Shown here piece by piece: positions 1 through 64,000 of a stretch of 64,000 nucleotides of DNA. The notes below the pieces were generated by a model that saw nothing but the letters and a program-made list of their open reading frames with translations, was not told where the DNA came from and made no database searches. The position numbers and the translations under genes were made by a program. Numbering within the stretch: the first letter of the stretch is position 1; each line of letters starts with the position of its first letter. Location of the stretch: positions 62,001 to 126,000 of the forward strand of contig JARVKI010000022.1 in assembly GCA_036674765.1 (NCBI GenBank), read 5' to 3'. Source of the stretch: Seiridium cupressi (taxonomy: Eukaryota > Ascomycota > Sordariomycetes > Amphisphaeriales > Sporocadaceae).

Positions 1-1059
1 AGGAGGAAGTTGATTGGCGGTATAGAAATAGTCTCTGGTCAGAAAGCCGACATACACATACAGACGAGAAAGCGATATCAAGGACCTTGGGCGAGCCCAA
101 AACAACGGACGTTGCGTGAACTACCACGTTGAAAGCTATTAGTAGTACTATCACCTACATATCCCCATACTCAATCAGACCATGGAATTGGTGATAATAC
201 CGCATATAAACAGTTGCTTTAGATCGTGATAACCGTACCCAAGTAGAGGTCACTGTGCCCCTGGGTCACTAATTTACAGTATATCTTGTTAAGTTGTCTT
301 GAGCCAAACGTACATACAAGGGCCCGAAGATTGGCGGCCGCAGAAGCCGTCATACCAGAGATTTAGAGCAGCGTGGACTGGTGTGGAACAGTGTATTGCA
401 AAGCAAGAAACTGACTGGGCCTGAGTGACGTGGACCTCCCACGACCCAAGGTATATTTTATCTCTCGTTCTTTGTAAGTTGCAACTACTAAAAACAGTAG
501 AGGGTTAGAAACACAGGGGCCGATTCCCATTCGGGCCTCGCGTGGTACGACCTTGTATTCAATACGAACGATAAAAAATAAGATACAGATTCAAAATAAC
601 TTTTGCTGGCTCAAACGGCCATCAATGCCCTCCCGTTGTGTTACCATAGTAGCCCCTCTGGGCTACTGCTTCCAGCCACACCTATCAGCCACTCGCTCTA
701 TGGTGCATCACCGCGAGAGGATAATTGTTCATTGCAATATCACTAAAATAGGCATTCTATGAAAATAACGAGAAATTTTATATGCACCAGCAAGTCCCTA
801 GTTACTCACAATTTTGAAAACCAAGTTGGTCACTGTTGCACAAAGCATGTTTGTACGTACCTAATCTTTTATTCATAAGTGAGGATGAACTTTGGTCGGC
901 ATCGGAACAACCAGGACCCCACTGAAATGAAGTTGATTGGCTAGTGCTTGTGCAAGGCCGAATGGCAAGCTCCAAATTTCTAGAGCCAACAGTCAAGAGT
1001 TGATCGAGTCTTGCGACCAAGGAGAACGTATCACCGACGCCTCAATTCGCTTTGCCGGA
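1..1059. other. Intergenic, upstream of bL21m
   Basis: No open frame here has a recognisable product. The last few hundred bases must hold the promoter and 5' leader of the ribosomal protein gene that starts at 1060. No repeat or RNA gene was seen. Confidence 0.6.
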
Positions 1060-1764
1060 ATGTCACGCTCCCTCCTGCGCTCCGTCCTGGAGATCCGGAC
1101 ACCTCTTACGCGACTGCCGCCGTCTTTCCTGCTCCCAATCCAGTCGCGACGCCCCCTATCAAGCACCCCCAACGTACGGCAAGACCTCGAGCAGCAGTCG
1201 ACGCCAAACCCTGTAGCCAGCGATGCGATCTTCAAGCCGGCAGTTGACCCGGCACATGCGTTCGTTGCGGAAGATGGATCGCTGCAACCTCAAAAACCTC
1301 ACCAGTCCGTTCCGGAACCTCTGTACCCTAAGCAACCGCAGACCACAGGGCCCCTGTCTCCCGAGGCAGCACAATCGATAAACCAGCTCATGCCGCTGCT
1401 GCGCACGCAGCCCAACCACTACATAACGGCACACATCTGGGGACGACCCTATCTCGTGCAGGCCGGCGATCAGATCCGACTCCCGTTCAAGATGCCGGGC
1501 GTACTCCCCGGCGACGTTCTGCGCCTGGACCGCGCCTCCACGCTGGGATCGCGCGACTACACGCTCCAGGGGGCGCCGTTCATCGACGAGCGGCTGTACG
1601 AGTGCAGGGCGACCGTCACGGGCACGGAGAGCGAGCCCCTGAGGATCAAGGTCAAGACCAAGAGGCGGCAGAGGAGGAATAAGACGGTCAGGAGCAAGCA
1701 CCAGTACACTATACTGCGAATCACGGATTTGAAACTCAAGGGACCGGAAGCCATCGGACTGTAA
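1060..1764 (+). CDS. MRPL49: Mitochondrial large-subunit ribosomal protein bL21m
   Basis: A single-exon gene of 234 aa for the bL21 protein of the mitochondrial large ribosomal subunit. The N-terminus is rich in Arg, Ser and Leu with almost no acid, as expected of a mitochondrial import signal. The L21 fold lies in the C-terminal half: a segment reading YLVQAGDQIRLP, a loop with PGDVLRLDR, and a basic tail (KVKTKRRQRRNKTVRSKHQ) typical of the rRNA-binding end of L21. The ATG at 1060 is preferred over an in-frame ATG at 937 because it directly begins the targeting-like sequence and the earlier codons look non-coding. A long N-terminal extension before the L21 domain is usual for fungal mitoribosomal proteins. 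The assignment rests on motif recognition, not on an alignment. The gene is convergent with the Mps1 kinase gene downstream. Confidence 0.88.
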   Translation: MSRSLLRSVLEIRTPLTRLPPSFLLPIQSRRPLSSTPNVRQDLEQQSTPNPVASDAIFKPAVDPAHAFVAEDGSLQPQKPHQSVPEPLYPKQPQTTGPLSPEAAQSINQLMPLLRTQPNHYITAHIWGRPYLVQAGDQIRLPFKMPGVLPGDVLRLDRASTLGSRDYTLQGAPFIDERLYECRATVTGTESEPLRIKVKTKRRQRRNKTVRSKHQYTILRITDLKLKGPEAIGL

Positions 1765-2528
1765 ATTATGAGAAGTAGAGCGCCAGGTGACTCAAGATTC
1801 AAACCTTTGCCCGAGGAATGGTCAAATTCGAGGCCTGAGTGGGTGGAAAGCATGGTCGAGGAAGGAAGTGTATATCAGAGGACATGTAGACAAAAGGAAG
1901 GGGGTCCAGTCAATTGTATCAAGGCCACAGCATCTGTACAACATAACAATAGGTCATTTCATCAGCTGACCATCACCCTCTCATCGATATGTACCACATA
2001 GAAAAGAATGATACATTTGAGATGGCGTTCTTTGCATTGGCCATACAAACTAAGACATGTTGACATCTCAAGCTGGACGAAAGCGGCCACTACAGTATGA
2101 CTAACATGATGGATTATGGCCACGGGCTATATCGGTTTCCCACACACACAAATGGACATCAGTTCTAGGAATATACAACGTCATTGTGCTATCGAAGTTT
2201 GAACCATTGAATCGCCCTTCGCCTATGGGGGATATGATGCAATATAAACAACTTCGGCGGTAGAGCGGCCCTTGAAAACACCCAAAAGAAGGCTACGCTT
2301 TAGAACAACCCCAACTCCATGGCCACAACGAACAATTGGGCCTCATCGTAATGGTTCGTAAGTTCAAAAATAGGGGGGATCAAACAGATGATCCACCAGA
2401 AGCTTTTCCAATAACCAAACATTAATCCAACACTGCCTTACCAGTCAAGCACCCTGTTGTGACACAAGAAATCTAGTCCTTCTCTTGACTTGGCCGGGAG
2501 ACTTGGTTGTTAACCCTCGGAGGCTTTC
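1765..2528. other. Convergent intergenic region between bL21m and Mps1
   Basis: Holds the 3' ends of two genes that face each other. Short open frames continue past the bL21m stop but show no family resemblance. No hairpin repeat or RNA gene was recognised. Confidence 0.6.
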
Positions 2529-5253
2529 TCACCTCACGTCTCGTCCCACAGCCTTGGCAACACTGGCCCAGTATGCATTGGGCCAGGCACTCAGCACCTC
2601 GCCGTCCGTTGGCATTCTCTCTCTGCACCTTGCCACAACACTATGAATGATTCTCCCCAAGAGCTCCTCACTGACCGGGAGATGGCCCTCGGGTGTGTCA
2701 ATGGGGTGAAGGAAGGGATCCGCCATGCTTAGCAGCTCTTCGCAAGTTGGGCGCATATGCTGATCTCGGTTCAGGCATCGCTTCATTGTCCGGAGGAGAG
2801 ATGGGGGCACCGTTGTGCCGCCAATGCCACGCTCCTTGAAAGTTATGGTGTAGTCCCAGTCGATGATAGCGTGACACCGGGCCATCTGGTTCTGGATGTG
2901 TCCAAAAGGTGTCGTGCCATAAACCATTTGGTAGAGAATGCAGCCTAGACCCCATATATCACTCGGTTTGCCGACCTTGACGAGCTTAGGTCCCCTGTTC
3001 GTAGCAGTGTTGATGCGACGACCATCAGGACCGGTGGTATGAGAGTCTAGCAGAGACTCTGGGCTCATGTAACTCGGTGTACCAACTTGCGTCTCCCTGT
3101 GGACGTTGACAGTTTCCTCTGTCTGAATGGCATTTGCAATGCCGAAGTCGATAACTTTGAGGCGCCCCTGCACAAGAACAAAATTGGCAGGCTTGAGATC
3201 TGAGTGCACAACGTCGAATGCATGAACAGCAGCAAGACACTCTAACATCTCCTGCCAGTAGTACCGCACAAAGACGGGGTCAAATGTTCCTGTTTCCGGA
3301 GAGAGACGCATGCGAAGGAGTGTGTTGAGATCTAGTTCGCCCATCTCCATCAACTGTTGCTTGGGGGTTAGTTATCTGATTGATAAATGCACGATGGCTT
3401 GGACTTACCAAGCTTAAAACCTGCTTCTCTTCGTTCATCTCGTAGTCAAAGAGGTTGATGACTCTCTCGCACCCACTAAGTCTCTTGAGGAGGTCAATTT
3501 CTCCCTTCAATCCTCGAACTGTCGCCTCGTCCGCATTCTCGATTGAGACGCGCTTCAAGGCAAACATCTTGCCATTGTCTGCCGCAACACGATACACTTT
3601 GCCACTTCCTCCACGGCCAAGCGAGTCAAGTCGGGTGTAATACTTCCCATTGACTTTCATATAGTTTCTCTTCCTTGCTGCTTGCTGCGTCGTGGCTGCA
3701 CCGGCTGTGGAAGTTGCCGCCTCGAGTATTGACATTTTCGGCGGAGGTGGAGGTGCAGTCCTCCGTGGCTCGTTCTGATTTACTGCTGCCAAAGGCTTCC
3801 TTTCAGGAGACTGGGCCCTTGCGCCATTGTTATTCACACTTATTGCACGAGCCGGTAACTGCAATTCCTTTTCCAAAATCGAGTTCTCTAGGGCTTTGCT
3901 CCTCTTGAACGTGGATGGCGGCTCGTTTTCTTGGTCATGCCTGGCAGGCACATCTGGCCGTGATGCTGGAACTCTATAATGAGGAATGTGGATCTCCTCT
4001 TGATCGCGAACCGGGGAACTTTGCCGGGACACAAGACGTGAACCTTCGTATGCTGCCGGCCGTTGCCGTTGATGTCTTGCGGAATTCTTGGCACTAACTG
4101 GACTTCCGGACGCCAGGCGATCAGGCACGTAATATGACGAAGCAAAATTCTCGGGTTCAAGGTCGATGAGATCCTGCGGTGCTTGGCTCTCCGCCTCCTC
4201 CTGGCTTGCGGCAAGGCCATCCCCGTCCTGGCCACCATCCTCATCGCTCTGTCGTCGCAGTCCTCTACGGGCAGGTCCACGCAGGAAACTGCCTGACACC
4301 TTTCCTGCTCGCTTGACGCGCATGGAGCCTTGAATGGCTTGGTTGTCTTCATCACGCGTCCTTGGCCGAGAGCCACTTCCTTGATTCAGCCCTGTGCGTT
4401 GCCGCGGCGCAGTGACAGGCTCTTCTGGGGCTTCACTTTCAGAAGGCGGATGACCGGAGTCTGCTCTTCTAAAGGACGTTCCAGAAGATCCACTGAGACG
4501 ACTACGGCCGCCCGACGAGCCAACAGCAATCCGAACATTTCGTACACCCTGCGCCTGAGGTGTATTGACGTCGTTGGCTTCCGAGACATTTCCTTTTTCC
4601 TCTACTTGGCTCTCTCGACTCGGTGGACGACCTCCCCTTTGAGATGTTGACAGAGACGTAGACCTGCGCTTCGAGGGCTGAACGGCACCAAATTGGGTGG
4701 CAATACCGGGCGTGGTGCTCAATCGAACCACTCTTTTCCTGTTCTTCTGCGCAGGGCTATTTTCGCTTGCTTGGCTTCTGACCGGGGACGTTGGCCGAGA
4801 GGAAGCCTGTTGAGCGCTGCTAGCCCGGGTGGTCCTCCTCTCCTCCCCAGTTGAGACCACTGAATTGTTGAAAATGCTTATTCTCTTGACGGACTTCTCC
4901 TGCTCTAAAACCGAGTGCATGGGAGACGAAGGACGGTGGCTCTGAGCCCTGGTCCGAACCCGGCTGGGGCCATAGTCTGCAGGTGCAGACTCGACTGCGC
5001 CGTCATCATTCAAGAGAGCCTTGGTAAGAGCGCTGAGCTTCATAGGCACGGGGATCTCATCGTCGGAACTGTCGGCGTTGTGGACAGCATAGTGCGATTT
5101 TGAGGATGGGTGGCCCGAGGACGCTGGGTTCGACTGAGCTCGGTCAAGGTGCGGCCGCGAGGGTGCTCTCCTCAATCCTGATCGCAGAGACGGCTTCCTC
5201 GATGGTGCCGAGAGGTTGTTCGATCCCATGGGTGTGGGCGATGCTGTCGCCAT
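2529..5253 (-). CDS. MPS1: Dual-specificity spindle-checkpoint kinase Mps1/TTK
   Basis: Two exons, 5253-3409 and 3353-2529, joined across a 55-nt intron (GTAAGT...CAG), give 889 aa. The first ~540 residues are Ser/Pro/Arg-rich and disordered, as in Mps1 proteins. The kinase domain follows: glycine loop GRGGSGKVYRV, the ATP-binding lysine in FALKR (about K567), catalytic loop HSDLKPANF (D667) and DFGIAN (D684). HSD in place of HRD, and DFGIAN, are characteristic of the Mps1/TTK family. The intron falls inside the strand leading to the hinge, and the splice restores the family pattern VLSLLMEMGELDLN. Known role: phosphorylates kinetochore Knl1/Spc105 in the spindle checkpoint and acts in spindle-pole duplication. 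An in-frame ATG at 5295 is possible, but MATASPTP at 5253 looks the better start. Confidence 0.93.
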
Positions 5254-6098
5254 GTCGGCGCTGTTTTGCTGTTGCCTCGTGGGTATAATAAACAATTGAT
5301 GTCGGTAGCGACTTGATACCGGTCTTCAGTAACACAGCTGCCGAGGACAAAGGTCAAAACAGAGCAATTAGTGCCACAGTTTGTCGAAGTAATTAATGTT
5401 TAACGTGTCAAAATAGCCCATGACCCGATGTACATAATCCGGTGAGGGAATGACAGCAATGCGGCGCGCAATGCAAAATGTCATAAAGCGCGTTCATGCT
5501 GGATCCTCGCCCTCGGCCACGAAGGGGGGGCCCTGTCAAGTATGGGTCTTGGTACTTTGTTGGTGGTCGCTGCGCATCAGCCAATTGAATTTGCAGTACC
5601 GTTGCGCGGCAACAGACGTGCCAATTGAACCTGCAGGCTCCACCTATGTATCAGTCTACAGTAATCTCTATTCCTCAGGGTACATACTGTACATGAGTTA
5701 TCCTACCTTGAATTGTTGCATAAAAGATAGTATGCAGTATCTGGAAAGTCTGCATAACCCATAATTTCGTGCCAAGACCAGTGAATATTCAGGTGGACGA
5801 CAGACGTTCCCTCATGATCTCTGCTCAGTCATTCAACCAGGGTTATACAACAACATATTCATTTTTGAGCAAAGCCAGATGAATGCTTGCGGAAGAAGCA
5901 CGACTCTATTTTGCGAGGACATCTTTCTAGTGACTTGTCCGATGTACTACCCGCAGGCATCTCGTGAGATTCATGAAACGCATAACCATCCACACCAAAT
6001 GCCGATGCCGTGCAAGGCCTTTCCGGCCCTTTTCTCGAGCCACTTCTTCCGTATCACATTGCCTCGTAAGATTGTTCAAGGGGAGCGAGGTGGTTCGC
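5254..6098. other. Intergenic, upstream of Mps1 and downstream of P2
   Basis: Contains the Mps1 promoter and 5' leader (minus strand) and the 3' UTR of the P2 gene. The open frames present have no recognisable product. Confidence 0.55.
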
Positions 6099-6496
6099 TT
6101 AGTCGAAAAGACCGAAACCCATGTCCTCGTCGGACTCCTCCTTCTCCTCTTCCTTCTCCTCCTCCTTGGCCTCCTCGGCCGCAGCACCGCCGGCAGCAGC
6201 ACCGCCAGAGGCAGCAGCACCACCTGCGCCACCGCTGGGGACGGAGGCGAGCTTGGCGGAACCCTCAGAGATCAGCTGTGGTCGGTTTGTTAGTCTCAAT
6301 TGAACCAGCCATTCCCAAGCAAATGATGCAACCGTACCTCGTTGATGTCCTTGCCTTCGAGCTCAGACAGGAGCTTCTCCAAACGCTCATCATCAGCCTC
6401 GATACCGACGGACTCGAGGACCTCCTTGACGTCCGAGGCCTTGGGGGAGCTGTTGCCACCGAGGGTGAGGAGAAGGTAAGCGGCGAGGTGCTTCAT
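6099..6496 (-). CDS. RPP2: 60S acidic ribosomal stalk protein P2
   Basis: Two exons, 6496-6338 and 6275-6099, flank a 62-nt intron (GTACGG...ACAG) and give 111 aa, the usual P2 length. The N-terminus [15 protein letters not shown] and the helical dimerisation region with [14 protein letters not shown] are diagnostic of P2 rather than P1. The hinge is Ala/Gly-rich, followed by a Glu/Lys stretch and the invariant stalk tail [12 protein letters not shown]2 forms heterodimers with P1 that bind uL10 and recruit the translational GTPases. The start is fixed by the conserved first residues. The gene is divergent from the Spt2 gene, with 852 bp between start codons. Confidence 0.97.
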
Positions 6497-7348
6497 TTTG
6501 CTGGTTGGGTAGCTGTGAAGAAGATGGAGTCAGCGGGGATGTTCTCGAGATTTGAGCGATGCGCCGGCTGCAGTCTCGGCAAGAATATCAAGTCATGGGC
6601 ATCCCAGAGAAATAACGTACAATTTGGTGGTTTGGAGAACACGAGAAATCAATCGGTTTAACCGCGAGTTGGGCGGAGACTGAAACTTCGAGTCCTAGGT
6701 GGTGAAGTCGTGGGTGTTTGGGTAAAGATTATTCTTCAATTGCGAAAAAAGTCCCATGAAGCTCAGGGTATCTCGAAAAATGGTGGGTTTGTGGGTGGAT
6801 TCGGCTCCACCCGACGCTCGGAACTTGCGAGCCTGCAGAGCACGTGACTAGGGTCAGCCAGCAGCTTCATCTTCCTGCCCCTCGGCTCCCACTCCCCAAA
6901 GAGGCGCTGGCCGTTTGCAATTGCCAGGTGACGTCGCTCCCTCTAGCCTATCGGAAACGGACTTTCCTCCATTCCTTTGCAAGACTGCCGCTGCTGGATG
7001 AAGGGTTCAAGGCTTGAGCTTTCCGCCCTGCAGGCATAAATTTATCTCCGATCGTGCCTTTCCCCGTTTGGCCCCCAGGCTCAGCGGTGTCTTTGTGCCA
7101 TCTTTCGTGCACGCTGTCACCTCACGCAGTCCAGATCGCCGACATCACTACTCTCCTCGCTACTCGCCTTCCCTTTGCCTCGAGATAAAGCGCATTACAT
7201 TTTCAGGCTTATTATGCATCAAGCCTCCGGCGACGTCACGTTACTATCATGACCTTGCCACACGACGCCATTTGACGGTTAGCATCGTGGTATCCTTTTT
7301 CCCAGTCACCTTTTCCTTTGTCGCCGATCGCATCGGATCTTCGCCAAC
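6497..7348. promoter_or_regulatory. Divergent promoter region of P2 and Spt2
   Basis: This stretch lies between two divergent start codons, so it must contain both promoters and 5' leaders. The Spt2-proximal half is pyrimidine-rich (many CT and TTCC runs), as is common in fungal core promoters. No specific factor site is claimed. Short open frames have no recognisable product. Confidence 0.5.
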
Positions 7349-8641
7349 ATGCCGGTAAGCAAGAAACACATTTCTCTTCATGACTCCCGGCAGTCATGGG
7401 CCACTCTGAGACTAACGGCTTCTGATTAGATTGGGGACCTCCTCGCTGAGATCACTGGCGAGAAGCCAGCATCTGCGCCTCCGCGTGCACCCGTGATCAA
7501 GCCTGCTACGACCACTACCACCACTACTACAACTGGGTTGAAGCGTAAGGCAGATGGCGACTCGAACAGCAATGGCATGCCGAGCAAGGCCGTGAAACAG
7601 TCACAGTCGGGAGTGCGAGATCCGGTAACAAGGAAGCCTTCTCCGCCCATATCACGTCCGGCTACAGTGGCAAAACCCATGGCCTCCTCAATCAACGGTC
7701 AGCGTCCTGGTGCTAGTGGTTCTGCGTCGATGTCTCGAGACAAACCGTACACAGGAACTGCTACTCCCGGTCGTGTGATTCGGAAGCCCGAGACGCTCAC
7801 TAGTCTTCCCTCCAGGAAGGACAGCACTGCTTCAAATGCCCGCCTCGGGTCCAGTTCCGTCACTCTGAATGCTCCCAAGGTAGCCCCGCCGAAGCCGTCG
7901 CCCACGACGCCAACTAGTGCAGGCCCATCGAAGGTTCCAAAGAAAGGCTCGTTTGCTGAGATCATGGCACGAGGTGCGAAGGCTCAGCAGATAGCACCCA
8001 AAGCTGGGCTCATTCAGCACAAAGCTATTGGTCAAACTGTGTTGAGTAAGAGAGAACGGGACGAGCAGAAGTCCAAGTGGAAGAGTGGAAAGGTTGCGAA
8101 TGATGGCCGATCGAGTACTATACCATCTCGAGACAAGCTAGCTCCAGGTGCAAGGAACGGAGCCACTGCACAGCCGGCTTCCAAAGGCAACAGCCGACCC
8201 GTTTCCGCGGGAAAGGACGCACCCGAGAAAAAGCTGAAGAAGGCTGCTATGGTCTCGACTGGCTACACGGGAACGGCACGCCCGGCCACAACAAAGGCTT
8301 CAGACGCAAAAGCTACTACGTCTTCCAGCTCCCGCGCGCGGCCCGCAGGTGGTTTACTTGCACCACCCCGTACCACTCGCCGTGATCGGTTTGCTGATGA
8401 AGACTCGGATATGGACGGCTTCATCGATGATGATGAAGATGAGGAGGATACTGCACCACGTGGATACAGATATGCAGACGAATACGACTCCGATAGTGAC
8501 ATGGAGGCTGGAGCTGACGATATCTACCGGGAGGAGCAGAGGGCCTTGCGTCAAGCCCGTGAAGATGATGCAAGGGAAGAAGCATTACTGGAGAAGCTGA
8601 AGCGAGATAAGGAAGCCAGAAAGAACCGTGGTGGTTATTGA
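7349..8641 (+). CDS. SPT2: SPT2 chromatin protein (histone H3-H4 chaperone)
   Basis: Exon 1 is only ATG CCG (7349-7354). A 75-nt intron (GTAAGC..., branch ACTAAC, TTAG) leads to exon 2 at 7430-8641, giving 405 aa. The protein opens with IGDLLAEITGE, then a long Ser/Thr/Pro/Lys-rich disordered region with a run of nine Thr. The SPT2 domain is at the C-terminus: RDRFADEDSDMDGFIDDDEDEED, then YDSDSDMEAGADDIYREE and a charged helix ending KRDKEARK. Acidic DMDGFI/DDIYREE elements are the family's H3-H4 binding signature. Known role: histone recycling and suppression of cryptic transcription during elongation. The tiny first exon explains why the body of the gene lacks its own natural ATG at the N-terminus. 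Confidence 0.93.
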
Positions 8642-9221
8642 GTCTGGCGCAGGGCATGTCCTGGATTTATGTCCATTTGTTAGGAGTCAATCATGGTCTG
8701 ACCTAATGGATAGGAGGAGCCATTGCATATGGAGGAGTTCACTGCTTTTTACACACACAGGGCATACCAGCATAGGCAAAGGCGAAGGCGTTCAGGGTCA
8801 AAGGTCACCGGAATTTTACTTTTGAGGACGAGTGATAGTATTGAGTTGTCGCGGCATATGTGCTGCTAAATAGATTGGGCGGCTGTTTAAAGACGCCAAG
8901 ACACTTCATAATAAACCTTTGGCATGTTCATCCTACACATCGCCCGCCTGCCACATCACGCATCCGTTTCTACACTAATGTACCGGCCTTCTTATTCCTT
9001 ACCACATAGACTTGAAGACTAGGGCATTCGTTCCGTGAGCGTTAAGCACAGCGCAGCCTCTCCACACTCGGCTTCGTTCGGCCTTGCACAAAGCCCTGTC
9101 AGATAGAATGGTCACTGACGACCTGACACCGGAGCCTGAGCCCTGAATATGTGACTCATGGCCAATCTCCCATAGTATTCTTGCCAATTGTGCGCAATTA
9201 AACACACGTTTCTTCTATCCA
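8642..9221. other. Intergenic between Spt2 and the tRNA gene
   Basis: Contains the Spt2 3' UTR and the upstream flank of the initiator tRNA gene. No open frame with recognisable product. Confidence 0.6.
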
Positions 9222-9348
9222 AGCACCTTGGCGCAGTGGAAGCGTAAGTCAAAACCGTGACAGTCTGAGTTCAAGAGTGGATCATTAACATTGTACAGGC
9301 GCCGGGCTCATAACCCGGAGGACGCTGGATCGAAACCAGCAGGTGCTA
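9222..9348 (+). tRNA. Initiator tRNA-Met (CAT) with an intron in the D-arm
   Basis: Two segments, 9222-9243 and 9299-9348, join to a perfect 72-nt cloverleaf. Acceptor stem AGCACCT pairs with AGGTGCT (7/7); D-stem GCGC/GCGC; anticodon stem CCGGG/CCCGG around loop CTCATAA (anticodon CAT at 9309-9311); T-stem GCTGG/CCAGC; discriminator A9348. Initiator hallmarks are present: A1:T72 pair, three G:C pairs flanking the anticodon loop, and T-loop ATCGAAA (A54 and A60) instead of TTC. The Pol III A box (about 9229-9239) and B box (GGATCGAAACC, 9327-9337) are intact, one on each side of the insert. A T6 terminator follows. There is no intron at the canonical 37/38 position. Only one gene of this kind is visible in the window. 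Confidence 0.9.
9244..9298 (+). other. GT...AG intron-like insert within tRNA-iMet
   Basis: The 55-nt insert starts GTAAGT (9244-9249) and ends TACAG (9294-9298). It has a branch-like ATTAAC (9284-9289) about ten bases before the AG. Removing exactly GT to AG restores the D-stem with no mismatch. Its length and ends match the protein-gene introns in this window, not a tRNA-endonuclease intron. A shift of one base (9245-9299) gives the same mature RNA, but only the listed placement has GT-AG ends. Splicing by the spliceosome is inference. Confidence 0.75.
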
Positions 9349-9354
9349 TGTATC

Positions 9355-9360
9355 TTTTTT
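9355..9360 (+). terminator. RNA polymerase III terminator (T6)
   Basis: Six T on the coding strand, six bases after the tRNA 3' end, the standard Pol III stop signal. Confidence 0.85.
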
Positions 9361-10138
9361 GCATTTCTCTTTGATTTAATTTGATTGCCTTCTTCTCTTC
9401 TCTTTTTTCTTCTTTATTCTTCGCGCGATGCTGGAGTTGGCCATTCGGGCGTCCCTGTGCGAGCCGGCGTTTGTGATTGACCATCCGATCTCTGATGGGC
9501 TACACATTGCAAACTTGGAATCGGTATTCTCAGATCTCAACTTGGGTTGTTTGATTATAACGTGATTTCAAGTGACACTTTGACGGCGAATTTTGGGGGG
9601 AAATGTGTCCCTACGATACACTAGGTCACAACAAAACGGGACTTGGAGTGTGAAATAGAAGCATGGTGGTCAACTCCCTCACTGCAACAATAATACTGCT
9701 AGCACAAATAATCCATCTTCCATTTTTGAATTGCCTTTTGATATGGCCATCCATAATCGATTTGGCCAGCAACATGAATATTTATGCCCTTACCGAACCA
9801 CCCAACATTAAGGATGACGAAACCCTCCGGTTGCACTAAAACTATCCGGACTTCCTTGCACCATGACTTGGGAATTGTACTGTTTCCTTTCGCTTATTCG
9901 AATAGCGAATCTCAACTCGGTACAGGTCAATTTACCGTATAGTATTTCATATATATTGGGTGGCGCGTACAAATCATTCTTTCATTTGATAAGGCTGTTT
10001 CCGGAGCCAACATACCCAATACAGACAGTACCTCTCTTCATTCGGTAGCCACATGTGCTTTCATCGCTACAGCCTAGACCAGGAATCGCCCTCCACTCCA
10101 AGGCACCTTATCGAGCCTTCTCAATTGATAGTAGGGAT
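9361..10138. other. Gene-poor AT-rich stretch
   Basis: AT-richer than the neighbouring genes. No recognisable coding, RNA or mobile-element sequence was found. Confidence 0.5.
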
Positions 10139-11065
10139 ATGTCTCCAGTTCGTCGTCAGCCCACTCGCTCAGTCCTCGTAACGGGTTGCAGTGATGATTG
10201 GCTCTGCGCTTGCTCAATCATTCTCTGGGCAACCTGGACTACATGTCTATGCTTCGGCCTGTGACATACCCAAGATGTCCGACTTGACTTCTCTCCCCAA
10301 CATTACGCTAGTCTCGCTAGATGTCATTTTGCCCGAGAGTATACAAGCTGCCGTCGAAGGGTTGAAGAAGGCCACTCTCGGAAAGCTCGATATTCTCGTA
10401 AATAACGTGGGTAGCGGATACACGATGCCATAGTTGGATACAAATTTCGAAACTGCCAAGAATCTGTTCGAAGTCAATATATGGGGATTCATGAGAATCA
10501 CGCAGGCATTTCAGCATATGCTCGTTGAGGCCAAATGAATTGTCGCCACAGTCGGGAGTACCGCAGAGTTGCATGGTCTGGCATATCAAGGTGAGTTTTC
10601 CAATATACTACTCTCGTGTCACTTACTATGTTAGTCTGCTCACGGAACCTAGGCGTGTATTGTGGCTCTAAAGCCGCCAACCGTCTAATGTTTGAGTCAA
10701 TGCGTCTCGAGTTTGAGCCTCTAGGTATCAAATGTCTGCATATCACAACCAGTTTCGTGGCGACCGCTTGGTTCGGTAATGTACCAGAATTCAAACTGCC
10801 AGACGATTCATACTATGAGCCAATCGCGCAGGACATCAAGCACGCAGCACAAGGCCATGGATACAAGATGATGTCAGCAGCAGTGTACGCGGACTGAGTT
10901 GTCAGCGATATTTTGGCTGGTAAAGAAGGCATTGTTCAAAGAGGTTATTTGGCAAGTATAATCAGCCGGGGAATGACGCTTTTACCGAGGTGGCTCATGG
11001 TGACTAGGAGTGTTTTTACACCGCAAGCATGTGAGCGGTTCAAAACAAATACTAAGGGAACATAA
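10139..11065 (+). pseudogene. Decayed short-chain dehydrogenase (AYR1-like)
   Basis: Pieces of a classical NAD(P)-dependent short-chain dehydrogenase, closest in feel to 1-acyldihydroxyacetone-phosphate reductase. The Rossmann start VLVTGCS (about 10175) is followed by a frameshift near 10190, and the sequence resumes as IGSALAQSF in another frame. Then come LDILVNNVG (NNAG-type motif), a stop at 10431, another at 10536, and an intron with good borders (10591-10652). After the intron is the active-site YCGSK (YxxxK), and a stop at 10895 precedes a still family-like C-terminal part. One frameshift and three stops rule out a working enzyme. Because the intron and active site are still recognisable, the loss is probably fairly recent. 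The endpoints are approximate. Confidence 0.8.
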
Positions 11066-13475
11066 ATACGCCAAGCAGCTACAAGGAGTGGTTTGGCAAA
11101 GCTTGGTAAAAAATAAAAAAAGAGCCAATCCAGACCGATTGACAGTTGCGATTTTTGATTGTCCAATACTGTCGCTGCCGTCCCGAAGATCTATCGTCGG
11201 TTGCGATTCTTGATATTAAATCAGGAATGGAGACAAAAATGGGAAGAAATCAACTATGAAGTGAGCATAAAATGTCCGAAAATTGAATATCAGGATTGAT
11301 TAAATTGTGATATACTTGGTGTTCGGGAAATTCCAGGCCGTTCTCTGCGTAGTCTTTGTTAACCGATATATTGTCTTCAAAAACTCTAGCACCCAAGCCA
11401 TCAGCGACGCCACTAATTAATTGTTAATAACCATGTAAGTTGATATCTCTAACCCACACCCAACGCCATGAGATCATAGTACAACGCCAGCGTATACATT
11501 AGGTATTTCATCCATTCGCATTTATGATCTAGATACCTAAATTTCTTTCCATCAGAGACAGAAATATCGTCGTAGCAAAATATCAAGCATGAATCGCACC
11601 GTACAGACGCTTGGAGAAGTCATAAAGCCGAACCTCTATTAAGCGGTTTCAGTGATTTTAGTGAGGCTTGCTTTACGTGGCCGATGTTGACCGCTTCCAA
11701 ACTCTTGATTTATTACTACGCAAAACCTTACAGACTGCGGGTATTTTCGAAAAACTTGTATTGTTCACGCCACAGTCCATTGCTGGGTCCGGTTTCCCAA
11801 CCTTCCAGCTCACATAGATGGCGACGTGTAGCAAGAATCTCAACATACATCATTATCCATCGAAGAGGCAGTTGTGCATACCATGACATTGACACTAGAC
11901 GATATGCCGAAGGGCTACAACTATAATAGCAATCAAATTCTAAGGTCCGCAGATGTACTTGTCTGAATGGGTTGCACTGTATGATCTTCCCACCCTCTTT
12001 ATGGGGCTGAGGCTCGTACGGAAGCCTCAGGGATATGTATACGGATATGTTCGATATCTCGTCAGTACATTGGGCAACTGCCAGCTCAGCGGGACTGGAT
12101 TTTCGACGGAACACCAAACAGGAACGAAGAGGTAGGCGAAGACTGGTTGTGCCAGATCAAAGTGCAAAAGATCAATCAGTCCCGCTGGATCAGACGGAGC
12201 GATTGGTGAACCTGCTGGGAGATTTGAGTGGACTGCAAGTCATGGGAGGTTACAGGTGTGTTGGGAGGTACGCAGCTCTGCGGGAAGAGCATTACATGTT
12301 TCCACGGTGGCTAAGTGCTGCCACCATCGTCTGGAGGACCTACAGTTTGAGTTTATCACACCCATAGAGTGGAGGCCAATGGATCTGGCTGAAGACACGC
12401 TCTTCAACACCAGAAACTGCTCATCAATGAGCAAGCTGCACTCTTTCGAAGCATCTCTGAAGAAAAGAAACATGCGTTAAGAGTATTACAAGATTTGCCA
12501 TGGCTTCAAGGAAGCCCTGAGTGTGATGATGGTTGAAATATTACAGTTCCGCTTAGGCCAGTATACGGCTGGGGCAGTTTGTCTAAAAAGAAGTCTTCGA
12601 GGCGTAGACCTGAATAGCCATCTTGAAGTTCATCAATTCTAAGCACCTCCCTACTTCCTAGCGACTGCTTGTCTCACTCTGTTGGTAGAATATCTTTAGT
12701 CCATAAACCCTGTTATTCTGTAGGTCAGGCTCCAATATTGACAAAAATAAAATACCAAGATGATTTGAGGCTCGAAGAAAAACAAGTGTCAATGACATAA
12801 GATACAGTACACGGATGACGACCACTACATCAACGCCACTAAATAAGAATATGGCGGTAGTTGAGCCATATACTTTCGGTGGCCGTAGTAGGTAGAGTGA
12901 TATAATAAACAATAACATTAGAACGGTGGACTACTGTGAAATATGTATTCACATCACGAGTCAGCACCGGGACTCTGGTTTGATTTCTCTGCTGGTCTGA
13001 AACTTGTAGAAGCTGTTGTAATTCTGCCTCTCCAACCCAAAATTTGTTTTCTTTTTCTTTCTCTTTTTTGCTTCCCCTCGCACCTTCCTTATGAGCAGTC
13101 CTTGCTGGAGCCCTTCGCTGCTGTCTGTGCTTGCCTTAGGCCTTAAAGCGTATGACCCAGGCCCGCTGGCCCGTGCCACTGCTGCCTTGAAGCTGAACTC
13201 CCTGGGGCCGTTGTTGCCTCTGTAACGCCAGCTTTGTTTAAATTCCCAAAGTCAACACGAAATCTGATCCTGATCTTCCCATCCCCGATCTTCACCTCAA
13301 TCTCTTCTCCCGCCTTGACACTAGATTCTCAAAGTGTCAATTGTTTGCCCAACTCTTTCCCATACTTTTTTACACCCACCCTTGTCCTGAACAGCGGGGC
13401 ATTCACCACGTCGGGGCCCACCGCAGGAATTCATATTGTGCATCCCTTCTCCAAAGCTCGGCAGCTCATTGGACA
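11066..13475. other. Long gene-poor region upstream of PARP
   Basis: About 2.4 kb with many short open frames but no product I recognise. Base composition is AT-rich to about 12.95 kb. It then turns pyrimidine-rich toward 13.47 kb, which is probably the promoter and 5' leader of the PARP gene. A degenerate old gene or element could lie at 11.7-12.5 kb, but nothing identifies it. Confidence 0.5.
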
Positions 13476-15419
13476 ATGCCTCCAAAGAAGAAGGGTAGCG
13501 CACCGCCCGCCGCGGCGACCACAAGTGCCAGGGCCACTCGTTCTCGCATGCAGAAAGTAGCTCCTGCAGACAGCGATGCTGCCAGTCAAACACCGGACGG
13601 TGCTGTGTCATCTAAACCAGCCCGCGGTACTAAGAAAGCTGCTGCTGCTGCTACTACAGCTGCAGACAGCGTTCAAACCACACAATCTGATGATGAATCA
13701 GAGCCCACGAAACCAGCTCGTGGTCGGAAGCGAGCTGTGTCACCAGCGGCTGGTGTAGATGCGCCACAACCTGCTCCCAAAAAGACCAAGGCGTCCATCT
13801 CTACACCAGAAGCACCCACGGCCAAGAACCCTGAATCTATCCAGCAACAAAGTCCGGAGCTTGAAGATGCTCAAGTTGCCAAACCAGGAGTCAAAATTCC
13901 TCTGGACGAAAATATTGCTGGTGAACTGGCCCGATATGAGGTTTACATTGACGACGACGGTATCATCTATGACGCCTCCCTGAACCAGACAAATGCTGGC
14001 CACAACAACAACAAATTCTACCGGATTCAGCTCCTCCGAAATGTCGTTGGTGACTACAAGACCTGGACTCGCTGGGGCCGGGTTGGAGACCGGGGTACGA
14101 AGGCTGTACTCGGCGACGGAAGTTTGCAGGTTGCACTCTCCAGCTTCAACAAGAAGTTCAAGGAAAAGTCTGGCCTGAATTGGCAAGATCGGAACGAGCA
14201 GCCCAAAGCCAAGAAGTACACATTTGTCGAACGCAGTTACGCTCCCGAATCTGATGACGATGACCCATCGTCCAAGGTCAAGACCGAGGATAGCACCGAA
14301 GCACCTGATTCAAAGCTAGCACCGGCTGTCCAAGAGCTCATGGAGCTCATTTTCAACCAGCAGTACTTCCAGAACGTTATGTCAGCAATGAACTACGATG
14401 TGCAGAAGCTCCCACTTGGGAAGCTGAGCAAGACTACCCTGACTCGTGGTTATCAAGCGCTGAAGGACTTGTCGGCACTGCTCAACGATCGTTCACTGGC
14501 AACGACACTATATGGAACCTCTTTCGAGGACGCTACAGAGAACCTTTCCAACTCATATTTCTCGTACATACCCCATATCTTTGGTCGGCGTGCTCCCCCA
14601 GTCATTCGAGACGAGACTATGCTCAAGCAAGAAATAGAACTTCTTGAAAGCTTGTCAGACATGAAGGATGCTGATGCAATCCTCAAGCCAGAGCAGAAAG
14701 ATACCGAGCGGCTCAACATTCTAGACCGCCAGTTCCAAGGTCTTGGGATGGAGGAAATGACACCTCTGAAGCATACTAGCACCGAGTTTCAGGAGCTTAA
14801 GAGCTATCTTATGGACACTCGAGGCTCGACGCACAACGCCAACTACCAGATCGATCAGATCTTTCGGATTGAGCGAAGTGGTGAGAAGGGCCGCTTTGAC
14901 AACAGTGCATTTGCCGGACCTCCGCGTGATAGACGTCTTCTGTGGCATGGATCCCGGTGCACCAATTTTGGTGGTATTCTTTCGCAAGGTTTGCGAATCG
15001 CTCCTCCGGAAGCTCCTGTTTCTGGTTACATGTTCGGCAAGGGCATCTATCTTGCCGACATGAGCTCAAAGTCGGCAAATTACTGCTGTGCCTACCAGAC
15101 CAATGGTCATGCTCTGTTGCTCCTTTGCGAAGCTGAGCTCGGCAATCCGATGCAGATATTGACCAATGCCTCATACGAAGCGGGTGATGATGCCAAGGCA
15201 AAGGGGATGCTTTCAACTTGGGGCCAAGGCACAACTGGGCCAAAGCAATGGAAGGATGCCGACTGCGTCAATCCTTCTTTGAAGGGCATCAAGATGCCGG
15301 ATACGAAGGTCAAGCCTGGCACGACAGATGTTCCCAATGCGAATCTGCTTTATAACGAATATATCGCCTATGACGTTGCCCAGGTCCGTCTCCGGTACTT
15401 GTTCCGAGTTCGTATGTAG
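13476..15419 (+). CDS. Poly(ADP-ribose) polymerase, WGR type
   Basis: Intronless gene of 647 aa. Residues 1-140 are Ala/Lys/Pro-rich and disordered, with basic clusters (KKKG, RGRKR) that look like nuclear signals. The WGR domain spans about 150-255 (WGR at 200-202), the helical regulatory domain about 285-410, and the catalytic domain about 425-647. The H-Y-E triad is complete: H491 in LLWHGSR, Y536 in KSANYC and E628 in YNEYIAYD, so poly-ADP-ribosylation is expected. The role inferred from the family is DNA-damage signalling using NAD+. Fungal PARPs commonly carry an N-terminal BRCT domain. None is visible here, and none was found in the 500 bases upstream. The ATG at 13476 starts MPPKKKG; an in-frame ATG at 13341 would add an unlikely leader. 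Confidence 0.94.
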   Translation: MPPKKKGSAPPAAATTSARATRSRMQKVAPADSDAASQTPDGAVSSKPARGTKKAAAAATTAADSVQTTQSDDESEPTKPARGRKRAVSPAAGVDAPQPAPKKTKASISTPEAPTAKNPESIQQQSPELEDAQVAKPGVKIPLDENIAGELARYEVYIDDDGIIYDASLNQTNAGHNNNKFYRIQLLRNVVGDYKTWTRWGRVGDRGTKAVLGDGSLQVALSSFNKKFKEKSGLNWQDRNEQPKAKKYTFVERSYAPESDDDDPSSKVKTEDSTEAPDSKLAPAVQELMELIFNQQYFQNVMSAMNYDVQKLPLGKLSKTTLTRGYQALKDLSALLNDRSLATTLYGTSFEDATENLSNSYFSYIPHIFGRRAPPVIRDETMLKQEIELLESLSDMKDADAILKPEQKDTERLNILDRQFQGLGMEEMTPLKHTSTEFQELKSYLMDTRGSTHNANYQIDQIFRIERSGEKGRFDNSAFAGPPRDRRLLWHGSRCTNFGGILSQGLRIAPPEAPVSGYMFGKGIYLADMSSKSANYCCAYQTNGHALLLLCEAELGNPMQILTNASYEAGDDAKAKGMLSTWGQGTTGPKQWKDADCVNPSLKGIKMPDTKVKPGTTDVPNANLLYNEYIAYDVAQVRLRYLFRVRM

Positions 15420-17072
15420 GACCTCGAGCCGAAGCTGTGAAGGAGAGACAAGGCCTTGAATGCCTATACGATCGTCCGGGGAACTACGCCGCTGCCCTTC
15501 TGCGATTGGGTGTCATGACTTCTAATACGTGTATAAGATCGGCGCATCATGTGCTACGACACCCTCTGTCATTCGGAAATGGAAATGATGTAGGAATTGA
15601 TGCAGGCCGGAGAAGATATGAGCTGTTATTGCCCGTTATTTGGACGAAAGGTGGGGGCTGGTGTGAGAATTCTTCTTCATAGGTCACCTTGCTATTTCTC
15701 TTAATGTGAAAGACCTTCTTGATTATGAAGCTTCTGTTTGTCTACTCGTGTCAAACTCCTAGCATGCCTGGTGCATGAGCACGAAATAAGCGCAGAGCGC
15801 CAAACACCTGCAGACGCAAAGAGCAGTCCAAGGGCCTAGGCAGCTTTCAAGCGGATCTGTGCATTAGAACTGCAGGCTCGCTAGTTCGGTATAGAGATGG
15901 TCTGGAAGTTTACCATCAATTTATACTTTTAACGGCACCAACCGACAACGCACATCGGCGCTCGTGTTCAAATCTTCCTGATCGACACCAAATCAATGCT
16001 CAAAAATGGCATTGCATTTCCGGGTTTGATCGCAAGCACCAAGATGTGAAAGACCAAGAGGAGAGATGGCATGGCAAGTCACCATTCCAGTTCGGCAGCC
16101 CTACAATAGTACTCGAGTACTATGCAAGCTTGAATTTGGAAACAGACGTTGCACTGATACCACAAGAAACGCTGAAGATTCTTGACCCAATTTCCCTAAA
16201 TCATTGTCGTCGCAAATTCCCTGGGAGATCTGAAGCTGCAAAGCAGCGCCGGCTATGACATGTGGACGAAGGGTCATGCGAGGCGTTGTCATCCAGGTCA
16301 AGTAGGAGCAGGGGTGGGCCAGAGGTGATTGATTGCTCGATGTGATCGAGTAATACAGAAGACTATCTAGGCGCAATCAGCCTGGCAGCCGTTCGTGGAG
16401 CGATAAGCGGGGGATCTACGCCTGTGGGCTTGCTATCCCTGGCTGCTTTTAGAATTTTTCGATCCCAGAAGAGGCTGACAATCCCAGCTTCTCCATGGGA
16501 AACATCGGACAATAGCGGCTAGCACTGCCGGTTGTCGGCTGATGCCCAATTTGCGGCCAATTGCGCGTCTTGAAAGTGCTTGCGAGGGCTGGCTACGGAG
16601 AAGCCGACTTGGAGATGCAGTATGCCAAGGGGCAAGGTCAATGTGGGGGGACCCGTCACTTGCCCTGGTCACTATCAGTTCTATCAGATGTTTATGGCTT
16701 TCTTTCGAGTGAAGGAAATGATACATGGGATGGGCGCGGACAATGCCAATGGTGTTAGTCTGAGACCTTTTCTACACTCTTATCTCTCTCCTGAATATTT
16801 ATATTCTCACAATTCCCGGATCGTGGATCTGCGTTACCTGCCTCGAGGTAGTCACATTTGAGTTTTCTGTTACACTACAACCCTGAACCTTCCCCAAACC
16901 CCTCAACAGGTGTAGCGTCATACTCACTCATACCCTGCCGGGTGCTGCAGCGTCAGTTCACTAAAACTGGGACACGACGGGCGGCTTTTTTTTATTACTC
17001 GAGAATTACTCGACAGGAATTGAGCCTCAACACAGTCTCAGTCCTGCTCACCCAATCTGGTATTAAACCGAT
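15420..17072. other. Intergenic between PARP and the permease
   Basis: About 1.65 kb with no recognisable gene. It includes the PARP 3' UTR and the permease promoter. Short open frames lack family resemblance. Confidence 0.5.
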
Positions 17073-18940
17073 ATGAGCAAACTCTCCAGCTCTAGGTTCG
17101 GCCACTGGGCCGAGAGGCTAGCTGTTGACAATGAGGGCGGGCTGAGCACCGCGCAGTTGATGGTAAGCCACATCTGCACCGCCTTGGACACTCCCACGGG
17201 GGTTATGTCTGATTCGACCAAGAAGACTAACGAGCTATGTATTGTAGTTGACGAACAATGATTTGAAGCCGGTAGAGCCAGAGCGTCGACAATGGGGCGC
17301 ATGGAACTTTGTTGGCTTTTGGATTGCAGACTCGTTCAACATCAATACATGGATGATCTCATCCTCCATGATCGTGGCTGGTCTTTCATGGTGGCAGTCA
17401 TGGCTCTGTGTGTGGATTGGGTACGCAATTGCGGCATGCTTCATCTGCTCGACTGGCCGCATCGGTGCCATGTACCATATCGGATTTCCCGTTGTTAACC
17501 GAGCCTCCTTTGGTATCTGGGGGAACTTATGGCCGGTTTTTAATCGGGCTGCTATGGCATGCGTCTGGTATGGTGTCCAGTCATGGATTGGTGGGCGTTG
17601 TGTGTATTTGATGATCCGGTCGATATGGCTCAGTTGGGTATGTGTTTGTTCCCGTTCCCAACAAATTGCCCAGGTCTCGAGGCTAACTTGCAATGCCAGG
17701 ATCGTGATACCATTCCGAACACGTTTTCGGCAGACTCAGGGGCTACCACGGCCGATTATGCCTCGTTCTTCATCTTTTGGTTTTGTTCACTTCCAGCAAT
17801 TTGGTTCCCAGTCCACAAAATCCGTCACCTGTTCACAGTGAAAGCCTACTTCGTGCCTTGCGCCGGTATTGCCTTCTTTATCTGGGCCATCGTACGAGCT
17901 GGAGGCATTGGACCAATTGTCCACCAACCATCGTCACTCACTGGTTCTGAACTGGGCTGGCAGATTGTGAAGGGTAAGTAGATATGTTCCCCGAGGCCGT
18001 TGGGCATTGCTTCTCACGCGTATTCCCAGGTATCATGAGTTCGATCGCCAACTTCGCCACACTCATCGTGAACGACCCAGATTTTACTCGCTTTGCCGGC
18101 AAACCGCGCGATGCCCTCTGGTCCCAGCTTATCACGATCCCTATTGGTTTCGCTGTGACTAGCTTCATCGGTATTATTGTTTCTTCTTCATCAGTCGTCA
18201 TTTACCCTGGAACCGAGCCTATCTGGGATCCTCTGGTCCTCCTCGAGAATTTTATCGACGACGGTGGTTCTGGTCAGCGATTTGGAGTCTTCGTGATTGC
18301 CGCTGCCTTCGCTCTTGCTCAACTGGGAACCAACATTGCTGCAAACTCGGTCTCGGCTGGTACCGATATGACAGCCCTGCTGCCCCGATTCATCAACATC
18401 CGACGCGGTGGTTACATCTGCGCCGTCATCGGCCTCGCCATGTGTCCCTATACGCTCCTCACCTCGAGCAACCAGTTCACGACCTATTTGAGTGCCTACT
18501 CTGTCTTCCTCAGTTCCATCGCCGGAGTAATGATTTCCGACTACTACTTTGTCCGAAAGGGATTCTTGGACGTCAAGGAGCTATACGATGCTCGCAAGGC
18601 CGGCCCGTACTTTTATACCTTTGGTGTGCACTGGCGGGCCTACGCCGCATATATCAGCGGAATCCTTATCAACGTTGTTGGGTTCGCCGGAGCTGTTGGG
18701 CGGGACGTGCCGGTTGGCGCGACCTACATTTACAATTTGAACTTCTTCTGCGGCTTCATTATCTCCTCGAGCATGTACTGGGGTCTTTGCAAGTTGTTCC
18801 CCATCCCGGCGACCAGTAACAAGTGGATGGAAGTGGGTGATGAGATTACGGATATCAGCTTGGCTTACGATGGCAGCAGCCGCCAGGAATTTGACGAGGA
18901 AGCGGTCATGGGCACCAAGTACGGCGAAAAGAGTGCCTAA
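17073..18940 (+). CDS. NCS1 nucleobase permease (uracil/allantoin type)
   Basis: Four exons (17073-17162, 17248-17637, 17700-17973, 18030-18940) give 554 aa of a nucleobase:cation symporter-1 of the plasma membrane. Splices are GT-AG, with the first intron carrying an ACTAAC branch site. Family signs include [14 protein letters not shown] in the first membrane helix, [13 protein letters not shown], the [18 protein letters not shown] stretch, and [18 protein letters not shown] with GYICAVIGL. Around twelve hydrophobic segments are visible. The C-terminal tail is acidic and cytosolic. The Fur4/Dal4-like subfamily (uracil, allantoin, uridine) fits best, but the substrate cannot be read from sequence by eye. 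No catabolic neighbour helps to decide. Confidence 0.92.
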
Positions 18941-20022
18941 AGCAGGAAGTTCCTCCATCTCTACTGGGATACAATTGGATTAGGGAAAAGTATTTATCTT
19001 TTTAAATTGTTGGGTTTACAGCTTGTCTGGACGATTTCATGTTGAATGATACCATTTATCTATCGCGTTTTTGGTGTATAACTTGAAATACTGTTCCCAT
19101 ATGCTCAGCCCCTGCTGGTCACAGTGGCCCATGGATTTGCAAGAATGCCAGTTTGGAAGGAGGCCGTCTCTCCAGAAGTACGCCCAACCCAGAACAAGCC
19201 TTCATCTTTCCTCGCCTGCTCTTCCGGCTAAACACTGCTTATAGAGTGATGCTCAGGCGCGGACAACGAGCTTATGTGCAATGCTTGTAAATAGCTGGGG
19301 GTGGCAGAATTTGTTGGTCTTCCGCGCTGACGGTAAGATTCAGACAGGAAATGGCAAAACACCGACAGCCCCGAAAGTTTAACGACTGATCTATAATGAC
19401 AATAGTATGGTTGGTCTAGGATTATTGGTAGAGTAACATCGTCACAATACAATACAACGCTGGCCCATAAATGTAGGCATGGATGTCACCATAGTGTTGG
19501 TGAGCGTGTAATTGGACCTAGTGCCTCACGTCAAATCCGACACGGAATACATGTTCTTACTCAGCAGTTGAATGGCAGCGGTTAGGGTCACAGCATATTT
19601 TTGTACAGCCAGCTGGCTCATCGGATGGTAAAAATTCATTTCATGATGGCGCATGGAATTTGAGACGAGAACAATCCAGCTTGCATTCCTGATTCAATCG
19701 AGCAAAAAGGCAGCATTACAATAGTGGGCTGAGGGGCGGCAACTACAGGCTTTGCTTTGTACCACGCAGCGGCCTGAAGCACGGGCCAGACTGGAGCCTG
19801 CAGCCTGCAGCCTAGTTAGTTAGCACCTCATTGCTGAAATCGAAAGCCTATCAAAACACTTACTCGGTGCACTTCCGAGCATTGTGAACGAACAAAAGCC
19901 AACAGACAAACGCAATATGCGATCCTTCCTCATTCCTGCCTGCTCCTTCGCGTAGATCTCCCATTCTTCTCCTCCATCTAACTTCTGGTGTGGCTTCACT
20001 CAATAGCAGCAGCGCATCCAGG
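18941..20022. other. Intergenic between permease and F-box gene
   Basis: No recognisable gene. The last 150 bases are pyrimidine-rich and likely the core promoter of the next gene. A short CAGCCTGCAGCCTG duplication occurs near 19797-19812. Confidence 0.5.
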
Positions 20023-21725
20023 ATGGCGGCACCAGCAGCGCCAGCCCGCGATAATAGTCGTCTATTGACGATGCCACTGGAGATTCTTCAGCAGATCGCT
20101 CGCCATCTCACCACGCCCGAATACGGGAATCTTCGGCTGACCTGCAGGCACTTGGAAGCATCCGTCTTCAATGCATTCTCCCGGGAGTTCTTTCTGAAGA
20201 AGCAGTTCATGATCACTCATTTCAGCCTACAGGCTTTGGTTGACATTTCCAACTCCCGGCTGGCAGATGGTCTGAGGCACATCGTCATGGGCGTTGAACG
20301 CCTGTCCCAGAGGATTCTGCCGGGCAACCACCAGCCCGATCACGTGAAGAGGATCAAGTACCGCGAGGAATACATCGACCATCATGCCCTCCTTGCAAGT
20401 GGACACGACATCGAGATGATGGCCCAAGCCTTTGCCAACCTGAAGAATCTCGAGATTGTAGAGATTCGAGATTTCAGGTCCGTGTCACGCTTCCGCGACG
20501 CTCCTGACACGGAGTGGAAGAGCTACGGGACCAAGACCTTTGAAGCAGAGACGGGCGTACAATTGGAGTCACCAGCCAACTATGGTTCCGCTTCTCGCGC
20601 CGAGGAGGCTAGCAATCACATAAGCCGCCTCTTCCAAAACATGCTTCGAGCCCTGGGCAGGGTATCTGTTTATCCGAAGCGCCTTGAGGTCAACTTGAGG
20701 CATTCTGGTCTCGACGAGAAAGCATTCAAGTTTCAGAAGTATGACGAGTCTGCCATCTTCCCAGTATTGGCCGGCCTCGAGCATCTCAACCTTGATCTGT
20801 ACTCGGGTTTCTTCCTGCCCGACTTCTTCGTTCAGGATCATGACAATAACTCAGGCACTGCTTGCTCAACCTACCACATCAGACGCTTCTTCTTCCTTGT
20901 CGACAAAGTACAGCACTTGCGGCTGAACTTTCAGTCAATCCGATCGCAGGAAGCGCGTGAGCTAATATCTTGGCTTTCCAAGTCTCCGCCAGGTTCTTCG
21001 TCAAGTGCAAGCTTTTGCTCCCCTCAGAGTTCACTTTCTGAATCTCCGCCGCCCGTCCTGTTCAAGGACCTTCGACAGCTCGAGATCGGCAAGGTAGTCG
21101 TGGAACCCAAGGTTCTACTGGCATTGCTCCACAAACACAAATCAACTCTGCGCGGTATCGAGCTTCATCGTTTGGGACTGTTGGACACCAGCCAGTCTCA
21201 GGGTCGACACAACCAGTGGAGCAAACTTTTTGGGCAGATGGCGAAGCTGGGCCTGAATCTGAATCATATAGCCACCAGCGCCTTAAGTCAGGAAAGGGAA
21301 AGAAGGGAACAAGTACGACGGGTCTTGTTCAAGGATTCTCCCAATGGTAGGCGCACCTGGCAAGGACAAGATCTAGACGGGGCTCTCAAGGATCTCGTGA
21401 ACAACGTCGTTGTAGACTGGCCAGACCAAGACACTGAGAGCAGTCAGTTCGACAGTGATGAAGACAGTGAAGCTGGTGAGTCCCACTCATCATGAAATAT
21501 ATCAGTTCTCTTCCATCCATGCGCCTTGACCGAGTGATGGCTCCATGTGCTTACCGTTTTTGAGATACTCTAGATGACATCCTCGACGACATGCTGGACG
21601 ACATTGACCCTGGCCAAGAGGAAGAGGACGAGGAAAGCGATATGGACATGGACGATATTATTAACGCGTCTCTTCATGCGCTAGCTCAGCAATTACCACT
21701 GTACCCCATAATTGGGCCCGACTGA
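20023..21725 (+). CDS. F-box protein
   Basis: Exons 20023-21475 and 21574-21725 (98-nt intron, GTGAGT...CTAG) give 534 aa. An F-box-like segment lies near the start: LTMPLEILQQIARHLTTPEYGNLRLTCRHLE, followed by a long region of leucine-rich character without clear repeats. The tail added by exon 2 is strongly acidic (ILDDMLDDIDPGQEEEDEES), then a hydrophobic end. F-box proteins present substrates to SCF ubiquitin ligases through Skp1; the substrate here is unknown. This kind of F-box protein, with a variable body, is common and often lineage-specific in filamentous fungi. If the intron were retained, translation would stop about seven codons past the exon-1 border and the acidic tail would be lost. 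Confidence 0.8.
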
Positions 21726-22097
21726 ATGCAACCCAGTCACTCGGGAAGATGGATGGTCAGATGTAGGGCGGGAAACGACAGACTAGACCGGATCTAGTCA
21801 ACAGTCAAATAGACTGGCTGTGATTGACAGGGAGTCTATTCGAGCTTACGAAGTTACGAATTACGATTGATCTCTATGACGTACGGGTCTTAAATTCCAC
21901 TAACCATTCGCGTCCAGAAGCTACTGCTTGCACACCATAACCAGATCCTTGCGTTGAGCCAGGATTAACATCATGTATATTACAGTAGATGTGCCGCCAA
22001 GCATAAGCTCGACCATCCATGATTAATCGCCATCTGTAGAGGGATCCCCATACTAATTCCACTACCTCTTCGTTCTCTTAACACCGTTGTCGTCCCG
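21726..22097. other. Convergent intergenic region
   Basis: 3' flanks of the F-box gene (plus) and the hydrolase gene (minus). Nothing recognisable. Confidence 0.6.
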
Positions 22098-23326
22098 CTA
22101 TATTTGTTCGTCAAAGAAATCAAGCATTACTTTGTACGTGATAGGCCAGGTGTACTCCTGGCATGCGGTCAACGATTTCGCTCACCATCAAAGCTTATGT
22201 AAGTGTTCCTTACCAAGTTAAGGCCGTGGCCGCTTCCGGGCACGACAAAAGCATCAAAATAGCTGGCATTCGCAAAGTATTCCTGGACCATGGCCGGAAT
22301 GGATGGGGTTGAAATCGTGCAGTTGCCACCGCAGAAGGGTATGTCACGGTCTGTCGCATCGAATCATGGTCAGCATTTGCTCGCCTCTAAGAATCTGCAG
22401 CCCAACTCACCTCCTGTAACAACAAGCACGGGTCCGGGATAAGTGTTTAGCACACTTGCAGGTCCAGCAATGGTCAACAGCTCGCCAACGGTGACGGGCT
22501 CGCCCGTGTTATAAGCAGCTTCTAGAATAGCAGGATCGAAAACACCCGGGGCGAAAAAGTTGGTTTGTACACCTGATTGGTCGCCAGCGGCTAGGTAGCC
22601 GTCCGGATAGGCAGCCAAAGCTGGGTTCCCGTTGGCCTGGACAAAGTTTCCGCCGAGTTCAAAGTAGGGCACGTAGTCTGGGCTCTGGCTGAAGCCTTGG
22701 AGAATGATGGCGTCCGAGAGCTCAGGGTGCTGCGCAACGAGGCCGTATGTCTGGATAGAGCCAAAGCTGTGGCCGACGTGCACGATCTTCTCGTAACAGC
22801 CGACACCATCGATAGTGTTCTCACGAAGTGCAGTCGTCAAGGTGACCAAGGCGGCGACCTCGAGGAACGATTGGATTTCGTTGACGGGCTCTCCGTGCTG
22901 CGACTGCCCAATGCCTAAGCGGTCGTACGAAAAAGTGGAATATCCGCAGGCAAGTGCCTGGTTGACGTAGCTATAATTATAGTTATTGGCCGGGAAATCC
23001 CAATATGACCTATCGAAGCCGATACCATGGGTCAGCACCTGCAGTGCCTTGCCAGGACCGGCGTCGGGCTCGCAGTAGGTCGCGGCGATTTCGTATGTGC
23101 CAGATATGGTAGCATAGCCCGTGAGAAGTTCTTCCGTGAGATTATGGCCGGGTTGTGCAAGGTCTAGGATAAAATTCGTCACGTCCACGTTGGTCTCGGG
23201 CGCTTGGATGTCAAACACGCCGTTCCGTGCCGACAAGGTGAGCGGGACTGTCAGGTTTTGGCACTGACGGGCCGCGGCCGAGGCCACAAACCCTGTGATG
23301 AGGGCGAGCAGTGTGTTACGGGCCAT
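22098..23326 (-). CDS. Secreted alpha/beta-hydrolase
   Basis: Three exons, 23326-22411, 22350-22214 and 22157-22098, give 370 aa. The N-terminus MARNTLLALITGFVASAAA is a signal peptide, so the enzyme is probably secreted. The fold is shown by the oxyanion turn THGIGFD (about 100), the nucleophile elbow VGHSFGS with S187, a TGDRDIPFCGG segment that supplies the acid (D306 or D308), and H347 in PGSGHGLNL. Exons 2 and 3 are short, but they supply the acid and the histidine, so the gene is complete only with them. The Cys pair in FCGGNC and several N-x-S/T sites suit an extracellular protein. The substrate is unknown: an esterase or epoxide-hydrolase-like activity is possible. The start is chosen at the signal peptide, not at an in-frame ATG 138 bases upstream. 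Confidence 0.88.
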
Positions 23327-25852
23327 GGTGTATCGCAGAGTATCGAGAGACTGGAACGACACATGTGCGTGGAGCGTAATTACCGTCCTGGCTCGGCTGC
23401 GGCCACCTCTATATACGGCAGACTCATCACTGCTCCAAAAACCTAATTCCAAATATGTCGACATCCATGTGAGGCTCTTCTTAGCTTAGCCTGGCGCCGA
23501 AGCATCCGAGTAGATGACGATGAACTGGCCAGCATGTTAGTGGAGTCTATCTGCATGCTCGTCTGCCGGGATAATGGGAAAAATAAGCTTGGACTGACAA
23601 AGGCCCGGAAGGCCATATTCCAAATTTCTATCCCGGTAGCAGCGTGACATGGGCATGACCACTCGAGCTATGCACGTGTGTATGGCCATGGTCGAGTGCC
23701 ATGAGGTACATGCATTGGCTTAGTGTGAGCCATGCAGGAACGGCCGACATCAGGACGGGCAGACCAATACAAAGACAGCTTCGCGCCATAACCTTGATGA
23801 CGGATGAGGCTGTGGAGACTCGGTGGCCACAATCTTAGCCCTCCGTAAGCAGTATAGATCTCCAGTTAGGTCCCGGGCTAAAATGGGCATCACCGAAGAT
23901 CTCTACGAAGCGGTGCGGACATTCCGCAAAGATTCGAGAGTGTCTTTGGAAGCTAGAGAAGACGGATAGATGCTTTCCCGCTGCAAGTATGCGCTTTTAA
24001 CCCCTCCCTCATCAACCTATGAAGTCACAGCCGAGAGACTGTAGGGGCGCTAAGGAATCATATTGGGTCTTAAGCTTTCATGAGTCTGAAGTGGCTGATT
24101 CCCCCGGACTCCGCATCATTCTTCCTTCAACGAGTGCAGGACCACCACCGGTTGCTCACAACCTTCATTGGCCGGGTAACTATTTGTTCCGCATATTTGA
24201 ACTACCGACACGATGTCCAGCAACATACTCCACTACTCTTTCCCCTCTCTGGGGGTAAAGCTAGTAAGAAACTCTTGTCGCATTTACAAGTATGCAGCAA
24301 AACTTTAGAGACTTCAGCATTCCCGAAAGAGACAAGGGTGGGGGAAGCAGAGGGAAAAAAAAAAAAAAGAGCAGTTCTGACTGAGCCTAACCGCACTCAC
24401 GCGATGATCCGCAAAGACTTGGGGCGAACTGTCGCAATCAATACCGACCTGAAAGGGCGTTCGCATCTTCTCCATACATCCGTTATCAGATCAGCTTTGA
24501 CAGCAAATTGTGGTTCCGCTCTGTCGGACCAAATTGCGGGGAATCTTGGCAATATATTACCCGATTGGGCCCAACAACCCGGTATGTCGCTGTAACCGCA
24601 GGGCTGGGGGGACATGTTTTGCTGCATTTCGGGTTACCGTAAATTGGTCCTTCGTTGCCGATCCCCGTGCGAAGACGGCGCCATTATAGAACAGAACCCC
24701 AAACAATATTCCGTGTAGTATGCGATTTTCGTGCGTGTCTCCCTTCCTCAGTGATGTCTCAGGTTTTCGTACATATTATCTGCACTAGTTATATTGCCTT
24801 TTGAGCGGATGAGGCTTATCATGTAGTCTTACCATTTCGGGGGTCATTCGTATTTTTGTTGCTTTTCCCATTTGCTTTTGTCTACCTCGGGAACTGATTT
24901 TAACCTACCAAAGTGAGCGTCAGTTTAGCGAGTGGTGGCCAAGGCTATATCTGCTCATCAAACCAAAGATAATTATCGTGAGCTTCTAGCTGTTCCAAAA
25001 TGCGGCTTCCAAGCTCCAAAGTCGGCAGCATATTCCAAAGAAAAGGTTGCGTGCCCAACCCGAATATATTCTCAAATTGTCCAGTCGCCACTACAGTGAT
25101 TTTCTCGAAGGGAGTGAGGGATATCGAAACACTTCCTAGGGTTGATAGGATCAATATGTAGAGTCATGAAAGCTATCAGACCTTGTAAATTGCCTCGTGT
25201 TCGCCCCATTTTGCTCCCTTGGGGTGAAGTACTACTTCGTAGGCAATTGTTTCTTTTAAATATAACTATGATACTGTTAGAAAGGCCACCGACGTTAGCC
25301 GCAGAATGCGTATGTAACTACACTGGCCTGATTTTTGGTCGTATTATTGTTCGGCAAAATTAACATCGTTTCATTCGAGTCCTCTTGTGGGCTTATCACC
25401 TGCTACTGGGTTTGAAGCGGTGCTGGACTTTTAAACCCAGGAATTCGAGGTTTTACAAGTGCTCTGTGTGGTCGAATTAACCTGAATTGCGCAACAAGGT
25501 ATCACAGAACACCTCTCACACGCGGCACTGACCGCCCTATGACAGTATATGTCTATGTCTACTAGTTAATTTCTATGAAAACAACGTGTTAGACTATCAT
25601 TAGTGTATCGAGTAACCGCTGCTCACCGTTGGGATATCACGCCCCTTGTATAAGAACAATTGCCTCTCGCTGATTGGGCCTTTCCCTTGGAAGACTATTC
25701 AGATGTGTTATTGATCGTGGTGCTGCCACAAAATCATGAAAACTTTCGATTTCGTTCTGTTCAAAGAGGATCTGCCTACGCCATGAGAATTTGGCACTAA
25801 TGCTGAACCCAGAATGCTTTCTGACCGATTCTAGGATTTTCAGAGCCGCCCT
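23327..25852. other. Gene-poor region, 2.5 kb
   Basis: Holds the hydrolase promoter on the right flank of that gene, then AT-richer sequence to the 3' end of cystathionine gamma-lyase. An A14 run lies at 24355-24368. No gene or mobile element recognised. Confidence 0.5.
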
Positions 25853-27118
25853 CTATTTTTCAGTATGCCCGTTAACGCCGTTTGAATGACCAGTTGTAAT
25901 GTCGTCTCCCAGGGTCGCCTTGATCAACGCCTGCTGCACGTCCCGCACTAAATCCTCCGGCTCCTCAATGCCGCTGCTAATGCGCACAAGGTCGTCGAAA
26001 ACGCCCACCGCTTCTCTCTGGTCTCTGGGAATACCAGCATGTGTCATGGCACTAGGCAGCTCGACAAGACTCTCGATGCCGCCCAGACTCTCTGCCAGGG
26101 TGTAGATCTTGGTAAATTTGCAGAATCTCTCGGCGGCCGCCCTTCCACCCTTGATTCTGAACGACAGCATGCCGCCTCCTAGGCCCTCGCGGTGCTGCTT
26201 GAGCGCAATGGCTCGATGAGGATGCGAAGCCAGTCCGGGGTAGTTCACGGCGATGACGTGAGGGCTGGCCTCGAGGGCATTCGCGACAGCCAACGCATTT
26301 GCGCTCGATTGACGTACGCGTAGGTGTAGGGTCTTAACACCTCTGTGCGCCAGCCACGAGTCGAATGCCGAGGGGACAGCCCCTCCTGCGTTCTGCAGGA
26401 ACGCCAGGCGCACCTTCAGGTCGTCTGAGTTGAAGGCGGCGACTCCCATGACGACGTCGCTATGGCCATTGATGTATTTGGTGACGCTGTGGACGACAAT
26501 GTCGGCGCCGTGGTCCAGCGGGTTCTGCACGTAGGGGCTGAGGAACGTGTTGTCCACCACCACCAGAACTCCGCGCGCATGTGCTGCGGTAACGACTGCC
26601 CTAATGTCTACCAGGCGCAAGGTCGGATTGCTTGGTGATTCGATCCAGATCAGCTTCGTGCTGTCGGTAATGTGATCCGCAATATCGACCTCGATTTGGG
26701 GAGTGAATGTGACCTTGACGCCGTGCGCCTTTGCGACTTGCGTGAAGTAGCGATGCGTGCCGCCATAGACGTCGCTGACGCTGATGACGTGGGAACCGGA
26801 GGCTAAGCTTTGGAGGATGGTCGCTGTGGCAGCACTTCCACTGGCAAAGGCGAGGGCGTGCTTGGCGTGCTCAAGAGCGGCAACGGCCTGCTCGAAGTTG
26901 TCGCGGTTGGGGTTGGAGCTTCGCGAGTACTCGTAGAGGCCGACGGGCTGGCCGACCTCGCGCTGGGCGAAAGTGGTCGACAGCGAGATGGGCTCAATAA
27001 CGGCGCCCGTGGTGGGATCATGAGGGGCGCCCGCGTGCACCGCGAGGGTCCCGAACCCATGGACTGGGGAAGGCGGCCTTGGCGGGGTAGCGACCTGCTG
27101 CTCGATGGGGACCGTCAT
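25853..27118 (-). CDS. Cystathionine gamma-lyase
   Basis: Intronless, 421 aa, the length expected of the Cys/Met-metabolism PLP enzyme family. The PLP lysine is K214 in SVTKYINGHSDVV, with D189 (VVVDNTF) to hold the pyridine nitrogen. YEYSRSSNPN (Y62, R66) is the phosphate-binding element donated by the partner subunit, and SGSAAT at 93-98 binds the cofactor. The start is PIEQQVATPPRPPSPVHGFGTLAVHAGAP without a targeting signal, so cytosolic. It cleaves cystathionine to cysteine, 2-oxobutyrate and ammonia in reverse transsulfuration. Cystathionine gamma-synthase and beta-lyase are relatives; the length and the GLGGGMLSF and ETLAESLGG-like (TLAESLGGIESL) elements fit the gamma-lyase better. 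Coding sequence is distinctly GC-rich compared with its flanks. Confidence 0.88.
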   Translation of the reverse strand: MTVPIEQQVATPPRPPSPVHGFGTLAVHAGAPHDPTTGAVIEPISLSTTFAQREVGQPVGLYEYSRSSNPNRDNFEQAVAALEHAKHALAFASGSAATATILQSLASGSHVISVSDVYGGTHRYFTQVAKAHGVKVTFTPQIEVDIADHITDSTKLIWIESPSNPTLRLVDIRAVVTAAHARGVLVVVDNTFLSPYVQNPLDHGADIVVHSVTKYINGHSDVVMGVAAFNSDDLKVRLAFLQNAGGAVPSAFDSWLAHRGVKTLHLRVRQSSANALAVANALEASPHVIAVNYPGLASHPHRAIALKQHREGLGGGMLSFRIKGGRAAAERFCKFTKIYTLAESLGGIESLVELPSAMTHAGIPRDQREAVGVFDDLVRISSGIEEPEDLVRDVQQALIKATLGDDITTGHSNGVNGHTEK

Positions 27119-30100
27119 GGCGATGTTTAGTCTTGCGGGTTGGCCGGGAGGGGGGCAATGCTTGGGAAGAAGGTCCGAGAAGGCGCAGAGGCTTCGTCCA
27201 CCGGCCGCGCCCCGGGGTTTTATACGAGTCGGATTGTCAAGATGCTCAAAGTATTGCTAATCGTTGGAGCGGGTCAAGCCGGCAATACGGAGGATGGCCC
27301 AAACAAGCATGTGGGATTTGAGCAATGGTGGACTGAGGTGCAGTTCTGCGTGAAGAGCATGGGGTTTATATCGCGGCATGGCATTCGAGGCCGTTGCCGC
27401 TTTGTAAGCATCATCCTTCCAGCGAATTCCGCCATTTTTGAGTGTGAATGGCAATCACGCAATCCCAAACCGAGCAGGTATCGGAAGTCGTGGAGGTTTT
27501 TGAGTCATATGGCGCACTTATTTATTATACTGTGGTGGTGACCTGCCAGTTGCTTACAGACCTCACCGTACACCGCCCTATAATTAGGTTAGGACCGACA
27601 TGGCCGTCAGATGGCAACGTGCGGCATACGTGTCAGGGCGGAAAAAAAGGGCTCCAAGTCCCGATCCAGTGACCAAGATTACCATCAGCAATGCTCGGCT
27701 CTATCACCTGCAGGATATCGTGCCTCTCACCCGGACCGGGACGAGAGTGTGGACGTGTAAGTGCTATAAGGCGTTTGCTGCAGTGCTGTCATTGGTACAT
27801 GCAGCCTGGGCCGCGAATGGCAACATTCAGCCGCTGATTTCCGAATTCCCAACTTTTACCATAGCCGGAGCGGCCACTGACTTCCAATGCACCTGGCCAA
27901 CGACGTATATCAATTGCGCGGACTGGTACTGCAAGATTAATAGTACCTGCCAATTGAGGTTCGAAAGAACGATTCTGCAGGTCCTGGAGTGCAACGCTTT
28001 GGTGCGCGCCTTGAACCCGGAAGCTTTCTAAGCGAGGAACTTCTCTGCTAACACTTACGTTAGCCGTCTGTTGCCATATGTAATGAGAATGTCGCAATCC
28101 AATGCGCCGTCCAACGCCGCAGAGCCGGCCTTTCGCACGTGCTTGTGCTAAGTTTCTATTGAAGAATCCAAAGCCGACGCCTTTGACAGTCCTGCAATAT
28201 ACGAGATGTCCATAGCACCCGTGGATGTCGAGCTTGTGATTTTCCACCGCGGCAGCAGCAATCTTTAGCGTCCAGTACTTCCACCAGCTTGTGTGGAGGG
28301 CGCAGTCCAATGTCGCTCGTGCCGCTGCCAAGCCTCTATCAGAACCCCAATGCCGATACCTTCTGCAACTACATTGCAACTAAGATTTTATCATACAGTA
28401 CCGTAAATGATTGGCATGAATTTCTGCAGTCTAATTCGGCAGCACGTGGGTCATGGCAATCGTTAATAGGCCACGCTCTGCTCTTATGCTCAATTGTACT
28501 ATACTGGCTCTTCACAGTTTGCTGTCTGGTTATCTTATCACTGAGTGGTCTTGTGATTTCAGCATCAAATATGCCCAGGTATATTTTGGACATGAAATAC
28601 TGCCAAAAACTACTGTCTCGCCCTGCTTTAAGATGGCTCAAGTTATGCGCGCCCGCTATAGGATCTGTACTTCCAGTTGCTTTGCGGATGATCCCCTCGA
28701 AGGCACAGGCTGTGGGCAACGCTGTTAGTACATACACGTTTCATGGATGTATGTGTTTTATTCATCCAGTGCTCATCATGGATGAGTTTCATGTTGCTGA
28801 CAGGAGGACTAGGTACGCAGAATGCTTTACTAATGACAAAGGCAAGCCGACGGACCATCGAGAGGTTCTAGAATCGGACCGTTGTCGCGGCAAATCCAAT
28901 AACCTGGGCGGCGGGGACGGGCATGGCATTTCTCAACCTACAGGCAAGACAATACCATAGGCAGTTGCGATGCTAGTGATTCTAGACTCGGACGCTACCT
29001 GAGGTGGGGAGAGGCGGAGCAATATACGTATGCACGTTGTGCTCAGGCGCAGCGAGCCTCAGCTCTCAGCTGCTCTCTATCCTGGGGCATATCGTGAAGC
29101 AGACTTCATTGTGCGGCGCGACTATAGGCAGGTAGTTCTAACCCGATCGGAAATGGCAGTTTTACCGGGGTTTTTAGGTATCTACTTATCGCCAAGCTCG
29201 GGTATTTTAAGTACGGGTAAAAATAAGACACCTGCGGCGGAACTACCCGTTACCATGAATCTGTCACGGTCTGGATCGACGTGTAGGCTTTGCTGCACCA
29301 AACGTTCAGATTGATGAAAATTCTAAAGAATACCCCTGGTGGGGCAGTCTCATTTATTCCAGCCAATCAATCTCAGCGCTTTCTGCCAGCAGCTAAAAGC
29401 TGCTGCAGGGCAACGCTATCACAAATAATAATTAAGGTCGGTTTAATTTTATAAACTCAATACTACGAAACACATTTCATTAATGATTTATAGTTAAAGT
29501 GTAATTAAACTCTGCTTTGTAGTGTAAATGAGGTTATCGCTAACCTCGCCGGCGTTGTTGACTGTGGATGTGTTGGAGATGCTGGGGGGTGCCAGGGTGC
29601 CGGAGGCGGCCCCTGTAATGGCTGCAGCGCAGGTTAGTGATCTGGTTCAATGTATCGGCTTACGTTAGTTAGCGCTGGTAAGGTTGAATACATAGGTAGC
29701 TAAGTTAGATAATCTACTATAAGTACCAATTGATTTAGTTTAGGCTCGCTAGCGTAGCTGCTAAGCCAATTAGATTAGAATACCTGCTGTATAGTGGAAA
29801 TTATCTGCTGCACAGTCGCGCCGTTCTTTGTGCTGTCTAGCTGATACGGACGGGGCGCCCACCGTTCAGCTCAACTCGGGACACGCCAACAACTGGTTAC
29901 GCAAAGCTGATAAGCTTTTTTTAGGGATACCCGTGCCGTTTCCGTCCCGATTGGTAAACCATGCTCGATGCTGTCGTATTGAGCACTGGAATCGTGGTAG
30001 AAGTTTCACCATCAAGGGTCTTGGGCTTGGTCTCGGTCAGCGCCATGCTATATGTCTTCACTAACGAGGCGGGCCATGCGCCTTTTGAGCTGGAAGCCAC

Positions 30101-30316
30101 GCAAATAGTGAGCATGCAAGGACGGTGCGGCGGTGAGATCTTGACCCAGCCAGGCCGATAACGATAACAAGGCATGTCATGGTAGTTAGTTGGCTTGTAT
30201 ATATCAAAGGAGTTCCTCGATCATCGTGGTGATTCCGTAGCACCCCCATCAGAGAGCTCTATACCCATTTGCCTGCCCATCAGATCATCCTGACTTAATT
30301 TCGTCCTCTTGTCATC
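27119..30316. other. Long gene-poor accessory region, 3.2 kb
   Basis: No intact gene recognised. The region includes the cystathionine gamma-lyase promoter (to about 27.3 kb), a possible degraded small secreted protein near 27.75-28.03 kb, and a TA-rich block at about 29.40-29.78 kb with many CTAA/TTAG words. The mix of short broken frames and AT-rich DNA resembles aged, possibly RIP-mutated sequence, but no transposon motif could be identified. Confidence 0.5.
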
Positions 30317-31699
30317 ATGCCTCACGAGATCGAGACCAACTTGCTGGCCAACAGGCTCAAAGGCCAGAAGCTGGTGATTCCGGACCTGAAGCCCATCTTC
30401 ACGCACTGGCCGAGTGGTCAGAATGGGTACTATACAAAGATGAAAGATGTGGTACAGAAGAAGATAGCACTGTACGAAAAGGCACAACATCATAATAAGA
30501 GCCACACTGACCTCTCATCACAGCGTCCTCCCCAGCGCAAAGGACCAAAAGTTAGTGGAAGAAGCCGATCCAGCATTATTAGCAGCCAGGTGACTTGCAC
30601 GAAGCGACTGTTCACCGACCGACTCACTGACAGTCTTCACTAGGTGGTGGCCTACGTCGACGTGGGAACGCTATCAAGTCATGACCGACCTTACCATCTG
30701 GTTTGGTGCATGGGACGAATACGTTGAAAGGCTTGAAGACCCAGGGGCTGCCGCACACTTCAGACTGGCTACAAAGGACTTTGTCGCGCAGAGCTTCGGC
30801 TTGGCGGATGAGGTACCTATGCATTTGCCCACGAACCGCTTGATTCGTAACTTTGAGGGGATTGCCGGGAAGATACGCGAGGCTTATGATGTCGGTGAGT
30901 TTGGCGTGATGCTGAAGATAGGCGAACATGTCAAAAAAGCGAAAAAATACTAACATGATTGAAGAACAAAGGGGACAACTGTTACGACACTTTGATCAAT
31001 ACATTGATGCCACGAGCATAGAAATTGAATTAGAGAAGAGCGAAACCGTACCGAGCCTAGAACGATACTGGGAAGTGAGGACATTGACAAGTGGAATGGG
31101 GACGCTGTTGGGGATGTCAGAGTTGGTCATCACTTGTACAACTCCAAGGCACCTCATACTGACGTGCTCGCAGATTTGCTCTCCAAGTCAAACTACCAAT
31201 GCACGTCATCACTTCAGCAGCATACGAGACGCTGTGGTTGTCAACCGTCGTCATCAATTCTGTGTAGGTTATACGCCAGAACGGCGTTGGCAACAGTCAC
31301 TTATTAAGCTTCACAGAGTCAATGACCTCATCTCGTTGAGGAAAGAAATGCGCGCAGGCAGTGTTCTCAGCTCGGTCGCTATTCTGTTCCACGAGTCAAA
31401 CGACCTGGATTTGGCGGTCCAGCTCTCGGTCGACTACATCCGGCAACATGTCGAGCTGTATGACAGGACTGCTGAGATACTACTCTGCAGTGTCTCGGAT
31501 GACCCAGGAACGTATGAAGCCGTTTCCAAGGTGATCGACCTCTTCCGTATGGTCAACACCGGCAACTTGGAATGGAGGTATGTGCAATAATGACCGAACT
31601 CCGCTTCGGGTTTTGAGCTGACAAGTCAGTCTTGATGCGAAGAGATATGGCGTGAATGACTATATTCAAGAAGACGGCAGTATCGAGTTATATCTATAA
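30317..31699 (+). CDS. Class I terpene synthase (fungal sesquiterpene-type)
   Basis: Seven exons: 30317-30471, 30524-30589, 30644-30894, 30965-31121, 31174-31263, 31317-31577, 31630-31699. They total 1050 nt and give 349 aa, the usual size. Introns are 52-70 nt, all GT-AG, and most carry CTAAC/CTGAC branch sites. Class I hallmarks are all present and well spaced. The N-terminal DLKPIFTHWPSG and WWPTSTWERY are followed by the metal-binding motif D98-E99-Y-V-E102. Pyrophosphate-sensor R196 is exactly 46 residues before N242. The NSE triad is N242, S246 and E250 in NDLISLRKE, and the C-terminal R332-Y333 pair is present. It should ionise a prenyl diphosphate, probably farnesyl diphosphate, but the product is not predictable. 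The DExxE form of the first motif is a variant of DDxxD. Read without the introns, the gene looks broken; it is not. Confidence 0.9.
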
Positions 31700-32959
31700 G
31701 AGGGCTCGTCACTAGCAGCGAACAAGGCACGAGAGGGAGACGCTGGCTCCTCAAGGCGTGCGTTATCCAGGGACTTATGGGAAGGCGCAAAGACGGATAC
31801 CATTTTGTAGCATGACATTGCCGGGATGGCACAATTTCTATAGGACCACACGGAGATCAAGACGTTACAAGTGGTTTAACATACATGGATACTTATTAGG
31901 CCCATATAGACGAACAACGCAGTACATCACCTTTCTTTAAGATTACATCCCCAATACTAGTGTTGTGCCTCCCATTCTGCCTCGCCCATGACGTTTTTGG
32001 GAACAAAGCCGTAGTGCTTCTCATAGCATTCTACTTTTTTTTTTTTTTTTGGCTTCCTTCGTCTGTAGTCTCTTGCCCTCCCTGCGAGCGTCATTATGAG
32101 GTGTATAGTCGTAGACAGGGGGGGGGGACGCTGAGTCTGAATGATACCGAGGAAGCTCTGCAATTGGCAAGTGCGCAATACTGAGATCAAGCGCCTTAAG
32201 GTGAAAGTAGGTAGATGTTGAAACATGTTGACTCGCTCACGGTTGACGTCACGCTATCTCGAGAAGTATGGACCGTACTACATGGCTGAGGCAGTGCTGA
32301 TCCCGACGACGGCTCTGATAATGCTTGGGCCAATGATTCTGCTTTCCGCGCTGCCACAAGGATAGGATTTTGCGCAAGGACAATCTGTAGTACTGTACAT
32401 CTGGAGTCCGTTCATGACGTACATGACGTACTCGTATGTATTGCCATTGCGATACAGCCAGTATACCTTTCGCAGATAGTGCAAGAATCCAAAGACAATG
32501 AAGTCACGTTAAGAAAGCTGATCCTGTGCATGTCTGATGTCTATCCACGGTGAACTTGTTCCAGATCACGTGTGGACAATACCTCTGAGGATTTCTGGGT
32601 GACAGGAACAAGCGCTACCCCGCTGGCGGGCCGGTGTCATTTAAGTTGGAGGCCATGGGTGTCACTACATAGCCCGCAGCTAGGCACATTAGCTACGACA
32701 AGCTTCAGGGATGTTTGAGGTCCCTGGCGTCGTCAGTCAGCTAGCTTACCTCTCAATCTCAACTTCCTTCCTACATTGGCACCCATGAAAGCACCTCGTC
32801 TGCGCTGGTAGTTTGACGCGACAAGAGACTGATGCTACTGCTGCTCTTCCTTCTCCGGATCGGATCACCGAGTGTTTCCCTTGGGACTGCCGCTGCCCGG
32901 AGCTGAGGCGTTGCCCAAATTTGTGCGCTCTCTTCGAAGGCCAAGAGGCCAAAGGAACC
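31700..32959. other. Intergenic with possible minus-strand coding relic
   Basis: On the minus strand, about 32505-31957, broken frames with protein-like character (KVYWLYRNGNTYEYV, YEKHYGFVPKNVMGEAEWE) are interrupted by stops and a T16 run (32035-32050) and G10 run (32118-32127). I cannot name the family. The last 250 bases before 32960 are probably the promoter and leader of the next gene. Confidence 0.4.
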
Positions 32960-34851
32960 ATGAGCGTTAGCCGACTACCACCCGAGATTCTGATCGCCAT
33001 CTTGGAGTACTGCGTTGTCAACCATTACAACAAGAAGAACGATCTCCTCGAGCTCCGGACAGTATGTCGCCTGTTCGACGACATACTCAAGCCATATGGC
33101 TTACACACCCTTCAAGTCGAGTACACGAGGTTAGATAGACTTTCGAGATCACTGCGCCAGCCCTCTGATGCCGCCGCTTTGGAGAGGACCGGGATGCTCT
33201 GTCGCGCACTCTACCTCGACATGATGCTGATCAGAGACGAAGGTTGGCCCACGCTTCAAACCCTTTGCTCGGTCGGCCAATTCGCTAACATGGAACCTGC
33301 AGGTGAGGTAGAATACCTGGGCAAGATATTCGGAAAGATCCCAGCCATGAAACCCTTTGTGGAAGGTCTGTACGACCGATATTGCATGAACGAAGCATCT
33401 TTCACCGAAGCCGAGTACCGTGAACACCTAGGGAATGTGCTGGAGAAAACACCGAACGTGGAGGCGGTCCGACTAAATCTGCCATTCCAATTGATATCCA
33501 AGCATGTCCATGCCTCAACAATGCTCCTAGGAAACACCTTTGAAGCATTTGCTCGGAGACCGGAGGACTCCATGTCCCTGAAAACCCTCGTTCTAGAGAA
33601 TTTGACGGATATCGGCATCGTCAGGTTATGGAGAAATCCCCAGGATGTCAAGAACATCATAGACACGTTCGCCGACCTGGAGCACCTCCTCCTATCAGTA
33701 CGGAGACATGAGGGTGAAAGATACCATACCATTGGCTTTCAACAGCGGCTCTGGGAGATGATCGGTAAAGCTGGAAAGCTCAAGAGCCTGTGCTTGATCA
33801 GTCTGAACATGGACGAGCTACCATTCCAGCAAGTCAAACGCACGTCGCAGCGGGATTGCACTCTCAGCGACTGGAATTTCCGGTCCATTCCCACTATACG
33901 GAAGCCGCCAAAGTCTGTGCTGCCGTACTTGGCGTCCTTGGAGCTTCGGCGAGTGGACATCCAGCCGTGTGGCTTCCTGTCCTTGTTCAAGTGCTTTGGC
34001 AATTCGCTCAAGGAACTGATTCTGAATCATGTGTACCGTAAGCAGCTCCCGGAATTATTTTTGTGCCCTATGCAACCTAACCCAAGGGCTATCATTTCCT
34101 CATCGAACATTTCTGCTCGTGAAGCGTGGGCTTTAAGTGCCAGTAACTCGCCAAGCACATTGGAAAGAACAAACCGCTGATTCCAGGTGTTGTAGTGAAG
34201 ACCACGTATAACTCACATGAGCCCGAAGACGTCGAGAAAAATCTCTGGATTGGATATCCCAACGTTCGCCCCCCGTCAAACCATAGATGGATTGCCATGA
34301 CCATTCGTGAGCTGAATGTTCAGCTGCGCGTGTGCCGAGTGACCAACATCGGATACGACCAGTATTTGGTGGGCCTGCGTCCCCTGGAATGGCCTAAATA
34401 CGACCTGTATGATCCAACTGGACGCGGACGAAGCTTGGATCAGCGATTCGTCGAGGTCGCCACAGGCATCAAGCAGCCCACGATGGCGGTAGATTCCAAG
34501 GTAGAGTATTGGCCAGAGGAAGCAGAGCACACATGGGCATATGCAAGCAAAGCGCGGCCCAGGAAGATCCGAAGACGTGACTGGGATGCGGTTGCGTATC
34601 TCGCCGATGTCGGGAACAACAATACGTCGTGCTGGCAGAAGACGATTGACGGTTATTTCCCCAACATCAATCAATACACTGTCGATGAGTTGCATCGGTT
34701 TGCTGACACAGCCTGCGAGGGCATGGAGGAAGTGAATCGTCTGGACGATGCGGAACTTGATCTGGACAATGCCGATGAAGAGGCCTCGGAATTGCCAGAA
34801 GAAGCGGCGCTGCATCCTTTGCAGCCATTGTTTGATGATGTCGACGAGTGA
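32960..34851 (+). CDS. F-box-like protein with acidic tail
   Basis: Exons 32960-34037 and 34187-34851, with a 149-nt intron (GTAAGC...CCAG), give 580 aa. The N-terminus SVSRLPPEILIAILEYCVVNH...LLELRTVCRLFDDIL is F-box-like. The body is leucine-rich and helical, and exon 2 encodes a basic patch (RPRKIRRRDWD) and a strongly acidic end (DDAELDLDNADEEAS, LFDDVDE). Function is inferred only as a possible Skp1-binding adaptor. The frame remains open through nearly all of the intron, so retention would give a product of about 406 aa lacking the second exon. The ATG at 32960 immediately precedes the F-box; an in-frame ATG further upstream (32831) would add a Cys-rich leader that does not look coding. 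Confidence 0.72.
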
Positions 34852-35792
34852 AGCATGGTTGATATACCCGTTTTTGCATCTGATTTGCACTTACATCAAC
34901 TTTCGGGACGCCGCTTCTCGGAAATGCACTTCTACGGCTGCTAATCGAAATCTGCACTGGACCTCTCCGAAGCCCGTCACTTCCTTTTACTTACTGCAGT
35001 GCAGTCAACCTGCCGGCACATCATCCAGGGGAGTGCTCCTCTAGATGGCATTGCATCAATTTGCCCGTCCGCACGGCGCCTCAAGTGGTACTGGTGTAAC
35101 GATGTTCGCCTCGATGGTTCTAAAGCGCTCTGAGCTGCTTGCGGCAGCCTCGGGTCTTCTCCAAAACGCAGAGTAAACCGTGAACTGATGTTATCGGCCG
35201 TGGCGGGGATTGTATGGGTTTGCCTGGGTCTTATTATTGAGGCTTCGAGAGAATCACTCAGTACTTGCGCAATATCCCTTCCATCTACACAATGTACTGC
35301 TTCTTATCGCAAGGGGCGATGAGTGTCAGGTGTGAAGCGTGTATCGGCATACGCGTGAGAAAGTTGCCTTGAAGCCTTTTGTTCTTCTTTCGCGCAAAGC
35401 CATATCCTTTCTCTTCACGAACTCAGCAGATCAACAGTTTGAAGGTCGTGGGTGACTGGGGTCTACCCTTCTACATAGTGCTCTCATGGCCATGGATAGA
35501 TTAGGTAGCCAATCCAAGTGTTATGATTCGGGAGAAACATATGGATGCCGGCATTCGCATTCCCAGGGGGTCCAATCGAGAAGCCTGGCGCTGCGCTCAT
35601 CGCAGCCAGGCGGTCAATTCGGCTAGTTTAGGTAGCCTGCAATCCTTATGGAACCTCTGTAACCGCAGAACACGATACGGAGTTGCCCTCTAAGTTTTAT
35701 ATACGTGCTGTCCTCCTGCCCAAAATGAAACTCGACGTGGTAAACTCCACCTGAAACACTCGAAAAGCGACCACAGGAGCCCAAACAGTGCC
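34852..35792. other. Intergenic upstream of the dead P450
   Basis: No recognisable gene. A TATA-like TATATA occurs near 35699, about 95 bases before the P450 start codon. Confidence 0.5.
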
Positions 35793-37464
35793 ATGGCTTC
35801 ATATACCCTCACTGGCGGCAATGTGTTTGCGACGCTCGTCGCGTTATGGTTGGCTTACTTTATATCAAATGTCGTGTATAATCTCTTTTCCCGGCCCGCT
35901 TCTGATGCGTGTTTCGAGGTTGCCATGGATTCTGAAATTCACAAAGGGCGTCTTGCCGTTCTGCATAGTAGACCTACACAAAAAGATATGGCGAGATCGT
36001 CCGGGTCGCGCCCGATGAATTGGTGTTTGCGAGTCCCGCAGCTTGGAATGACATGCAGGGCGATCGGTCCAAGGGCCAGCTGGAGATGGAAAAGTAGGCC
36101 AAATTCGACCGCCCCATCAAAGGTGTGACTATGTACGAACATCGTCACAGCCGATCGCGAGAGCACGGGAAGCTGCGGAGGATGTTGGCCCATGGCTTCA
36201 GCGAGAAGGCTCTCCGAGACCAGCAACCCCTAATCAAGAAATACGCCGACCTGTTCGTGCAGCGTCTTCATGAAAAATGCGCTGATGGGTCAGCAGCCCT
36301 GAACATCACCGCCTGGTACAACTTCACCACCTTTGACGTGATCGGAGTCCTGGCTTTCGGCGAGTCTTTTGGTTGTCTTGCGAATTCCCAAGACCACTCT
36401 TGGGTTTCCAAGATTCTATCGATCGCTTGTGTGGGAACCATTATCCAGTCTCTGGCCCAGTACCCGACGATTAAGGCGCTCATAGATGCATTCGTGCCTT
36501 TTGCGGAAAGAAGTAAGCAACTTAAAAAACGTGGCCTACACTTTTCGATGATTCGCCAAGCATACTCGAAGAAGAGATTGCTAACCCCAGGCGTTGTAGT
36601 GAATAAACAAGGCAGGACTTCCTGAAGATTTCCGAGGTCAAGTTAAAAGACCGAATGGAAAAATACCAAGATTGTCCAGATCTTGTCGAGCCCATGCTGA
36701 AGAGGGCAGATGAAAGGGTAGGTAAATCACATTTATACCATGTCGGACCCACGACTTACTGATCTTTCCAGGGCATCACGATGGAAAAGTTGCAAGCAAA
36801 CAGCAGTCTTCTCATCATTGCTGGGTCTGAGACGACAGCGACTCAGCTCTCAGGGGTGACCTACTTCCTCATGACAAATCCCGATGCAATGAAGAAAGTA
36901 ACTGACGAAATCCGTACGACATTCAATTCAGAAGAGGCGATCAGCTTCATCACGGTCAACGAGCTCACATATATGAATGCTTGCCTGAACGAATCCTTCC
37001 GGCTGTATCCATCAGTCGCAGCAGGCTTGCCACGAATGGTGCCGCCGGGGGGGCCAACGTCTGCGGAGAGTATATTGTCGCAGGCCAAACCGTGGCGGTT
37101 CACCACTTCGCTCTTTACTGAGACGATAGGCTATGGAGAGATGCCCGAACGTATCAGCCCGAACGCTGGCTGGGAGATGCGAGATTCGCGGATGACCAAC
37201 GCAACGCCTTACAGCCCTTCCAGGTAGGCCCGAGAAATTGCCTGGGACGAAAGTGAGTAGAGAAGTCAGCCTGCTTTATGCCGTGGTTTCCCTTGCTGGC
37301 ACACGAAGCATTGCCTGTGTCGAGATGCGCACCATCCTCGGTCGTACGCTTTGGGATTTCGACGCCAAAATTGTGGACGAAAGTCCAACTGGCTGGCCCA
37401 GAAGAACTACAACCTATGGGAAAAGCCACCATTAAAGGCTTACCTAACCCCAGTGGCGAATTGA
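35793..37464 (+). pseudogene. Cytochrome P450 pseudogene (CYP65/isotrichodermin C-15 hydroxylase-like)
   Basis: Starts with an N-terminal membrane anchor (TLVALWLAYFISNVVYNLF). The C-helix region and RRMLAHGFSEKAL are recognisable, as are the I-helix AGSETTATQ (about 36823), the K-helix ESFR (about 36989), PERW-type PER.W, and the haem loop [12 protein letters not shown] (about 37221). Damage: an early frameshift after the anchor, another near 35980, stop TAG at 36095, a frameshift in the G7 run at 37047-37053, stop TGA at 37119, and a frameshift near 37387. TAG at 36095 in EK*AKFDRP would be TGG to TAG, and 37119 could be CGA to TGA. Both are C-to-T-type changes such as RIP makes, but the indels are not. 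An intron remains after GRK at about 37251. The subfamily is a guess from overall feel. Confidence 0.85.
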
Positions 37465-38284
37465 TGTATCAGAGGTTAGGCTGTTCTCGTCGGGACGGGG
37501 GGAATCTGTAATGTCTTTCCTAACGAGCAAATGAACATGCATACATGTACTTGACCAGCGATTTATGCCTGTGAATTGGTGGCCAATCGGCAATGCACTT
37601 GCTCACTCGCGTAATGCCACGGAGCCAAAGGCGCTTGTCTGCTTGGGACTGAGCACTGGTAGTTTCATCTCGATATGGGTGACGCGAGAATTCTGGCGAT
37701 GCTGGTAGTAATTCAACCAAATGCACACGCGCGCCTGGCCTGACTGGCACTTACTGCAGGTCGACGGTGGCACGGACTGAGGATAGCTCTGGCGGTTGCA
37801 GATCATTAGATGGAATAGGCGAGGAGCTTGGTGGGGGGCTTGCAGTTGACGGGCGCTATCAGGAAGGACCCCTGTTTCCGTTGGAGTTCACGGGAGCGGT
37901 GTGTGTTCGCGGTACCTCGGCACCGTTAGAGCACAAGTACCACAGCGCTCGGGCGGCTGCGAACAGAAACAACAGGCGCTAACAGACCGCGAGAGCTCCC
38001 ACCAAAAGTCAATCAAGCTGCCCCTCTACATTGTATCCAACGAGACGGCACACAAAGGAAATAGACCAGTCCCCAATCACATCGCCGCCCCTCACCCAAG
38101 CTGCGTTGGTAGACCAAACCCCACACAAAACCATTGCATTTGAGTCCACACCTCCTTTTGACCTCCTTCAACTCAGCAAGCGCTGTGCGCAGAGTTCCGT
38201 CTCGACTCCATCCGTCCTCTCCCAGGCACCTCGAGCACCGGCATCTTCGTATCCTCCCCCAATTCCTCACCACCATCAACCATC
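37465..38284. other. Intergenic, alpha-tubulin promoter
   Basis: 3' flank of the P450 relic, then the promoter and C-rich 5' leader of the alpha-tubulin gene (38.05-38.28 kb, pyrimidine/CCTC-rich). No other gene seen. Confidence 0.55.
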
Positions 38285-39984
38285 ATGAAGGGCGAGGTGA
38301 GTTGGCCCCTCTAAGACTTGAGCTACCGTCCGGCCACTGTCGTTTGCCCTGAGCCGCCCCTCGGCCGTTTGGCATCGCGAACCGAACAGCGGCCCCTGTT
38401 GGCTCTAGGGCGTGTTCCGACGCCTCAGGCACGGCCACCACACGTCAAGCATCTCGAGTCGGGCAAAATGATTGACTCTCCTCTGTCTGCAGATTCTTCA
38501 CCTTCACCTTGGCCAGGCTGGTACCCAGCTGGGTAACAGTGCCTGGGAGCTGTGAGTACCACACCGCTTGGTGCCGGGATACAACGCCCACCCAGCGTGG
38601 CAGGAACCCTATAGCTAACAGTTCCTGTCAGGTATCTGCTTGAACACGGTCTTGGACGTGACGGTCGCCCCAGCACCGAGGAAGGAAAGGATGCGGTTGA
38701 CGGTGGATCATACGAGACTTTCTTCACCGAGACCAGCAACGGCAAATATGTGCCCCGCTCCATCTTCGTAGATCTTGACCCTTCGCCCATTGATGAGATC
38801 CGAACCGGCGACTACCGTCAGCTCTTCCACCCCGAGCTCCTGATCAGCGGCAAGGAAGATGCTGCCAACAACTACGCCCGTGGTCACTACACCATCGGCA
38901 AGGAGATGGTGGAGAATGTGGTTGACCGCATCCGTCGCGTTGCCGACAACTGCAGTGCCCTCCAAGGTTTCCTGATCTTCCACTCGTTCGGCGGTGGCAC
39001 CGGATCTGGTTTCGGAGCCCTGCTCCTCGAGCGTCTCTCCACCGAGTACGGCAAGAAGTGCAAGCTTGAGTTCGCCGTCTACCCTGCTCCGCGTGTCTCG
39101 ACTGCCGTGGTCGAGCCCTACAACGCCGTCTTGTCCACCCACAGCACCATTGAGAACTCGGACTGCACCTTCCTGGTCGACAATGAGGCTGTCTATGACA
39201 TCTGCAAGCGCAACCTGGACATTCCCCGTCCCAACTACGAGCACTTGAACCGCCTGATCGCTCAGGTTGTGAGCTCCATCACATCGTCTTTGCGTTTCGA
39301 TGGTGCCCTGAACGTCGACTTGAACGAGTTCCAGACCAACTTGGTGCCCTACCCTCGTATTCACTACCCCTTGATCAGCTACGCCCCAGTTGTGTCCGCC
39401 GCAAAGAGCTCCCACGAAAGCTTCAAGGTCCATGACTTGACGTTCCAATGTAAGTTGACCCGTTCAACCAGCTTTTTCCAAGAAGTCGCTAAAGACTAGG
39501 GTTAGGCTTCGAGCCCAACAACCAAATGGTTGTCTGCGATCCTCGCAATGGCAAGTATATGGCTGTCGCTCTGCTCTACCGTGGTGATGTCGTGCCGCGC
39601 GACTGCAGTGCCGCCATCGCTGCTCTGAAGGCCAAGGCCTCGTTCAACCTGGTCGAGTGGTGCCCTACCGGTTTCAAGCTCGGTATCAACTACCAAAAGC
39701 CCATGGCCGTCCCCACGGCATCCCCTTCGGACGGCGGTCTCGCTTCCGTCGACCGCTCCGTGTCCATGCTGTCCAACACCACTGCTATTGCAGAGGCATG
39801 GTCACGTCTTGACCACAAGTTCGACCTCATGTACAGCAAGCGCGCCTTCGTCCACTGGTACGTTGGTGAGGGTATGGAGGAAGGCGAGTTCTCCGAGGCT
39901 CGGGAGGATCTCGCTGCTCTGGAGAAGGATTACGAGGAGGTTGCAGCCGACAGCTACGAGGGAGAAGAGGAGGCCGAGTATTAA
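38285..39984 (+). CDS. Alpha-tubulin
   Basis: Four exons: 38285-38296 (12 nt), 38493-38551, 38632-39449, 39506-39984; 455 aa. Introns (196, 80 and 56 nt) sit in the N-terminal codons and late in the gene, as is usual for fungal tubulins. The start MKGE joins to [23 protein letters not shown]-binding [16 protein letters not shown], and the C-terminal acidic tail ending EEEAEY with terminal Tyr are all present. The catalytic E254-type loop ([14 protein letters not shown]) is intact. It pairs with beta-tubulin in microtubules. Ascomycetes usually have two alpha-tubulins; MKGE rather than MREV/MRGE at the start suggests the divergent second isotype, but that is inference. Exon 1 encodes only four residues. 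Confidence 0.96.
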
Positions 39985-40756
39985 GATACCTAGACTTGGA
40001 TCATTTGTGTGGATGTTTAATACCCCCTTTCGTTTTCATCTCGCTCCAAGACTTCCCCTCTTCAACTTCTTTAATTTTTTTGATGACGGACTGCCTTTCA
40101 CCAACAGGAAAAAGAGAGTCTAGGGACCTACATTTCATGTTGGAGTCGAGGATAGAAATGGGATATCCTGGTCATTGGAGAAAAGAAAAGGGAGGCCGGC
40201 ACGTGGTCGTGCTGGGTTTGATGTAGTTGGAAGCAATGGATCTGTGCTCTGTAGTTGCAAACCTCCCCGTCGCATAATGCCTGCACTAAATCGATTAGTC
40301 AAGTATCGTCACATCCAAGAAGACCAGATGTCTCACGTGTAACGGATACACATACGTAGCCTTATGTGAGCTCGAGCAGACATTCGGCCGGTCCGAAGGC
40401 ATGCATGCGTCAGATGGGGGTAGTACTACCTTCGAGGCTGTGTTCGTGTACCTGCAGATGGGAGAATCCTTAAAACGCCCGCTGTCATCCTTGCGCCCTC
40501 CATCTGCGCTAGGTTACTGGAACGCCATGTTGTTGTACCCCATGATCATTGATTATACAACAGACATATCAAGAAGACGGAGGTGGTAGCGGTATGGAGC
40601 ATTGGCTGCAATGCCGACGAGGAGATTCTCGGTAGCCCCTTTAGAAGTCGGCACAATAAAATGACTGGACTACGAGCCGGGAAACTTGGCGTCTGCTGAG
40701 GGGTATTTTGAATTACATCGGATGCCTCTATGCCGACCTACAACTTTGAAATCTAC
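39985..40756. other. Convergent intergenic region
   Basis: 3' flanks of alpha-tubulin (plus) and Nop12 (minus). Tubulin-side UTR is pyrimidine-rich. No other gene. Confidence 0.6.
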
Positions 40757-42623
40757 TCAATTATCGCCCTTCTTCCTCCACTCGGCAGCCCTTCTAGCGC
40801 CGCGTTTCTTTGCTTGCAGAGGTGGTCTTTTCTTCCCCTTGACCTTGCCGAACTTGAGATCCTTGGGCTTGCCGTCTTTGGAGCTCGCACGACGGCCTTC
40901 AAAGACGATCTGTTCTGGAGTTTTGAGTGTGCTAAGATCGACGCCGCCATCAGACTTGCTCTCCTTGCGTCTTGTCTCCTTGTCGCCTCCTTTCAATCTC
41001 TGCGCTTCACGCGCTGCACCAGCGCGGCCAAATAGCCGGCTTGCTCGCCCTGCCAACGACTGCTGTTCGGGCGTCGCTTTGTGTTTATACTTTGTGCTTT
41101 TAGGCTGGCCTGCAGCGCCGTCGAGACCCTTTGCTTTACCGGCAGCGGCCATGGCCTCAAGCTTCACCTTGGTGCTTCTCTCCATAGCTAATGCCGTCTT
41201 CTTCGGGTCCTTGGCACGGCTAACTCTCAGTATTCGTGGTAGCATGGGCGGGAACTTCTTGCCGTCTAGCAACAAAGCAGCCTCAACGTCGTTTCCATCG
41301 TAGAATTGTACGTAGGCAAATCCTTTCCCGACCCGAGTCTTGGCATCTCGAGGAACGCGGACGCTTTCAACTTTGCCTGCATGCTGGCTAAAGACCCGCC
41401 AAAGCCCCTCCTCGAAATCCGCTGGGGTCTTGGTGCGCTTCTTTGCCTTGGTCTCCCCGTCCGCATCGGTGGTCAAAACTGTCTCGTCGTCCACGAAACC
41501 TAGATTGCCAACGAAGACACAGCGTCTGTGAGCAACAGGGCTAGGGTGTGCAACACTATCTGCGCGCAGGTGACGGTCCAGAACGACGGTGCCATTGAGA
41601 GCTTTGAGCGCTGCCCTAGCGGCTAGTGGACTTGAGTACACTACATAAGCGTTGGTAGACTTGGTGGTCGTCGACATCAGAGCCTTGGTTATATAGGCGG
41701 CGCGCTTGGGCATGCCGCCACCTGCAACGGCAACAGAGCGGAAACGGAGGGACTCGACTTTGTGTGGTCCGGAAGATGCATCCAACTCCGATAGAGGGCT
41801 TGCAAGGTGTGTCATGAGTTGCTTCTTCGCCTTAGATGAAGCGATGGCTTCCGAGGAGACATTGCCCAGGAACAAGGTACGATTTGCCTTGTCGACTTCA
41901 ATATCAGCATGCTCGTCGGACTTTTGTACGAGCGACTCGTGCAAAATAGGAGCATCCCCGTCGTCGTCGTTGTTGTCGTCTGCCTTGGTGCTCTTGCTGG
42001 TCGACTCTCCTGTGCCTTCCTTGTCGCTGTCTTCTCTTCGTCGCTTCTCTGAAGGTTCATCATCCTCGTCCACTAGCTTGCTCAAATACTTGTCCTCGAG
42101 GTCCTCGAATTCATCCGTCCGTTTCCGTTTCCGGTCCTTTTTCTTGGATTCGGGCTTTACAGCTGCGTCGTCCGACTCCGATTCTAGGCCGGCGGCGCTC
42201 TGTACGTCCGAGTTGGCAATTCCGTCATCTTCGACCCCGTCGGCTGAATCTTCGCCAGAAGATAATTCGTTGTCCTCATCATCCAGCTCCTCGTCGAGCT
42301 CACTGAGCTCCTCGTCATCTTCCTCAACCTCACTACCATCTTCGTCAGAAACTGGCTCGACTTGGCCGGGCTCTTTCACGGGGAGCAATTCGGCATATCG
42401 TGTAGAAGGCGGTGCTTTGACGGGACCGGACTGCGTGGCATTGTAAGCTCAAAGGGACGTTGGATTGGTCTAGAGGCCGGGGACTTACGCTGCTGGCGAA
42501 AAGATCGTTCAGGGTCTTATCAATGGTCGCCTGGGGGGCTGCGAGCCCAGCGGTTCTCCTGCTACCCAGTTAGCATGGTGCGACGGATGGAAGCTCGTGT
42601 GGCGCATCTCACCCTTTCCCCAT
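40757..42623 (-). CDS. NOP12: Nucleolar RNA-binding protein Nop12
   Basis: Three exons, 42623-42613 (11 nt), 42558-42489, 42430-40757, give 584 aa. Exon joins produce MGKGRTAGL...TLNDLFASS then SGPVKAPPSTRY, the family's usual start. An acidic stretch (about 40-100) is followed by two RRM domains: the first around NRTLFLGNVSSE to ALKALNG, the second around RRCVFVGNLGF to GKGFAYVQFYDGNDV. A basic nucleolar tail (KGKKRPPLQAKKRGARRAAEWRKK) ends the protein. Nop12 acts in pre-60S assembly, in particular 5.8S/25S rRNA processing. The branch sites CTAAC are visible in the first intron. The gene is divergent from the Sds3/Dep1 gene, with 509 bp between start codons. Confidence 0.92.
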
Positions 42624-43132
42624 AGTTGAAGGTGAATATGTGTGTAGAATGTATGGTGTGTTACGGGCAAAAAGCTTCAATTTCTCGATAACCCCACGAT
42701 TGGCTTGCAAAAAAAGTTGGGCGGCGCCGATAACGATAAGCGTCGCAGATGGGCCCAGTGACAGGGGTTTGGAACAATCGGCAACTCGGTCTTTCTCCTA
42801 CGTAGGTCACAAAACGCCCGCCTTTCGCTTTCAGGTGCCGGAGATCACCATCCACACCCTTCCCCCCAAACTCGATTCCAGCTCGTAGGAGGAACCAGAA
42901 CCCCAGTGCTTCTGCTTCCTGCGCCCTTGTGACATAGCGCGTCTGGACAAGGTATTCAATACTCGACATTCGTTTCTTGCACATCTTCTACTAGCCCGCG
43001 AAACTCGGCGTCAACAAAACGGATCATTTCAACTACTTGGCGCTGCTCCCGCCAGTACCTCAATTCTGAACCCCAGCCGCCAGTCCCAGACCATTACATT
43101 CACGAAGAGGTGGCTTCTTCAGCCCTATCGCG
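42624..43132. promoter_or_regulatory. Divergent promoter of Nop12 and Dep1
   Basis: Short divergent spacer between two start codons. No open frame with a recognisable product on either strand; the minus-strand frame at 42661-42984 lacks homology. Specific factor sites are not claimed. Confidence 0.5.
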
Positions 43133-45259
43133 ATGGCAACCGGTGATACAGCACCGCCCTTGAGCATACAGCCTCCCGCCATCGAGCCGCTCTCCGACGA
43201 CGACGGGTCAAGCCCACTTTCTGATCTTGGTGGCTCCCAGAACGACCTCGAGCTGCCAGACGAGAGCCCCAACGCTGGTCGCCAGGTTGCAAGCGACGAT
43301 GAGGGCAACGACACCGAGGCCGAAACGGAGCGCCTCTACCCCACGCCCCATAACCCTACCCGTCATACCGACGCTCTCGACGGTGCTTCCACCTTGGAGA
43401 GGACGCCAACCAAGCTCCGCCCAGGTACCCGCGTCGATGATGATGAAGATGAGCCCCTCTCCGAGCTCCAAGGCTCCTTTACTTCGAGCCCACCACGCGC
43501 TCACAGTCCTGGCGCCCCAACCGTCGAGAAGCTGCCGTCACCCACCCTCGACATCCTCGCAGAAGCGGCAGCGGCTCAAGACTCCGATATCCGGAAGCGA
43601 AAACGCTCGTCGCTCCCTCCCGACCTCGAAGAGGAAGACCAGCCTTCACGAAAACGCTCCGCATCAGCTCCCGCCATCGACCAAGCAGATCAGGACGGCG
43701 ACGTGGTCATGGCGGATGACGACGGTCCCTCCACGAACACCAATAGCGGAGACGAGGCAGTGACAGAGCCTCGTACGAATGAAGGGCGTGACGAGCCAGC
43801 TGATGAGGCTGACGCTGACGCACAAGCAGAGGACGAGTCGCGTGCGCGGAAACAGGCGCGCGGCGGCTCAAAGAAGCGCAAGACGCCGCGAGCAGAAAGC
43901 GATGAGCCCGCGGAAGAAGCTGTGGATGGGGCGACTGCAGAGGAAGAAGGCGCGCATACTGGCGACGACGAACACAACGAAGCAGATGTCGATGAAGAGG
44001 CCGAGGCTGCTCAGAGGACCGAAGAAGAGCGTACGAGACAGCTTCCAATGCATGCGGCTTCGACTAGGCTAACCCATTTGGCAGTTGAACGAAAGAGAGC
44101 GGCACTCGACGGATTGAATAGTATAGAGAAGCAATTTGCTTTATTCAGGGAAAGGTATGTTGTGAGGTCCCTACTGCCAACCTTTCCCGCTTCATTGCGC
44201 AGCTAACGTAATCGACGGTAGACTTTACCAGGAAAGACTTGATCAATTGAATAGGGAGGAAGCTATGCTGAAAGCCGATAACCCCACTCATCCCGACTAC
44301 CTTGCCATGATGGAGTGTATAGACTCTCGGCGCGACGAGAAGCTGCGCGTGGCCGAGAAGGAGCACGAGTTGAACACAGAAACCTTGGGCAGATGGGCTG
44401 TTGCGAGACGTGCGCAAATTCTCTCTCAGTACTATCAGGACGTCCGCGAGACTAGAGAGAGGGTCCTTGGAGAGCTTGGGCAGTACTGGTACGCCATACA
44501 GCACGAGAGGAGGAAGCACGCCAACAACGTGCACGACTATGGCCTTCGCTTCCCTCAAGCTCAGACGCAGAGAGTGCGTGATGCGATGGCGTACAACAAG
44601 GAAGTGGCAATCTTGTCTGGCATTGCCAAGTACGAAGGGATGCCCGCCGCACCGGATATGCGTGGTGCGTCGTCGCAAGATTTTGACGACGATTTCGAAG
44701 CAATGAACGTGAGTACATCCTTCGGAGATGACAGCCAACACAAAACTAATATTTTGGTGAACAGCGTGGGCGTGGATCTGTGCCGCAAGCCCGGGAGCCT
44801 ACCAGGTCGGTGTATTCCGATATAAGGGGTATACCATTCGGCCAGGGTTTGGGTGCTGCCGCTGAACAATTCATAGAACAAAATGCCTGGGCCAATCCTC
44901 ATCACCCATCCAACGCACACCTACTGCAGCGCCAGCACTCGCAGCAAGAGCCTCGGCGGCGTAGTCCACTTCCCGAGGCTTCGGGCTCGCGCCGTCATTC
45001 GCATCAGCCAAATCCTTTCTCCTCAAGCACCATATCGAGCACGTCGAACTATGCCTCATACAATGGCAACACAGCAACATCAAACCATGTGCCACGGGCA
45101 CCTACGACATCCCCTGAAACCACCCGCGCCGCGAGCCTTTTAGAACAGACAAGTGTGAGGAGTATGAAGGCCGCTGCCGCTGCTGCCGCGGCCGCGGCCG
45201 AAGCCGAGCAGTCCAGAGCCGTCAAACGTGAGGCTGCTCCTCCTGTGGGTGGCTTCTAA
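43133..45259 (+). CDS. DEP1: Sds3-like (Dep1-type) subunit of the Rpd3L histone deacetylase complex
   Basis: Three exons, 43133-44154, 44222-44708, 44765-45259; 667 aa. The N-terminal 300 residues are acidic and low-complexity (Glu/Asp/Ala/Ser) with KKRK-type nuclear signals. The Sds3 domain follows, running across the first intron: VERKRAALDGLNSIEKQFALFRER joined to LYQERLDQLNREEAML, then DYLAMMECIDSRRDEKL and a long helix RAQILSQYYQDVRETRERV. The C-terminal part is disordered, Ser/His-rich, with an Ala tract of about ten residues encoded by GC-rich repeats (about 45171-45202). Sds3-domain proteins anchor Sin3-Rpd3L, which deacetylates histones at promoters. Sds3 and Dep1 share the domain; the long acidic N-terminus favours Dep1. 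Confidence 0.82.
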
Positions 45260-45709
45260 CTTGACGTGCAGTCCGGCCGTGCGCATCACTTCTTTCACTA
45301 GCACATAACCCGGTGGTGGTTGGTTGGTTGTTTGTTTGCATTTGGAGCAGTGTGGGTTGCACTGTGAATACCCTTGCATCTTGTTTGGAGCTTTCGGCGT
45401 TGCATAATGCTCTTGGTAGGCTCGTCTTTTCTTCGGTAAAAGGGGGCCGGTGACGGTGGAACCGACAGGATCAATACGGCGTTTTGACACTGGTCCCGCC
45501 ACGAGCACATATTGGGGCGATCCGGTCCTTGCCCATGTTGATATAGTCCACGGCGTCTCGAACATCCCAGTTACAGTGCTCAGTAAGAGCCATGATACCA
45601 TTTCCTTTACGAATCAATATAGTCGGATGATTATGGTCTATTACCAACGCCTATGAATGCCGTCTGTTGTACATGTGACTGTTCCTGCAGGCTGCATCTA
45701 GCCAGCCCC
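45260..45709. other. Convergent intergenic region
   Basis: 3' flanks of Dep1 (plus) and Coa3 (minus). Nothing else recognised. Confidence 0.6.
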
Positions 45710-46060
45710 CTACGACTTGGTCGCCGGCTGCTGCGGCGCATCGGGCACCTTGACGTCTGTGAATTCATCTTGACCGATCGCCCTTATCGTATAAACGTCT
45801 GCCGAACATCAATAAGTGGTCGGCCTAGGTGATGATGCATACGTACAAACTCCTATGGCGAATGCGGCAACACCGGACCCCAGGAGTGCGTTCTTTATCA
45901 AATACGGCCTCCGGGCGCGGACCAGTGCGGGCGAGTGCGCATTCTTGTTGTAGTAGGACGAGTTTCCGTAGGGACTGTAAAAATGATCTGGTCAGCAAGC
46001 CCGATCATGGCGGCATGGCGGGCATGGCAGGGGCGCAAAGGGCCGTGATCACCTCGGCAT
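45710..46060 (-). CDS. COA3: Cytochrome c oxidase assembly factor Coa3
   Basis: Three exons, 46060-46053 (8 nt: ATG CCG AG), 45974-45847 and 45798-45710, give only 74 aa, typical of Coa3. The order is MPSPYGNSSYYNKN, then ALVRARRPYLIKNALLGSGVAAF, a single membrane span ending AIGVYVYT, and the conserved C-terminal IRAIGQDEFTDVKVPDAP. The RARRPYLIKNAL plus GQDEF..VxVPDAP pattern is diagnostic. Coa3 sits in the inner mitochondrial membrane and, with Cox14 and Mss51, stabilises newly made Cox1 and feeds back on its translation. The gene is easy to miss because no exon exceeds 128 nt. It is divergent from Pta1. Confidence 0.88.
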
Positions 46061-46935
46061 CTTGGTTAGAATATGTCCAGCGGGCGCAGGTTTGTTTGCG
46101 ACGAGGGAACTGATTGGCAAAGAAGAAAGTTGTAGAGAGAATTTCCCAAATTGGATGCGGGTTGCGGTCATTCGATACAGCTCAAGGCTACTGACTGTAA
46201 TTTGCAGCTAAGCAGGAAGGATCACGGTAGTTGCATAATCGCATAGAGTAATGTAGAGTAAATACATGTACATTACAGCTAGCGCCGGCCCCGCAGCCCT
46301 ACAAGCTGCTGTGGCTGTTGACTGTCACCCCGACTCATCGCCCTGGAGGAAACAAGCTTGGTATGGCACTTTTGCTTTGAGCTGCATCCGAGACAAAAGC
46401 TGCTTTCTTCGTCCATTTACTTGCTCACCCACTCTTTCATCCACTCATTCCACATCCCTTTCTGTCCCTGGCACCCACAAATAATACACAATGGCATGAG
46501 GGCTCGTCTGCGAAACTGGAGAAGTAATTGCCGGCAATAGTTGACCATCTGGAACCCCCCCCCCCCCCGAACGTCCCTGCAGCAGGACGAGCCTCAGGGC
46601 CCGGCGCGTGCTTTCCCCTAGACGTCCCGCATCAAAGCTCCTGCCTGCACGCGCTCCGAAAGTGCCATCTTCAAATTGACATCACCAGCGCCAGCAACCA
46701 GCAACCAGCACCGCGCCCACGGACCGACACTCGCAACTGCGCGGCCCACGTCACATCTCGCGAGATAACATCACGCCCGGGCTGTTCATTAGGAATGCGA
46801 GGCTTAGATACCCACGCCGTTCCCTGCAGCAAATTCTCCCCGGCCCAGTCAATTACCATAGTAGCTGTCCTTGATCTGCCCTCTTGACTTTGCGCACCCG
46901 GTCTGCCTGCCCAATCTTGACGCTCGACGATCGAC
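46061..46935. promoter_or_regulatory. Divergent region between Coa3 and Pta1
   Basis: Contains both promoters. A C14 run lies at 46555-46568. The Pta1-side 380 bases are C/A-rich 5' leader-like sequence. No other gene recognised. Confidence 0.5.
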
Positions 46936-49498
46936 ATGGCCACCGACAGTAGGTTGTCGGTTCCTGATCAGATCCGTCAGCTTTCAGATGCCCGTAAGCT
47001 TGTTCTCGGCGATGTTAGTTACTATGGCCAGGTCATCCAAGCTACGCTACCAATCTTTGGTCCCTCGGCGCATGTTGAGCTTCGACGATGGGGCGCAGAT
47101 TTTCTTGCTGAGGCTTTCGCAACGCCCGCAGTGCCACTTGGTCAGAAGGAGACATTATCACTGCTGATTCTCGACACGCTCAAGGACTTGGTGGAGGATC
47201 CAAATCAGGACGTCCTGGTGTTGCGCAGTGTCATTCTGACAGCAGCTAGTGTATACCCGCTGGCTATGAGATGGATGTAGGTTATTCCCCCTATCTGTGC
47301 CTTTGCGTATGGGTTCGTAGATGCTCCCCTTGTAGACCTGGCCGTGCCTGTGACGGTGTTTGCGAATGCTCTGCGCTAGCCCAACCTTGTCATATGCGCT
47401 CCCACCTTGCCATTCAGCACCGAGCCGGACCACAAAGTGCTGATCCTACATGTCACCAGAATATCCAACGCGTACGATACCAACACGTGGAAGAACATAA
47501 CGGCAATCAAGGCAAGAATCCTAACGATATGGGAGAACGCTCCCCTGACCCTGCGGATATGCTGCGTCAAGTTTGCACAACGAGTTATTCTAGCCCAGAC
47601 ACCCAGCATCAACCCCGAACCGAGAGTGCGTATTCCTTCCTCGACGATTTCTTGTTGCCGATTTGCTGATGGAGTATAGCGTGGCGACCCTCTCGACATC
47701 TCCTTGAACATGGTCCCTCGGGATCACTCTGTACTCAACGTAAACGCTATGGAGGCAGAAGCTACGGGACTCCTTGACCGAGTGCTCAGTGTACTGCAAG
47801 AAAACAGCAGGTGAGATATTAGCATAGGCTCACATACGTGCCCTCGTGACTAACACACTATCTTGCCTGCCACGTAGCGATGTTTTGACACTTGATGCGA
47901 CCTTGAATTCGCTGTCCATACTCATTCGGATGAGACCTATGACATCCAATAAGGTCTTGAATGCCATCCTTAGTTTCAACCCTTTGAAGCTTGCGAACGC
48001 CCCAATGACAGCCAAGACGAAGGTGATAGTCAGATCATTGGAGAAAACGACACGAATGCTATGCATGCACCTGTCGAGGCGGTACGTTGCTCAAAATTAG
48101 CTTTCCGTGGAATTGTGTGTTGACGCCGGATTTAGAGATACCAAAGGTGTGCTTGCTCAGCGAATGCAACCTTATCTGGATCGACTGTCACAGGCACGAG
48201 CCGAAATGCAAGAGGGAACCAGCCGGAAGCGAGCCATGACGGAGACAGCAGATGGAATAGAAGCAAAGCGTCAACGCACTGCACCTAACCTACCAGATCT
48301 CCAGATTACCCCATTGCCACCCGGGCCTCATTCACTTGCTGACATCTTTACCTTCACCCAAAACGAGGGCCTCCGGAACTTTGATGTTGCCCTTGTTCCG
48401 GCAACTTTGGCCGCCAAAGTCAGTGTCAACACCATTGCTCGGATAGATCCTCATCTTCTTGACAGAGCTATCAACGGTGTCCGTGACAGGCTAGCAGAAC
48501 TCCACAAGAGTGCTGTGAAACCACTTAATCCAGACACAACGGCACTGGACGTAGAAGACGATGATGACTATGAGCCTGACTACTACGCAGCTGAAGATAA
48601 TGAACAAATCCTCAACAAACTGGACTCGGAGCCCTCGGTACAGCGGGGCGAGCTGCAGAAACCAGCTGTTCTCGGCACACTTGCGTTACCCACATTCAAA
48701 CTGCCCCCGCCACCAGTGTTGGAGCCGGAACAAGCTGTAAAGGTTGGGCAGGGTACCGTGACTCGCGTGTTTGGTGTGATGAGTACGCTTGATGATCCCT
48801 TGGCCAAGAAGACGAAAGCTGGTATAAACAGGTTGGCCGCGAGTTCATTTGACCGAGAGTCATGGATCACCATCATTACCCGGCTTGCCACTCGTGCTGC
48901 AGCTGGTCTCGACGACATCTCCATCAAAGATGAGGACGCATCAACTATACCGGGCGGCATCAGCCTGGGCAACTCAATACGCGAATCACTATATGTCTAT
49001 GTACTCGAGGATTTCCGAAAGCGTATCGACATTGCAGTCTCATGGCTGAGCGAGGAGTGGTACAATGACCGCGTACAACAAAAGGCTGCATCAGAAGCCG
49101 GCCGTGACATTCCGCTTCACTATGACAAATGGGCCTTGCGCCTGATTGAAGGATTCATCCCATACCTTCACGCCCAAGACAAGGTGCTCACCCGATTCTT
49201 GAGCGAGATTCCCAGTTTGAACGTCGAGATATTAGGCCGCGTCAAGACCTTGTGCCGCGATCCTAGCACGGTCAATCTTGCCTTGACTAGTTTACTTTAC
49301 TTGGTCATGATGCGTCCTCCTGTGCGGGAGATTGCACTCGATGCTGTTCAGGATATCTGGCTAGAGTATGACGAGGCTCGAGCGATGGCGGGCAAATATC
49401 TCACGAAATGGCGGCCAGGTTTTATGGAACATCAGAAGCAGCTTCTGGCTACCAACGGAAACCCGACAGGCGGCGGGCAGGCCATGGTTGCTACGTAG
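46936..49498 (+). CDS. PTA1: mRNA 3'-end processing factor Pta1/symplekin
   Basis: Five exons: 46936-47276, 47460-47625, 47680-47810, 47878-48081, 48136-49498; 734 aa. The N-terminal HEAT-type helical domain is assembled from exons 1-4 (RQLSDARKLVLGD, ELRRWGADFLAEAF, then IISNAYDTNTWKN and RILTIWENAPLTLRICCVKFAQRV, then LDATLNSLSILIRMRP). Exon 5 has a basic KRQR patch, an acidic linker (DVEDDDDYEPDYYAAEDN) and a C-terminal helical part with the symplekin-like sequence RDIPLHYDKWALRLIEGF. It scaffolds the cleavage and polyadenylation factor and binds Ssu72. The first intron (183 nt) is long for this window, and its acceptor CCAG is chosen because it gives IISNAY in frame. Confidence in exons 2-5 is high. 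Confidence 0.9.
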
Positions 49499-52400
49499 AA
49501 CGCATCGCGAAATGTCCACAATACCAGCCTACGGTCGGAGAGCCCAGACCATAGTCTTGGAAATGGGAAACAAAGAGATTCCCAACAGCAGAGCGCCTCG
49601 AGATTCGAAGCCAAGCCCAGCGATACGGATGCCAACGAGACAGCCGGTACTTACAGAGAAGCCATGGCCATTGCTGATGCCAGAAGATCTCTGAGATCCC
49701 TGACTATCGATGGGCAATCGAGGCAGTCTGCCCTTTCAAACCTTGGGGAAGAGTCCCTTGGCCTTGAAGATAAATGTTCAGAAACCCTGGTCATAAAACC
49801 CAGTGGTATTAGTCAAAGCTGATTTTCTATGGTAAGGTGCTCCGATACGACTCCGGAGTGGCGTGGGCGAAGAAGACAGGCACGTTCATGCAGAAACTAG
49901 GACAGCATGCTTGAAATCTTCTCTGCGTTATTGGGACTTGGTGCCTAGGGCACGTATCCTACTGGGTAATTTACGTTACAACCTGAAACCAGCGTATCAT
50001 CGACGAGTATGGGACTCTGCTCACCCCTTCGTGGTATGTTTGCGTCTTGACCATTCATTATTATGGCATCACTGGCAGGCAGTTTTGGGGACAGCATTGG
50101 GACATTCGATCTTGCAAGGAGTTAAGCTGGTGATTCTCAAAAGAAAACATGGTTTCGAACGGCAAGCACTATCGCGTGCTTCATGGTAAAAACAACCACT
50201 TGGTTCCTAGAGGGTCATTGACATGTACTACAACATTAACAATAGCCACCAGAAAGGCACAACTACGCATCCGGTTGACCGGAGCGCAGGGAGGAAATGT
50301 ATAACAGCCGAACAAATTATACAGCAGCACAATGATCCATGACACCCAGGTGGTTATCCCAGGATCTAAAGAGCATTGGGGGGATCTCCGGATTGTATTA
50401 ATGTATTGTGTTCTGAAAGTATTCCAATGTGAAAATGCGTCTCACCAAACCCAGCTCTGGGCGGAACGAACCGTTAGCCAAGAGTAAAGGGGTCACGTCG
50501 TCACCAATCAAGCTCCAGGCGCATTGATGTTCTTCGGAGAATTATGGTGTGCCCCTGGCATCAATCAGCTATCTGCAACCCTACTCGAGGTGAAACCTGT
50601 TGGCTCAGGACAATGTGCGATTAGGGGGGTTGTTCGATTTGAAGCCTGCTCCATCAAATAATTTGAGGAAGACTTTGTTCGTCGGCAAACTCCCCTTGTT
50701 AGCTCGGAACCGCTTGCTGCTATGGGATTTGATTCCACCGCTCTGATCCAACCCCAATTTTTGTGATATGTATATGGATATGTCTATAGACAAATATACA
50801 CGAATATTGGCATGGGGCAGTTCTGTCCGACACGGTGAGTGTAGATCGCAAAATCCCAGTGATGAGGCTATATTAGTCGTGGTTGATATCGGGGAAGAAG
50901 AACTAATGATCCGAAATGAGACTGTCTGGGATTTCAGCACCGCAACCCGTTCTTTTATGAGGATCGCGTTTATTATATATGCATGATACATATATCGACG
51001 CGTTTTGATAAGACGGTCAAAGACTCTTAATTGGCCCTGTCTTAATTGAAATGACGAAATGAAAAAGCAATTCGCGCTGCACCAAAGTCTCATTTCACAT
51101 GTTCATGCTGGTTTGGGTGAATGCATCAGTTCCGGCAAAGGGTCCGAGGCTGGTCTCTGTCCACACACTGCCTCTGCAGAATGTGTTACAAAGTATAACG
51201 CCTCATGGGAGCCTCTAATAGCCGCTCTGCGACCAACTGATTGCCGTGGTCTGGGATCTGAGCGTGGATGAGAGTTGGACATGATGGCGGCCAACACAAA
51301 TAGGCTTTGGGCCCCTTGCATGGCGTTGCTGGGACATTGGCATCCTGATTGGGCGAACGGCCGCGCCCCCAGTCTCAGCAGACTCAAGTGGCATCCATGC
51401 AAGGGGCTGGAGGGTACAAGGTAAGGTTTGGAATGGGGGCTTGCAGACCATGTGGCCCGGAAACACTGGCGACGTCGGGGGTCACTGGAGAGGAGGGGAG
51501 GGGCCATGACTTGCAGTCAACAAAGAAACGCCCTATGAGCTGCATGGCCCATGTCGTCTTGCCAGAATTGTGCCCTGTCCCTCCCCGTCTTCCATCTGTT
51601 CAAAAGCACCGTGCTGTCCGGCAACATTTGTGCATGGCATCTTGAATTATATACAAACCTTTGAGCTCACATGAAGTTGACGCTATCGCACCTCACCACA
51701 CCTAAGCTTAGGCTCTGACAGACAAACCGTCGACCTGCGGCTGCATTCCATGATTCCCACTAGCGCCCGTACGACGTAAACAGGGGGTCCAGCCTGCCGT
51801 AACTAAACGTCCAACCGGCGACAGTGCAGCCGCCGAATCGACTCAATTGAAGACGGCCAACACACGAGACGACTTCCAGAGTCAAGCGCCAGTGGTGTCT
51901 GAAAACACATTGCATCTGTTGCTCGCTGCCTTAGCTGTCGATCTTTGGACAAACGTTAGCACAAAGGACCCCGACTTGTCAGAAGACTAGCAGCAAGCCC
52001 AGACGGAAGCTATTAGAAAAACAGAAAAACAAAAAAACGGGGAGATGCCCAGCCGACTGCAGAAACCGCGTCGTGCTAGTAAAGCCCGACAAGCGGGTTC
52101 CATTCCAAAATACCAGGACAACCAGGAAAACGGAGGTAAGCACTTCAAAGTTGTCACGCGCCTATAATACGGCCGTTTTCTCCTGCATCCAAGCCGCAGT
52201 GCAGTCTGCGTCGTGGCTCGTTGCGTATTGCCTGCCAATGCCGGTTGAATACCTTGTATCGTCCAGTGTCGTTCTTTCAGTCCGAAACAATACAACTGTC
52301 TACCTACAGCTCTCTGCTTTGCACCCTCTCATCTCCTTTGTTGCCCTGCCTTACATTAAAGCCTGCCCAATCCGGCCCGTCCAAGGCTGCACCACCGGTC

Positions 52401-52569
52401 TGCATCCGATCCGAGACCAGAGCATTGACGCCGACTCCTTTGCCGTACAGAACCCATTAGCTCAGCCTACCTCCTAGCAGCAGATGCAAACACAACCCGC
52501 TCCCCAGTCACTCCCACCACCGCCACTTCATACGGCGCCCCGAACAGACCCAACGGAGGAGGCTTCACC
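49499..52569. other. Large intergenic region, 3.1 kb
   Basis: No gene recognised on either strand. The last 550 bases are C/T-rich with several short upstream frames and probably form a long 5' leader of the She3-like gene. The rest is unassigned; lncRNA or a decayed gene cannot be excluded. Confidence 0.5.
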
Positions 52570-53730
52570 ATGGCCAATGTCGAGGCGAGGTACAATCCCT
52601 ATGCCAGTTCACCAAAGTCTGTAAACGGCGCCAAGATCCCTACCACGATACGTACGGTGCCCAGCTTCGAGGCTCCCTCGGACGCCTCGAGTTCAGATCC
52701 GCCCTCTGCGAGGAACAGCGGCTTCTCCAGCTCCGTAAACAGCAACGCCAGCGGAGCATCGTACTACTCTCAAACCCACACACAAAACCAATACGGCCCG
52801 ACAGTGCGGTTAAAAGCGCCGTCGTCGCACCCGGCGGATATGCAGTCAGGGGTCGCCCGGAGTCCGGCCTCGCCCATGTCTTCGAGCAATGCAACTCTGA
52901 AGCCCACCGACACCCCATACGAAACAGAAGACCAGCAACAGGGAATGCGTGAGAACTCGCCGCAATGGGACGGAGGCGCTGTGGGGAAGGCGGCGCTGGG
53001 CAAGACGGGACGGGTCATAAACAAACTGGTCTCTGACAACGAGGCACTGAAGCGTGATCTAAAGATCGAGCGGATCAAGTCGGAAGAGGCGAAGCAGGCG
53101 GCTAAGTTGATGGAGGACAAAATGGAGCGCATGATTTCGGAATATGAATCCAGGTTGTTGGAGGCCAATGTCACGAAAACGCTGCTGAGCCGGAAAGAAA
53201 GGCAAGTGGAACACCTTCAGTCTTCGGTCGAGCTAGAGAAGAAGCGGACGGCGGATGCACAAGAAAGAGAGCGGATCTGGAGAGAAGAGATGGAAAAGTC
53301 CCGGCGAGACGCCAACGTTCAGGTGGACGAGGCCAAAACGCAAGCAGCATTGATGGAAGGCCGATACCATGCCATTTCGTCTCACTGGAAGGAACAGGGG
53401 GATGAAGTCAAGAAGGCGGCCACCTCGCTGCACGCCGAGATCGCTGCCCTGGTCGAGGAACGGAGGAGAGATGATGATAAGATCAACACGTTGCGGGACC
53501 TCTGCGATCAGCAGGACGGAAATATCAAGGATCTGAAGAGACAAAAAGACGAGATCGGTGCCCACTTTGAAGCATACAAAACCGCCCAGGAGGATGCGCT
53601 CAGAGACATCAAGGGGAAAGCTCAACAGCGGGAAGAAGAGCAGCTCCAGACTATCGAGGAGACGAAACGGGTCCTAGGCCAGCTGAGATGGGCACTCCAG
53701 GTTAAGGGGAACGTCAAGGGCGCAGGATAA
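52570..53730 (+). CDS. Coiled-coil protein, She3-like (SWI5-dependent HO expression type)
   Basis: Intronless, 386 aa. Residues 1-140 are Ser/Pro-rich and disordered. From about 145 to 375 there is an almost unbroken coiled coil that starts GRVINKLVSDNEALKRDLKIE and contains LLSRKERQVEHLQSSVELEKKR and REEEQLQTIEETKRVLGQLRWAL. The junction (TGRVINKLVSDNEALKRDLK) is the conserved block in filamentous proteins annotated as She3-like. In yeast She3 links mRNA cargo to myosin; whether this protein does so is unknown. Other coiled-coil scaffolds (spindle pole or septin-associated) remain possible. The start ATG sits in a good context (CACCATGGCC). Confidence 0.72.
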   Translation: MANVEARYNPYASSPKSVNGAKIPTTIRTVPSFEAPSDASSSDPPSARNSGFSSSVNSNASGASYYSQTHTQNQYGPTVRLKAPSSHPADMQSGVARSPASPMSSSNATLKPTDTPYETEDQQQGMRENSPQWDGGAVGKAALGKTGRVINKLVSDNEALKRDLKIERIKSEEAKQAAKLMEDKMERMISEYESRLLEANVTKTLLSRKERQVEHLQSSVELEKKRTADAQERERIWREEMEKSRRDANVQVDEAKTQAALMEGRYHAISSHWKEQGDEVKKAATSLHAEIAALVEERRRDDDKINTLRDLCDQQDGNIKDLKRQKDEIGAHFEAYKTAQEDALRDIKGKAQQREEEQLQTIEETKRVLGQLRWALQVKGNVKGAG

Positions 53731-54385
53731 CGACATTGGCATCACTCACGAAATACAATGCGGAACACCGGTATCCGCCCTCGAGCCTGGAGTACGTACC
53801 ATACCGCGGTACTTTGGCACTTATCATTATGTACATATTTTTCAACCCCAAAAGGACGCCAATACGGGACGGCTACAGCAAAGACTGGACTCAAGAGAAG
53901 GACCCCGGGGAGGGTCGCACGGCATATGGTTCCAACGGATTCTACACTACAAGGGTTCAGGGGGAACTAACCTCTTCATTTCACAGTATGGCGTTTTGCG
54001 GAGCAGAACTCCAAGGCCTGGGGGGCATGATATCTTCGAGATTGTAATTTCTTCCCATAAGACATCTGACTATCTTTTATGTTGCGATATACCCGGTCAA
54101 AACGATAGAATGGAATGGCATATTTATTTTGTCCTGATCAATGCTTATGAGTCAGTCTCCAATTGTGAAACCGTCAGCCATAGCAAGGCATAGCTACGAG
54201 ACAATTATAGTGTAGAGCGTAATATGTAGTCAAAAGGCCCTTGCAATGAAACAGACTATTGCCGATGCCCTTGACGCAAAGAAGCAGTTTTTGGGGTCAA
54301 CAAGTCAACGACAGTGTCCTTCAATCAACCACCTTAAAACCCGATATAATTTTTTGTTATTATTACTACCACAATATTTTATAAA

Positions 54386-54420
<35 letters not shown>

Positions 54421-55638
54421 CGAATACAACGCGCTCTGTCAACACGCGACTTTGGTAAAGAGAAGGCGAAGCTCTGCCATACACAAGCCTAGCCATACAG
54501 TCAACGGTATATGGTTAATAGAGTATTAAAAGTTTCCATGTCGGCCTCAGTGATGATTTGTTTCATGGGTAGACAATCCCAACGAGGACGCTCAGATCAA
54601 ACGAAGTAAATTATTCTCTCGGAGTGAAACACCTGTCAATGATGCCAGGCAGCTAACTATCCTTCAAGCCTGAGCATTGAATATGGCATGATGCTCTTGT
54701 GCCATAGGTAGTAGATACCCCACGAACAATCGAGTACATCAAAGCCAAATCTATAAGGCTGGCTGCAGCAATTCGTTAATTACGAACCCGCTAAAAAGGC
54801 TGGCTATGTTCTGGCACGACCCCTAAAGCCAAAGCCGGTATAATAGAAGCCGACGGCTGGGAGGGTCTGCCGTTTTGTCGAGGCGTTCACTCAGCTTAAA
54901 CAATCGACCTCCTCCAGGAACCAACTAGTATTTAATCTTGCCATCACATACATCTTCTGAGGAGACTCCATGACTTCATGGCACCTTCCATGTCACTCTG
55001 CCGTCAGTGTCCCCTCCCAGTTCAGTGAACTACAAACAGTTTCCAGGCCAAGGACGCGTCTCACTCAACCTTCCAAGGACGCGACCAGCCGGGTCCTCAG
55101 GCAGCTCAGAAACAGCAGTTCCTTTCTTGGCTTTGCACCTGAAAGACCGAACGGCTTTGTGACAGTTCACCTGCCTTGATTCATCTTCATCTGTTCTTTC
55201 TTCATCCTCTCACGGTAAGTTCTAGCTCAAACACATATGTCAGCCCATACCCTGGAAGGCGCTATGGTTCTCACCGGCGCGCTCTCCAAACGTCGCTCCC
55301 TAACGTACTGCGTGCCCGTTATGATCAACTTCATTAATCAGTGGAACTAGGAGGCTTCTCTTTCTTCGGTCTCGTCTCCTTGTTGGTCGACTATCGACTT
55401 ACATATTTAGGTACATACAGACACGAGTTACCAGAGATCCTTTTATGAATGCAATTGGACTTCTCGCGTCTCCAACTCGTCAAACCCTCCCCGCGCCTGC
55501 CCTATAGACTACTGCTTCACTATCAGCTTGTACTCCGAACCCGATCCGCTCGGAGACAGGCTCTCGGATCGCTGAAGCGATCTGCTCGACAATCTTCACT
55601 GCAGGTTTCCAACGAAGCTGCCAATAAATCAACTCAAC
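53731..55638. other. Intergenic, 1.9 kb
   Basis: Contains a 33-A homopolymer (annotated separately). No recognisable gene. The 55.0-55.6 kb part is pyrimidine-rich leader-like sequence for the next gene. Confidence 0.5.
54387..54419. repeat. A33 homopolymer
   Basis: An uninterrupted run of 33 A preceded by AT-rich sequence. No adjacent open frame indicates a retroelement, so it is annotated only as a homopolymer. Length is likely variable or sequencing-sensitive. Confidence 0.95.
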
Positions 55639-58600
55639 ATGGCATCGTACAAACCCAGCAGCGAAGTTGGACATCTGTCCATGAAGATGTACTACCCCGA
55701 ATGGACCGCGTACAATACAGCCCGACACCAGGCCGTCACTGGAACTGAGCATCGTGGTCTTCAAGATGAGGAGTACGCCGAGTTTGTGCTGAGTTCGAAC
55801 TGGATCATGCTTCCCGCAGGTCTGGAAGCGTTCTATAGACAACTTGGGGAGATAATCAAGGTACGACATGGCCCACATTTCGGTTTATTTCCAATACACT
55901 GTCGTGACCTCGTAAATGGTTTGACCCAAAAAAGCCTTGGTCCTAACTTGAGTGCAGAACCCCGAGATAACGTATGATATTGACATCGGCTGCTTCCGAG
56001 TTCGATGTCGCCGCGATGAGCAACATGATATCGTCATCGCTTGCAACGACATCATGGCTGAGATAGTCAAAGACGTGACTAAAGATCGCTCAAAGGAAGA
56101 ACCGCTCATATCGTTTGATGTACGTGTTTCGTCTCAAGTTTGCCTTCGATAGCTGACTCAAGACATGTAGACTGGTGAGAGCGACTTGGTCCGCTACATA
56201 TCGGAATGGCGACTTGTGCCCCTCCAGGAAGCGGAGCGACACAGCTACGAAGTGTTCTCCTTCCCACGTGATATAGTGGACTTTCCATTCCGAGGTGCTT
56301 GGAAAGTGCCTGAAGATGATGTCCGAGAGGGTCTGACTATCCGGAAGTTGTTTCTCGGCCATGATCCGGTAAAATCAATGACAAACTCTACCGGATGCTT
56401 AGTGACAAGCGGGACGGATGGCCGTACTCTGTACTTTGGTGCCAACTCCTCCGAGCAAATTTCTCAGGCCAAGCGGAAAATGGCAAACATCTTGAAATAC
56501 CATGTCAGTTGACCAACCTGAAAAAAGGAATATGCAATGCTAACGACTTTGTAGCGCCTCGACTCTCGGGTGGGATCACATGAGATCGTCATATTCGCAG
56601 AAGATGACTCGGCTAGAATTGTTGACCTCAGATACGTGGCTCACACCGACCGTCGTTATCTGAGAAATGTGGTTCTGGATCCTACCAAGTTTCAGCCGGA
56701 CATCGATTATGCAAAACTCTACGAGAAGGGTAGTTTTCTACGGTCGACAAGGAGACAACAAGGAGACTTGGTACCTGCTGCAGCAGAACTTAGTCCTGCC
56801 ATTCAGCTCGAAGAAGTCGCCCAGTCCTTTGCACCTTTTAAGACATGGAAGGTGAAGGAGAAGGACCAAGTCTGGGATGCTGTGTCTCCGGCGCCCAGCC
56901 AGCCTGAGACTCTGGCAGTCCTAGATGATGATCGTCTCGAACAGGTTGATCCGCAGAGGGCTCCTCATGTTTTGGAATGGGCAGCAGCTCTGCCACCCTT
57001 TGAGAGCATGTCGATTACCGCAAAGCGAGAATCCTCGAATAGCGTTCGACCAATGTCTCTCCTAGATCTTCCTGCTCAAGCACCCCTTCCCACAGACGGC
57101 GTTCTCATCGCACTTGACGGATCGCCGGAAAAATCTCTCGGCCCTAGACAGGGAGATACATTGCGCACGGGTACGGCCCATGGACAATCTGGCAATCATT
57201 ATAGCGCGCCTAACTACAGGTCCCGAAGTTCAATGGCATCGAGTCCTCGTACTTCCAGCGCTGATATCCAATCGCTAGAGCGTCCAAAAGAAGCATTGGG
57301 GCATGCCTCTGCTGCCCACATTGGTCCCCAGGGAGCTTCGGATGAGTTCTTCGGGGGACAGTTCACTCCTCGCGCAGCACAAGAGAATGGCTCCCAACAG
57401 GAGCCTGCAGATCCGCTGAGTTCATCGCTTCGAAGACCGGCAAGCACTGTACATCCAACAGTGCCAACATCAACGCTTGCCAACGAAAAGCAGGGTTCCT
57501 CTCGGTCCTCCAAGACCAATAATCAGAAAGCGCCGCCTTTTCCGGGTGCCAGAGAGAGAATGATGTCACGAGGACTTGATTCGGGCACTCGCGAGAAAAT
57601 CCAACAACATCTCATAGGCATGCTGGAACCATTACGCTTCCATCAAGGTCTTGTTTACATGAGAGTGGAGATTGGACGATTCTGGTTCACAAAGATCAAT
57701 TGGCGACAAATTACCCTCCCGGGCGTGCAAGGCAGGTCCAATGCGGGTGTAAAAACTGTTGAAGCCATGGAAGAATCTCTCAAAGGCCACTGCATTGCGA
57801 AAGACTTTTACTTCACCAAGATCCTCAGCTTGTTTGGTGGAGATGCCAATCATTTTGGCAACATCCCGTATACCGACGCCTCCAAGATGTGGCTGAAAGG
57901 TACTAGGCGTGCAGTCTACGAATTTTGGTGTGCAACAAAATCTGATTCGGGTGGCAAGACTTATTTCATTTTACAGATTGATGCATTGACTTTCGCCTAT
58001 ACATTGCGCCGGGCTGATTCAACTGAGAGCGATGTCTATGTTCATTGTTCCAAGCGTGACTTTGACTTTAGGGTCGTGGTTGGGGCGTCTTCCGATATAG
58101 AGGATAACTGTGGACGCTTTGCGAGGGAGGTTGTCGCCTCGTTGAAGGTCATGTGAGTACCAGTGTCCCCCCCCCCCCCCTTCTGTCAACACGGCTGGCT
58201 CAGCGGTACTGACTGAACATCCAGCCCCCAAGATGAAGAAGGTAGCAGTCCCCCTCGACTGGAATTTATCAACTTCCGGGATTGGGGCGTCGAGATCAAG
58301 AGTGTCCGGTACCGACAGCTTGCAGCCTTTAAGCACCACGACAACAGGTGCGAGCTTCATGTCACTCATGTGCACTGCATGAAGAAGAAGACCACCAAGA
58401 AGAGCGATAGTGTCTGGTATCTGTCTGCTTATCCGGATCTGGGCAAACCCGATGCTGGGTACTTCCCGACCTGGTTTGAGGCTTACATCACACCTACCAA
58501 GGCCGATCAGGAATTCGCTCAGAACCGCGAGCTGGTCTTTGCCGAGGAAACTACGTGGACTTCAGAGAGTCTCAAGGACGCCGGTACAATCGATGATATG

Positions 58601-58756
58601 CTGGATTGTGCAGCCGCCACTGTGAAGCACATGGACGGCATTGGATACTGGGTCGATAACCAACAGGATCATAAGCAATACAGCGAGCCACCGCGCAGCA
58701 GAGATGAGGTCGTCGAGCGAGCCGCAGCACCTGGCCCCGAGCACAGCTATTGGTGA
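55639..58756 (+). CDS. Unrecognised conserved-looking protein
   Basis: Five exons, 55639-55860, 55958-56119, 56171-56503, 56555-58152, 58225-58756, give 948 aa with in-frame GT-AG splices (CTAAC and CTGAC branch sites in introns 2 and 3). I do not recognise the family. Visible parts: a globular N-terminal half without membrane segments, with a KH-like tail (TGCLVTSGTDGRTLYFGANSSEQISQAKRKM); a long Ser/Pro/Gln-rich disordered region (about residues 350-560); and a second folded region with YMRVEIGRFWFTKINW. The C-terminal 175 residues include FRDWGVEIKSVRYRQL and WFEAYITPTK. Intron 4 holds a C14 run. No signal peptide or transmembrane helix was seen. Exon continuity over five joins supports a real, probably nuclear or cytoplasmic, protein. 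Confidence 0.75.
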
Positions 58757-59598
58757 TCCAGTCTGTTGTCAGACACTGTGGAACCTCCGGCATGATCTGC
58801 CATCTTCTCTGCATCATTGTCATCGTCATCATCACCACTCCCCATCTCTCTCTTTTCACCTTTTCAGTGGATCTTGCGATGGCTAGGATTCGACCGTGTT
58901 CATATCTATCTTGTGAGGTGGAGGAGTAGCGTTGAGTTGTACCAGGAAACAGCACCATAGATGACTTCTCGTAGACGCAGATAGTCCGACAATAATAGCT
59001 GGATTTCCCATACGCAGCGGCGATAAAGAGCCACAAGTGACATGACCATGGACAAGAACATAACACGATATTTGCCCTTATTTACGTCAAAGTCATGTTG
59101 TAGTCATGCATGTAGGGCTTATGACAGCTCCTCAAATTAGCCTAATCTCGTGTTCTGTTCTTATCTATGTCAAGGAGGTCACTCAAGTCGTAGGTGAAAA
59201 TTTACTGAACTTTCATGAGATCATGTAAGAATGTTTAATCATTTCTTAATTTTTATTTGATTGTTTTCCTTAGTTTGTGTAGCTGAAAATGCGAGCCTAT
59301 TAGCTATGTAGGCAGCGATCTGGTGAGGGCCTGGGCCTCCTTGCAAATCTTCTGAATCCGGCACCTGAAAAAGGTATCACAAGGCCTGGACCAGGCCGGC
59401 TTGCGTTCCTGGCGGGAGTATTGCTGGGCGGCTATACGTCTACTTCCTTACCGATCCCGGTTACCCTGCTCGCATTACGACCTGAGCACTCTATCCCTCA
59501 ATCGCACTCTTCCACCAGAACTTTGCGGCCGTCTCCGTCATGCCCCTTCTCCTGCCATGATTATCTCCATCAACCCGGCTACTCGGATCAGCACCTCT
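58757..59598. other. Convergent intergenic region
   Basis: 3' flanks of the unrecognised gene (plus) and verprolin (minus). No gene seen. Confidence 0.6.
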
Positions 59599-61047
59599 CT
59601 AAAGTGCGCTCAGATCTAATGGCACGCTGCTACCCCGACCTGCTCTGTACTTTTTGGCAACTCCCTGGAATGGCCTTGGCTTCGGCAGTTGGCTATCGTC
59701 CGTGAAGCGCCACCTGTTATCCTCAATGACTATGCGACCGCCACCGCCACGAGGACTCGCCAGTCCCGCAGTCGTGTTGGAGCGGGTTGGTGACGGCGAG
59801 TGGCCCCCGCCGTTATGTGTGAGAGTATACGCACTAGGATCCAGCATGGAAGTGCGTAGATTCGATGACGCACGAGCTCGGCTGACGGGCGCTGCAGGCG
59901 GTGGTGCCGGAGGCGGAGGGGCTGACGATGGAGGCGAGGGTGCTGTCGCTGGAGGCGGAGGTGGAGGGGCAGGCGGTGCTGAGGCTGGCGATGACTGGCC
60001 TCCCGCTGCCCGAATCGCAGCCTGAAGGGCAGCATTTTGAGACAATCCATTCGTGGTTGGTGCTGAGGGCGGTGGAGGAGGCGGCTGAGAACGGGCTGGC
60101 GCTGGCGGTGGCCTGAGGGGACCACTAGGCGGCGGAGGGGGCGCCGATGGAGCCGAAGAAGGCGGTGGAGGTGGAAGAGTAGGGGGTGCCGGTGCTGACG
60201 TAGGAGGAGGCGGTGGTGCAGGTGCTCCTGGTATCGGCGGAGCTGCCCCCGAAGGTTTACGTCCTGGTGGTGGTGGTGGTTTCTTGCCGATTGGAGGCGG
60301 CGGTCCCTTCATCGATGCCGAGGACATAGGCCGAGGCATATCACTGGGTGTCTTCCGCAAACTGGCTATCGATGGATGAGAAGGCAGACCCGGAGGAGTG
60401 GGTACTGCTCGGCCGGGTATTGCGGGCGCGGCTCCGGGCGGTGGCTTCGGGGCTCCGAAGCTGGGTGGCTTGGGAGCTGAAGATCTGGTAGTAGTCTCCG
60501 AATCCGACATATATGAGGCGCCCCGATCCGCTGTACATGGTTAGTGATGATTTAAGCAAGTGACCTCGAACTAGAAACTCACCCCCTGTGTCCACGCCAC
60601 CACGCTTCTTCAGCTTTGGCATGCCGCCCGCGAACAAGCCTCCTAATTGTGGCGCCGCATCCATGCCTGTTGCTGCTGAACCACTGTCCCGGCTGCCTTG
60701 GTCACTGTTACTCCGCACTCTGCTGCCCCCTGGCATTGGCGGTGCCAGTCCGGGTACTGGAGGAGCGCCGCCTGCCGGGGGGCCACCACCTCCTGATGGG
60801 CTGGCTACTATGGGTGCGGATCGATCATTTGTGACGGCCTTTTTGAGGGCTCTTCCTTTCTGGATGTCACCTAGCAAGGCACCCTGAGAATCGTTAGTGC
60901 TGGCGTGTAGGGAGACACCCGAGCATAACCTACTCGTCCTGCCACAGCTGGTGGCTTCGGCAAGCCGCCTGGTGGTGGAGGCGGGGGAGGGGGAGGGCCT
61001 CCCATGCCTGGCGGAGGCGGCGGGGGAGGTGGAGGAGGAGGCGGCAT
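59599..61047 (-). CDS. VRP1: Verprolin/WIP (actin-cytoskeleton protein)
   Basis: Three exons, 61047-60934, 60883-60583, 60530-59599; 448 aa. The start is a polyproline run with G insertions; exon 2 opens with the WH2 actin-binding motif GALLGDIQKGRALKKAVTND (LKK type). Long Pro-rich blocks typical of SH3/profilin ligands follow. The C-terminal segment (RWRFTDDSQLPKPRPF and KKYRAGRGSSVPLDL) matches the WASP-EVH1 binding end of WIP/verprolin. It links WASP (Las17) to actin during endocytosis and polarised growth. The in-frame joins were checked at each splice; the last intron carries a CTAAC branch. Strong Pro/Gly coding makes the opposite strand look open in several frames, which is an artefact. 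Confidence 0.9.
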
Positions 61048-62802
61048 GTTGATGATTGAGATTTTATTCTCGGCCGGGGCTCGACGGTTCAGACGCCGAA
61101 GTGTTCTGGGACTGTCGCGGAATTGTCTATGGCCGGCCCATGCGCTTCCAATAGTTCGGTGTCGCAGACGGGAAACAAAATAACGGGCGGCGGGCAATTG
61201 CGGGAGCTATGAATAATAAGAAATGAAGAATTGTATGCCGAGCTACACGATGCAAAAAGAAGGCGGGTATATGAGACGTGTAGCTTTCGCCGGCGAGGCA
61301 AAGTTGACGTTGCGAATGGCCGCTGTTCACTGGCTGCTCGAGGCCCGACGTTGAAGCCTGGCCAAGGGTTCTCTCAGCCGCGCGGGTGTCGTCACTTGCT
61401 GTGGCGCAGTCCATCTGTGGGCCCCCCACGTCGCCCACCGTACTGCAGCTGCGTCAAATGGCATGCGGAGACGGTCCATTCCTTCTGGGTTCCAGCTATG
61501 GAGACATGGATTGCTAGACCGCTTAAGGTGCAAGTCACGAAACGAATCATATTTTGTTACCATGTTCTCACCGGGCCCGTTGCCTATCGCCGTGGCTGAC
61601 ACATGGTATGGGGAGGGGCAGCGAATGCCAGATGCCTGTGGAGGTAGTAAGCGTGCTTGACCGCATGTATTGGAACTTTTGCAATTGCTGCGCGTTCTGT
61701 ATTACATACAGTAAACGAAGCAAAAACCCCACGTTTCAGCCACAAATCACAATACACCCAACATCCCGTCGTATTCTATGCTGTTTCGCCATACCTAGTA
61801 GGGACCTATGCGATTATCATCATGTCGACTTTTGTCCCTGCTTCCCTCCCGCCTATAACATAAAGACAGAGCGTTAGACTCCGGACGCATTTGATTTCTG
61901 CATTGCGTCAGTGACTAGTGAACAGCTTCTTGGCTGCCGATCAACGACGGGGGATGGGTGAGTTTGCGACGAGAGATGACCCAGTATGATTCGTGTGCGC
62001 AGGACGCTCCAGAGCCTCGTCTCGAGTCCATGATCAGCAATCATCTACACTCTATCAGGTTGGTTCATGTGAGAAGAGTGCCCTGGCCCGGCAACAGGGC
62101 AGACCGTAACGGGTACAATTCAACTCGTTACATGCCCCGTTGATTGCTGTCATTCTTGTCACACTTGCTCGACACAGCGATCAATCTTGGCGTAGCGACT
62201 ACATGTGTCGGATCGGACGCGGCAAATCAAGTCGGGCCAAAAGCCAGACAAGAAGCCCTGTGTCAATATGAGCATTGGGCTCATCAATTGTGCCCGACGC
62301 TGCTGTGGCTGCCTTTGTGTCTATTACACAGAGAGTAAGGGATCATTTCGTACTAGGAGCTATGTTTCGGCTTGTCGGCCGTTGGGTAGTTAGCCTAAAA
62401 TACTAGTTAGAGTTTCGGAGGAACACACTGCTGTCAACCATCTAGCAGGTTTTTGTGCAGTCCGTATGATCGCTCTTTAGCAGTTGTCCGGCTGTTTTGG
62501 GACGTCCATGTGTATGGGAGGGATGCTCATTGGCTGTGCTAACAGTACATTGTATGTCATGTATTCCTGAACCCCTGGATTGCTGGGGCCCAGTGGCCCG
62601 GCTCCCGAGGTCTAAGCACTAGTCCAATTGGACAATCGGGCATTGGAGATTTTCCAGATCAGGAGCTGGGGTAGCTCCACGGCACGGCATCGTCACGTCA
62701 AGTCGTTCATCTGCCACGCTTGGGCTCTTCGCTCGAACCACAGCCCCGGGCCACGACGACATCGCCTTTTCGCAACCTCTGCCTCCGCTTCCCCACGCGT
62801 CA
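61048..62802. promoter_or_regulatory. Divergent region between verprolin and the edge gene
   Basis: About 1.75 kb between divergent start codons. Short open frames on both strands have no recognisable product. The 200 bases before 62803 include C-rich leader sequence. Confidence 0.5.
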
Positions 62803-64000
62803 ATGTCGCTGGCCACTTTGGGCAGATCCAGCGCCATGCGCCGACCCGCCTATCCCCCCAGACAAGCTACCGTCTGTCTCATCTGCGATGCCCTCTCCGT
62901 CCGGCGCCCAGACAAGGCCAAGGCCTTGTTCAGCACGCGGGCCGTCTCGAAACCTCGACCAACACCGACTCGGGGCGCGCAGAGTGTCAACCTCAAAGCC
63001 GCAGCGAACGGAAGCCGACCGAGATGGCTGGCATCCCAGACTAGTGACCGCACAGCTGGGGGTTCTGCAAATGGGCCCCAGACCGACATGGGAGCTGTGG
63101 ACCGACGGCCGCCAGTCCCCAAACCGGCAGGCAAAGAACTCTCATCGCTGACGGACATGATGGCGTATATTGGGAATAGCAAAGCCAAGGTCGTGGAACA
63201 CAGAGGGCTCCCATCCGAGGCCGAGACGAGCGCCGCTTTGCGAGCTTGTCAAACTGTAGCCGATTATATCATGGACGAATCCGTACAACCACAAATCACC
63301 CATATGATCAACGAAACGGACTCGGCCGCCTCGAATCTATTATCTTTGGACTCGAACGGCCGAAAGGCCCCGGCGGCATCACCGTCGGAGGAGGAGCCTG
63401 GAACTAGTCCTAGAAACGCCTTGATATCTGTCCAACTCCGCCAGACGATTGACAAAATATCCGAGGCTGCATATGTTACGCTGGCGCACCCGACCGTTTT
63501 TATCACGTCAAGCTTGCTGCGGCAGTACGTCAAGGTGCAGGCGACCTTGGGTAAGCCCGAAACACTACCTCGTGCATTTCAACTCTATGCTTCCAAGCCC
63601 GTGCCCAAGAAGGCCTCAGGGTCTATCCAGTACACAAGACAAAATCCCAAGAAAGCATCCAACGCCGTAGACAGCGAGGTCGCTGAAATGGCCCTTGACA
63701 CGGCGATTGATGCCAAGAACTTGGACGCTGCTGTGGGAATCATCGAGAATACATATACGACAACGGCCTTTATCCGATCTAAACTTCTACGCAAAACGAC
63801 GCTTCCCATAGCAACGTTTGCGGCGACGCCTTTGGCGGCATATGCGCTGGCAAGGAACTTCTCAGTGTTCCAAGACGCCATGGATACCGCTACGGCAACT
63901 AACGTGGCTTTTGCCGGCATTCTGGCCTACGTCGGATTCACAGCGTCAATAGGCTTCGTCGCAGCGACAACAGCTAACGACCAGATGAAACGCGTCACCT
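62803..64000 (+). CDS. Mitochondrial-looking membrane protein, 3'-truncated
   Basis: ATG at 62803 (MSLATLGRSSAMRRPAYPPRQ) opens a frame that stays open for 399 codons to the edge of the window. The first 50 residues are rich in Arg and Ala and lack acids early, like a mitochondrial presequence. The middle has conserved-looking stretches: DMMAYIGNSKAKVVEHRGLPSE, RACQTVADYIMDESVQPQITHM, and NLDAAVGIIENTY. The C-terminal part contains two hydrophobic helices (ATFAATPLAAYALA and FAGILAYVGFTASIGFVAA). I recall similar uncharacterised fungal mitochondrial proteins, but the name is not known to me. The gene continues beyond 64000 and starts outside any frame that ends in the window. Confidence 0.8.
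   Translation, partial: MSLATLGRSSAMRRPAYPPRQATVCLICDALSVRRPDKAKALFSTRAVSKPRPTPTRGAQSVNLKAAANGSRPRWLASQTSDRTAGGSANGPQTDMGAVDRRPPVPKPAGKELSSLTDMMAYIGNSKAKVVEHRGLPSEAETSAALRACQTVADYIMDESVQPQITHMINETDSAASNLLSLDSNGRKAPAASPSEEEPGTSPRNALISVQLRQTIDKISEAAYVTLAHPTVFITSSLLRQYVKVQATLGKPETLPRAFQLYASKPVPKKASGSIQYTRQNPKKASNAVDSEVAEMALDTAIDAKNLDAAVGIIENTYTTTAFIRSKLLRKTTLPIATFAATPLAAYALARNFSVFQDAMDTATATNVAFAGILAYVGFTASIGFVAATTANDQMKRVT

Follow-up and report, generated by a model that had tools for sequence, protein, structure and literature searches.

Several tRNA genes of Seiridium cupressi were found to carry GT-AG introns, and their sequences suggest that the spliceosome, besides the usual tRNA endonuclease, helps to make tRNA in this fungus. 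The gene at the center of the analysis is a nuclear initiator tRNA-Met (iMet) gene at positions 9222-9348 on the forward strand of the window, i.e. the complete analysed stretch of 64,000 nucleotides from contig C22 (GenBank JARVKI010000022.1). Its D stem is split by an insert of 55 nt. We consider it highly probable that this is a functional initiator tRNA gene transcribed by RNA polymerase III (Pol III), with a spliceosomal intron of the U2 type in the D stem. The assignment to the U2 type was based on the GT...AG borders, the donor and branch consensus with their spacing, the size, and the presence or absence of the insert between paralogs. The observations behind the overall explanation are the anatomy of the gene, splice signals that recur in 9 inserts spread over 8 tRNA genes, the exact restoration of tRNA exons, a presence/absence pair and covariation.

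Exon 1 (9222-9243) provides the 5' strands of acceptor and D stem, the D loop and the first half of the 3' strand of the D stem. The A box (TGGCGCAGTGG, 9229-9239), assigned by its generally known consensus, is located entirely 5' of the insert. The proposed intron (9244-9298) starts with the 5' splice site GTAAGT (9244-9249), contains the branch-site-like sequence TTAAC (9285-9289) with the branch A at 9288 followed by 10 nt, and ends with the 3' splice site TACAG (9294-9298). The donor fits the GTRWGT consensus and the branch site was compared with the RCTRAC consensus, both given for fungal introns in general and for fungal U3 introns; the latter were judged spliceosomal, end with YAG and show branch distances of 6-36 nt (PMC5832005). 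Exon 2 (9299-9348) supplies the rest of the D stem, the anticodon arm with CTCATAA, the variable loop, the T arm, the acceptor 3' strand and the discriminator A. It includes the B box in its initiator form (GGATCGAAACC, 9327-9337), likewise assigned by general consensus, and by sequence both boxes are intact. The first run of at least four T residues 3' of the gene, TTTTTT at +7 (9355-9360), is the proposed Pol III terminator. All of these features lie on the forward strand.

The insert falls between positions 23 and 24 of the standard numbering and interrupts the 3' strand of the D stem. Its borders can be drawn in two equivalent registers, one of which alone yields GT-AG. An earlier note on this DNA had located the insert away from the canonical site of tRNA introns, which was confirmed (23/24 versus 37/38). 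It had also claimed that excision of the 55 nt from GTAAGT to TACAG gives a perfect initiator cloverleaf; indeed, the minimum-energy fold of the spliced 72-nt RNA is the full cloverleaf. The spliced RNA displays A1:U72, the CAU anticodon, G:C pairs adjoining the anticodon loop and A54 in the T loop. Its anticodon stem CCGGG/CCCGG encloses the loop CUCAUAA, and the T loop reads AUCGAAA; together with A1:U72, we take these to be features of initiator tRNAs. As run on the window, neither ARAGORN nor Rfam at its gathering threshold reported the gene, for which the score with RF00005 was 26.1 bits (threshold 29). A covariance model built from tRNAs of the same genome with inserts allowed (R1) gave 60.4 bits, with the gene's own exons among the rows from which R1 was built.

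The assembly searched comprises 45.36 Mb in 228 contigs. One protein encoded in the window shares 99% identity with a protein of Seiridium cardinale, in agreement with a close relationship to that species (Sporocadaceae, Amphisphaeriales, Sordariomycetes). A total of 59 nuclear tRNA genes were seen: 48 from the family scan (66 matches minus 18 on contig C174, which is probably the mitochondrial genome), 3 iMet, 1 Phe, 4 Pro-AGG and 3 Arg-ACG genes. Eight of the 59 carry 9 GT-AG inserts, a lower bound from an uneven and incomplete sample, and the assembly may hold further interrupted tRNA genes. Among the 48 nuclear genes of the family scan, 2 had a GT-AG insert. Three Arg-ACG genes with canonical introns (L143, L144, L145) were missed by the genome scan with RF00005, so the tRNA list is incomplete. 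The idea that tRNA identities absent from the family scan represent interrupted genes was dropped, as these three genes had also been missed.

The eight interrupted genes represent five tRNA identities. A second iMet gene on contig C55 (L029), which differs in exon 1 from the window copy by a single D-loop base, is interrupted by 61 nt where the window gene has its insert and by another 57 nt in the variable loop. As the same site is occupied there by an insert with another interior and the same kind of splice signals, the insert of the window gene is more than chance. The elongator Met gene on C13 (L032), the one gene of this identity found in the family scan, contains a 52-nt GT-AG insert in the variable loop, the Lys-TTT gene on C26 (L085) a 59-nt GT-AG insert in the variable loop, and the Phe-GAA gene on C28 a 55-nt insert in the anticodon stem; all three possess an anticodon-loop intron in addition. 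Three Pro-AGG genes, two on C38 and one on C59, have inserts (60, 55 and 59 nt) that follow the D stem and precede the anticodon stem and, again, one anticodon-loop intron each. Over the 9 inserts the positions 23/24, 26/27, 30/31 and 46/47 (numbered by hand) were observed, while the canonical 37/38 was never used. The second iMet with the same site, the seven further GT-AG inserts and an insert-free Pro-AGG paralog (see below) support the proposal of the earlier note that the D arm of this initiator tRNA is split by a GT-AG intron of the mRNA type. The variable-loop introns of iMet C55, elongator Met and Lys-TTT are all found at 46/47, after AGG; repeated gain at a preferred site and spread between genes are alternative explanations.

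Each of the nine inserts can be placed in 1-3 equivalent registers, a single one of which starts with GT and ends with YAG; the lengths range from 52 to 61 nt. The motif YTAAC is present in 9/9, with 10-15 nt after the branch A. It takes the form CTAAC in eight; the sole TTAAC belongs to the window copy and is the weakest branch site of the nine. The donors are GTAAGC (4), GTAAGT (2), GTGAGT, GTAATT and GTTCGT, with GTRNGY in 7/9. These figures have to be read with the route of discovery in mind: four of the nine inserts (the C55 pair, elongator Met, Lys) were found without a splice motif in the query; four (Phe and Pro) came from a pattern with CTAAC and YAG, where both signals are non-independent; and the window insert was chosen for its ends in the earlier note. 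A random insert with two registers would show GT-AG in about 2 of 256 cases, hence the GT-AG borders of the four unbiased inserts are not chance. The pattern hunts yielded 21, 57, 100 and 158 places versus 58, 172, 276 and 259 in the reversed controls, i.e. no overall excess, and tRNA genes were picked from these places by R1 or by eye, in the 158-place hunt among the matches listed. R1 applied to 62 loci from the first two of these hunts and from earlier searches gave one match, Phe. The viral DNA collections contained no matches; prokaryote DNA gave four matches on bacterial contigs, which look like coding or unrelated DNA as judged by eye, with one weak model match of 20.2 bits.

For comparison with mRNA introns, motif-defined introns of the same genome were sought at 46-81 nt and had a median length of 58 nt. 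There were 41 of them versus 32 in reversed sequence, and the loci were partly chosen by CTAAC...YAG and hence biased; from this set the length and T-run figures alone were used. Depending on the mode, 19-21 introns were predicted in the window, with lengths including 50, 51, 52, 55, 62, 67 and 75 nt. Other predictions from coding signals were too noisy or too strict, one of them giving 4 introns. Two predicted mRNA introns of the window, at 7355-7429 (GTAAGC...GACTAAC...TTAG) and 56504-56554, have the same build as the tRNA insert.

The conservation evidence comes from paralogs inside this one assembly. A fourth Pro-AGG gene, on C16, has no GT-AG insert and equals the first C38 copy except inside the anticodon-loop intron. 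The mature sequences of both are the same, and the start of the 3' flank is common to both (TAACGTTATCA). Where the C38 copy has GATT-insert-CTCGC, the C16 copy reads GATTCTCGC, with GATT/CTCGC just as predicted for the spliced junction. The product of excision at the GT-AG borders is therefore a sequence that is present as a gene, and the presence or absence of the insert between the C16 copy and the copies on C38 and C59 is precise. The anticodon-loop intron is retained in the C16 gene. Should this gene descend from a spliced precursor, the GT-AG intron would have been removed ahead of endonuclease splicing, which is speculation.

Copies without a GT-AG intron were also found for Phe (L054, C2) and Lys-TTT (L066, named by ARAGORN). 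The third iMet gene, on C27 (L155, 112-200), is free of a GT-AG intron and has a 17-nt anticodon-loop intron (59.9 bits). Introns in initiator tRNA genes are unusual. The iMet pattern had returned 35 places, of which 11 were covered: the 2 known copies, the C27 copy, and 8 places of about 150 bases each with no tRNA match. The C27 copy refuted a working assumption that every iMet of the genome contains a GT-AG intron. The suggestion that the GT-AG intron gates translation initiation was weakened by the same copy, which has the canonical anticodon-loop intron only. Judging from this assembly, spliceosomal tRNA splicing is not the cell's sole source of iMet, Phe and Lys-TTT.

When the three iMet genes (C22, C55, C27) were aligned in their spliced form, as the earlier note had proposed for the copies of the genome, all 63 of 63 pair cells were kept. 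Of the 21 pairs, 4 differed on both sides between the copies (T stem, three; D stem, one); shuffled controls reached 4 such pairs in 8 of 500 cases, and slid controls did not exceed 1. Although only three sequences were compared, this conservation of pairing speaks for selection on the interrupted iMet copies. The minimum-energy fold of the spliced C55 iMet is not a cloverleaf, although all stem pairs can form. In the predicted fold of the unspliced window iMet (z-score -1.47) each splice site is partly base-paired: the GU of the intron, following the GC of the exon, takes part in a mimic of the D stem (GCGC with GCGU); the CAG at the 3' end pairs with a stretch of the intron. By this model, splicing of the window iMet may compete with folding of the precursor.

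Signals for Pol III were compared among the interrupted genes. In 8/8 the first run of at least four T residues begins 6-17 bp 3' of the gene, and the longest T run inside any of the 9 inserts is at most 2. TTT was absent from all 9 inserts and present in 25/41 motif-defined mRNA-type introns (Fisher p-value of 0.0016; 0.007 with one insert per site) and in 14/32 reversed-sequence controls. With TTTT, a closer approximation of a true Pol III terminator, the comparison (0/9 versus 9/41) was not significant (p-value of 0.18; 0.58 with one insert per site). When the interiors of the inserts were shuffled with their composition kept, equally few TTT-bearing inserts resulted in 50 of 5000 cases. 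The scarcity of T runs in the inserts may be taken as modest support for readthrough by Pol III. The distance from A to B box in the C55 iMet is about 160 bp, which is longer than usual.

The U6 gene on C33 (L157, G000:C33:71662-71862) contains a 50-nt intron (GTAAGC...CTACTAAC...TAAG) after CACTAAGG. The earlier note had pointed to mRNA-type introns in fungal U6 genes as a precedent for spliceosomal introns in Pol III transcripts, and this gene with its GT-AG intron provides that precedent within the same assembly. Two further U6 matches, L156 (G000:C55:27051-27158, 62.6 bits) and L158 (G000:C12:574434-574548, 49.0 bits), have no obvious intron. Upstream of each of the three iMet genes found lies TGTGACTCA, at 70 bp (window), 91 bp (L029) and 78 bp (L155), with TGACTCA at 9152-9158 of the forward strand in the window. 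The TGASTCA contained in it is the Gcn4/CPC1-type core, and was found in 4 of 59 tRNA upstream regions of 100-150 bp each, with 0.6 expected from its frequency in the window or about 1 from window shuffles. This element could couple initiator supply to general amino-acid control.

From these observations we infer Pol III transcription, spliceosomal removal and subsequent folding, end processing and, where needed, endonuclease splicing. Starting from the A and B boxes, Pol III would read exon 1, intron and exon 2 up to the T run. U1 would pair with GTAAGT and U2 with the YTAAC site, and the spliceosome would take out the lariat. Only then could the D stem and the full cloverleaf form, to be followed by end processing and modification. 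The tRNA endonuclease needs a folded mature domain, and for this reason the pre-tRNAs of Pro-AGG, Phe-GAA, elongator Met and Lys-TTT would most likely meet the spliceosome first and the tRNA endonuclease second. With somewhat less confidence, we lean toward the wider view that the spliceosome is a regular tRNA-making enzyme in this lineage. Its substrates would come from two of the three iMet genes and from the single elongator Met gene detected, as well as from several genes for Pro, Phe and Lys, and on some molecules it would work in relay with the tRNA endonuclease. The supply of start tRNA would then depend partly on splicing capacity, and tRNA bodies would be open to the gain of spliceosomal introns.

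Four other explanations were weighed against a spliced Pol III gene. Spliceosomes usually work on Pol II transcripts, and the spliceosome might act here on Pol II transcripts begun upstream of the tRNA genes, with the Pol III transcripts remaining unspliced. The shared TGTGACTCA, a typical bZIP-type site of Pol II genes, 70-91 bp upstream of the three iMets, would fit such a scenario. However, the A and B boxes are intact, a T run follows 6-17 bp past each gene, the inserts are free of TTT, and U6, a Pol III gene which has introns in other organisms as well, possesses the same kind of intron in this genome; we therefore regard Pol II transcripts as an unlikely source of the splicing. The interrupted genes could also be dead copies or insertion-bearing pseudogenes, with supply from the iMet on C27, the Pro-AGG on C16 and the Phe on C2. 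At least one copy without a GT-AG intron does exist for iMet, Pro-AGG, Phe and Lys-TTT, and eukaryotic tRNA genes with insertions in the D or T arm have been taken for pseudogenes (PMC4090602). Decay of this kind is quite improbable in view of the 63/63 stem-pair cells kept by the spliced iMets with both-sided changes between copies, of complete splice signals in five tRNA identities, and of the T run after each gene together with inserts lacking TTT.

As a further possibility, the tRNA endonuclease might remove the inserts as non-canonical introns at ectopic positions, which are known from archaea, cryptomonad nucleomorphs and Cyanidioschyzon; the GT-AG ends would then be incidental. Archaeal ectopic introns at 22/23, 25/26, 30/31 and 45/46 are close to the present sites and sometimes share a gene with a canonical intron, and ectopic introns are known from nucleomorphs and a red alga as well (PMC4090602). 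A strict bulge-helix-bulge (4-bp center plus a flanking helix of at least 2 bp, borders slid by up to 3 nt for both sets) was found in 0/9 inserts, a weak test, as just 2/7 canonical introns of the genome pass it. GT-AG ends plus a branch-site motif in 9/9 inserts weigh against this mechanism, which needs neither, and we judge it very unlikely. That the inserts are remnants of self-splicing group I or II introns is extremely improbable: a group I intron is known in a cyanobacterial initiator tRNA, but 52-61 nt is far too short for either type and no Rfam family of any kind reached the gathering threshold in the window.

If the spliced Pol III gene proposed here is real, structured Pol III precursors of about 127-190 nt are within reach of the spliceosome, and initiator tRNA supply is tied to pre-mRNA splicing. 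Standard tRNA finders would miss such genes, and the phenomenon may consequently be commoner than known. The Pro-AGG presence/absence pair is well suited to the study of how such introns are gained or lost.

No precedent for spliceosomal introns in tRNA genes was found in the open-access literature, as judged by titles or the start of abstracts. Canonical eukaryotic tRNA introns, located at 37/38 and removed by the Sen endonuclease and a ligase, likewise interrupt nuclear tRNA genes, and here they share the elongator Met, Lys, Phe and Pro genes with GT-AG inserts. Unlike them, the present inserts are found outside the anticodon loop and show GT-AG ends and a branch-site motif. Ectopic introns with a bulge-helix-bulge, known from archaea, nucleomorphs and Cyanidioschyzon merolae, also occupy D arm, anticodon stem and variable loop, sometimes with several per tRNA (PMC4090602, PMC3978253), and detection of non-canonical introns has been described for archaea (PMC8450103). 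The inserts studied here differ from these by mRNA-type splice signals, and the strict motif was found in none of the nine in the weak test mentioned. The introns of fungal U6 snRNA and U3 snoRNA genes are similar: they, too, are short, have GT-AG ends and RCTRAC branch sites and lie within genes for non-coding RNA, and U3 paralogs with and without an intron coexist in one genome (PMC5832005). In contrast to the U6 and U3 cases, the hosts in S. cupressi are tRNA genes of five identities with introns at four cloverleaf positions, one of these genes has two GT-AG introns, and several of them hold a canonical tRNA intron as well.
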